From Deltaproteobacteria bacterium (GTDB taxonomy: Bacteria; Desulfobacterota; Desulfobulbia; Desulfobulbales; SURF-16), in the NCBI GenBank assembly GCA_029933005.1, contig JAOZOY010000007.1, forward strand, positions 20,259-60,454: 40,196 bases of DNA, written 5' to 3'. The notes beneath the pieces were generated by a model, which saw nothing but the letters and a program-made list of their open reading frames with translations, searched no databases and was not told where the DNA came from. Both the position numbers and the translations under genes were made by a program. This document shows positions 1 through 40,196 of the stretch, one piece after another (position 1 is the first letter of the stretch; each line of letters opens with the position of its first letter).

Positions 1-81
1 GATCTTTCCAGGCTACCCAGGTCGGTGATTTCGGATGAAGAGCGTGAAGTGTGAGATGGACTTTCTTTCGAAAAATTAATG

Positions 82-99
82 TTTCAAGTTAACTTGAAA
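82..99. promoter_or_regulatory. 18-bp perfect palindrome, candidate operator
   Basis: TTTCAAGTT is followed directly by its reverse complement AACTTGAAA, giving an 18-bp perfect palindrome about 88 bp upstream of the first complete gene. Uninterrupted palindromes of this size are typical of dimeric repressor sites, but no regulator can be named. It could also be the top of a hairpin in a leader transcript. Confidence 0.35.
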
Positions 100-124
100 A
101 CGCATCTAATTGAAACGACATTAT

Positions 125-156
125 TTATTCTGTCTTCTGACTCCTGATTTCCGCCT
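125..156. repeat. Short word-like intergenic repeat (copy 1)
   Basis: This stretch contains CTGACTCCTGATTTCC, built of short CTGACTCCTG-like words. It closely matches the sequence at 10829-10862, where the same words occur in the same strand sense. The repeat lies just upstream of the receiver/PEP-binding gene and has no coding content. Function is unknown. Confidence 0.4.
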
Positions 157-187
157 TTCAGCACGATGGCACGTGAAATCATTTTAA

Positions 188-3166
188 ATGAATAAAAAAT
201 ACATCACTACAGCAAAGAAATCTGTTACAGGAACATACCAAGCACTTAATTTGAAACCTAAAGATATTAACATATTCCATGAACTCATGCGTTTCAGGGT
301 TCGGGAAATTCTTCTGGTTTCCAGTCCCTATGACGCCTTTATCATGGAGGAGGATATCAGTCTGACCTCCCGTATCATCAGGGAATACCGGGGCCTGAAT
401 CTCAGTAGCCCTCCCCGCATCAATCGGGTTACTTCGGCCCGAGCCGCTCTGCAGCTCCTGGAGCAGAAAAAATATGATCTGGTCATGACTATGCCCCAGG
501 TAGGAGAGATGGATGGTTATACCCTGGGGTTGGAAATCAAGAAAATCCATTCCGATCTGCCGGTGATCCTGCTGGCCCATAATGTGAAGGCTGTGTATCC
601 GCCTCCTCAGGGGGCGAATATCCAGGGAATTGACAATGTCTTTGTCTGGTCGATTGATCCGGATCTCCTGCTGTCCATTGTTAAAAGTGTTGAAGATTCA
701 ATGAATGCTGAGCATGACACGGCAACGGCTCATGTCAGGGTTCTGATTCTGATTGATGATTCTCCGTTATACCGTTCCTATTTCCTGCCGCTGATCTACC
801 GAGAAGTTGTGAGACAGACCCAGGCGGTTCTTGATGAAAGTTTAAATGAAGAACACCGGCTTCTGAAAATACGCGCCCGACCGAAAATCCTGGTGGCGGA
901 AGATTATGAAGAGGCTCTGGATTTGTATGAAAAGTTCAAGCCCTATGTTTTCGGAGTCATTTCCGATGTCCGATTTCCGCGAAAATTTAAAATGTGCGAT
1001 GAGGCCGGATTTGATCTTCTGCAACAGATCAGAAACGAAATCCCGGATCTACCCTTGCTCATGTTAAGTTCCGATACGCTCAACCGGGAAAGGGCGGAAG
1101 CCATCCCGGCCGTGTTTCTTGATAAAAACTCTCCCCGGTTGCTCAATGAAATTCATCATTTTTTCCTGCAACATCTTGGTTTTGGAGAATTTATTTTCAG
1201 GCTGCCGGATGGTCGGGAAGTGGGTCGGGCTGCGAATTTTCACGGACTGGAGAAGAGACTGGTCGAGGTTCCCGAGCAATCCTTGTTTTTTCATGCCGAA
1301 AGAAATCATTTCTACAACTGGATCATGGCCCGTTCTGAAGTTGATCTCGCCCTTCGGTTGCGTAATATCTGCGTTAAGGATCTGCAGGATGGGACCAGGC
1401 TCAGGCAACGTCTGATCGATAACATTCATGAAATGCGGAAATTAAGGCAGCGTGGCGTGGTTGCCCGTTTTGATGTCTATGACTTTGATAGTTCGGTGAT
1501 GGATTTTGTCAAAATCGGCGACGGTTCCCTGGGAGGCAAGGCCAGGGGGCTGGCCTTTATGCTGAATCGGCTCTGGGAGGCGCCGCAATTGCGGAATTCC
1601 GGTATAAAAATTTGTTTTCCCCAGACCCTGGTCATTACATCAGATGGTTTTGAAGCCTTTGTCGAAGAAAACTCCCTGGATGTGAGCTTTGTAGAAAATG
1701 ACGAGGTGATTGCCGGAAGTTTTCTCCAGGGGCGGATGCCCGGCTGGCTTGAGCAGGATCTGGCTGCTTTTCTTGCCCAGGTCAGGATTCCGCTTTCAGT
1801 CCGTTCGTCCAGCCTGCTTGAGGATGCACAGTATAAACCTTATGCCGGACTGTATAAAACCTACATGATCCCCAATAATCATGTTGATTTCCAGGTCAGG
1901 CTCGAGCAGCTGCTTCATGCCGTCAAACTGGTCTATGCCTCGACCTGTTTTGCCGGTCCAAGGGCCTATTCCAAGCGCGGTCAGGAGGCCAGGAAAGACA
2001 GTATGGCGGTTCTTATTCAGCAACTGGTGGGCAGGCAATATGGTGATTATTTTTATCCCGCCATCTCTGGAGTTGCCCAGTCCTATAATTTTTATCCAGT
2101 CTCCTACATGAAACCGGAGGAGGGTGTTGTCCATGTGGCCCTGGGTTTTGGCAAGACCGTTGTTGAGGGTGAAAAAAGTCTGCGTTTTTCTCCAAGCTAT
2201 CCCAGGATCATGCCTCATTTTTCCATGGTTGAAGACATCCTGAAAAATGCCCAGAGATATTTCTATGCTCTTAAAGTCGGTGATCCTGATCACTTCAGCT
2301 TTCATGAAGGATCAAATCTGAAAAAAAGGGAGATCAGCGAGGCCGAAGAGGAACCACCGGTTCGCTACTTGAGCAGCACATTTATTCCCGAAGAGCAGCG
2401 GATCAGGGATGGCAGCTACCCGGGGCCGAAAGTGCTGACTTTTGCCTCTATCCTTAAATACAACCATCCATTGCCGGGGATACTGGCAAAACTACTGGAG
2501 GTAGGACGGAAGGGCATGGGCTGTGGAGTGGAAATCGAGTTTGCCGTTGATATGGCGGATGATCCGGAAAAATGCGAATTTTATTTTTTGCAGATCCGGC
2601 CCATGGTCGAGGGCTCGGAACGGTTCGAGGTCTTAATAGGCGAAGACGAGATCAGTCGGTCCTTTTGTTCTTCAGGCCAAGCCCTGGGCCATGGCAGCAT
2701 GAAAGATATTTTTGATCTGATTTATGTCAGCCCGGATGTTTTTGACGTGACTGAGACTAAAAGCATCGCGGCGGAAATCAGCCGTTTGAACGGGAAGCTG
2801 AGTCAGGAAAATCGGCCTTATCTGTTGATTGGTCCGGGCAGGTGGGGCTCGGCTGACCACTGGCTCGGAATTCCGGTCCAGTGGCTGGATATTTCCGATG
2901 TGGGGGCTATTGTCGAGCTTCGCAATGAACAGTTGCAGGTAGATGCTTCCCAGGGGACCCATTTTTTTCATAACATTACATCCCTGAACATTCCCTATTT
3001 CACTGTGACCGAAGGCGAGGATCGTTTTGACTGGGATTGGCTGACGGCTTTGCCGGTTTATGAAGAAACCACTTATTTGCGCCATGTCCGGCTGGAAGAA
3101 CCGCTGCTGCTCAAGGTGGATGGCCGGAGTTCGCGGGGGGTGATTTTGAAGGGGGAAAGGGATTGA
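188..3166 (+). CDS. Receiver domains fused to PEP/pyruvate-binding (PPDK N-terminal-like) domain
   Basis: The 992-residue protein starts at ATG 188 with only a weak ribosome site. Residues ~30-170 form a receiver-like fold that lacks the acidic pair and phospho-aspartate. Residues ~185-330 form a second receiver with an acidic pair (IDDSP ~187), a likely phospho-acceptor (ISDVRF ~257) and the conserved lysine (FLDKN ~311). From ~430 there is a PEP synthase/PPDK-type ATP-grasp domain: GDGSLGGKARGLAFM near 440, SVRSSSLLED near 537 and FLQIRPMVEG near 797. The C-terminus has a GPGRWGSADHW motif near 881. I see no phosphohistidine swivel motif (GGxxSHxAI type) and no catalytic TIM barrel, so it cannot be a complete PEP synthase. 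It is more likely a regulated nucleotide or phosphoryl-binding module. gdhA follows 66 bp downstream on the same strand. Confidence 0.85.
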   Translation: MNKKYITTAKKSVTGTYQALNLKPKDINIFHELMRFRVREILLVSSPYDAFIMEEDISLTSRIIREYRGLNLSSPPRINRVTSARAALQLLEQKKYDLVMTMPQVGEMDGYTLGLEIKKIHSDLPVILLAHNVKAVYPPPQGANIQGIDNVFVWSIDPDLLLSIVKSVEDSMNAEHDTATAHVRVLILIDDSPLYRSYFLPLIYREVVRQTQAVLDESLNEEHRLLKIRARPKILVAEDYEEALDLYEKFKPYVFGVISDVRFPRKFKMCDEAGFDLLQQIRNEIPDLPLLMLSSDTLNRERAEAIPAVFLDKNSPRLLNEIHHFFLQHLGFGEFIFRLPDGREVGRAANFHGLEKRLVEVPEQSLFFHAERNHFYNWIMARSEVDLALRLRNICVKDLQDGTRLRQRLIDNIHEMRKLRQRGVVARFDVYDFDSSVMDFVKIGDGSLGGKARGLAFMLNRLWEAPQLRNSGIKICFPQTLVITSDGFEAFVEENSLDVSFVENDEVIAGSFLQGRMPGWLEQDLAAFLAQVRIPLSVRSSSLLEDAQYKPYAGLYKTYMIPNNHVDFQVRLEQLLHAVKLVYASTCFAGPRAYSKRGQEARKDSMAVLIQQLVGRQYGDYFYPAISGVAQSYNFYPVSYMKPEEGVVHVALGFGKTVVEGEKSLRFSPSYPRIMPHFSMVEDILKNAQRYFYALKVGDPDHFSFHEGSNLKKREISEAEEEPPVRYLSSTFIPEEQRIRDGSYPGPKVLTFASILKYNHPLPGILAKLLEVGRKGMGCGVEIEFAVDMADDPEKCEFYFLQIRPMVEGSERFEVLIGEDEISRSFCSSGQALGHGSMKDIFDLIYVSPDVFDVTETKSIAAEISRLNGKLSQENRPYLLIGPGRWGSADHWLGIPVQWLDISDVGAIVELRNEQLQVDASQGTHFFHNITSLNIPYFTVTEGEDRFDWDWLTALPVYEETTYLRHVRLEEPLLLKVDGRSSRGVILKGERD

Positions 3167-3232
3167 GGTGTAGAGGGACAAAGGGGCAAAGGATAAAATT
3201 TCAAAAAGAATTATTTGAGAAGAGGATAGAAT

Positions 3233-4582
3233 ATGACGGATATACTGGAACAAATTACCAATCGAGACCCGGCGCAGAAAGAGTTTCATCAGGCAGTAAA
3301 TGAAGTCCTGGAATCAGTGAAACCGGTGCTTGATCGCAATCCTGAATACCGACGGGCAGCCGTCTTGGAGAGGATTACTGAGCCGGAGAGGGTGATCATG
3401 TTTCGAGTAGTCTGGATGGATGATCAGGAACAGATCCAGGTCAACCGCGGTTTTCGGGTGGAGATGAACAGTGCTATTGGTCCATATAAAGGCGGCTTAC
3501 GTTTTCATCCCTCCGTGAATCTTGGCATTATCAAGTTTCTCGCCTTTGAGCAGGTTTTTAAAAACAGTCTCACCACGTTGGCCATGGGCGGCGGCAAGGG
3601 GGGATCTGATTTTAATCCCAAGGGGAAATCTGATTATGAGGTGATGCGGTTCTGCCAGAGTTTCATGGGCGAGCTTTATCGGCATATCGGCCCGAACACC
3701 GATGTTCCAGCTGGTGATATCGGCGTTGGTGCCAGGGAGATCGGTTATCTTTTCGGTATGTACAAAAAACTGCGTAACGAGTTCACCGGGGTACTGACTG
3801 GCAAAAGCCTTAACTGGGGCGGCAGTCTGATCAGGCCTGAGGCCACGGGTTACGGTACTGTCTATTTTGCCGCAGAAATGCTGGCCGCGGCCGATCAGTC
3901 TTTGGAAGGAAAGACCTGTCTGGTCTCCGGCGCCGGTAACGTCGCCCAGTATACCGTGGAAAAAATTTTGGAACTTGGCGGCAAGACGCTGACCCTGTCC
4001 GATTCCTCGGGCTATATTTATGACGAAGAGGGGATTGACCGGGAGAAGTTGAACTGGGTCATGGAGCTGAAAAATATCAGGCGGGGCAGAATCAGGGAAT
4101 ATATTGAGCAATACCCCAATGCGGCTTACACCGAGATCGAGTCCGGTAATGACTTTAATCCTCTCTGGGATCACAAGGCTGACTGCGCCTTTCCCTGCGC
4201 CACGGAAAATGAAATTAATGAAAAAGACGCTCAAAATCTTGTTAACAATGGCGTACGGTTGGTGGCGGAAGGGGCAAACATGCCATCAACTCCCGAGGCG
4301 GTCAATATTTTTGTGGACAACAAACTGCTTTACGCGCCGGGCAAGGCGGCTAATGCCGGCGGTGTGGCGGTGTCCGGCCTAGAAATGGCCCAGAACAGCA
4401 TGCGGCTCCGTTGGCCCAGGGAAGAGGTCGATGGACGATTGAAACATATTATGAAGTGTATTCACAAGACCTGTCTTGACGCCTCGGAGGAGTATGGCCA
4501 GCCCGGCAATTATGTGGCAGGCGCCAATATTGCCGGTTTTGTCAAGGTGGTCAATGCCATGCTGGATCAGGGGTTGGTGTGA
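3233..4582 (+). CDS. gdhA: NADP-type glutamate dehydrogenase
   Basis: This is a 449-residue hexameric-type glutamate dehydrogenase, which reductively aminates 2-oxoglutarate to glutamate in the cytosol; the length is normal for the small bacterial form. Visible motifs are KGGLRFHPSVN, the catalytic-lysine segment MGGGKGGSDFNPKG near residue 120, the catalytic aspartate in PAGDIGVGAREIG near 160, and the Rossmann segment VSGAGNVAQYTVEK near 232. The resemblance is to the GdhA (NADP) branch; coenzyme preference is inferred. The start at 3233 is preceded by GAAGAGGATAG, a usable ribosome site. Together with ald and lysC it points to active nitrogen assimilation. No terminator is evident; an inverted-repeat cassette begins about 30 bp after the stop. 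Confidence 0.95.
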   Translation: MTDILEQITNRDPAQKEFHQAVNEVLESVKPVLDRNPEYRRAAVLERITEPERVIMFRVVWMDDQEQIQVNRGFRVEMNSAIGPYKGGLRFHPSVNLGIIKFLAFEQVFKNSLTTLAMGGGKGGSDFNPKGKSDYEVMRFCQSFMGELYRHIGPNTDVPAGDIGVGAREIGYLFGMYKKLRNEFTGVLTGKSLNWGGSLIRPEATGYGTVYFAAEMLAAADQSLEGKTCLVSGAGNVAQYTVEKILELGGKTLTLSDSSGYIYDEEGIDREKLNWVMELKNIRRGRIREYIEQYPNAAYTEIESGNDFNPLWDHKADCAFPCATENEINEKDAQNLVNNGVRLVAEGANMPSTPEAVNIFVDNKLLYAPGKAANAGGVAVSGLEMAQNSMRLRWPREEVDGRLKHIMKCIHKTCLDASEEYGQPGNYVAGANIAGFVKVVNAMLDQGLV

Positions 4583-4611
4583 GGGTCGTCAGTTGATGTC
4601 GTCAACTTAAC

Positions 4612-5060
4612 AATTATTTATTAACAATTGATTATTGATTATTTGATATGGCTAAAGGCGATGATATACAGAAAAGGCTGATTAATTTTGCAGTAAACAT
4701 TATTAAACTCTCGGCAAAATTGCCAAAATCTTCAGCAGGGAAACATATTGCCGGTCAAATATTACGAAGTGGAACCTCCCCTGCTCCTAATTATGCTGAG
4801 GCACGTTCAGCTGAAAGTTCTAAGGATTTTATACATAAGTTGAAGGTCGCGTTGAAAGAATTAAATGAAACTAAAGTTTGGCTACAAATAATCATACAAA
4901 GTCAGATGATATCACATGCAGAGTGTGCAAGTTTACAAAAAGAGTGTGACGAGCTCTGTAGAATTTTAAGCGCAAGCGTAAAGACCGCTTTAAAGCGAAA
5001 ACTAAACCCCAAATAATCAATAATCAATAATCAATTGTTAATATTCAATTGATAATGGAC
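4612..5060. repeat. AT-rich inverted repeat enclosing the four-helix-bundle gene
   Basis: The left arm (4621-4645) and right arm (5010-5041) are reverse complements, except that the right arm carries one extra 7-bp AATCAAT unit. Similarity continues outward with a few mismatches to about 4612 and 5060. The left arm ends 2 bp before the start codon, and the right arm includes the stop codon, so the repeat fits tightly around one gene. This looks like a single-gene mobile or recombining cassette inserted behind gdhA. A hairpin function in the transcript is an alternative. Confidence 0.65.
4648..5016 (+). CDS. Four-helix-bundle protein (S23/IVP-like family)
   Basis: The 122-residue all-helical protein carries the family pattern AGKHIAGQILRSGTS-PAPNYAEA followed by SSKDFIHKLKVALKELNET. 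This is the four-helix-bundle family first seen in intervening sequences of 23S rRNA genes and related to diversity-generating retroelement accessory proteins. No rRNA gene or reverse transcriptase is present here, so it is a free-standing chromosomal copy of unknown role. No ribosome site precedes the ATG. The gene is framed by a long AT-rich inverted repeat at 4612-5060, and it is richer in A+T than gdhA, which suggests acquisition as a cassette. Confidence 0.85.
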   Translation: MAKGDDIQKRLINFAVNIIKLSAKLPKSSAGKHIAGQILRSGTSPAPNYAEARSAESSKDFIHKLKVALKELNETKVWLQIIIQSQMISHAECASLQKECDELCRILSASVKTALKRKLNPK

Positions 5061-5089
5061 CAAGAACCCGCTCCCCCCATTCACCCGTC

Positions 5090-6229
5090 TCAATATAAAT
5101 CATACCGGGTCAAAACCCCGTCCAGGCCACCGTTGGCAAGGGGTTTTTTCCAGGTCGGCTTGAGGCCGATGGACTTGATCAGCTCTTTTTTGCCAAAATA
5201 GAGAATCGCCGTAGAGCCGGTGCATTTCTGTTTAAGGAAATCACCGAATTCTTTCATGAACACGGTCATGTCCCTCCCTTTTTCCAGGCGGATGCCGTAA
5301 GGCGGGTTGGTGATGATCAATTTATTTCGCAGATCGTCTCTTTTTTTATAAGGGAGTGTTTCGAGATTGATTTTGTCGCCCTGGGGGAGAATTGCGAGGT
5401 TCTTGCCGGATGCTGCCACGTCCCGGGCCGAGATGTCCGAGCCTGCGATGAGTCCCGGGGGCAGCTCTCGAATACCATTGTCCGCCTTTTTTTTGATCCG
5501 CAGCCATAAAGATTGATCAAAATCGTCCATCATCTCAAAACCAAACTTTTTGCGTAGAAAGGCGGCGGGAATGTGGCAGGAGTACATCAGTGCCTCGGCC
5601 AGCAGAGTGCCGGAGCCGCACATGGGATCAGCTAAGGGTCGCCGGCCGTCCCATTCGGAAAAACGGATCATGGCCGCAGCAAGGGTTTCCTGCATGGGCG
5701 CCTCAACCGTTTTTTTTCGGTAGCCGCGCTTATGTAATGAACCGCCGGAGGTGTCCAGGCTGATGATCGCCTTGTTTCTCTCAATGCGCAGATGAAAGCA
5801 GATATCAGGTTTTTGTGTGTCAACCGATGGTCGCTTGCCATCCTTTTTTCGAAAATAATCGGCAATGGCGTCTTTGAGGCAGAGGGCGGCGTAACGGGAA
5901 TGTTTAATTTTACTATGGGCGACCGTTGCAAAGATGGCAAAGGTATTTTCAGGCGTCAGGAGTTTATGCCAATTTATCTTAAGAGCGGTTTGGTATAGAT
6001 ATTTTGTGCTGTGGCAGTCAAAGCGCAGGAGCGGAGCCAGGATACGGCTGGTGAGACGAGAGCAATAATTGATTCGGTACAGCGCTGCCTTGTCGGCGTC
6101 AAAATAAACGCCTCGAAAACCAGGTTTCATCTCTTGCGCTCCGAGGGAAGCAAGTTCGGTGGCAACGAGATCTTCCAGGCCATGACCGGTCTGGGCAAAA
6201 TAACGCGAAGTTTTCTGATAGGTAAACAT
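5090..6229 (-). CDS. THUMP-domain RNA guanine-N2 methyltransferase (RlmL/YpsC-like)
   Basis: This 379-residue protein has the order of RlmL-type 23S rRNA m2G methyltransferases without the second (RlmK) half. An N-terminal ferredoxin-like plus THUMP region covers ~5-160, and a class I SAM-dependent methyltransferase domain covers ~165-379. The SAM-binding loop DPMCGSGTLLAEA lies near residue 201, and the catalytic NPPYG motif, used by N-methyltransferases acting on exocyclic amines, near 306. The product is probably N2-methylguanosine in rRNA or tRNA; the exact target cannot be told from sequence. It is divergent from the porin gene and stands alone. The start is preceded by a weak GAGAG ribosome site. 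Confidence 0.88.
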   Translation of the reverse strand: MFTYQKTSRYFAQTGHGLEDLVATELASLGAQEMKPGFRGVYFDADKAALYRINYCSRLTSRILAPLLRFDCHSTKYLYQTALKINWHKLLTPENTFAIFATVAHSKIKHSRYAALCLKDAIADYFRKKDGKRPSVDTQKPDICFHLRIERNKAIISLDTSGGSLHKRGYRKKTVEAPMQETLAAAMIRFSEWDGRRPLADPMCGSGTLLAEALMYSCHIPAAFLRKKFGFEMMDDFDQSLWLRIKKKADNGIRELPPGLIAGSDISARDVAASGKNLAILPQGDKINLETLPYKKRDDLRNKLIITNPPYGIRLEKGRDMTVFMKEFGDFLKQKCTGSTAILYFGKKELIKSIGLKPTWKKPLANGGLDGVLTRYDLY

Positions 6230-6811
6230 GTTCTCTCTGTGAGTTAGACGGATTTGACGGAATAAGGAATTCCCTCTTGGGGTGTGTGTTATTTTATTTT
6301 AACGCACCTGACATAGAGATGCAATTCCGGAGGATACGCAGGTTGATTTTACAACAAAAAAGGTATAAACCTTTAAAGCGTTAAATTAAACGGTTAAGTG
6401 TTTTTTTGGAAAGATATGTATTTTTACAAAAAAGAGGAAATAAATGATTGATTTTTAATAGAAATTAGATATACATTGATATTTATAAAATTTTGATGAT
6501 TTTGTAAAAAAGATTGGAGTCATAGTTAATCTCGTTGCTTTCTCGTTGTCTCTATTTTTTTTTGGGTGTAACTATTTGTAATAAAAGATTTTTTTTGCGA
6601 GTTCATCAGATTTTAACAATTTTTTTAACACTTTTCCAAGGTTAAGAAAATAAAGTAAGTTGCTATGTTCAATCAAGGGGAGGACCAATGGGGAATTGGT
6701 CCGATTTTATACATCTCAACTTAAAGAGGAAAAAGAAGCAAAGGAACATTGTAACATTGGTAATCACGGGAGAAACAAGAGTAAAACCACAACAAAGGAG
6801 ATAAGGATAAG
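6230..6811. other. 582-bp AT-rich divergent intergenic region
   Basis: This gap separates the minus-strand methyltransferase from the plus-strand porin and must hold both promoters. It is very AT-rich with many T and A runs. I see no RNA gene and no convincing coding frame. The notable feature is the hairpin at 6682-6702. Two candidate porin ribosome sites, AAAGGAG (6794-6800) and AAGGA (6803-6807), lie at the end. A long untranslated leader is plausible. Confidence 0.5.
6682..6702 (+). promoter_or_regulatory. Hairpin in porin leader region
   Basis: GGACCAAT at 6682-6689 and ATTGGTCC at 6695-6702 form a perfect 8-bp stem with a 5-base loop, 110 bp before the porin start. No T run follows, so it is not an intrinsic terminator. 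It could stabilise the message, or be an operator. Confidence 0.35.
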
Positions 6812-8206
6812 ATGAAAAAGAAATTATTAGTTTCAGGATTGAGTCTGCTGGCAGGTTTGGGAATGGCTGCTTCGGCTTCCGCCTTCAGCTTTGATTTCCA
6901 CGGTACCATGTGGCAGACCATTGGCGGCACGGACAATCAGGCGGCATTACAATCAAAATTGAAAAGCGGTAAGACAAATTATTTTACTTATGAGAATGCG
7001 GCCGGAGTTGAGCAGTTAAACGTCAAAGGTGCTGATAAAGCAGGTTATTATGATGTAATGGGTGATAATAATACCGGCACCACTTTTGGCCTGACCAAGG
7101 CCCGTCTGCGTTTCGAGGGAACCACTGATGACGGCAGGGCTAAATTTGTTTACGGCCTGGAAGTGGGTACCATTAACTGGGGTGATAAGGATAAAGGTAT
7201 GGGGTTATCCGGTGACGGTGTAAACCAGGAGACTCGTTTTGCCTATGCCCAGTTACAGGTGCCCGGCTTGGGCCAGAATCATTATATTCGTGCCGGTCTG
7301 CAGCCAACCAAGATCAATCACTGGGTCTGGACAGAGACCGCCGCCGGTTTGACCTACCACGGCAAGGCCGGCGACAGCAAATGGATGGCCGGTTGGTATC
7401 GGGGCGATGAAGACCGGGCCGGGAACTCTTCAGATAATGATTATTTTGTTTTGAAGGCTGAAAACAAGATTACTTCGGATTTAAAACTGGGACTCTTTGG
7501 CGTCTATGTTAATGCCGGTGACGAAGAAACTGTTGGTATCACAGATCTTAATTTCACCCCAGGCTCAGCGGATGAGTATGATGATGAGACCTTTTATGTC
7601 GGTCTGACCGGTGAATTGAACGGTCCGTTTTTTGGTAGTTTTGATCTGATCTACCAGGGCGGTGAAGTTGACTTTACTGACTCTGATATTGAAGATTTAG
7701 ATCATAAAGCTTATCTGGGTGACTTGACTTTTGGTTATAAGTTCACTGACAAGTTCAAGATGTATGGCAACGTTCTCTATGTCAGTGGCGATGACGACGC
7801 CGGCGATGACGACGCCGATAACTTCAACTCCATTGACGTTGATGTCAAAGTCGGTATCATCTTTACCAAGGATAGTCTGCTGGGCGATTGTGACCGTTTT
7901 GTCACCGATTCTCCATATATCATGGATCAGGGTCTGATCAACTATGCCCTTTTTGGCGAGTATCAGCTGGATCCGAAAAATCATCTTCGTGCCGCAGTAC
8001 GTTATCTGGAAACAGCGGAAGATTCCTACCTGGAAGATGACGAACTGGGTACGGAGATCGATTTATGGTACAGATATAAATACAATAAAAATGTAACCCT
8101 GCGGCTCGAGGCGGCTTACCTCCTTGCCGGTGACGCATTAGATACTTCGGAAGGAGACGCGGACGACATGTATACCGTTGCAGCCGGCATTCAGTTTAAA
8201 TTCTAG
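6812..8206 (+). CDS. Acidic outer-membrane porin-like protein
   Basis: The 464-residue protein has a clear Sec signal peptide (MKKKLLVSGLSLLAGLGMA, cleavage predicted after ASASA near residue 24). It continues as alternating short beta strands typical of a 16-18-stranded porin and ends in an aromatic residue (GIQFKF), as outer-membrane barrels recognised by BamA do. Predicted loops are strikingly acidic, including a tandem DDDAG/DDDAD block near residue 328. It probably allows passive diffusion of small solutes. Substrate and family (OprP-like or DUF1302-like) cannot be assigned by eye. A strong ribosome site (AAAGGAG and AAGGA) and a strong terminator after the gene suggest a highly expressed single-gene transcript. 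Confidence 0.8.
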   Translation: MKKKLLVSGLSLLAGLGMAASASAFSFDFHGTMWQTIGGTDNQAALQSKLKSGKTNYFTYENAAGVEQLNVKGADKAGYYDVMGDNNTGTTFGLTKARLRFEGTTDDGRAKFVYGLEVGTINWGDKDKGMGLSGDGVNQETRFAYAQLQVPGLGQNHYIRAGLQPTKINHWVWTETAAGLTYHGKAGDSKWMAGWYRGDEDRAGNSSDNDYFVLKAENKITSDLKLGLFGVYVNAGDEETVGITDLNFTPGSADEYDDETFYVGLTGELNGPFFGSFDLIYQGGEVDFTDSDIEDLDHKAYLGDLTFGYKFTDKFKMYGNVLYVSGDDDAGDDDADNFNSIDVDVKVGIIFTKDSLLGDCDRFVTDSPYIMDQGLINYALFGEYQLDPKNHLRAAVRYLETAEDSYLEDDELGTEIDLWYRYKYNKNVTLRLEAAYLLAGDALDTSEGDADDMYTVAAGIQFKF

Positions 8207-8301
8207 TTCATCAGATGAAGGCTTAAGATTTTGGGCTGAGGGAAAAAGGAAAACATTGTAAATTTTTTCAACCTGATTTTTCAAGCTGGTACATAAGCAA
8301 C

Positions 8302-8337
8302 AAAAAAATGGCGGAGATTTCTCCGCCATTTTTTTGT
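8302..8337 (+). terminator. Intrinsic terminator of the porin gene
   Basis: TGGCGGAGA (8309-8317) and TCTCCGCCA (8320-8328) form a perfect GC-rich stem with a very short loop, preceded by seven A and followed by a run of T. The symmetrical A and T tracts would allow it to act in both directions. It lies about 100 bp after the porin stop. Confidence 0.9.
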
Positions 8338-8380
8338 TTACCCCTACGGGTTTCAATGGTAAAAAGATTGGTAAATAATT

Positions 8381-8885
<505 letters not shown>

Positions 8886-8986
8886 ATGATAGCGTATGAT
8901 GAATGAAAAAGATACGCTACAGGGCTTTTCCTTTTTCCCTTTTCCCCTTAGAACCTTCTTTAATCAATTCATTTCCCGGAGGAATC

Positions 8987-10786
8987 ATGTTGCGTCCCAT
9001 GCTGAAACAATCCATCTTTTTTTCCCTGGTCTGGATCCTGATCCTTGCGCCAATCTGTTTTGCCGGTGAGTTTCCAGTCGCGTCTATTGTCCAAGATCTC
9101 AGCACTATTGAGGCAGCGGTGATTGTCAGGCCCAACGGCCATCTGCTGCTCAACAAGGGAAGCAATGATTCCGTGCGCAAAGGGGATCTCTGGAGTATTT
9201 ACAGCAAGGGCGAGGTTGTGTTTGATCCGGTGAGCGGCGAGGAGCTCGGTTCCCTTGACGAGATTGTCGGTTTCGCCTGGATAACCAGAACAGATCAACG
9301 GTTTTCAGAGATTGAGCTCACTGGTCCAGCTAAGAGCAGCGAGGTGAAGACGGGGCAGCAGGCCCGGCGTTATGACGGAATAAAGGCAATTTTTCAGGAT
9401 GGAACCGGCTCTCATTCTTCGCTTTATGAAAAATTGCGCGCAGGTCTGCCGTCCCTGAACTGGGAGTATGTTGTGAGCGAGACCGGCGCTGCGTTAACTT
9501 CTCCCCGGGACGCATTGCTGCTTGCCGTGGCAAAAGACCGATTGACGGTCCGGGGCGGAGGTGAGATTATACAAGTCTATGAAATGATGAGGCGGCCTCT
9601 CCGGGCTGTTGCCCAGCCGGTGGCTCCAAGCGCGGTTTTTTCAACACGTGGATCAACAACCGTGCCCGTACCCGTACAGATCCAGCAGCAGTCTGTTGCC
9701 AAGCAGGAACCTTTCATGCAGCCTCCGCAACAGCCTGTTTTCAGGCAGGAGTCTTTCTCCAAGCCGGTCCCCGGCCTGATGACGCCCGGCATGAGCGCCA
9801 GGCTCGGTGGCCAGAACTTCCGTTCCGTGGGCACCATCAACTCTATAGCATATAATGTAGATCTGCTTGAGGTTGCCGGCCAGGAGCAACCCTGGTTTGT
9901 TTATCTGACCAACAAAGCCCTTTTTTGCCAGCCGTCCCTGATGGGTGGTGATCGTTTTGCCTACCGTTATGAAGGGTTTGGTACGGTGGTTAATGTTTCC
10001 GCTGGTCCGGAAGGAATGATTGCCCTGAATGTTTTTAACCAGAGCGAATGGCAGATGCAGTCCCTTCTTCTTCATTTTACCACGGCAGGCTTTCAGGTTG
10101 TCGATAAAGACATCCCGTATATCATGGCCTATATTGATATTGATAATGACGGTGTAAGGGAGCTTATCGGCCAGAGTTTTGACGATGAAAATTTTTTCGG
10201 AACCAGCGTCTACAGGCTGGTTCTTAAGGGATCTTCGGTCAAAAAAACCGGGAAGGTGAAGGTTCCGGCCGGTTACAGGATCTACGGTTCCTTTATGACG
10301 GATATGGATAATGACAATATCATGGAAATCGGGTTCTATAATTTAGGCAAGAATCTGTTGATTTATGAGCAGGGCAGGGAGATATGGCAGTCAACTAATA
10401 GTTTCGGCGGCTCTATTCAGGTTGTCATGATCGACAATGTTGGTGAGTCACAGGGAGCCACAGCCCGTAGAGAGATCGTCTGGTGTCCGCCGGCCGTGAT
10501 TCCCTATGACCAGGGCAAGCTTGTCGCTCTTGTTCATAATGATCCCTCGCTCCTCAGCATGGTAGGCGTCGGGCCCAGAAAAGGGAGTGTGTCCATCCTG
10601 TACAATACCAACGGTCAGTATTTCCTCCGCACCCTGGACGCCAATTTTGAGGGGCCTGTGCAGGCTGTTTTTGCTTGGGGCAATGAACTTTACTGTACCA
10701 TTGTCGAGGGTAAATTCTACTCCGGTAAAGGCAGAACCCATGTCATCGCCTTTTCCCTGGATGAGATAAAGAAGGCGCTGTATTGA
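8987..10786 (+). CDS. Exported protein with FG-GAP/VCBS-like repeats, function unknown
   Basis: I place the start at ATG 8987, because it is preceded by GGAGGA and opens a good signal sequence (LKQSIFFSLVWILILAPICFA). The frame stays open 28 codons further upstream, but without these features. The mature protein (599 residues in total) has an N-terminal beta-rich domain reminiscent of FlgT C-terminal domains (~25-115), a Pro/Gln-rich linker (~225-290), and a C-terminal region with calcium-binding-like repeats such as DIDNDGVREL and DMDNDNIMEIGF. These suggest a propeller-like periplasmic or surface protein. It is convergent with the cache kinase, with only 35 bp between the two stops. I do not recognise a specific family. 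Confidence 0.7.
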   Translation: MLRPMLKQSIFFSLVWILILAPICFAGEFPVASIVQDLSTIEAAVIVRPNGHLLLNKGSNDSVRKGDLWSIYSKGEVVFDPVSGEELGSLDEIVGFAWITRTDQRFSEIELTGPAKSSEVKTGQQARRYDGIKAIFQDGTGSHSSLYEKLRAGLPSLNWEYVVSETGAALTSPRDALLLAVAKDRLTVRGGGEIIQVYEMMRRPLRAVAQPVAPSAVFSTRGSTTVPVPVQIQQQSVAKQEPFMQPPQQPVFRQESFSKPVPGLMTPGMSARLGGQNFRSVGTINSIAYNVDLLEVAGQEQPWFVYLTNKALFCQPSLMGGDRFAYRYEGFGTVVNVSAGPEGMIALNVFNQSEWQMQSLLLHFTTAGFQVVDKDIPYIMAYIDIDNDGVRELIGQSFDDENFFGTSVYRLVLKGSSVKKTGKVKVPAGYRIYGSFMTDMDNDNIMEIGFYNLGKNLLIYEQGREIWQSTNSFGGSIQVVMIDNVGESQGATARREIVWCPPAVIPYDQGKLVALVHNDPSLLSMVGVGPRKGSVSILYNTNGQYFLRTLDANFEGPVQAVFAWGNELYCTIVEGKFYSGKGRTHVIAFSLDEIKKALY

Positions 10787-10821
10787 TTGAAGACAGACAA
10801 ACTGAACAGTATTCACGAAGT

Positions 10822-13605
10822 CTACATTTCTGATTCCTGACTCCTGTCTCCTGATTTCTGTTCCCCGATCCCTTTGTACACCGCTTCTTGGAGTTCGGTC
10901 ATTGTGTAGGGTTTCTGCAGAAACGGCAGATTTCGTTTTTTGATCGCATCCCATTGTGATCTTTCGTCGGAATAGCCGCTACTCATCAGTAGCCGCTGTT
11001 CCGGCTTCTGTGCTAAAATTTGATCGATAAACTGGATGCCGTTACCATCCGGCAGGACCATATCGCTGAAAATCAGATCGAACCGTCCCTTTTCCCAGTT
11101 AAACAAGTTGAGTCCTTCCTGGACGGTTGCAGCGCTGAATACCTTGTAACCGCTTTGTTTCAAGATTATTTCGGCAACCTGTCGCACAGCCGGTTCATCC
11201 TCCAGCAATAAAATTCGTTTTCCAAGGCCGGCTGGAATTTCTTTTCCCTCCCTGTTCGGTGCGGCCGGACTTTCCGGCTGGTGACAGAGAGGGAAAAATA
11301 TTTGGAATATGGTCCCTTTCTTTTTTTTGCTGACGACATTGATCCAGCCATTATGCTGTTTGACAATGCCGTAAATAACCGAGAGTCCGAGTCCGGTTCC
11401 TTCTCCCACTCCTTTTGTCGTGAAAAAAGGATCAAAAATGCGGTCAATAATTTCATCGTCGATACCCAGGCCCTGGTCGGTAACAACGATACAGGCAAAC
11501 GATCCGGTTCTTCCCTGGGGAAAAAGCAGTAAATTATCTTCGCTGATTATGCGTAACTTCGTGGCTATGGTCATCCGACCCCCATCGGGCATTGCATCAC
11601 GGCTGTTGATGACCAGATTCATCAGGATCTGTTCTATCAAGCCTGGATCAACCTTAACCACGATTTTATGATGGCCCAGATTCGTCACCAGTGCGATATC
11701 CTCTCCAATGAACCTGTGCAGCATTTTTTCCATGTTTTGAATCAACATGTTCAGGTCGAGAAATTGCGGTGTAGCGGACTGTTTACGGCTGAAGGTCAAA
11801 AGCTGTCGGGTGAGGCCACCGGCACGCATGGCGGCATTTTTTATGATTTTAACATGTTTACGTTGTGGATCGTTTTTGGCCATTTCCATCAGCAGAATAT
11901 CACTGAATCCGGTAATATGTGTCAGTAGATTATTGAAATCATGGGCCACGCCGCCGGCCAGGGTGCCGATGGCCTCAAGCTTTTGAGACTGGAGAAGCTG
12001 GGCCTGGAGCTGAGTCATTTTTTCTTCCGCCTGTATCCGTTCACTGATATCCTGGATACACATTACAGTGCCTTTCGTTCTCCCATCTGCATTGTATATG
12101 GGTGAAGTGCTGTAATGAACATGAATCATCGAGCCGTCTTTTTTCCAGAATACATCTTCAGTCCGGATATCCACAGGACCGTTTTTCAAAGTTTGACAGA
12201 ATGGGCAGTCTTCACTGGGAAACTGGCTGCGGTCTTTGCGTAGATAATGAAGCAGGCTGTGCAGATCCTCGCTTATCAGTTCATGAATCTTAAAACCGAA
12301 CATCCTGGCTGCGGCTGGATTGGCAAAGGAAATTTCTCCTTTCGTGTTGATGCTTAAAATTCCTTCAGCCGCGGAATTGAGGATCATTTCTGTACGGTGG
12401 CTTAAAGATTTAATTTTTTTCTCAAATATTTTGCCCGCCTTTTTTGTTTTCACATAACGATCAGCAAGATCGGTCAGTTCCTTGCCAAGTTCTTTCACCT
12501 CCTGTGGCCCGTGCCAATCAAAGTGAACTGTTTTTTCGGTATTTAAAAGTTGCTGTAAACCATCCGTCAGGTTTTGTCTGAATCGGGCGGCTTTGGCGGA
12601 AATTTTTATGGCTGACAGAAAGATAAGACAAATCAGCAAAAGAAAGATAGCAACAAATTTGTAGAGAAAATCCCACATCCACCTTTCAACTTCTTTCGTA
12701 TCGACGATATGGCCAGCCCACAAGGAGTGGTCAGGGTGCTGGTCTTTTAGAATTGGCGCCCAGGCAAACTTTTCATCTTGCTGATCCGTGACAATACAGC
12801 TGGTGTTTTTTACCATGGCTTGTTTTAATTCTTGAAAGTCATCAAATGCAGTATTTCCTATATGGCTATGAGTTGATGCGGAGTGATGGTCGGGATGGTA
12901 TGGACAATAGATATAGGTGCCATCTCCAAGGATCAGATTTTTGATATCGCTTTCAGAAAGCAGGCTCATCAGGTCGATGTCAAGAAAAGCCACACCACGA
13001 GTATTTTTTTTATTACTGACAATAGGAATGCCAAGGTATATTTTTATACTGTGATTATGTTTGATTTGCTGCGATGAAGTCTTGGAGACAATTTCGCCAA
13101 CAAAAACCGAACCTGGCTCAACGCTGCTGCTTTCCTTGAAAACAGAGGATTCTTTCTGGTTTGTTAGTTCTTCCGGTAACATTAATGCCAGTACGCCCGC
13201 ATCATTTCGTTTTATGCGGAGCTGTTCCCGGCCTTCATTGTCAAGAATGGTGAGTCCGACAACATCCGTTTCATCATTAAACCAGGAGGTCAGTAGAAGG
13301 TTTATTCTTTTTCGCCGGAGAGAAACAGGGATGGAATCATCAGTTTGTATGCCTGCCATATCCCGGACTCCTGGTATCAGGCTTATAACCCGGAGACTTT
13401 TTTTTCGTCTTTCAATAATATTTTGTGTTTTTTGGGAAAGGTGGAAAAGTTTGCTGATATTTTCTTTTTCCGCGTTTGTTTCAAGTTTATTTAAGACAGT
13501 GGGAAGATTAACGGAGATGAACAGGACAAGAGGAGTAACGCCGATAGTAAAAAGGGATAGGAAGATAATGGTTCGCAGGGAAAAATTTTCACATATTTTT
13601 TTCAT
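10822..13605 (-). CDS. Hybrid histidine kinase: cache sensor, PAS, HisKA, HATPase, receiver
   Basis: This is a 927-residue membrane sensor kinase. TM1 (~12-32) and TM2 (~308-330) bracket a cache-like extracytoplasmic domain with a Cys/His-rich stretch CPYHPDHHSASTHSH (~234-248). A PAS domain follows (~400-525) with a CPFC pair, then HisKA with the phospho-acceptor in GGVAHDFNN (~553), HATPase (DQGLGID, FDPFFTTKGVGEGTGLGLS) and a C-terminal receiver (LLLEDEP ~797, FSDMVLPDG ~847). The GGVAHDFNNLL kinase type with its own receiver is common in this lineage. The start codon lies in the 8-bp target duplication of the MITE at 13611-13718, so the native leader has been displaced and no ribosome site is visible. 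The last ~10 residues come from an intergenic repeat. Ligand is unknown; metal is possible. Confidence 0.9.
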   Translation of the reverse strand: MKKICENFSLRTIIFLSLFTIGVTPLVLFISVNLPTVLNKLETNAEKENISKLFHLSQKTQNIIERRKKSLRVISLIPGVRDMAGIQTDDSIPVSLRRKRINLLLTSWFNDETDVVGLTILDNEGREQLRIKRNDAGVLALMLPEELTNQKESSVFKESSSVEPGSVFVGEIVSKTSSQQIKHNHSIKIYLGIPIVSNKKNTRGVAFLDIDLMSLLSESDIKNLILGDGTYIYCPYHPDHHSASTHSHIGNTAFDDFQELKQAMVKNTSCIVTDQQDEKFAWAPILKDQHPDHSLWAGHIVDTKEVERWMWDFLYKFVAIFLLLICLIFLSAIKISAKAARFRQNLTDGLQQLLNTEKTVHFDWHGPQEVKELGKELTDLADRYVKTKKAGKIFEKKIKSLSHRTEMILNSAAEGILSINTKGEISFANPAAARMFGFKIHELISEDLHSLLHYLRKDRSQFPSEDCPFCQTLKNGPVDIRTEDVFWKKDGSMIHVHYSTSPIYNADGRTKGTVMCIQDISERIQAEEKMTQLQAQLLQSQKLEAIGTLAGGVAHDFNNLLTHITGFSDILLMEMAKNDPQRKHVKIIKNAAMRAGGLTRQLLTFSRKQSATPQFLDLNMLIQNMEKMLHRFIGEDIALVTNLGHHKIVVKVDPGLIEQILMNLVINSRDAMPDGGRMTIATKLRIISEDNLLLFPQGRTGSFACIVVTDQGLGIDDEIIDRIFDPFFTTKGVGEGTGLGLSVIYGIVKQHNGWINVVSKKKKGTIFQIFFPLCHQPESPAAPNREGKEIPAGLGKRILLLEDEPAVRQVAEIILKQSGYKVFSAATVQEGLNLFNWEKGRFDLIFSDMVLPDGNGIQFIDQILAQKPEQRLLMSSGYSDERSQWDAIKKRNLPFLQKPYTMTELQEAVYKGIGEQKSGDRSQESEM
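10829..10862. repeat. Short word-like repeat (copy 2) inside the 3' end of the kinase gene
   Basis: CTGATTCCTGACTCCTG and adjoining words match the repeat at 125-156. The last dozen codons of the minus-strand kinase (SGDRSQESEM-like tail) are encoded by it. Such tails are a sign that an intergenic repeat has been read through by a gene after loss of its original stop. Confidence 0.45.
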
Positions 13606-13634
13606 TTTTTGTAACTACTCAGGTGGTGCAACAT
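13602..13634 (-). CDS. Mini-ORF in MITE, overlapping the kinase start codon
   Basis: Ten codons (M-L-H-H-L-S-S-Y-K-K) end in a TGA that overlaps the kinase ATG as ATGA. It arises where the MITE end meets the duplicated target AAAAAATG. It could couple translation into the kinase gene by termination-reinitiation. Its own start has only a weak GGGG preceding it. Real expression is uncertain, and it may be chance. Confidence 0.2.
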   Translation of the reverse strand: MLHHLSSYKK

Positions 13635-13718
13635 AATTGCCCCAACCACCTACTGTAACTGTTCAGTTGCGCTTTATATTCATTAATGGGCGAAGATGAG
13701 GTGCTACTGAACAGTTAC
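13611..13718. mobile_element. MITE with 8-bp target duplication (copy A, at kinase start)
   Basis: The element runs from GTAACTACTCAG to CTGAACAGTTAC (108 bp). It is flanked directly by CATTTTTT at 13603-13610 and again at 13719-13726, an 8-bp target-site duplication. An internal copy, GTAACTGTTCAGT at 13655-13667, is a perfect 13-bp inverted match to ACTGAACAGTTAC at 13706-13718 and could fold with it into a hairpin. It has no transposase. Ends starting GTAA plus 8-bp duplications are characteristic of the IS66 family, so it is probably mobilised in trans by such an element. The duplication includes the start codon of the downstream minus-strand kinase gene. The target is T-rich, so this duplication alone is weaker evidence than in the other copies. 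Confidence 0.75.
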
Positions 13719-14107
13719 CATTTTTTTAACAATAATGACACAAGCTGAAAATCAGTTGGAACCTAAAAAAGGCGTTGAGTTGTCCCTGAGAGTTATTTTT
13801 GAATATATTTTGTTAGGTTCTTTATTTATACAACTGTTTTAAGGTGCATTCTGTGTGTTTCAAGTTTATTTGGTAAGTAAAAAAGATCAGAGATGTATAA
13901 TGTGAATTACGGGGAGAAAAATGTGCGGAAATAGTATAATTTTGTTACAAAGAAATTTCTCTAATCCCTGTTCTTTTGCCTGGAAAATAGACATTCGTAC
14001 ATCTCTTCCTTTTATTTCATGAAAAAAGAGTGAAAATGTCAATCCTATTTTTGAAAAATGGATAATACAGCTCCCTAATCTCCACAGTTTAAATCCCCAT
14101 TTAAGAA
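13719..14107. other. AT-rich divergent gap upstream of second hybrid kinase
   Basis: After the MITE there are about 390 bp of AT-rich sequence between the two divergent kinase genes. I see no open frame of note, no tRNA and no strong hairpin. The first part is presumably the displaced original leader of the minus-strand kinase, and the rest holds the promoter of the plus-strand kinase. Confidence 0.4.
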
Positions 14108-16252
14108 ATGAACTTCGTCAAACGGATATTTTCCTATTTTACAAAGAGCGCAATATTTTTGGTTCTGTTTTTGTCTCTCGTTGCTGTCGCCCATGTAGCC
14201 GCAGTTTCCGTCCACCAGGAACGAACCAGCCGATCTTCCCTTTCTGAGCCTGTCTCCAACCATAAATCTATCGCCAGATCAAAGGTCAGATGGATTTTTT
14301 TTGGTTCCGGTAGTGTCGCCCTGATAATTATTCTCCTTGTTATTTTCAGGAACAGGGCGCTGGCCCGGAAAATACATGAACGAAAAAGGGTGGAAGAGGC
14401 CTTGACTCTGGCCAAGGAAACCGCTGAAGCTGCTGCCAGAGCCAAGAGTGAGTTCCTGGCCAACATGTCTCACGAAATCAGAACTCCCATGAACGGCATC
14501 ATCGGTTTTGCTGAAATGATGGGAGATGAAGACCTGACTCCGGATCAGAAAAACGCCATCGATATGATCCGGGCCAGCGCCGACACCTTGCTGGTGCTGA
14601 TTAACTCTATTCTTGATCTTTCAAAAATAGAATCAGGAAAAATGGAGCTTGAGCAAACCCCTTTTGAGCCGGCTGCGATCGTTCTTGATGCCTGTGATTT
14701 AATTAATGCAAAAAAGGAGAATAAACCTGTTGAGATCCTTTGCGATTTTGATCCCCTGCCCACGCAGGTGATCGGTGATCCCACCCGGCTGAAACAGGTG
14801 ATGCTGAATCTCCTGGCCAATGCCATGAAGTTTACCGCCAGGGGAGAAATTGTCGTTACCATTGAGGTTATAAAACAAGAGACGGAAAAAATTCTGCTGC
14901 TGATTTCTGTAAGTGACTCGGGAGTCGGCATTCCCGGGGATAAGCTTGCTGATATCTTTGAATCATTTAACCAGGCTGATGGTTCTACAACCAGAAAATA
15001 TGGCGGCACCGGCCTTGGTCTGACCATTTCACAGAGGATCGTGCAGCTCATGGGCGGCGAGATCGCCGTAGAGAGCCGTGTGGGTTTTGGCTCGACCTTT
15101 CAGTTTGAAATCTGGTTCAATCTTGACCTGGCACGACAGGATCAGCAAACGGAGGAGTATGGTGATCTGCAGGGCTTGAAGGTGTTGATTGTCGATGACA
15201 ACCCGAAGGCCCTTGCTATTCATCAGCACATGCTTGTCGGACTGGGAGCGGTGACCGCCACGGTTACGGATCCCGCCGAGGTTTTGACATTGCTGTCTGA
15301 ACAGCATTTGTTTGACATCATCCTTTTTGATATCAAACTGGCTGAAATCGATATCTGTGATTGTGCAAAAAAAATACGCAGCCGAGCCGGTGATAAAAAA
15401 ATTCGTTTAATCGGTGTGTCCCGGGATATTCGCCTTGCCAGCAAGGCTGAGAGGGAATGTTGCGACGGTTTTTTGACCAAACCTCTCAGGGTCAAAGTGC
15501 TGGCTGAAATGATCAAGAAAGTCCGTCATTGCCGGGCCTTCGATGAGCTGGCTGTGCCGGAGTCGAGATCCCATAAAAACGTTTTGCCTCTGTCAATTTT
15601 GCTGGCTGAGGATCAGTATGTGAACCAGATTGTGACCAAGGGGATGTTGACAAAAATGGGCCATGTGGTTGATGTTGCCGCTGATGGTCTTCGGGCTGTT
15701 AAAATGGCTAAAGCAACCATGTATGATCTCATATTAATGGATCTGCAGATGCCAGAGATGGATGGTATAGAAGCGACAACTGTCTTGAGGGAAGCCGGGT
15801 TGACTGTTCCTATCGTTGCGTTGACGGCAAATGTTATGCGGGGGGAAAGGGAACGTTGCCTGAAGTCCGGTATGGACGCCTTTTTGTCAAAACCGTTGAA
15901 AAGGCGGCAGATGGAGGCCTGTATCCGCAGATTTTTGCCAGCCCATGATATTGCTGATACCGTAGATCATGAAGCTGTTCTGGAAGAACCTGTTCTGCCT
16001 TCACTGACTGAACTAGAAAAATTTCCGCACATTCCGGAGCTCATTGAAAATCTTCTCGGAGCAGTTCGGCAAAGAAATTTGACCCGGGTGAAAAAGCAAG
16101 CCGCAAAGTTGATTGAGGTTGCCCGCGACCATGATTTTGAAGGAATAGCCATGGTCTGCGAAGAAGTTCTTAACAAAGCCAAGCAGGCAAAATTGTCTGC
16201 TTTGAAGCAAGCTGTCAGTTCCCTTGATTTCATGTATGGAAATAAAAAATGA
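14108..16252 (+). CDS. Hybrid histidine kinase with two receivers and a degenerate Hpt-like tail
   Basis: The 714-residue protein has two close transmembrane segments (~14-34 and ~61-80) with only about 27 residues between, so it has no real periplasmic sensor. HisKA follows with the acceptor His in [15 protein letters not shown] (~121), then HATPase ([10 protein letters not shown] ~232, DSGVGIP ~269, [10 protein letters not shown] ~300). Two complete receivers follow: VDDNP, LFDIK and LTKPL (~356-475), and [15 protein letters not shown] and LSKPL (~497-610). The last ~70 residues look like a four-helix Hpt domain, but the expected phospho-His segment reads [11 protein letters not shown] and lacks the H-x-L-K-G pattern. 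This is an ArcB/BarA-like layout with an impaired relay end. The gene overlaps the next by ATGA, so the receiver-GGDEF protein is the likely partner. Confidence 0.9.
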
Positions 16253-17196
16253 ACAAAGCCGGCAATACAATACTGATTATTGACGATACTGAAGCAAACC
16301 TTTCTCTTTTGGCAAGCCTGCTTGAAAAGGAAGGATATGAGGTGCTGGCCGGAGCAAGCGGCATCGAGGCTCTTGAAATTGTCCAGGAAACCATACCGGA
16401 TCTCATGCTTTTAGATGTGGCCATGCCGGGCATGGACGGTTTTGCTTTATGCCGGCAAATGAAGAAAGATCCACGGTTGAAAAATATTCCGGTTATTTTT
16501 ATCACGGCAAGAACGGATGAGTCTGATATTGTCGCCGGGTTTGAAGCAGGTGGCAATGATTATATCACCAAGCCTTTTACCATTCCGGAGCTGCAGGTTC
16601 GAGTCAGGACTCAGATTGCCCTGAGACGGGCACAGGAGGAACTCAGGCAAAGTGCTGAAAAGTTTCAGGAACTTGCCATTCATGATGATTTGACCGGCCT
16701 TTACAACACCCGTTATCTTTACCAGGCCCTGAGTCTTGAGATTGAGGCCTCCAAAGCCACCCATATACCTTTGTCCTTGATTTTTATGGATATAGATAAT
16801 TTTAAACGTGTGGTGGATACTCATGGCCATCTTGATGGCAGTGAGGCTATTGCCGAGATTGCGGCGACTATCCGGAACCTGATCCTGGAACCGTCCTTTG
16901 GTGTCAGTTATGGCGGTGATGAGTATGTCGTTGTCCTGCCGGGTTTCAATAAAACACAGGCAATGGAAAAGGCGGAAGAAATACGCGCTGCAATCGCTTC
17001 GACACATTATCTTGGTGAACGAGGTCTGGATGTCCGCCTGACCGTTAGTTGTGGTGTCGCGACTTTTCCCGACGATGGGGATGATCTTATCTCGATTCTG
17101 GGATTAGCGGATCAATCGCTTTTTGCTGTGAAAAGCAAAGGGAAGAACAGGGTTGGGGACGGGTCTGAACAAAGAGCGGAAAGACAAAATGATTGA
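16249..17196 (+). CDS. PleD-like response regulator with GGDEF domain
   Basis: This 315-residue protein has an N-terminal receiver (acidic pair IDDTE, phospho-acceptor in [11 protein letters not shown] near 56, lysine in TKPF near 106), a short helical linker and a GGDEF domain. The signature reads GGDEY rather than GGDEF/GGEEF (~222), and the usual RxxD inhibitory site five residues upstream is absent (EPSF in its place). The conserved FMDIDNFK and HGHLDG motifs are present. It probably makes c-di-GMP when phosphorylated and should be free of classical product inhibition, though the Phe-to-Tyr change leaves activity open. It is translationally coupled to the preceding kinase (4-bp ATGA overlap), which is strong evidence for a cognate pair. 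Its charged C-terminal tail (EQRAERQND) is not conserved in the family. Confidence 0.9.
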
Positions 17197-17247
17197 GGAG
17201 TAAGGTTCAAAGGGGCTGAGGGGAAAGCTCTCTGAGAGTTTCAGCTT

Positions 17248-17916
17248 TCAAGCCCGGTTCACATAATCAAGATGGATTTCTCCCTGCTTTTCAAAAATTT
17301 TCAATCCTTTCCCCCTGATTACCTGAAAGACCGGCCGACCGAAATAAAAAAGCTCCAATGGAAGTGATAGATGGAATTGGGCCACAGCTCTCGTTCTTAT
17401 TGTCAAATCTTCCCGGATGATGGCGGTCAGTTCTGTGAGAAGAGGGGATGGGTGTGGCGATGAAGAAAGAGTCCTCAGGAGAAAATTGGTCTCCCGATAC
17501 GGACATTTTTTTTCTTGTTCGCAAATCCAGGGCGCGATGGGATTTTTCTTGCCAATGATATCCAATCTGGTGAGTGTATTTTTTTTAATCACCTCCATAA
17601 TATCATTTGTATCCCAACACTTGAGCAGTCGGCATTCCAGAGGGCGTTGGGAATGGATCGTGCAAGCTGAGTGGATCGGATCATAAAACCGACATGTCCA
17701 TGATTGGCCATGTCCTGAAATTTTCACAAGTTCTTTTGTTACCGGTTCAACTTGATCCGTCAATGGAGAGTAAGCCGGTTCATCTTTTCTAATTGTCAGC
17801 AAATCCTGATAAACTAGATTCTCGGCATGCAGCAGTTCCAAATCTTCATCATGGAGGGCCGGTCCGCCTTTGCGGCAACAGGTTCCACATCTTCTGCATT
17901 CGGTTTGCTGTGTCAT
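17248..17916 (-). CDS. YkgJ-family cysteine cluster protein
   Basis: The 222-residue protein opens with CRRCGTCCRKGGPAL, the hallmark of the YkgJ/UPF0153 zinc- or iron-chelating family. More cysteines follow in WTCRFYD, ACTIHSQRPLECRLLKCW and ICEQEKKCPYR. These eight or more conserved cysteines probably bind a metal or Fe-S cluster. Family members are widespread in anaerobes, and their role is unknown. The gene is convergent with the receiver-GGDEF gene; a small dyad (GAAAGCT / AGCTTTC, 17223-17249) covers its stop codon. There is no recognisable ribosome site before the ATG. Confidence 0.88.
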   Translation of the reverse strand: MTQQTECRRCGTCCRKGGPALHDEDLELLHAENLVYQDLLTIRKDEPAYSPLTDQVEPVTKELVKISGHGQSWTCRFYDPIHSACTIHSQRPLECRLLKCWDTNDIMEVIKKNTLTRLDIIGKKNPIAPWICEQEKKCPYRETNFLLRTLSSSPHPSPLLTELTAIIREDLTIRTRAVAQFHLSLPLELFYFGRPVFQVIRGKGLKIFEKQGEIHLDYVNRA

Positions 17917-18315
17917 AACGGTTATAATTTTTTGATGAATCCGTACTTGTGCCCTTTAGGGTAAAAAGTCTACGTTTTTTAAACGTAAATTTGAATTGTT
18001 TTGTTTTTGAGCCAGAAATGATAATGGAATTATGCGGTAAAAGCGAGATCGTTTCTCAGTAATGGCCATCTTGGCGAACCGGCACAAGGAAAATGAAGGT
18101 TAATCTCTCACAGAGGCACAGAGACGCAGAGAAAAAAAATTCTGTGAACTCTGTGACTCTGCGAAAAACTTTCATGTAAACATTGATTCGTTTTTTTCGT
18201 TTTATGATATTTGCAAAAGTTTAAAAAAATAAATGACATAATCATTTTTTAGTATTAATAGTTAGAAATATATTAACGTATTGTTTTTTTGAATAAATAT
18301 TCGGATGGCATCGTC
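17917..18315. other. Intergenic gap with an imperfect dyad
   Basis: About 400 bp separate the divergent YkgJ and PAS-GGDEF genes. The only structure seen is the CACAGAG-type imperfect inverted repeat at 18105-18165. The remainder is AT-rich, with no RNA gene or plausible small ORF. Confidence 0.4.
18105..18165. repeat. CACAGAG/GCAGAG intergenic dyad repeat (copy 1)
   Basis: Left-arm words TCTCACAGAGGCACAGAG and ACGCAGAG are mirrored on the right by CTCTGTGACTCTGCG, separated by an A run, giving an imperfect hairpin. The same opening words (ATCTCTCACAGAG) recur at 31553-31616. It is an interspersed, non-coding palindromic repeat of unknown function. Confidence 0.5.
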
Positions 18316-19308
18316 ATGGAAAGCATTTGCAGAACTGAACAGCATAATGTGGGTTTCAGTCCATCATCCCGGCGCATCAAAGCTTTGAATAATGATACAC
18401 ATGAAGTGAAGCGGAAAAAAGGATTTTCCCGCTTTATTGATGATGCCAGATTTTGGCAGCAGACCTATGATGCCCTGCCGGATATCATGTTTATTGTTGA
18501 CAGGGAATTCAGGATTATACGCGCCAACAAGGCTGCCTGTGAATCTCTGGGGCCGGATGTGATTGGCCGAAAATGTTTTAAATTGATCTATGGTGTCGAT
18601 AATCCCGTTGCCCTTTGTCCGGCATGCCGGGTTTTTCATTCCAACCAGCCTGTTAAGGAGGAAAAAAAGATCCATCATTTAGGAAACCGCTGGTATGAAG
18701 TCTCGGCTTATCCTATAACGGACGATCATGATTTCGTCTGGCATAGTCTGCATATTTTTCGTGATATTGATGCATCTAAAAATATGGAAAGTCAGCTCCA
18801 GGAACTTCAAATCAAGGATGCCTTGACCGGACTGCATAATCGCCGCCATTTTAATGATATTTTCCAACGTGAATTCGATCTTGCCTCTCGACGAATGACA
18901 GGTCTTGTCCTTCTTATCCTTAATTTAGATTTCTTTAAACAGGTCAACAATTTATTGGGTCATAAATTTGGTGATTTCGTTTTGACTGAATTTGCTCATC
19001 TTCTCCAAGGTCGAGTTCGTAAGACTGATATCTGCGCTCGTGTCGGCGGCGAAGAGTTTGCCATTCTTTTGCCTGACGCTGACCTGACGGAAGGCGAGAT
19101 GATCGCCCGTAATATTCATTCCCTTGCCGAGCAGTTTATTTATAACGATGGAGATAAATGTCAACAGGTGACGGTTTCCATTGGTCTTTCTTCATTTAAT
19201 GAAAATGAACCGCAGACCACTGATGAACTTTTTTCCTTTGCCAATCAGGCCCTGTTTGAAGCCAAGGAGTCCGGTCGGAACCGGGTGGAAATTTATACGA
19301 GTGAGTAG
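18316..19308 (+). CDS. PAS-GGDEF diguanylate cyclase
   Basis: I place the start at ATG 18316 (330 residues); the frame also permits a TTG start at 18289, and neither has a good ribosome site. A PAS domain (~45-160) has the sequence RKCFKLIYGVDNP followed by CPACR, the cysteine-bearing PAS subtype in which a metal or redox signal is often suspected. The GGDEF domain (~168-330) has KDALTGLHNRRHF, a GGEEF active site (~245) and an RxxD inhibitory site (RKTD) five residues before it. It should therefore be an active, product-inhibited cyclase making c-di-GMP in the cytoplasm. There are no membrane segments. It is a monocistronic gene with a strong terminator 26 bp after the stop. Confidence 0.88.
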   Translation: MESICRTEQHNVGFSPSSRRIKALNNDTHEVKRKKGFSRFIDDARFWQQTYDALPDIMFIVDREFRIIRANKAACESLGPDVIGRKCFKLIYGVDNPVALCPACRVFHSNQPVKEEKKIHHLGNRWYEVSAYPITDDHDFVWHSLHIFRDIDASKNMESQLQELQIKDALTGLHNRRHFNDIFQREFDLASRRMTGLVLLILNLDFFKQVNNLLGHKFGDFVLTEFAHLLQGRVRKTDICARVGGEEFAILLPDADLTEGEMIARNIHSLAEQFIYNDGDKCQQVTVSIGLSSFNENEPQTTDELFSFANQALFEAKESGRNRVEIYTSE

Positions 19309-19333
19309 TTGATCTTTCGGAACAATGTGTGTT

Positions 19334-19366
19334 AAAGGGTATGCCTTCAGGCATACCCTTTTTTTG
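19334..19366 (+). terminator. Intrinsic terminator after PAS-GGDEF gene
   Basis: AAGGGTATGCC (19335-19345) and GGCATACCCTT (19350-19360) form a perfect 11-bp stem with a TTCA loop, followed by a T run. This is a textbook rho-independent terminator. Confidence 0.92.
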
Positions 19367-19445
19367 TGGTTATTCATGTAAAATAGTCCCTTAAAAACTA
19401 TATGTTGCCCCTTTTGCGAAGCCATCATGTAAGGTTAGACATTCC

Positions 19446-20369
19446 TTGAAAATTATTGTTCTCATCGGGCCCACGGCTGTAGGTAAGACAAGATTGTCCC
19501 TGGCCATTGCCGAACAGTTTCTGTGTGAAATCATCAATATGGATTCCATGCAGATTTACAGACATATGGATATCGGCACGGCAAAGCCGACTGAGGCCGA
19601 ACGGGCCTGTGTCCCCCATCATCTTATAGATTTTATTGATCCAGCCGAGGATTATCATGTTGCCCGTTATGTTGATGATGCAAACCGGGTCATGGATGCC
19701 ATATCCGGCAGAAGCAGATTCCCCATGCTGGTGGGCGGCACCGGACTCTACCTTAAAGGCCTTGTGGAAGGACTGTTTGAGATACCTCCCATTGCCTCAG
19801 AGATCAGGGAGCAGGTCAAGCGGGATCTGCATGACAGGGGAAATCAGAAAACTTATCTGGAATTACAACAAATTGATCCGGAAAGCGCTGCCAGGATTCA
19901 CCCTAATGACAGCCGGCGCATCAGTCGAGCCATTGAAATTTATCGAGCAACTGGCGTTGCCTGGTCGGTTCATTTGAAAAAGCAGAAAGAACAGGCCGTC
20001 CGTAAAGCATCTGATCTGGATATTTTTAAAATAGGCCTGACCCGTAACCGGGAGATTCTTTATGAAAGGATCAATGAACGAACCCGGATCATGATCGAGC
20101 AGGGTTTGATCGAAGAAGTAAAAAAACTGCTGGCCATGGGCTACGGAGTCGAGCTCAACTCAATGCAGTCTATTGGCTACAGGCACATGGTCAATTATAT
20201 TCAGGGCAGGTGGGGCCGGGAGGAGGCGATTGACCTTCTGGCACGAGACACCCGGCGCTATGCCAAACGGCAATACACCTGGTTCAGGCGTGACAGGGAC
20301 ATTCATTGGTTTGAGCCAGAGCAACAGAGCGAAATTTTTACTCTTGTTAAGCAGTTTTTGAAAAATTGA
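19446..20369 (+). CDS. miaA: tRNA dimethylallyltransferase
   Basis: This 307-residue enzyme transfers a dimethylallyl group to N6 of A37 in tRNAs reading UNN codons, the substrate for MiaB. Visible motifs are the P-loop GPTAVGKT (residues 8-15), NMDSMQIYRHMDIGTAKPT (~33-52), GGTGLYLKGLVEGL (~98) and the RRISRAIEIY and MQSIGYRHM signatures. The length is normal. The start appears to be TTG at 19446, since the codon is followed directly by the conserved KIIVLIGPTAVGKT and an in-frame ATG is lacking; a poor AAGG lies about 12 bp upstream. It is separate from miaB, which is 7 kb away. Confidence 0.95.
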   Translation: MKIIVLIGPTAVGKTRLSLAIAEQFLCEIINMDSMQIYRHMDIGTAKPTEAERACVPHHLIDFIDPAEDYHVARYVDDANRVMDAISGRSRFPMLVGGTGLYLKGLVEGLFEIPPIASEIREQVKRDLHDRGNQKTYLELQQIDPESAARIHPNDSRRISRAIEIYRATGVAWSVHLKKQKEQAVRKASDLDIFKIGLTRNREILYERINERTRIMIEQGLIEEVKKLLAMGYGVELNSMQSIGYRHMVNYIQGRWGREEAIDLLARDTRRYAKRQYTWFRRDRDIHWFEPEQQSEIFTLVKQFLKN

Positions 20370-20375
20370 ATAGAG

Positions 20376-20440
20376 CCACGAAATCCACAAAATCCACGGA
20401 AATTTTTTATTTTCGTGTTCTTTTGCGGGGTTTGTGACAA
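20376..20440. repeat. CCACGAAA-type intergenic dyad repeat
   Basis: CACGAAA at 20377-20383 pairs with TTTCGTG at 20411-20417. The left side is built of tandem words (CACGAAATCCACAAAATCCACG). It lies between the convergent miaA and macrodomain genes, and resembles in style, though not in sequence, the CACAGAG dyads at 18105 and 31553. It could serve as a bidirectional stem at the transcript ends. Confidence 0.4.
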
Positions 20441-20457
20441 AGATAATTTCTTCAGTT

Positions 20458-20970
20458 TTATGATAAGGCCTCTTCATAGGCCTTCTTTGATTCCGGGTTA
20501 AAGCAGGTAAGAATCACCTTTTTTAGTTTGGAATTAGCGTCCAGGGCCTGCCTAGTTTCCTGAATAGCAATTTTTGCGGCCAGACTTTTGGGAAAACCAT
20601 ACACTCCGGTGCTGATGGCGGGAAAAGCGGCGCTTTTTAAATTATATTGTCTGATCAACTCAAAGCAGTGCTTGTAGCAATTTGTCAATCGTTCGTTTTC
20701 CATGTTGCCTCCGCCCCGCCAGACCGGACCCACGGTATGAATGACATAGCGGGCTTTCAGATTATAGCCTCTGGTGATTTTTGCCTCTCCGGTGGCACAA
20801 CCTCCCAGAGTTCTGCATTCCTTCAGCAACTCCGGACCGGCCATCCTGTGAATGGCCCCGTCCACACCACCCCCGCCGAGTAATGAATTGTTGGCGGCAT
20901 TGATAATCACATCAACATTAAGGGATGTAATATCACCTTCATAGAGATCGATTTTATCTTTATTTCGCAT
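20458..20970 (-). CDS. Macrodomain protein, probable O-acetyl-ADP-ribose deacetylase (YmdB-like)
   Basis: I choose ATG 20970 (170 residues) because GGAGG lies 12 bp upstream and the product then begins like YmdB (IDLYEGDITSLNVDVIINAANN). The frame stays open to 21003. The core motifs GDIT, INAANNSLLGGGGVDGAIH, GCATGEAKIT and FPAISTGVYGFPK define a MacroD/YmdB-type macrodomain that binds ADP-ribose and removes O-acetyl or protein ADP-ribosyl groups. The size equals a stand-alone macrodomain. It is convergent with miaA and divergent from surE, with an inverted repeat in the promoter interval. Confidence 0.92.
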   Translation of the reverse strand: MRNKDKIDLYEGDITSLNVDVIINAANNSLLGGGGVDGAIHRMAGPELLKECRTLGGCATGEAKITRGYNLKARYVIHTVGPVWRGGGNMENERLTNCYKHCFELIRQYNLKSAAFPAISTGVYGFPKSLAAKIAIQETRQALDANSKLKKVILTCFNPESKKAYEEALS

Positions 20971-21017
20971 ATGATCTGTTTGCCTCCACATGGTTTTTTT
21001 CATTTTATAGGCCCTTG

Positions 21018-21136
21018 CTGGGTATCCAGTTTATTCAATTGACCTGGATTCCCGCATGTTTTTAACGGGAATTCAGGAAGTTTTGCGACCCCTTGTTAAG
21101 AATTATTGAATCAAGTCGGGCTAACTGGATACCCAG
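21018..21136. repeat. 119-bp element with nested inverted repeats
   Basis: CTGGGTATCCAGTT (21018-21031) and AACTGGATACCCAG (21123-21136) are a perfect 14-bp inverted repeat bounding the element. Inside, CCTGGATTCCCG (21043-21054) pairs with CGGGAATTCAGG (21066-21077) with one mismatch. It fills most of the interval between the divergent macrodomain and surE genes. It resembles the CGGGAAT-type interspersed repeats known in many proteobacteria and has no coding capacity. No clear target duplication is seen. Confidence 0.6.
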
Positions 21137-21198
21137 TTTCTTTTTTATCGATTATAGTCTGGAATTCGACACAAAAAAACAAATAACAGGATAATTTT

Positions 21199-21960
21199 AT
21201 GTCCAAAAAACCTTTCATTTTGTTGACTAATGATGATGGTGTACAGTCTCCGGGACTGCAGAGCCTGGCCGCCGTTATGAGAAAAATCGGCCGGCCGGTG
21301 ATTGTCGCTCCAGAACGCGATAACAGCGCGGCCAGTCATTCGTTGACCATGAACCGGCCGCTTAAAGTCTGCCATCTTGAAAAAGATATTTATAGCGTGG
21401 ATGGCACTCCGGCGGACTGTGTGACCCTTGCTTTAAGTAAAATACTTCCCTGTCCACCGGACCTGTTGATATCAGGAATCAATCCGGGTGCAAATCTTGG
21501 TAATGATATCAGTTATTCCGGCACGGTTTCAGCGGCCAGGGAAGGGGCCATTCGCGGCATTCCCTCCTTTGCCATCTCCCTGGCCGGTAAGGAAAATTTC
21601 CGTTTTGAAACAGCGGCTGATTTCGCCGGACAACTCGCCGTTCTGATTTTTAAACATGGGATCCCCGGGGAGACTCTGCTTAATGTTAATGTTCCCAACC
21701 TGGATGAGGCGGAAATCAAGGGGATTAAAGTGACCAGACAGGGCAGAAGACAGTATAAAGACGGGATCAAGGAAATTTCTGATCCCTGGGGCAGGCCATG
21801 TTTCTGGATCGGCGGCGGCACCCCCACAGGGGACAGGGGGGAGGGGAGTGACTCCCATGAAATTCTTGAAAATTATATTTCCATCACACCGATTCATCTG
21901 GATCTGTCCAACTACGACGCCATGACGGCATTGAAAAATTACGTTTATCATGGAAATTAA
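21199..21960 (+). CDS. surE: 5'/3'-nucleotidase SurE
   Basis: This 253-residue SurE phosphatase hydrolyses nucleoside 5'- and 3'-monophosphates with a divalent metal. The metal-binding acidic pair is in LLTNDDGVQSPG (D12-D13), followed by the PERDNSAASHSLTM loop, GTPADCV, SGINPGANLGNDISYSGTVSAAREG (~90-112) and a C-terminal dimerisation arm. The start has AGGA eight bases upstream. Its 3' end overlaps recJ by 11 bp, which implies coupled translation; a link between nucleotide salvage and the single-strand exonuclease that yields mononucleotides is an inference. Confidence 0.95.
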   Translation: MSKKPFILLTNDDGVQSPGLQSLAAVMRKIGRPVIVAPERDNSAASHSLTMNRPLKVCHLEKDIYSVDGTPADCVTLALSKILPCPPDLLISGINPGANLGNDISYSGTVSAAREGAIRGIPSFAISLAGKENFRFETAADFAGQLAVLIFKHGIPGETLLNVNVPNLDEAEIKGIKVTRQGRRQYKDGIKEISDPWGRPCFWIGGGTPTGDRGEGSDSHEILENYISITPIHLDLSNYDAMTALKNYVYHGN

Positions 21961-23707
21961 GCAAAGACAGATATTCCCACAGGTTGTACGGAAGGCCGAA
22001 GAGCTTGGTCTTTCAAGCCTTGCATCCCGTATTGTCGCCGGGCGGGTTCATGAGAGCGCTGGTCTGGAAAAAATAATCAGGCCGTCTCTATCATGTCTTC
22101 ATCATCCTGAAGGGCTGAAAAATTGTAATCGGGCAGCAGACCGGCTGATTCGCGCTATCTCCAGTCAAGAGAGAATCGGGATTATCACTGATTATGATGT
22201 GGACGGCATCACCTCGCATCTTGTTTTGCTTGAGTCACTCGTGTATTTTCAGGTAAACCCGGAAAGAATTGATCATTTTATCGGTCATCGCCTGAAGGAC
22301 GGTTATGGAATCAGCGATAATCTGACTCGCCGAATTCTTGAACAGAACGAATTGCCCGGGCTGATTATTACCGCTGACTGTGGTTCAAGTGATGAAGAAA
22401 ATATCAGCCGTCTGCAACAGGCCGGAATTGATGTCATTGTAACCGACCATCATGCCATCCCGGAGAGTGGAGTTCCTTTGTCAGCTTATAGTGTTGTTAA
22501 TCCGGTTCAACAGAAATGTGCCTATCCCGATAAAACGATTTCCGGCTGCATGGTGAGTTGGCTGCTGATGTGCCTGGTCAGAAACAGACTGATTGAGTCC
22601 GGTCGTCTAAGTCCGGATATTTGTAAGTTGACGTTTTTACTTGATTTTGTCTCCTTGAGTACTGTTGCCGACGCAGTTTCCCTGGCAAGTCCGGCCAACA
22701 GGGCCTTGATTAACAGCGGTTTGCAGGTGATGAATACTCTTGCGCGGCCCTGCTGGAGGGCAATCAAAAGATTGTTAGGCAAAAAAGGGGAGCTCTTTAG
22801 TGTAGATGATCTGGGATTTCTGATAGGCCCGCGGATCAATGCCAGAAGCCGCATGGCCGATCCTTATGGTGCTTTTTATTTTCTTTCAGCAGAAAATGAC
22901 CAAGAGGCTGATCGCTGGTTGGCCGTGCTGGAGCAGGACAACCAGGAGAGAAAAAAAATTGAACAGGAGATGCTGCAAAAGGCCCTGATCCAGGCAGAAA
23001 AAGTGGAAAGGAAAAATGCAACAATTGTGGTGGCGGATGATACCTTTCATGCCGGTGTTCAGGGAATCGTCGCTTCAAGGTTGGTGGATCTGTATGGCCG
23101 GCCGACCGTGGTGTTCAGCCCTGGCCGTGATCCCGAAAAATATTCAGGATCTGCCCGTACTGTTGAAGGAATCCATATCCAGCAGGCCCTGCAGTTTGTC
23201 CATACACATGATTCCGGTTTGATGCTCAGCTTTGGCGGCCATCGCGGCGCTGCCGGAATGCGGATTTGGCGGAACCGGCTGGAAGAATTCAAGGAAATCT
23301 TCGAACAGGCGGTCAGCATACAGGCTGGAGAAAGAAAACTCGGGCCGGTTGTTATGACGGATGGTGGACTGGACTTTTTTGAAATGTCCATAGAGACCTT
23401 GGCGGAAATAGAAAATTTGGCTCCCTTTGGCCGGGAATTCGAGAATCCTGCTTTCGAAGGAGTTTTCATGGTCGAACGGCTCAGGCCGGTCGGTGCTGAT
23501 CCGATTCATCTTTCCCTGGGACTGTCCAAACGGGGTAGGATCTTTCAGGCCATATGGTTCCGGGCTCTGGAACGTGCCGGAGATCCGCTGCCGTTTCACA
23601 AAGGGGATCAGGTGCAGTGCGTTTACGGGCTCAGTGAAAATAGGTTTCGTGGTAATACTAATCTTCAGCTTATTGTTCAATACGCTGCAATTTATGACCC
23701 GTTTTAA
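21950..23707 (+). CDS. recJ: Single-stranded-DNA-specific exonuclease RecJ
   Basis: The 585-residue DHH/DHHA1 phosphoesterase matches RecJ in order and length. The catalytic aspartates are in TDYDVDG (~81-87), DCGSSDEEN (~143) and VTDHHAIPE (~166). The DHHA1 signature GGHRGAAGM is near 428, and a C-terminal OB domain extends from ~470. RecJ degrades 5' ssDNA in RecF recombination and mismatch or base-excision repair. The start lies inside surE. The stop codon falls in a 15-bp dyad (CCCGTTT T AAACGGG, 23698-23712) that runs into GGGAATGACG, a common interspersed repeat word. Confidence 0.95.
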   Translation: MEIKQRQIFPQVVRKAEELGLSSLASRIVAGRVHESAGLEKIIRPSLSCLHHPEGLKNCNRAADRLIRAISSQERIGIITDYDVDGITSHLVLLESLVYFQVNPERIDHFIGHRLKDGYGISDNLTRRILEQNELPGLIITADCGSSDEENISRLQQAGIDVIVTDHHAIPESGVPLSAYSVVNPVQQKCAYPDKTISGCMVSWLLMCLVRNRLIESGRLSPDICKLTFLLDFVSLSTVADAVSLASPANRALINSGLQVMNTLARPCWRAIKRLLGKKGELFSVDDLGFLIGPRINARSRMADPYGAFYFLSAENDQEADRWLAVLEQDNQERKKIEQEMLQKALIQAEKVERKNATIVVADDTFHAGVQGIVASRLVDLYGRPTVVFSPGRDPEKYSGSARTVEGIHIQQALQFVHTHDSGLMLSFGGHRGAAGMRIWRNRLEEFKEIFEQAVSIQAGERKLGPVVMTDGGLDFFEMSIETLAEIENLAPFGREFENPAFEGVFMVERLRPVGADPIHLSLGLSKRGRIFQAIWFRALERAGDPLPFHKGDQVQCVYGLSENRFRGNTNLQLIVQYAAIYDPF

Positions 23708-23712
23708 ACGGG
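23698..23712. repeat. Dyad covering the recJ stop codon
   Basis: CCCGTTT and AAACGGG are perfect 7-bp arms around one central base, and the recJ TAA lies in the middle. The adjoining GGGAATGACG recalls widespread proteobacterial palindromic repeats. No T run follows, so termination here is not convincing. Confidence 0.35.
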
Positions 23713-23829
23713 AATGACGTTATGGGCTAGAAACAGTGCTTCATAATTTTTCAAAATTTCACTTGGTTTGCTTATCTGATTTAACGTCAGCAGATTTTGC
23801 AAATTTTATTTTTTACAAAGTCATCAACA

Positions 23830-24936
23830 TTAAAATCTCAACTCTTGATATTCCCGATTCTGGGATTCAGCCACCTCCGGGCTGATAAGTTTTCCCATAT
23901 AAATATTGATTCCTCGAGCCAGGGCGGGATGATCCATTGCCGCCTTTTCCACGCCTTTATCGGCAATCTCAAGTGCAAAGGGCAAAGTGGCGTTGGTGAG
24001 CGCAAATGTCGAAGTACGCGGTACCGCACCCGGCATGTTGGCAACGCAGTAGTGAATCACGCCATCAACGCTAAAAACAGGATCGGAATGAGTGGTGGGT
24101 CTGGCAGTTTCCACGCAACCGCCTTGGTCAATGGCCACATCGACAATCACGGAACATTTTTTCATTAAAGAAAGCATTTCTCTGCTGATCAGCTTTGGAG
24201 CGCTTTTGCCGGGAAGCAAAACAGCCCCCACAACCAGATCGGCAATCTTTAATTCCTCCTCAATATTATGCTGATTGGATATTAAGGTGTTCAATCCGCC
24301 GCCAAAGATATTTTCCAAATCAGCCAGACGCTGCCGGTTCCTGCCAAGCACAGTGACTATCGCACCCATGGATAACGCCACCCGGGCGGCATTACTGCCA
24401 ACAGTGCCGCTGCCGAGAATCGTCACATGCCCATGGGCCACTCCGGGAACGCCGCCAAGTAAAATGCCGCGGCCTCCCTGTTCGCGCTCGAGAAAATGAG
24501 CTCCGACCTGAATGGACATACGGCCGGCCACCTCAGACATGGGAGCCAGTAAGGGAAGTGTGCCGCTGTCAAGCCGGACGGTTTCATAACCGATGCCGAT
24601 GATCCTTTTTTCAAGAAGGAGATCTGTGAGCTCCGGTAGCGGGGCAAGATGAAGATAGGTGTAAAGGATAAGGCCGGGACGAAGAAAAGAAAATTCCGGT
24701 TCCAGCGGCTCTTTGACCTTGATAATCAAGTCAGAGCACTTGTAAAGCTCTTCAGCTCCGGAAACTATTTTGGCACCGGATTTTTGATACTCTTCATCGG
24801 AAATCCCACTGCCGACTCCCGCATTCGTTTCTATAAAAACCGTGTGGCCTCTGTTTATAAAACTTTTTACACCGGCCGGAACGATTCCAACACGATATTC
24901 CTTGTCCTTAATTTCTTTCGGAATCCCGATTTTCAT
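23830..24936 (-). CDS. ald: Alanine dehydrogenase
   Basis: This 368-residue NAD-dependent L-alanine dehydrogenase interconverts alanine with pyruvate and ammonia. The N-terminus MKIGIPKEIKDKEYRVG, the substrate lysine in IIKVKEP (~73), the catalytic His in YTYLHLAP (~96), the Rossmann loop LGSGTVGSNAAR (~176) and the catalytic Asp in VDVAIDQGGC (~268) are all present, with a C-terminal HYCVANMPGAVPRTST. The length is typical. The ribosome site is weak (GGTGAC). With gdhA it gives the cell a route for ammonia exchange and alanine use. The gene is convergent with recJ and divergent from purB. Confidence 0.95.
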   Translation of the reverse strand: MKIGIPKEIKDKEYRVGIVPAGVKSFINRGHTVFIETNAGVGSGISDEEYQKSGAKIVSGAEELYKCSDLIIKVKEPLEPEFSFLRPGLILYTYLHLAPLPELTDLLLEKRIIGIGYETVRLDSGTLPLLAPMSEVAGRMSIQVGAHFLEREQGGRGILLGGVPGVAHGHVTILGSGTVGSNAARVALSMGAIVTVLGRNRQRLADLENIFGGGLNTLISNQHNIEEELKIADLVVGAVLLPGKSAPKLISREMLSLMKKCSVIVDVAIDQGGCVETARPTTHSDPVFSVDGVIHYCVANMPGAVPRTSTFALTNATLPFALEIADKGVEKAAMDHPALARGINIYMGKLISPEVAESQNREYQELRF

Positions 24937-25334
24937 AAGTTGTCACCATTTTGTTGTTTCGTTGTTGAAGCCTTATATCTTCATTATTTCTTTTTTTAAT
25001 TATTAATTTACATTTTATCAAAAATACAGGGGTTAAATAAAATGTAGGGGAGTTTTAGTTAATCCTGGCAGGCGAGGACCGTGTTTATTTCAAGGGGCAT
25101 ATGTGAAACATTAAGACAAGGGCGTCATTCGTCATTAAAATGCAAAAAAAAAGATAATCGTCGATAGGGAAAAACGATCAAGTAAAACCGAAGAAAACGT
25201 AATATAACTATTTGAAACTATAGATATTAATAAAACTAAACATAATATACATTATGCGACATTGTAAATATGCTGTTTTCTTTTTCCCCTCTTAATGCTA
25301 CATAAATAAAATTAAAATTTTGCAGATAATGAAA
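24937..25334. other. AT-rich divergent interval between ald and purB
   Basis: About 400 bp hold the promoters of the divergent ald and purB genes. The sequence is strongly AT-rich with A and T runs. I see no open frame, RNA gene or strong hairpin before the truncated repeat that begins at 25335. Confidence 0.4.
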
Positions 25335-25391
25335 GCTGAGCAGTTCCAGTCCGAGTTTTTCGAAACATTTTTACATATGCTGAATAGTTAC
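25335..25391 (+). repeat. Truncated copy of the MITE right end in the purB leader (copy D)
   Basis: This 57-bp stretch matches 37089-37146 closely. Both share CAGTCCGAGTTTTTCG and end in ATATGCTGAATAGTTAC; differences are a handful of substitutions and a one-base length change. The left half of the element is missing, and no target duplication could be found, so it is a relic. It ends 28 bp before the purB start and leaves the ribosome site (GGAG, 7 bp spacing) intact. Confidence 0.7.
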
Positions 25392-25419
25392 CCTCTTTAA
25401 AAGCAATTGGAGATAAGAA

Positions 25420-26865
25420 ATGAACCGTGAAGTTTACCAGGAGCCTCTGGTCAGCCGCTATACCAGTCCTGAAATGCAACAGATTTTTTCTGAAAAGACG
25501 AAATTTACCACCTGGCGGCGCTGCTGGATCGCCCTGGCCGAGGCTCAGTATGAGCTTGGCCTGGACGATATCGTCACTGCCGAAATGGTCAATGAACTGA
25601 AAGAACATGCCACGGATATTAATTTTGAAGTCGCTGCCGCCAGGGAAAAAGAAATCCGTCATGATGTCATGGCCCATGTTTATGCCTACGGGAAACAATG
25701 TCCCAAAGCTGAAGCCATCATTCATCTTGGCGCCACCTCCCAGTTTGTCGGCTGCAACTCTGATTTGATCATTCAGAAACAGGCACTTGCCTTTATCAAG
25801 AAGGCCTTGGTAAACGTCATCGCTAATCTTGTTAGATTCTGTCGAAAATATAAAGAGTTAGCTACACTTGGTTACACTCATTATCAACCTGCTCAGCCCA
25901 CCACTGTGGGTAAACGGTTCACCCTGTATATCCAGGATTTGCTGATGGATCTGGATTACCTTGAAAACCTGGAGTTACAGTTCATGGCCCGTGGCGCCAA
26001 AGGAACGGTGGGAACCCAGGCCACTTTCATTGAATTGTTCAAGGGCGACCATGAAAAGGTTCGTCAGCTGGATCGTCTAGTGGCTGAAAAACTCGGGTTT
26101 GATAAGGTTTTTGCCGTCACCGGTCAGACGTACACCAGAAAGCTTGATATGAAGACCGTAGAGACCCTGGCAGGCATTGGTGCCTCCGCTCATAAATTTG
26201 CAGTTGACCTGCGGTTGTTGTCCAATTTGAAGGTCCAGGAAGAGCCCTTTGCCAAAAAACAGGTAGGTAGTTCAGCCATGGCCTATAAAAGAAATCCCAT
26301 GCGCTCGGAGCGTATGACCGGCCTCTCCCGCAAGCTCATGGGGCTGGCGGCCGACTTTGGCGCAACCTATGCCAATCAGTGGTTTGAGCGTACCCTTGAT
26401 GACTCAGCCATCCGTCGGATGGACATTCCCCAGGCCTTTCTTCTCACTGATGCTATTCTGAAACTTTATCTTAACATTACGAGTGGAATGGTTGTTTTTC
26501 CGAAACAAATTGAACGTCACCTCAGACAGGAGCTGCCGTTTATGGCCACGGAAAAGATCTTGATGGAATGCGTTGAAAAAGGCAAGAGTCGGCAGGAGAT
26601 GCACGAGGTGGTCAAGGTTCATTCCTTGGAGGCCGGTCGCGTGGTCAAGCAGGAAGGTGGTGATAACGATCTTCTCAGTCGTCTTGGACAGGATGAGCGC
26701 ATCCCCTTTGATCAGGCTGAACTCGATGCCATGATTGGTAATGGTTCGGAATTTGTCGGTCGGGCACCTGAGCAGACCGAGGAGTTTTTGACCGAGGTTG
26801 TTGAACCCCGTCTCAGTGCATATCAGGATCTGCTTGGTGAAATGGATTCGACTCTTTCGGTGTGA
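25420..26865 (+). CDS. purB: Adenylosuccinate lyase (resembling the eukaryotic type)
   Basis: This 481-residue enzyme of the fumarase/aspartase superfamily cleaves SAICAR to AICAR and adenylosuccinate to AMP in purine synthesis. The superfamily signature reads GSSAMAYKRNPMRSER (~284-299). Other segments are EIRHDVMAHVYAYG, IIHLGATSQFVG, TVGKRFTLYIQDL, QWFERTLDDSA and RQELPFMATE. These, and the length near 480, recall animal ADSL much more than the ~431 or ~456-residue B. subtilis or E. coli enzymes; this comparison is from memory. The ribosome site GGAG is well placed. It heads a same-strand group with DUF4911, miaB and others. The leader contains a truncated MITE. Confidence 0.93.
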   Translation: MNREVYQEPLVSRYTSPEMQQIFSEKTKFTTWRRCWIALAEAQYELGLDDIVTAEMVNELKEHATDINFEVAAAREKEIRHDVMAHVYAYGKQCPKAEAIIHLGATSQFVGCNSDLIIQKQALAFIKKALVNVIANLVRFCRKYKELATLGYTHYQPAQPTTVGKRFTLYIQDLLMDLDYLENLELQFMARGAKGTVGTQATFIELFKGDHEKVRQLDRLVAEKLGFDKVFAVTGQTYTRKLDMKTVETLAGIGASAHKFAVDLRLLSNLKVQEEPFAKKQVGSSAMAYKRNPMRSERMTGLSRKLMGLAADFGATYANQWFERTLDDSAIRRMDIPQAFLLTDAILKLYLNITSGMVVFPKQIERHLRQELPFMATEKILMECVEKGKSRQEMHEVVKVHSLEAGRVVKQEGGDNDLLSRLGQDERIPFDQAELDAMIGNGSEFVGRAPEQTEEFLTEVVEPRLSAYQDLLGEMDSTLSV

Positions 26866-26907
26866 AAAAGACAACTGAAGATGCAGAGGTCCAGAGGGAG
26901 AGATGAA

Positions 26908-27105
26908 ATGATCTGTAAAGCTTTGTATCTTCGCATTGCTCCCTGCCGCATCGCCTATCTGCGTTTTATCCTGGAGGGATATGATGGCCTGGCAATCCTG
27001 TCGACCTTTGATGCCGGAGATGGGATTGTTCTGGTTCGCTATCCCCGTTCTTCCGAGAAGGATGTTTTTGTTCTCTTAGGTGATCTGGCCCCTCAACTTG
27101 TTTAA
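26908..27105 (+). CDS. DUF4911 domain protein
   Basis: I choose ATG 26908 (65 residues), preceded by GGGAGAG; an earlier in-frame ATG at 26881 adds nine unlikely residues. The product is a small single-domain protein with a YLRIAPCRIAYLRFILEGYDGLAIL pattern and a VVLVRYP-like core followed by VFVLLGDL, characteristic of DUF4911, which is found beside miaB or purB in deltaproteobacteria. The function is unknown. It has no membrane segment or catalytic motif. Position between purB and miaB suggests co-transcription. Confidence 0.7.
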   Translation: MICKALYLRIAPCRIAYLRFILEGYDGLAILSTFDAGDGIVLVRYPRSSEKDVFVLLGDLAPQLV

Positions 27106-27200
27106 GAAAAACATAAGAGATTGTTTGTAATTCATTGATTATTCGTATTTGTTGTTTCTTTAATGAAAATATTCAGCACGCTGGATCTTAAAAAAACCTG

Positions 27201-28544
27201 ATGACCGTAACAATTGACAAAAAACTTTTTATCGCCACTTTCGGCTGCCAGATGAATGACCGTGATACGGAAATCATGGCTCAGCTGCTGAGCCGGAGCT
27301 ATGCCCGAACCTTAGAGCTTGCAGAGGCTGACGCGGTGATTGTCAATACCTGCAGTATCAGAGCAAAGGCGGAACAGAAAGCTTTTTCTCTTTTGGGTGT
27401 CCTGCGCAAATATAAAAAGAAAAAACCGGAGATGATTATTGCGGCCACAGGCTGTGTGGCTCAGCAGGACGGCAGGAAGATGATTTCCCGCATGAATCAT
27501 ATTGATTTGGTTATCGGGCCGCAGAACATCTACCAGCTTCCCCTGCTCTTTGATAAAATACGGAAAACACGTAAAACTACTGTTGCTACTGATATCTCCC
27601 CTTCTTTCTCTATTCCGCCCTTCCTGCCCACCATGGACTGCGGCTTGCCCCACAAGCGGTTTGTCACCATCATGCAGGGTTGCAATAATTTTTGTACCTA
27701 TTGCATTGTGCCCTATGTCCGTGGACGGGAGCTCAGTCGCAGTCAAGAAGATATTGTTGCCGAGGTTCGCCACTTGGTCAGCCACGGAGTCAAAGAGATT
27801 ACTTTGCTTGGCCAGAATGTTAATTCCTATGGCAATGATCAGGAAGAGTCACAACGGACATCTTTTGCCGAGTTGCTCTGTTCAGTGGCCGAAATCAGGG
27901 GTGTTGAGCGTCTACGCTTCACCACCTCAAACCCCAAGGATCTCTCCGATGACCTGATTCGTTGTTTTGTCGATCTTGACAACCTCTGTTCCCATTTTCA
28001 TCTGCCTGTCCAGTCCGGTTCCAATTCAATTTTGCGGCGGATGAACCGTAAATACACCATCGAAACCTATCTTGACAAGGTGGAAAAATTAAAAGAGGTG
28101 CGGCCGGATATCGCCCTGACCACCGATATTATTGTCGGTTTCCCTGGTGAGACGGATGAAGATTTTCAGGCCACTATGGATCTTCTTGAAAAGGTGCGCT
28201 ATCATGGCAGCTTTTCTTTTATCTATTCAAGCCGGCCACCGGCCAAATCCTGCGAGTTTGAGGATACGATTTCTCAAGAAGAAAAAAAAGAAAGACTGGC
28301 CATCTATCAGGCTCACCAGAAAGAGATAACCATGGAGCGAAACCTGGAATATGTCGGACAGACCATGGAAATCATGGTGGAGGGGGAAAGCCGGAACGCA
28401 GAGGGCCAGTGGAGCGGCCGTATTTCAACCCACCATATTGTTAATTTTACTTGTGCTAAACCCCTTGTCCCCGGTAGGATGCTCATGGTTCATATTGATG
28501 AGGCCTGCTATAATTCGTTGCGGGGGACGTTGGTTGATGGCTGA
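27201..28544 (+). CDS. miaB: tRNA-2-methylthio-N6-dimethylallyladenosine synthase
   Basis: The 447-residue radical-SAM methylthiotransferase converts i6A37 (made by MiaA) into ms2i6A37. The three cysteines of the N-terminal auxiliary cluster are in FGCQMN, NTCSIR and TGCVAQ. The radical-SAM cluster CxxxCxxC is in GCNNFCTYCIVPYVRGRE (~159-166), and a TRAM RNA-binding domain lies at ~380-443. Length and motif order are those of MiaB rather than RimO or MtaB. No strong ribosome site precedes the ATG at 27201. It is downstream of DUF4911 and upstream of a PHP-domain gene. Confidence 0.96.
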   Translation: MTVTIDKKLFIATFGCQMNDRDTEIMAQLLSRSYARTLELAEADAVIVNTCSIRAKAEQKAFSLLGVLRKYKKKKPEMIIAATGCVAQQDGRKMISRMNHIDLVIGPQNIYQLPLLFDKIRKTRKTTVATDISPSFSIPPFLPTMDCGLPHKRFVTIMQGCNNFCTYCIVPYVRGRELSRSQEDIVAEVRHLVSHGVKEITLLGQNVNSYGNDQEESQRTSFAELLCSVAEIRGVERLRFTTSNPKDLSDDLIRCFVDLDNLCSHFHLPVQSGSNSILRRMNRKYTIETYLDKVEKLKEVRPDIALTTDIIVGFPGETDEDFQATMDLLEKVRYHGSFSFIYSSRPPAKSCEFEDTISQEEKKERLAIYQAHQKEITMERNLEYVGQTMEIMVEGESRNAEGQWSGRISTHHIVNFTCAKPLVPGRMLMVHIDEACYNSLRGTLVDG

Positions 28545-28628
28545 TGGCTCATGGTTGAGTCCGATCCACTGATATTATGCCTCTGTGACAGTGTCAACAA
28601 CATAAATCAAACAAATTTAACCAACATC

Positions 28629-29279
28629 ATGATTGATCTTCATACCCATAGTTTTTTCAGTGACGGCGCATTGGTGCCGGCCGAGCATTTACGCAGGGTC
28701 GAGGTGCTTGGCTATGAAGCTGTCGCCCTGACCGACCATGCCGACTCGTCCAATCTCGATTTTATTATTCCCCGCATTGTTCAAGCCGCTGCAGACCTGA
28801 ACCGTTATTCCAAGGCCCTGCTGCTGCCCGGAATTGAGTTGACCCATGTTCCGCCGGAACAGATGGCTGAGCTGACGGCCCGCTCTCGTGAACTGGGAGC
28901 TCAAGTCGTTGTGGCTCATGGCGAAACCCCTGTTGAACCGGTCAAACCCGGCACCAATATGGCGGCCCTTGAGGCCGGAGTGGACGTTCTGGCTCATCCG
29001 GGTTTTTTGACCGTGGAAGAGGCGGATCTGGCGGTGAAAAACGATATTTTTATCGAGATTACCGGCCGCAAGGGCCATTCTCTCACCAATGGTCATGTGG
29101 TACGGGTGGCTGTTAGTGCCGGAGCGAAACTTGCCGTCAATGCCGATGCCCATATCCCAAGTGATTTTTTGACGAAAGAGATGGCCGAGATTGTTGCCCT
29201 GGGCGCAGGTCTCAGCCTGGAGCGTTATCAGCAGTTGCGGGCAGATATGTCGGCCTTTGTCAGGCGTGTTTCTTCCTGA
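28629..29279 (+). CDS. PHP-domain phosphoesterase (histidinol-phosphatase-like)
   Basis: I start at ATG 28629 (216 residues), where the product begins MIDLHTHSFFSDG, the first PHP metal motif (HxH). The frame is open 26 codons upstream, but that part reads through repeat-like intergenic sequence (GATGGCTGATGGCTCATGG). Further metal-binding motifs are ALTDHAD, LPGIELTHV, VVAHGE, LAHPG and VNADAH. The domain covers the whole protein, so it is a stand-alone PHP phosphoesterase. Histidinol phosphate is one possible substrate and is not proven, because no other his gene is nearby. Several PHP proteins instead act on nucleic acids or small phosphates. Confidence 0.85.
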   Translation: MIDLHTHSFFSDGALVPAEHLRRVEVLGYEAVALTDHADSSNLDFIIPRIVQAAADLNRYSKALLLPGIELTHVPPEQMAELTARSRELGAQVVVAHGETPVEPVKPGTNMAALEAGVDVLAHPGFLTVEEADLAVKNDIFIEITGRKGHSLTNGHVVRVAVSAGAKLAVNADAHIPSDFLTKEMAEIVALGAGLSLERYQQLRADMSAFVRRVSS

Positions 29280-29484
29280 TGAAAAAAGCTTTCCTTAATC
29301 ACTCTTTTCGGTTGTCATCTGGATGGCGGCTTTGGTGCTGAAATCGGTCTCTCCTTTCATTTTTTGAATCCGCTTGTTTTTTGTCCGATTCCGGAAACTT
29401 TCGATTTTATACAGGCCTCTTTGGCCGAGCCGCTGGGTTGTGTTTTTGCATGAGCGATCCGGAACAGTGCTGGAGTTCTAAGTT
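29279..29484 (+). pseudogene. Possible decayed small exported-protein gene (frameshift)
   Basis: An ATG overlaps the PHP stop (TGATG) and is followed by AAAAAA; the frame then closes after 20 codons. Dropping one A from this run would open a frame of about 57 codons that begins M-K-K-L-S-L-I-T-L-F-G-C-H and ends at GCATGA near 29453. That start resembles a signal or lipoprotein leader. This may be a decayed small gene, a slippage site, a sequencing error or chance. Otherwise the 205-bp gap before the next gene is empty. Confidence 0.2.
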
Positions 29485-30600
29485 ATGCTGAACGAGAAGG
29501 AAAAGAATTTACGGGCCTTTGGCAAAATGATCATGAAACTGGCCCAAGGTCGGGATCTGTCTCGAAGCGAGAGCAGGGAATGTTATTGCCAGGTCATTTT
29601 AAACAAGCAGCCGGAACTGCAACAGGGCGCTTTTTTGATGAGTCACTTGACAAAAGGACCCACCACGGAAGAGCTTTGTGGAGCCTGGGATGCCCTTTAT
29701 GAATTTGATACCGAAAAAATTAAGCCGGACTTTGCCGAGGACTGCTGCGATATTGTCGGCACTGGCTCCGATGCCCTGAAAACGGTCAATGTTTCCACTC
29801 CGGCCGCCTTTATTGCTGCGGCCTGCGGCATCAGAGTTGCCAAGAAAGGAGCCAGGCTTGTCACTGGCGTTTCCGGCGCCACCGATATTCTCGAAATCAT
29901 GGGATTGCAACTGGATACGCCCCTGAGCCGGGCCAACCAATGCCTGGAGGAGCATGGCATCTGCTATCTGCCCGGGGAATCCTTTTTAAAATCGGGCTGG
30001 GCCAGATTGATTCAGTCCATGCGTTTTACGTCGATCTTCAATATTATCGGCCCCCTGACCAGGCCCTGTGCCAAAACCACGAGTATTGTCATCGGTGCCT
30101 ATGCGGAATCTCTCTGTCCCCAGCTCGTCGAAGTTTTAAAAAACACCGGCACAAAAGCAGTCATCTCGCCCTATGGCATGAGCGAAAAACATGAAAAGCA
30201 TCTCGGCATTGATGAAATCTCGGTCTGCGGTCCCACAGCCATAGTTGAGCTTCGCCAGGGAAAAATTGAGTCATACATCCTAAGTCCGGCTGATTTCGGC
30301 GTCAAACAATGCAATTATGAAGAGGTAGCAAGCCGGGAATCGGCTCAAGGCAATGTAAGGGCCGTTTTGAAAGTTTTGTCCGGCCGGGATGAAGGACCTC
30401 TGGCCGATCTTTTTGCGGTTAATGCCGCCGCAGCCTTGCGGGTGTCCGGCCGCGAAGATGATCCGAAGAAAGGCACAGCCCTGGCTCTTGAGGCGATCGC
30501 CAGTGGCAGAGCCCTTGAAAAATTGCGCCGGCTTATTGAATATCAGGGGGGTGAAAAAGGACTGGACAAGTTTGAGAAACTTCTCAAACAACTTTGTTGA
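29485..30600 (+). CDS. Anthranilate phosphoribosyltransferase-like protein with altered acceptor motifs
   Basis: The 371-residue protein has the full two-domain TrpD/nucleoside-phosphorylase-II fold: helical N-terminal domain (FGKMIMKLAQG, AFLMSHLTKGPTTEE), then CDIVGTGSDALKTVNVST (~88-105). The canonical GTGGD reads GTGSD, and the anthranilate-contacting KHGNR reads KKGAR (~118). The following SGATDILEIMG, FNIIGPLTRP and C-terminal NAAAALRVSG are conserved. PRPP binding seems retained in part, while the acceptor site is remodelled, so its substrate is probably not anthranilate. No other trp gene is nearby. The ribosome site GGAG is nine bases before the ATG. It overlaps tail to tail by 17 bp with an ATP-grasp ligase. 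Confidence 0.78.
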   Translation: MLNEKEKNLRAFGKMIMKLAQGRDLSRSESRECYCQVILNKQPELQQGAFLMSHLTKGPTTEELCGAWDALYEFDTEKIKPDFAEDCCDIVGTGSDALKTVNVSTPAAFIAAACGIRVAKKGARLVTGVSGATDILEIMGLQLDTPLSRANQCLEEHGICYLPGESFLKSGWARLIQSMRFTSIFNIIGPLTRPCAKTTSIVIGAYAESLCPQLVEVLKNTGTKAVISPYGMSEKHEKHLGIDEISVCGPTAIVELRQGKIESYILSPADFGVKQCNYEEVASRESAQGNVRAVLKVLSGRDEGPLADLFAVNAAAALRVSGREDDPKKGTALALEAIASGRALEKLRRLIEYQGGEKGLDKFEKLLKQLC

Positions 30601-31459
30601 TCCCGTCAAGCCATTTATTCACCGCTCTCACGAGAAGTTCAAAATACCGATCTGTTCCCCCCAGACCATGACAACGGAAAAAATAATTAATTTCCAGAAA
30701 AAGGGGTTTTGGCTTTTTTTGCCGTGAATCAAAAAGAAAATCAAAGCCGGCCAGATTGATCTTTGTCCGTTTACAGAATTTTTTCAGCTCCCGGACCGCG
30801 GCTTCCTGAAGGTCGGGATCATTGTCCTTGTCAATCTCCGCTCCACGGCTGATATTTGAATAAAAACTGTTTTGATCCTGATGGGTCCGCCAGTAAGAGA
30901 TAAAATGGCTGCCAATGACCACGACGCGCAGACTGCGGCCGGCGGAAGGAATATATTCCTGGATGACAAAACCCTTTTTCCCCTGCCCTTCCCATTTTTC
31001 AGCCAGATCCAGGCAAGTATCAAGCTCTGACACGGATTGAACAAAAAAGACATTATTTCCTTCTCCACCCCAGGCGAATTTAAAGACAAAAGGATACGGT
31101 GGGACATCAGCGCCTGTTTCGGCAAAACAGGCAAGACTTTCAAAAATCAAGGTTTCAGGATAGCGAACTTTCATCTTTTTAAAAAGAGCGGCCTGGCCTG
31201 TTTTTCCGGGATAAGAAAAAAAAACGTCATAATTGGGAAAAACATGAGCGCAGTTTTGTCTGGCCAGATGGTAAAGGGATTTTTTGCCACCCTGGGGCAG
31301 GATGACGGCGTCTGCCTCCTGGATCGCCGCCACATCATCCTTTGACGGTTTGCCTGAATAAATCCGGTTCCGGCCCGCTTCAATCAAAAGATGATAGGAA
31401 AGAACATTGAGCGGGGTATGAGCGTTTTCAGAGGTTTTTATTTCCGTCATGCCATGCAT
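30584..31459 (-). CDS. ATP-grasp ligase (RimK/glutathione-synthase-like)
   Basis: The 291-residue protein begins with a Rossmann-like pre-ATP-grasp region (YHLLIEAGRNRIYSG, ADAVILPQGG). The ATP-grasp core follows: PFVFKFAWGGEGNNVFFVQ as the glycine-rich nucleotide loop, KKGFVIQEYIPSAGRSLRVVVIG, NISRGAEID and the Mg-binding LAGFDFLFD...LFLEINYFF. Such enzymes join a carboxylate to an amine or thiol with acyl phosphate formation. The substrate is unknown. Its 3' end overlaps the TrpD-like gene, so the two may share a pathway or may simply abut. The start lacks a good ribosome site, and an internal ATG three codons on is possible. Confidence 0.8.
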   Translation of the reverse strand: MHGMTEIKTSENAHTPLNVLSYHLLIEAGRNRIYSGKPSKDDVAAIQEADAVILPQGGKKSLYHLARQNCAHVFPNYDVFFSYPGKTGQAALFKKMKVRYPETLIFESLACFAETGADVPPYPFVFKFAWGGEGNNVFFVQSVSELDTCLDLAEKWEGQGKKGFVIQEYIPSAGRSLRVVVIGSHFISYWRTHQDQNSFYSNISRGAEIDKDNDPDLQEAAVRELKKFCKRTKINLAGFDFLFDSRQKKPKPLFLEINYFFRCHGLGGTDRYFELLVRAVNKWLDGINKVV

Positions 31460-31658
31460 TATGATTTATTTAAGGAGAAAACCTTTACCTTGGAGCTATA
31501 GCGGTTTATAGTTATTATTATCTTTTAGAAATAAAATAAAGTTTAAATGCTTATCTCTCACAGAGACGCAGAGCACACAGAGTTTTTTGTTTTCCTCTGT
31601 GGCCTTTATGAGAGTTTTATATAAATGAAATGAATTTTGTAAACAAGAGCCATTCACA
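31460..31658. other. Intergenic gap with dyad repeat before ferredoxin gene
   Basis: The 199-bp divergent gap holds the dyad repeat at 31553-31616. Nothing else but AT-rich sequence is seen. Confidence 0.4.
31553..31616. repeat. CACAGAG intergenic dyad repeat (copy 2)
   Basis: CTCTCA (31555-31560) pairs with TGAGAG (31609-31614), and CACAGAG (31576-31582) with CTCTGTG (31595-31601) around a T-rich loop. The left end shares ATCTCTCACAGAG with the copy at 18105. It stands in the leader of the ferredoxin gene. Confidence 0.55.
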
Positions 31659-31850
31659 ATGAAAGTCACGATTTATATAGATATCTATCGATGTAAGGAA
31701 TGCGAAGCTTGTGTTGAACAATTCCCGGAAGTTTTTTTTATTGATGAAAATACGGAAAAAGCTGCCAGCAAAGAGTATGAAATGGAGTTGACTGAAGCCC
31801 TTGAACAGGTCATTTCCATCTGTCCGGCAAAATGTATTGAAATTGAATAG
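31659..31850 (+). CDS. Small single-cluster [4Fe-4S] ferredoxin
   Basis: The 63-residue protein has cysteines at 12, 15 and 18 (RCKECEAC) and a C-P pair at 55-56 (SICPAKC). This is the ligand set for one [4Fe-4S] cluster in the Desulfovibrio/Thermotoga-like small ferredoxin family; an additional Cys at 59 is not a standard ligand. It has the acidic middle usual for electron-transfer ferredoxins. It would act as a soluble low-potential carrier. No redox partner is encoded next to it. The ribosome site is weak, and a dyad repeat lies in the leader. Confidence 0.88.
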   Translation: MKVTIYIDIYRCKECEACVEQFPEVFFIDENTEKAASKEYEMELTEALEQVISICPAKCIEIE

Positions 31851-31875
31851 AGAAAAGCATCTGTCTTCCAGCCCT

Positions 31876-32397
31876 CTAAATACAACAATATTCTTTTAAT
31901 TTTGCCAGCTTCTTTTTCCCGATTCCTCTCACTTCAAGAAGTTCCTCCAAACGGGAAAAAGTTCCTTTTTTTTCCCGTAAGGCAATAATCCTTTCACTTA
32001 ATTGAGGCCCGATACCGGGAAGCGAGGAGAGAAGACGTTGATCGGCGTGATTGACGGATAGCGGTTGGAAAAAAAGAAACGCGGCCCTGGAAGGAAAATC
32101 AGCCTGAATCGGGGAGCCGTCTTTTTCAAGCTTGAAGGATGACAGATGTTTAGGAAAGTAATTTTTAAAAAACTCATGATTGCTGTCACGTCCTGTTAAA
32201 CCATAGAGACCATCCCGAACCTGACCGCCGGCGAGCCATACGCAGTTTATGTTGTCTTGATTGTCAGTTTGATGAAATAACGTGGAGTTGAAAGAAAAAA
32301 TATCACCAAACAGGATACAAAATCCCAGGACAAGAAGAACAAGCAGACGCTCATCTCCCCTGCCCTGGTTATTATTATTTCGTTCGCTCCCGCTCAT
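31876..32397 (-). CDS. ComEA-like helix-hairpin-helix protein
   Basis: The 173-residue protein has one N-terminal membrane segment (RLLVLLVLGFCILFGDIF, ~18-36), a poorly conserved extracytoplasmic middle, and two helix-hairpin-helix motifs at the C-terminus: SLPGIGPQLSERIIALREK and EVRGIGKKKLAKLKEY. This is the layout of ComEA, which binds incoming dsDNA outside the membrane in transformation. Its start lies inside the cimA 3' end (23-bp overlap), so it is the last gene of the lysC-cimA unit. No other competence gene is present, so a role in DNA uptake is only suggested by the domain. Confidence 0.82.
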   Translation of the reverse strand: MSGSERNNNNQGRGDERLLVLLVLGFCILFGDIFSFNSTLFHQTDNQDNINCVWLAGGQVRDGLYGLTGRDSNHEFFKNYFPKHLSSFKLEKDGSPIQADFPSRAAFLFFQPLSVNHADQRLLSSLPGIGPQLSERIIALREKKGTFSRLEELLEVRGIGKKKLAKLKEYCCI

Positions 32398-33985
32398 CTT
32401 TCATTAATTTATAGGAAATACTGTCAACCAGGGCCTGCCAGCTGGCCTCGAGGATATCATGTGAGACTCCCACCGTCCCCCAGGTTGAGTTTTTATCACA
32501 GGATTCAATTAACACTCGGACCCGGGCTCCGGTGCCATGTTCGCTGGCCAGGACACGCACCCGGTAATCATTGAGCCACATATCACCTAGAGACGGATAA
32601 AATTTGGTCAGGGCCTTGCGTAGAGCATTATCAAGTGCGTTGACCGGGCCTTCTCCGAGGGCTGCGGTGTGGACCATTTCTCCACCCACCTCCAGTCGGA
32701 TTGTGGCCTCTGCCTGGGGAGCCTGATCCAGGCTGGTTTTCTGGTTGATGACCCTGAAACCTTTTAAATCAAAAAAACGGCGCATGTTGCCAAGGGCTTT
32801 TCTCATCAGCAGCTCAAAAGAGGCTTCAGCTCCTTCATATTGAAATCCCTGGTTTTCCAGATCTTTGAGTTCCTTTAAAATTGAGGTCACCACCGGATCC
32901 TTGCTGTCAATGTCAATGCCGAATTTTTTTGCCTTATGCAGAACATTGCTGCGGCCTGACTGATCTGAAATCAGGATGCGGCGGGTATTACCCACTTTTT
33001 CAGGTTCAATATGTTCGTAGGTCAACGGGTTGCGTTTCACCGCCGCGACGTGGATGCCTCCCTTGTGAGCAAAGGCCGAGTTGCCGACATAAGGTTGATA
33101 ACGGTTATGGGGCAGGTTGGCCAGTTCATTAATGTAACGGGCTGTCTCGCTTAAGTGTTCCAGGTGCCCTGCCGCCTCAAAGGAATATCCCATTTTCAGG
33201 GCCAGGGCAGGCATGATGGAGGTCAGGTTGGCGTTGCCGCATCGCTCGCCATACCCGTTGATTGTGCCCTGCACCTGGCTGGCGCCAAGAGATATGGCCA
33301 TCAGGGAATTGCCCACGGCTGTCTCGGAATCGTTATGGGCATGAATCCCCAACTCGACCTTCCTGTTCCCGGTTTGAATATGGGATAGTACGGCTTCCAT
33401 GATTTCCGGTATCTCGTTTGGCAGGGTGCCGCCGTTGGTATCACACAGTACGAGACATTCCGCCCCACCAGCAATGGCCCGGTCCAGAGTGGCCAGGGCA
33501 TAATCACGGTTATTCTTAAATCCGTCAAAAAAATGCTCGGCGTCATAAAAAAGATGTTTGACATGGGGCCGCAGGTATGCCAGGGAATCCTCAATGATAG
33601 TCAGATTATCCTTAAGTTCGATTCTGAGCGCCACCTTGACATGAATATCCCATGTTTTTCCAAAAATGGTGATAGCTGGAGATTGCGCCGCAACCAAGGC
33701 CTGGAGATTAGGGTCAATATCCGCTGGATTCTTGAAATTTCTCGTACTGCCGAAGGCGGCAACCATGGCATGCTTGAGATTGTAGTTCCTGATCTCCTTG
33801 AAATACTCAGAGGCTGTCGGGTTTGAGCCGGGCCAGCCGCCTTCGATATAATCGATTCCAAGTTCGTCAAGTTTCAGGCTGACCTTGATTTTATCCGAAA
33901 CCGACAGATTAAAATTCTCGGCCTGAGTGCCATCCCGCAGGGTAGTGTCGTATATTGTTACATATTTTTTCATATTTTTACTCAT
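32375..33985 (-). CDS. cimA: (R)-citramalate synthase
   Basis: I choose ATG 33985 (536 residues). It overlaps the lysC stop as ATGAGTAA and has GGAG about 15 bases upstream; ATG 33973 is an alternative, and the open frame extends further into lysC. The enzyme condenses pyruvate and acetyl-CoA to citramalate, the threonine-independent entry to isoleucine. A DRE-TIM barrel begins [17 protein letters not shown], with metal ligands in [14 protein letters not shown] (~215). A C-terminal LeuA-type allosteric domain (~400-530) suggests isoleucine feedback. The length (~530) and the [11 protein letters not shown] segment fit the CimA branch rather than LeuA or NifV. It is coupled to lysC upstream and to the comEA-like gene downstream. 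Confidence 0.92.
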
Positions 33986-35210
33986 CTGGTACGTTTTCCA
34001 TCTCCAAGGCAAAGGCATCATGCAAAGCCCGTACCGCCAGTTCCGTGTACTTTTCATCAATCACACAGGAGACCTTAATCTCCGAGGTGCTGATCATGGA
34101 GATGTTGATTCTTTCGTTGGACAGAACCTGAAACATGGTTGTGGCAATACCTGAATGATTTCGCATCCCGACCCCGACAATGGAAATTTTGGCAATGTCC
34201 CGTGAACCGGTAACCCGTTCAGCGCCGATTTCTTGAGCTATTTTTTCGACTAGTTCCATGGCCCGGTCATAGTCGGTCTTGGGAACCGTGAAAGTCATGT
34301 CGGTTAACTCTCCGGCCCTGGTATTCTGGATAATCATGTCCACAACAATACCGGCATCCGAGATCGGCCAGAAAATTTTGGAGGCAATGCCGGGAGTGTC
34401 CGGTACCTTGGCGATGGTGATTCGCGCTTCATTTTTATTATAAGTAACACCGGAGACCAGCATGTCTTCCATTTCCTTATCCTCCTTAACCACCCATGTT
34501 CCTTTGGTATCGGTAAATGTTGAACGAACATGGATCGGTACATTATATCTTTTTGCAAAACCAACCGAGCGAATATCAAGGACCTTAGCCCCGAGACTGG
34601 CAAGCTCAAGCATTTCGTCATAGGAGATGCGGTCGATTTTCCGGGCAGCTTTGTAAATATTCGGATCAGTGGTGTAAACGCCTTCCACGTCAGTAAAAAT
34701 TTCGCAGTAGTCAGCCTTCAGCGCTGCAGCAAGGGCCACAGCCGAGGTGTCTGAACCACCCCTGCCAAGGGTTGTGATGTCATTATTTTCATCCACTCCC
34801 TGAAAACCGGCAACAACGACAATTTTTCCCTCATCAAGATGTTTTTGAATCAACTCGGTATCGATATTTTTGATTCTTGCCTTGGTGTGCATGCTGTCCG
34901 TACTGATTTTAACCTGATCGCCAAGAAAAGAGATTGCGTCGAGACCCGCTTCCTTGATGGCCATGGCAAAAAGGGCCACGGTCACCTGCTCGCCGCTGGA
35001 CAAAATTACATCCATTTCCCTGGGATCAGGCATTTTTTGCATCTGCTGAGCCAGATCAATAAAACGATTGGTCTCGCCAGCCATGGCTGACAATACGACA
35101 ATCATCCGGTGTCCCTTGTCGTGATATGCCATTACTCTGCCGGCAACTGCTTTAATTTTTCGGGGATCCGCCACCGAGGTTCCGCCAAATTTCTGGACTA
35201 TTAACGCCAT
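33978..35210 (-). CDS. lysC: Aspartate kinase
   Basis: This 410-residue aspartokinase phosphorylates aspartate, the first step to lysine, threonine and methionine. It has the KFGGTSV start (~7-13), the substrate-binding [12 protein letters not shown], the [16 protein letters not shown] motif, [12 protein letters not shown], and two C-terminal ACT domains (~265-405) for feedback inhibition. The length corresponds to the monofunctional LysC alpha form. AGGAG lies about 14 bases before the ATG. It is the first gene of a lysC-cimA-comEA-like unit in which each gene overlaps the next. Pairing of the aspartate family entry enzyme with the citramalate route suggests joint control of branched-chain and aspartate-family synthesis. 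Confidence 0.95.
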
Positions 35211-35644
35211 TCTTTTACCGCCACTCCTCTACTCTTGTCTTTTTGTTGTTTAAATTCCATGTCATTGTCTTAATCCTTTCGAGATTCTTATCATAAATTA
35301 ATGGTATTTTGTCTAAAATTTAAGATACAAAAATAAAAAATCAATAATTTCGGAAAAATGCATGTAAGGCACTCATATTTTACTTATTGCTCTCCCCCCT
35401 GAGAAATAGCCGGAAAATACTCAAAAAAAATATAATAATAGCCGCATTGACGAGGAAGAACCAGTTTTTTTCTTTTGTCCGGCAAGACTATCTGTTTTAA
35501 ATGAAAAGGTAGATTTTTTTGTTTATATGAATAAAAAGATGAGACTTGTAATAGCTAAAAGATTTTGTTAGTAAATTATTTTAAAATTAAACCCAGCGAA
35601 ATTAACATTGAGTATTTAACCAAATATTTTTTCAGGAACGCTTT
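35211..35644. other. AT-rich divergent interval between lysC and M23 peptidase
   Basis: About 430 bp of AT-rich sequence separate the divergent genes and must hold both promoters. I see no RNA gene, no clear hairpin and no short gene. Confidence 0.4.
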
Positions 35645-36970
35645 GTGAAGTTATATAGAACATTTCTTTTTTGTTTCGTCATTTTTCTTTTTTTCGGTGG
35701 TATCTCCTGTTTAGTGAACAGGTTGGATCAGAAACAAAAATTTTCGGCAAATATTGCAAATGCCTCCATTCCCGGGACATATCCCGTAGATCAGGCACAA
35801 GTCCGGCGGCCCTTTGACAACCTTGAAAATTTTTTTAAAATTGAAGGAAAAATCGATATTGGTGATTCCCTGAACAGTTCACTGACCCGTCATCAGGTTC
35901 CCGGTCATGTTCAGGCTGAAATTATACGTTTATTGTCATCATGCCTTGACCTGAAACGGCTCCATGCCGACGATCGTTTTTCCGTTATTTTGGATGAATC
36001 GGAACGTCTGGTAAAATGTTCTTATGAATGCAGCCCCCTTGAAAGATATACCATTGAGAGAAAAAACGATATTTTGACGGCCGGCAGGGATGCCATCGAT
36101 CTGGATGTTCAAACTGTTGTTTTTCGAACCATCATTGAAAGTTCTCTGCTCAATGCCTTTCTGGATCAGGGCGAGAAAAGCTCTCTGGTTTATGAATTTA
36201 TCGACATTCTTTCTTCAAAAATTGATTTGAACACGGAGCCTCGTAAGGGTGACCGGATTGAAGCGGTATTTGAAAAATACTACAAGGAAGGATCCTTTAT
36301 TGGCTACGGCAGGATTCTCTATGTCCGATATCAGCAGGATGACTGTGATCATGAGGCTTTCTATTATGCTTCGGGCAAGAAGCCGGGTTTTTATTTTGAC
36401 AGTCAGGGTCGGGAAATCGGCACCTTCCTTATTAAATCTCCGGTTCCCGTGGGCCGGTTGACTTCAAAATTCACCTGGCATCGAAAACATCCGATTCTGG
36501 GTGTTGTCCGCCCTCATCTGGGGATCGATCTCGCCGCACCAGCAGGCACACCGATTATGGCCGCAGCGGATGGCAGAGTTCAATTCAAGGGCACTAGAGG
36601 TGGATTTGGCAAACAGGTTATTCTTTCCCATTCCAGCGGTTACAAAACTTATTACGGCCATCTTTGCCGTTTTAAAAAAGGATTAAAAAGAGGGAGTCGG
36701 GTCAGCCGGAAAGAAATTATCGGTTATGTCGGCTCCAGCGGCCTGTCCACCGGGCCCCACCTTGACTACCGTATTTCTGTAAATGGAGTTTTTAAAAATC
36801 CCCTTACCATGGAGTTTAAACCAAAGTCCATTCTTAAAGATTCTGAACTTAAAACATTTCAAGTGGAGAGGGGAAAACTGATTAACAAAATTCATCAAGT
36901 TGGTGGGCATAATGTGATGCAGGTCAGGCACAGGGTTTTGCAGCCGGATGAGACCATTGCCTTTTTATAA
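35645..36970 (+). CDS. Membrane-anchored M23 (LytM-like) peptidase
   Basis: The 441-residue protein starts with GTG at 35645 and has an N-terminal anchor (LYRTFLFCFVIFLFFGGISCL). Then comes a Csd3/MepM-like N-terminal region and an M23 domain at ~275-390. Zinc ligands appear in HLGIDLAAPAGTPI (~290), followed by YGHL and GPHLDYR (~369-375). The usual last motif is H-x-H (HLHFE); here the second His is Asp, so metal binding is altered or uses a carboxylate. It probably trims peptidoglycan cross-links in the periplasm. Its TAA once overlapped the trmL ATG; a MITE has since inserted at that junction (36976-37146). Confidence 0.88.
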   Translation: MKLYRTFLFCFVIFLFFGGISCLVNRLDQKQKFSANIANASIPGTYPVDQAQVRRPFDNLENFFKIEGKIDIGDSLNSSLTRHQVPGHVQAEIIRLLSSCLDLKRLHADDRFSVILDESERLVKCSYECSPLERYTIERKNDILTAGRDAIDLDVQTVVFRTIIESSLLNAFLDQGEKSSLVYEFIDILSSKIDLNTEPRKGDRIEAVFEKYYKEGSFIGYGRILYVRYQQDDCDHEAFYYASGKKPGFYFDSQGREIGTFLIKSPVPVGRLTSKFTWHRKHPILGVVRPHLGIDLAAPAGTPIMAAADGRVQFKGTRGGFGKQVILSHSSGYKTYYGHLCRFKKGLKRGSRVSRKEIIGYVGSSGLSTGPHLDYRISVNGVFKNPLTMEFKPKSILKDSELKTFQVERGKLINKIHQVGGHNVMQVRHRVLQPDETIAFL

Positions 36971-37119
36971 TGAAGATAACTGTTCAGCAGCACTCCAAGC
37001 TGCACGCGATCAGGCTGATTCACATAGGATACTATAATTCACCAGCCTGCTCGGAGTCTGCGCTTACCTGCGCACTTCTTGGAGCACTGCTGAACAGTTA
37101 CAGTCCGAGTTTTTCGTAA
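36970..37119 (+). CDS. Chimeric 49-codon ORF created by MITE insertion
   Basis: The ATG in the left copy of the target duplication overlaps the M23 stop (TAATG) and reads through the element for 49 codons to a TAA. Its first three codons are those of trmL (M-K-I). Ribosomes that once coupled into trmL would now translate this frame. It is probably a non-functional by-product, although it contains a hydrophobic stretch (LTCALLGALL). Confidence 0.25.
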   Translation: MKITVQQHSKLHAIRLIHIGYYNSPACSESALTCALLGALLNSYSPSFS

Positions 37120-37146
37120 CATTTTTCATATATGCTGAATAGTTAC
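36976..37146. mobile_element. MITE with 8-bp target duplication (copy B, at trmL start)
   Basis: The 171-bp element begins ATAACTGTTCAG and ends CTGAATAGTTAC. It is flanked by TAATGAAG at 36968-36975 and again at 37147-37154, a perfect 8-bp target-site duplication. A large internal hairpin pairs 36977-36999 with 37078-37100 (23 bp, two mismatches). The conserved right end (37089-37146) matches the purB-leader copy and, less closely, the copy at 39861. No coding sequence for a transposase is present. The GTAA-type right end and 8-bp duplication point to IS66-family mobilisation. It separates the M23 gene from trmL. Confidence 0.85.
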
Positions 37147-37149
37147 TAA
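37132..37149 (+). CDS. Mini-ORF in MITE right end, overlapping trmL start
   Basis: ATG-CTG-AAT-AGT-TAC-TAA encodes M-L-N-S-Y, and its stop overlaps the trmL start as TAATG. The MITE supplies the five codons and the duplicated target supplies the stop. It recreates the stop/start overlap that existed before insertion. Whether it is translated is unknown; no ribosome site precedes it. Confidence 0.2.
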   Translation: MLNSY

Positions 37150-37619
37150 TGAAGATCACCCCCCCCTTCAATGTTGTTCTGGTGGAGCCGGAAATTCCGC
37201 CTAATACCGGCAGTATCGCCCGATTGTGCGGAGCAACGGATTCCATCCTTCATCTTGTTAAGCCATTGGGCTTCAGTACGGATGACAGATATTTGAAACG
37301 GGCAGGCCTTGATTATTGGCAGTTTGTTCGAATAATTTATTGGGAAAGTTTTGAAGCGTTTCTTGAAAAGCAGCCGGAAAAGCGACTGCATTTTTTGAGT
37401 AAAAAGGTCTCCCGTCCCTACTACAAGGCTGTTTTTCAACCGGGAGATTATCTGGTCTTCGGCAAGGAGACCAAGGGGTTGCCGGAAGAGATCATCGATC
37501 TGTACCAAGACCGTTGTCTCACTCTTCCCATGAGTAATCCGAACATCAGAAGCCTGAATCTGGCCATGGCAGCCGGCATTGTTTTGTATGAGGCCCTGCG
37601 GCAACAAGGCAGTGAATAG
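37149..37619 (+). CDS. trmL: tRNA (cytidine/uridine-34-2'-O)-methyltransferase
   Basis: The 156-residue SPOUT methyltransferase matches TrmL, which methylates the wobble ribose of tRNA-Leu isoacceptors. It has FNVVLVEPEIPPNTGSIARL at the start, the knot motifs FGKETKGLPEEI (~103) and LTLPMSNPNIRSLNLAMAAG (~126-145). The size is that of the family. In E. coli the enzyme prefers tRNA carrying the A37 modification made by MiaA and MiaB, and both genes are in this window. The start codon is inside the target duplication of the MITE, and no ribosome site remains, so expression may rely on coupling or on a leader inside the element. Confidence 0.93.
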   Translation: MKITPPFNVVLVEPEIPPNTGSIARLCGATDSILHLVKPLGFSTDDRYLKRAGLDYWQFVRIIYWESFEAFLEKQPEKRLHFLSKKVSRPYYKAVFQPGDYLVFGKETKGLPEEIIDLYQDRCLTLPMSNPNIRSLNLAMAAGIVLYEALRQQGSE

Positions 37620-37670
37620 TTAAAAGTGAAAAACAATCAGACCTGTTTACAAGAGAAGGTTTGGAAATTG

Positions 37671-39689
37671 TCACGATCGTTTCAGCTTGTGTTTATACAT
37701 CAACTGGTCGGCTCTCGACAGAAGATCATGTAAAGAACAGGGATTTAGCGGATCATAGCGGATAATGCCGACACTGATTGTCAGTTTGAATTTTCGATCT
37801 CTCTGTTTGCTGACGATTTGCAAATTTTCATTAAACCTTTTCGTGATCAATTCCTTTGTTAACTCCCCTGATTGCCCTGAAAAAAGTGCGGCAAATTCGT
37901 CTCCCCCCAGACGGCCGACAATATCTGATTCCCGAAACATCTTTAAAGACTTTGCTACCTGGACTAACGCCTCATCTCCACTGCTGTGACCATGGGTGTC
38001 ATTGATCAACTTCATGTTATTGACATCCGCATAAAGAAGGTAGAATGGTTTTTTGCGACGGTCGGCAACCTTGAGCTGCTGTTCGGAAAGAGTGATAAAA
38101 CCGCGGCGGTTGAGGATGTTTGTCAGCTCATCTGTGATTGATAACTGATGAAGCCTCTCCTCCAGCTTTTTTCGTTCACTGATATCAATGAAACTGACGA
38201 TAATAAATTTTTGACCGCTTATTTCCTTTACCCCCGCAGTTCTGAGGACAGGAATCTCCCGCCCTTTGGAATCGCTGATCACCTGTTCCGAGCGCTCGAC
38301 ACATATCCCTCCCTCAGAAAGAAGACAGTCTGTTTTATCTGCGGAACAGATCAGGGTGTTGCATTCTCGGCCGACAATCTGTTCACGAGGCAATCCCAGC
38401 ATTTCACTGACCACGGGATTAATATCGACAATCGTTCTGGACTCCGCATCAATGACCACGATGCCGGCTTGAATCGAGTCAAGGAGTGACTGCAGATATT
38501 CATTGGTGGTGTTCAATTTCTCCCGTGAATGCATTTTCTCTGAAACATTGCTGAATATGCCCTGGACAATTGTTGTGTCGCCGACAAATGAAAGTGCCGC
38601 CGAAATTTTGACAGGGACTGTTTCTCCCACCCGATTTTCAATCTCGGTTTCAAATTCTTCTATCCTGTCAGCTTCACTTTTTTTATCAAATAATCCGGCA
38701 AAAATTTTGGCCTTATCCTCGGAATACAATATGGATTGATGCTGTCCCGTCAACTCGTTTTTTGATCTTTTAAAGAGAATTTCCGCTGCCCGGTTGCAGT
38801 TTATGATCATTCCGGTATCAAAGTTAAACCAAACAATTGCATCAGCAGAATTTTCAAAGGTCAGGCGGAAACTTTCCTCGCTTTTACGCAGGTCAAAATC
38901 GGCTTGAAGCCGTTTGGTGATATCCAGGATGATCACAAGGATCGAGTCGTTGGGCGGATCATGAACCGGGATAAAACTCATTGACAGTGAACGGCCGTTA
39001 ACGGTTATTTTGCTACTCTCTTCAAGTAATTGTATACTTTCTTCCAAGCGGTTCAGGGTGTATTTGATTAATTCAGTTTGTGTTTTTGGGAAAATTCCGG
39101 GAAACCAGAGAGACAACAGCTGTTCCTTCGAGAGACCAAAAATGGATATGGCAAAAGGATTGGCAAAAACGATTTCACCTGTGGGGGTTAATTCCATCAC
39201 TCCCACATCAAGATTATTTAAAATGATATCGTAATGTTTTTTTACGGAAAGGAGTTCTTTTGAAATTTCCCGCTGAAAGACCTCCCCATAACCAATATGT
39301 TTGCGAACCAGGTTCGGATCGGAATTTTTTTCGAGTTTTTTCAGAATAGCAAGAATATGTTCCGTTAGTTTTGGCCCTTTTGCGATGCAGCTTATGGCGC
39401 CAAATTCTGCAGGATCCAGTTTTGCCTCTTTGGCAATTGCGGAAATGATGATGATGGGGACGGATTGCAACTCAGGCATGCTGCGGATAATATGACATAA
39501 CTGCCCACCGCTGATCTGTGGCATGACCATGTCGGTAAAAATAACATCCGGCTTTTCCTCCTTTTTGAGGATTTGCAAAGCTTCCAGGCTGGAAAGCGCG
39601 GTCTGCGCCGTATACCCTTCCCTTTCAAGAAAGCATGAGATCAGTTTCAGAATAACCGGATTGTTATCAATGACTAAAATTCGTTTCAT
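37671..39689 (-). CDS. Receiver-triple PAS-GGDEF diguanylate cyclase
   Basis: I choose ATG 39689 (672 residues), since the product then begins MKRILVIDNNPVILK; the frame is open to a TTG at 39710. A receiver covers 1-120 (acidic pair reads D-N, phospho-acceptor in FTDMVMP ~53, lysine in IAKGP). Three PAS domains follow (~155-265, ~275-385, ~395-505); the third has cysteines in GRECNTLICSADKTDCLLSEGGIC. The GGDEF domain (~515-672) has DELTNILNRRGF, a canonical GGDEF (~599) and an RxxD inhibitory site (RESD) five residues before it. It is expected to make c-di-GMP under phosphorylation and redox or ligand control. No membrane segment is present. No kinase is adjacent, so its input partner is unknown. 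Confidence 0.9.
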   Translation of the reverse strand: MKRILVIDNNPVILKLISCFLEREGYTAQTALSSLEALQILKKEEKPDVIFTDMVMPQISGGQLCHIIRSMPELQSVPIIIISAIAKEAKLDPAEFGAISCIAKGPKLTEHILAILKKLEKNSDPNLVRKHIGYGEVFQREISKELLSVKKHYDIILNNLDVGVMELTPTGEIVFANPFAISIFGLSKEQLLSLWFPGIFPKTQTELIKYTLNRLEESIQLLEESSKITVNGRSLSMSFIPVHDPPNDSILVIILDITKRLQADFDLRKSEESFRLTFENSADAIVWFNFDTGMIINCNRAAEILFKRSKNELTGQHQSILYSEDKAKIFAGLFDKKSEADRIEEFETEIENRVGETVPVKISAALSFVGDTTIVQGIFSNVSEKMHSREKLNTTNEYLQSLLDSIQAGIVVIDAESRTIVDINPVVSEMLGLPREQIVGRECNTLICSADKTDCLLSEGGICVERSEQVISDSKGREIPVLRTAGVKEISGQKFIIVSFIDISERKKLEERLHQLSITDELTNILNRRGFITLSEQQLKVADRRKKPFYLLYADVNNMKLINDTHGHSSGDEALVQVAKSLKMFRESDIVGRLGGDEFAALFSGQSGELTKELITKRFNENLQIVSKQRDRKFKLTISVGIIRYDPLNPCSLHDLLSRADQLMYKHKLKRS

Positions 39690-39764
39690 TTGTAATGAGC
39701 CGTGAAGCAACAGCTGAAAGTACGGTTGGACAGAGTCATCTTTTAATGTAAAAGTTCAAATTTC

Positions 39765-39797
39765 GTTACTATTCAGGTTGGTTAGCCTGTAGGCTAA
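39765..39797. repeat. MITE-end-like motif with adjoining hairpin
   Basis: GTTACTATTCAG at 39765-39776 differs by one base from the terminus GTAACTATTCAG of the MITE family. It is followed by TTAGCCT-GT-AGGCTAA (39782-39797), a tight perfect hairpin. No matching second end or target duplication is found, so it may be the relic of another element. Confidence 0.4.
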
Positions 39798-39860
39798 AGA
39801 CTATACGTTTTCGAAGTCGGTCTATGTCCCTGTTTTCTAAGGATGTTTCTCTTTACACCG

Positions 39861-40014
39861 GTAAATATTCGGTTTGTGTGAAAAAGTTTCGAAAAACTCG
39901 GTCTGTAAATGTTTGGATAGTGCCCCAAGTTCGTTCAAGTCGCCTTGCGAGCTATATTAGTCATATGTGAGTAAGACGAATCGGACGAAATTGGGGTGCT
40001 AGCAGAATATTTAC
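39861..40014. mobile_element. MITE with 8-bp target duplication (copy C)
   Basis: The 154-bp element runs from GTAAATATTCGG to CAGAATATTTAC (ends 11/12 complementary). It is flanked by TTACACCG at 39853-39860 and again at 40015-40022, a perfect and non-repetitive 8-bp target-site duplication. Inside, GTTTCGAAAAACTCGG (39886-39901) is the reverse complement of the conserved core of copies B and D, GTAAATGTTTGG at 39905 is the internal end copy 44 bp in, and GTGCCCCAA pairs with TTGGGGTGC as the hairpin. It has the same architecture as 36976-37146 but is diverged, with its conserved end toward the minus-strand GGDEF gene. Confidence 0.8.
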
Positions 40015-40196
40015 TTACACCGCTCTGCTGTGCAATGAGCTCAACTCTCCAACAGTCTAAATGTACCAGTCTATCGACCTGAACGAATATTTCTTTTTAT
40101 TGTGCTTCAAAAAACGAAAAAAATCAAATATTTTATTCATGATTTTAATATGTTGTTCCATTTTTTCGATATTATTCTTATCTAGACCGGATTGTC

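What the first reader, a model, noticed from the sequence alone, without database searches (positions are those of the whole stretch)
36968..40022. Family of short IS66-type MITEs with perfect 8-bp target duplications
Three elements (13611-13718, 36976-37146, 39861-40014) share terminal repeats of the GTAACTGTTCAG type. All have an internal copy of the terminus 44-45 bp from one end, a variable central hairpin, and exact 8-bp flanking duplications (CATTTTTT, TAATGAAG, TTACACCG). A fourth right-end relic sits at 25335-25391. GTAA ends plus 8-bp duplications are the established IS66 signature. No transposase is encoded, so they depend on one elsewhere. Four copies in 40 kb implies a high genome load. 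The family itself may be undescribed.
Basis: partly seen in the sequence, partly recalled or inferred. Interest (0 to 1): 0.8.

Follow-up and report, generated by a model that had tools for sequence, protein, structure and literature searches.

The report
IS66-type miniature transposons with nested micro-inserts
The genome carries at least 67 very short, gene-less jumping DNA pieces that use the ends of a known bacterial transposon family (IS66), and some of them, including one in this window, have in turn been invaded by an even smaller 17-letter repeat.

Summary
The three elements, their internal terminus copies, hairpins and exact 8-bp duplications are all there. Genome-wide, the terminal 13-mer occurs 129 times against 0 for the reversed control. 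In 1.46 Mb, 67 terminus pairs carry a perfect 8-bp duplication, and none lies inside a gene. All three window copies have a matching empty site: A in a congener (one target copy), B in four genomes of the family (element + 8 bp missing in three, 178 nt in the fourth), C in an uninterrupted older element that it entered. The IS66 call is right in kind but needs narrowing. Classical IS66 copies in this order end in GTAAGCG. The ends seen here (GTAACTGTTCAG, GTAAATATTCGG) match 12-16 bp of an ISBst12-like IS66 branch, often paired with a DruA gene and also making 8-bp duplications. This genome keeps only relics of it. Two things go beyond the finding. At copy B's site the congener has the same ends and duplication but a hairpin interior from another subfamily. 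Many hairpins carry an 18-bp word, AGRTAAGCGNAGACTYCG, that replaces exactly one base of an otherwise identical site. It also sits in other repeats and resembles the very small dispersed repeats of cyanobacteria.

The parts
13611..13718 (+). Copy A, 108-bp MITE; outer end GTAACTACTCAGGT, internal terminus copy at 13655, hairpin 13655-13718
   Evidence: empty site in congener G001 with a single CATTTTTT
13603..13610 (.). 8-bp target duplication CATTTTTT, left copy (holds the start codon of the minus-strand ORF 10822-13605)
13719..13726 (.). 8-bp target duplication CATTTTTT, right copy
36976..37146 (+). Copy B, 171-bp MITE; hairpin 36976-37101, internal terminus copy 37090-37101, outer 45-bp module 37102-37146
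   Evidence: empty sites in G002, G006, G009, G010
36968..36975 (.). 8-bp target duplication TAATGAAG, left copy (holds the stop codon of ORF 35645-36970)
37147..37154 (.). 8-bp target duplication TAATGAAG, right copy (holds the start codon of ORF 37149-37619)
37052..37069 (-). 18-bp dispersed word AGGTAAGCGCAGACTCCG inserted in copy B's right hairpin arm
39861..40014 (+). Copy C, 154-bp MITE of the recently active GTAAATATTCGG subfamily; outer module 39861-39904, internal terminus copy from 39905
39853..39860 (.). 8-bp target duplication TTACACCG, left copy
40015..40022 (.). 8-bp target duplication TTACACCG, right copy
39764..40088 (.). Older, decayed relative (C45:18941 type) into which copy C inserted; ends approximate
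   Evidence: joined flanks align with the uninterrupted paralog at 78% identity
25335..25391 (+). Solo right-end relic of a copy-B-type element
   Evidence: (91% identity)

Best explanation
These are MITEs: short non-autonomous elements with the ends of an ISBst12-like branch of the IS66 family. A DDE transposase of that branch, acting in trans, binds the roughly 12-16-bp ends and inserts the element into A+T-rich intergenic DNA, duplicating 8 bp. SHOWN: the shared ends, the 8-bp duplications, empty sites for all three window copies, insertion differences between two species of one genus, and full-length IS elements in relatives with the same ends and 8-bp duplications. INFERRED: that such a transposase moves these copies; that the mobiliser is now lost from this genome or missing from the draft assembly; that the internal terminus copy is a second binding site. 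The variable hairpins come partly from 17-bp micro-insertions and partly from exchange of whole interiors between subfamilies.
For: End motif 129 hits vs 0 control; 67 exact 8-bp duplications in 1.46 Mb; all 67 outside ORFs although about 84% of the sequence is ORF. Empty sites: B, 179 nt missing (171+8) in G006, G009 and G010 and 178 in G002; A, single CATTTTTT in G001; C, uninterrupted paralog; ten G000/G001 site differences of exactly element plus 8 bp. IS66 partners: L129 (TIR GTAACTGTTCAGG, duplication ATTTTATT), L115 (GTAACTATCCAG, GAATATTT), L249, L267, L268 and L286 (GTAAATATTCGG, 8-bp duplications); L129, L115 and L249 pass the NCBIfam IS66 cut-off (293, 290, 217 bits vs 180); DDE residues invariant in the partner alignment. 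Leading identity to IS ends: copy C 16/16, copy A 14 bp outer and 12 bp inner; classical IS66 ends share only 4. Own-genome DruA relic with end GTAACCGTTCACCAG. ISDge4 (ISBst12 group) has GTAACTGCTCAGCA and an 8-bp repeat (PMC12898284).
Against: No intact IS66 of the matching branch in this genome, and MITE-rich relatives G001, G002, G010 and G026 have no PF03050 hit at all. Homology to the IS stops after 12-16 bp; no subterminal IS sequence is shared, so these are not simple internal deletions of the IS elements found.
Confidence: 0.88

Rival explanations
1. The elements are mobilised by an unrelated transposase whose ends happen to start GTAA and which also makes 8-bp duplications.
For: IS66 transposase genes are absent from the most MITE-rich relatives; shared sequence is limited to 12-16 bp; DruA also pairs with an ISKra4 transposase and with a DDE_Tnp_1-associated protein.
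Against: Six IS66-type elements in other genomes combine these ends with exact 8-bp duplications; one copy matches 16/16 terminal bases; the published ISBst12-group element has the same end motif. No other transposase with these ends was seen.
Confidence: 0.09
2. They are fixed intergenic hairpins (terminators or REP-like repeats) with a function, not mobile elements.
For: Strong hairpins, intergenic placement, several immediately next to start or stop codons.
Against: Exact 8-bp duplications, ten clean presence/absence differences between congeners, empty sites, nested insertion.
Confidence: 0.02
3. At copy B's site the two congeners had independent insertions of different MITEs into the same 8 bp, rather than one insertion whose interior was later replaced.
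For: Other near-coincident insertions exist (C76/g1_C126, C12/g1_C264), so hot spots are possible.
Against: Same 8-bp site, same orientation, right ends nearly identical; only the interior differs, and each interior belongs to a subfamily present in both species.
Confidence: 0.2

Closest known systems
IS66 family, ISBst12 group (e.g. ISDge4 of Deinococcus geothermalis; PMC12898284)
   Same: Terminal motif GTAACTGCTCAGCA / GTGACTACTCAGCA and 8-bp direct repeats
   Different: Those are autonomous with one transposase ORF; these are 108-294 bp, non-coding, palindromic, with an extra internal terminus copy
Classical IS66 (tnpA/tnpB/tnpC; ends GTAAGCG)
   Same: GTAA start, 8-bp duplications, DDE_Tnp_IS66 domain
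   Different: After GTAA the ends differ; at most 10 of 16 end bases match, 4 leading
Bacterial MITEs in general (e.g. MITEPsy1/2, PMC3189936; MITEAba12, PMC6382973)
   Same: Short, non-coding, terminal inverted repeats, target duplications, mobilised in trans
   Different: No IS66-linked MITE turned up in the papers searched (a limited open-access library)
Small dispersed repeats (SDRs) of Nostoc (Elhai et al. 2008, from memory; cited in PMC3116915)
   Same: About 20-nt dispersed repeats, found inside mini-transposons, with compensating base changes (features recalled, not read here)
   Different: Other sequence, 17-bp net insertion, in one bacterial order unrelated to cyanobacteria

Membership tests
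MITE | Short, no transposase gene, terminal inverted repeats | tested here: met
   108-294 bp in own genome, inverted ends
MITE | Flanking target duplications and empty sites | tested here: met
MITE | High copy number | tested here: met
   129 exact end motifs; 67 perfect copies in 1.46 Mb
IS66 family (as mobiliser) | 8-bp target duplication and GTAA ends | tested here: met
   IS66 entries in PMC3281130 list 8-bp repeats
IS66 family (as mobiliser) | Autonomous IS66 element with the same terminal 12-20 bp | tested here: met
   In other genomes: L129, L249, L286 and right end of L114
IS66 family (as mobiliser) | Matching intact transposase in the same genome | tested here: not met
   Only fragments; draft assembly of 164 contigs
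IS66 family (as mobiliser) | Transposase acts on these ends | not testable with these tools
   Needs a transposition assay
Classical IS66 subgroup | GTAAGCG ends | tested here: not met
SDR-like micro-repeat (18-bp word) | Clean insertion of a constant short word into otherwise homologous sites | tested here: met
   Junction with exactly one residual base in 353 alignments vs 7 and 1 in shifted controls; 62 of 122 copies
SDR-like micro-repeat (18-bp word) | Compensating changes within the repeat | tested here: inconclusive
   Positions 3/16: G-C 86, A-T 36, other 5; two old lineages would give the same
SDR-like micro-repeat (18-bp word) | Homology to cyanobacterial SDR sequences | not tested
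   Original paper and sequences not held in the library

The most novel reading that the evidence does not exclude
The 18-bp word AGRTAAGCGNAGACTYCG is an independent mobile micro-repeat. Each event adds 17 bp by replacing a single base, without an evident target duplication, in MITE hairpins and in unrelated repeats. It is largely confined to one bacterial order and is probably spread by an RNA- or single-strand-templated process, as proposed for cyanobacterial SDRs.
Probability: 0.65. Interest if true: 0.82.

Novelty: new variant of a known kind. Interest (0 to 1): 0.55.

Why it matters
It ties a large MITE family to an under-studied IS66 branch that often carries a DruA gene, known mainly from the Druantia defence system. 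Related species with filled and empty sites make its activity datable. The hairpins act as recorders of a much smaller mobile repeat, which gives a second bacterial group in which the puzzle of roughly 20-bp mobile repeats can be studied at defined before/after sites.

Tried and rejected
Looked for an autonomous copy with these ends and an 8-bp duplication 0.4-8 kb apart in 0.82 Mb of own genome: none convincing. Tested classical IS66 as partner: ends differ. Compared IS66 and DruA gene counts with MITE load across 58 genomes: no correlation evident by eye. Rfam scan of the window: no hit. Some apparent shared sites with G001 (C84:98029, C10:51049) proved to be plain genic alignments. An early working estimate of 150-200 copies is too high: 106 of the 129 end motifs already lie in the 1.46 Mb read, which suggests about 80 perfect copies plus decayed ones.

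Full report
OBSERVATION. The three elements, their internal terminus copies and their 8-bp flanking repeats are at the stated coordinates. The window is contig C32:20259-60454 of a 3.07-Mb, 164-contig draft genome. The terminal pattern GTAAMTRTTCRGC occurs 129 times in the genome; the same pattern read backwards occurs 0 times. Among pairs of inverted termini 70-400 bp apart, exact 8-bp duplications stand out: 49 in about 0.82 Mb, against 1 each at 5, 6 and 7 bp, and 67 in 1.46 Mb with looser ends. None of the 67 lies within a called ORF, although ORFs cover about 84% of the sequence. Each window copy folds into a hairpin (z about -6).

ANATOMY. A typical element is a palindrome whose two arms end in the terminus, plus an optional outer module of 44-46 bp at one end that carries one more terminus. 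Three terminal subfamilies occur (GTAACTGTTCAGC, GTAAATATTCGGC, GTAACCGTTCACC). Copy C belongs to a near-identical 153-156-bp group, which looks like a recent burst. The 8-bp targets are A+T-rich (68% against 53% for the genome). Copy B split two adjacent genes, and its duplication TAATGAAG gave each its own stop or start codon. Copy A's duplication holds the start codon of a sensor kinase-like ORF.

EMPTY SITES. For copy B, the orthologous interval in G006, G009 and G010 is shorter by exactly 179 nt (171 + 8), and in G002 by 178. For copy A, the congener G001 has a single CATTTTTT between flanks 97% and 93% identical. Copy C lies in an older related element whose uninterrupted paralogs show the site before insertion. 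In all, ten sites differ between G000 and G001 by exactly an element plus 8 bp, in both directions, so the family has been active since these species split.

WHICH TRANSPOSASE. Classical IS66 elements in this order end in GTAAGCG and share only the first 4 leading bases with the window copies. A more distant IS66 branch has the right ends: L129 (DruA 295 aa + IS66 480 aa, duplication ATTTTATT), L115 (single IS66 ORF, duplication GAATATTT), and, from named genomes, L249, L267, L268 and L286 with GTAAATATTCGG ends and 8-bp duplications. Their transposases pass the NCBIfam IS66 cut-off where tested and keep the D-D-E residues. Copy C's outer end is identical over 16 bp to the right end of L249, and copy A's over 14 bp to L116 from the same family. 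The ISBst12-group element ISDge4 has ends GTAACTGCTCAGCA / GTGACTACTCAGCA and an 8-bp repeat (PMC12898284). The genome itself holds only relics: IS66 fragments and a truncated DruA gene next to a GTAACCGTTCACCAG end. Several MITE-rich relatives lack any IS66 hit. That trans-mobilisation by this branch created the copies is therefore inferred, not shown.

HAIRPIN INTERIORS CHANGE. At copy B's site the congener G001 has an element with the same duplication, left end and right 58 bp, but a different interior. Each interior matches other elements of both species. One insertion followed by exchange of the interior between subfamilies, for example by gene conversion through the shared ends, is the simplest reading; two independent insertions are not excluded. 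Only this one clean case was found.

MICRO-INSERTS. Many arms hold the word AGRTAAGCGNAGACTYCG or longer forms of 24-28 bp. It has 80 exact copies in this genome, occurs in 32 of 58 genomes of the order-level sample with 0 reversed-control hits, and is nearly absent elsewhere in the phylum. When its flanks are joined, 62 of 122 copies find a homologous sequence in which about one base stands in its place (exactly one in 353 alignments, against 7 and 1 in controls shifted by 25 bp). Two orthologous G000/G001 element copies differ by it (C164/g1_C268 and C8/g1_C440). Positions 3 and 16 vary together (G-C 86, A-T 36, other 5). It also interrupts unrelated repeats such as GTCATTCCGGCATG...AGCCGG. 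This resembles the small dispersed repeats described in Nostoc (recalled from memory; cited as a class in PMC3116915). How it spreads is unknown.

VERDICT. The family is a new MITE group of the ISBst12-like IS66 branch; no report of an IS66-linked MITE was found in the library searched, which is limited. The nested 17-bp micro-insertion is the most surprising part.

Noticed in passing
window 37052-37069 (-); 135 copies (98 of 18 bp, 37 long forms) in 1.46 Mb of own genome: 18-bp dispersed word AGRTAAGCGNAGACTYCG that replaces one base of otherwise homologous sites, inside MITE arms and in unrelated repeats.
   Followed up: yes
window 36976-37146 vs G001:C4:4371-4545 (L149, L169): Orthologous MITE with the same ends and duplication but a hairpin interior of another subfamily.
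   Followed up: partly
L129, L116, L114, L249, L267; L137; L134: A DruA (DUF4338) gene is paired with at least two transposase types, IS66 and ISKra4, and in L134 with a DDE_Tnp_1-associated protein; it looks like a general accessory gene of insertion sequences rather than only a defence gene.
   Followed up: partly
OY282380.1 (L266-L271, L274-L277, L280, L282, L284): An Arenicellales bacterium chromosome carries at least 13 loci with a DruA gene of the IS66-DruA type; two were confirmed with both ends and 8-bp duplications.
   Followed up: no
window 39764-40088: Copy C is nested in an older, decayed element of a related type.
   Followed up: yes
window 36968-36975 and 37147-37154: Insertion of copy B at TAATGAAG separated two adjacent genes, the duplication giving each gene its own stop or start codon.
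   Followed up: no
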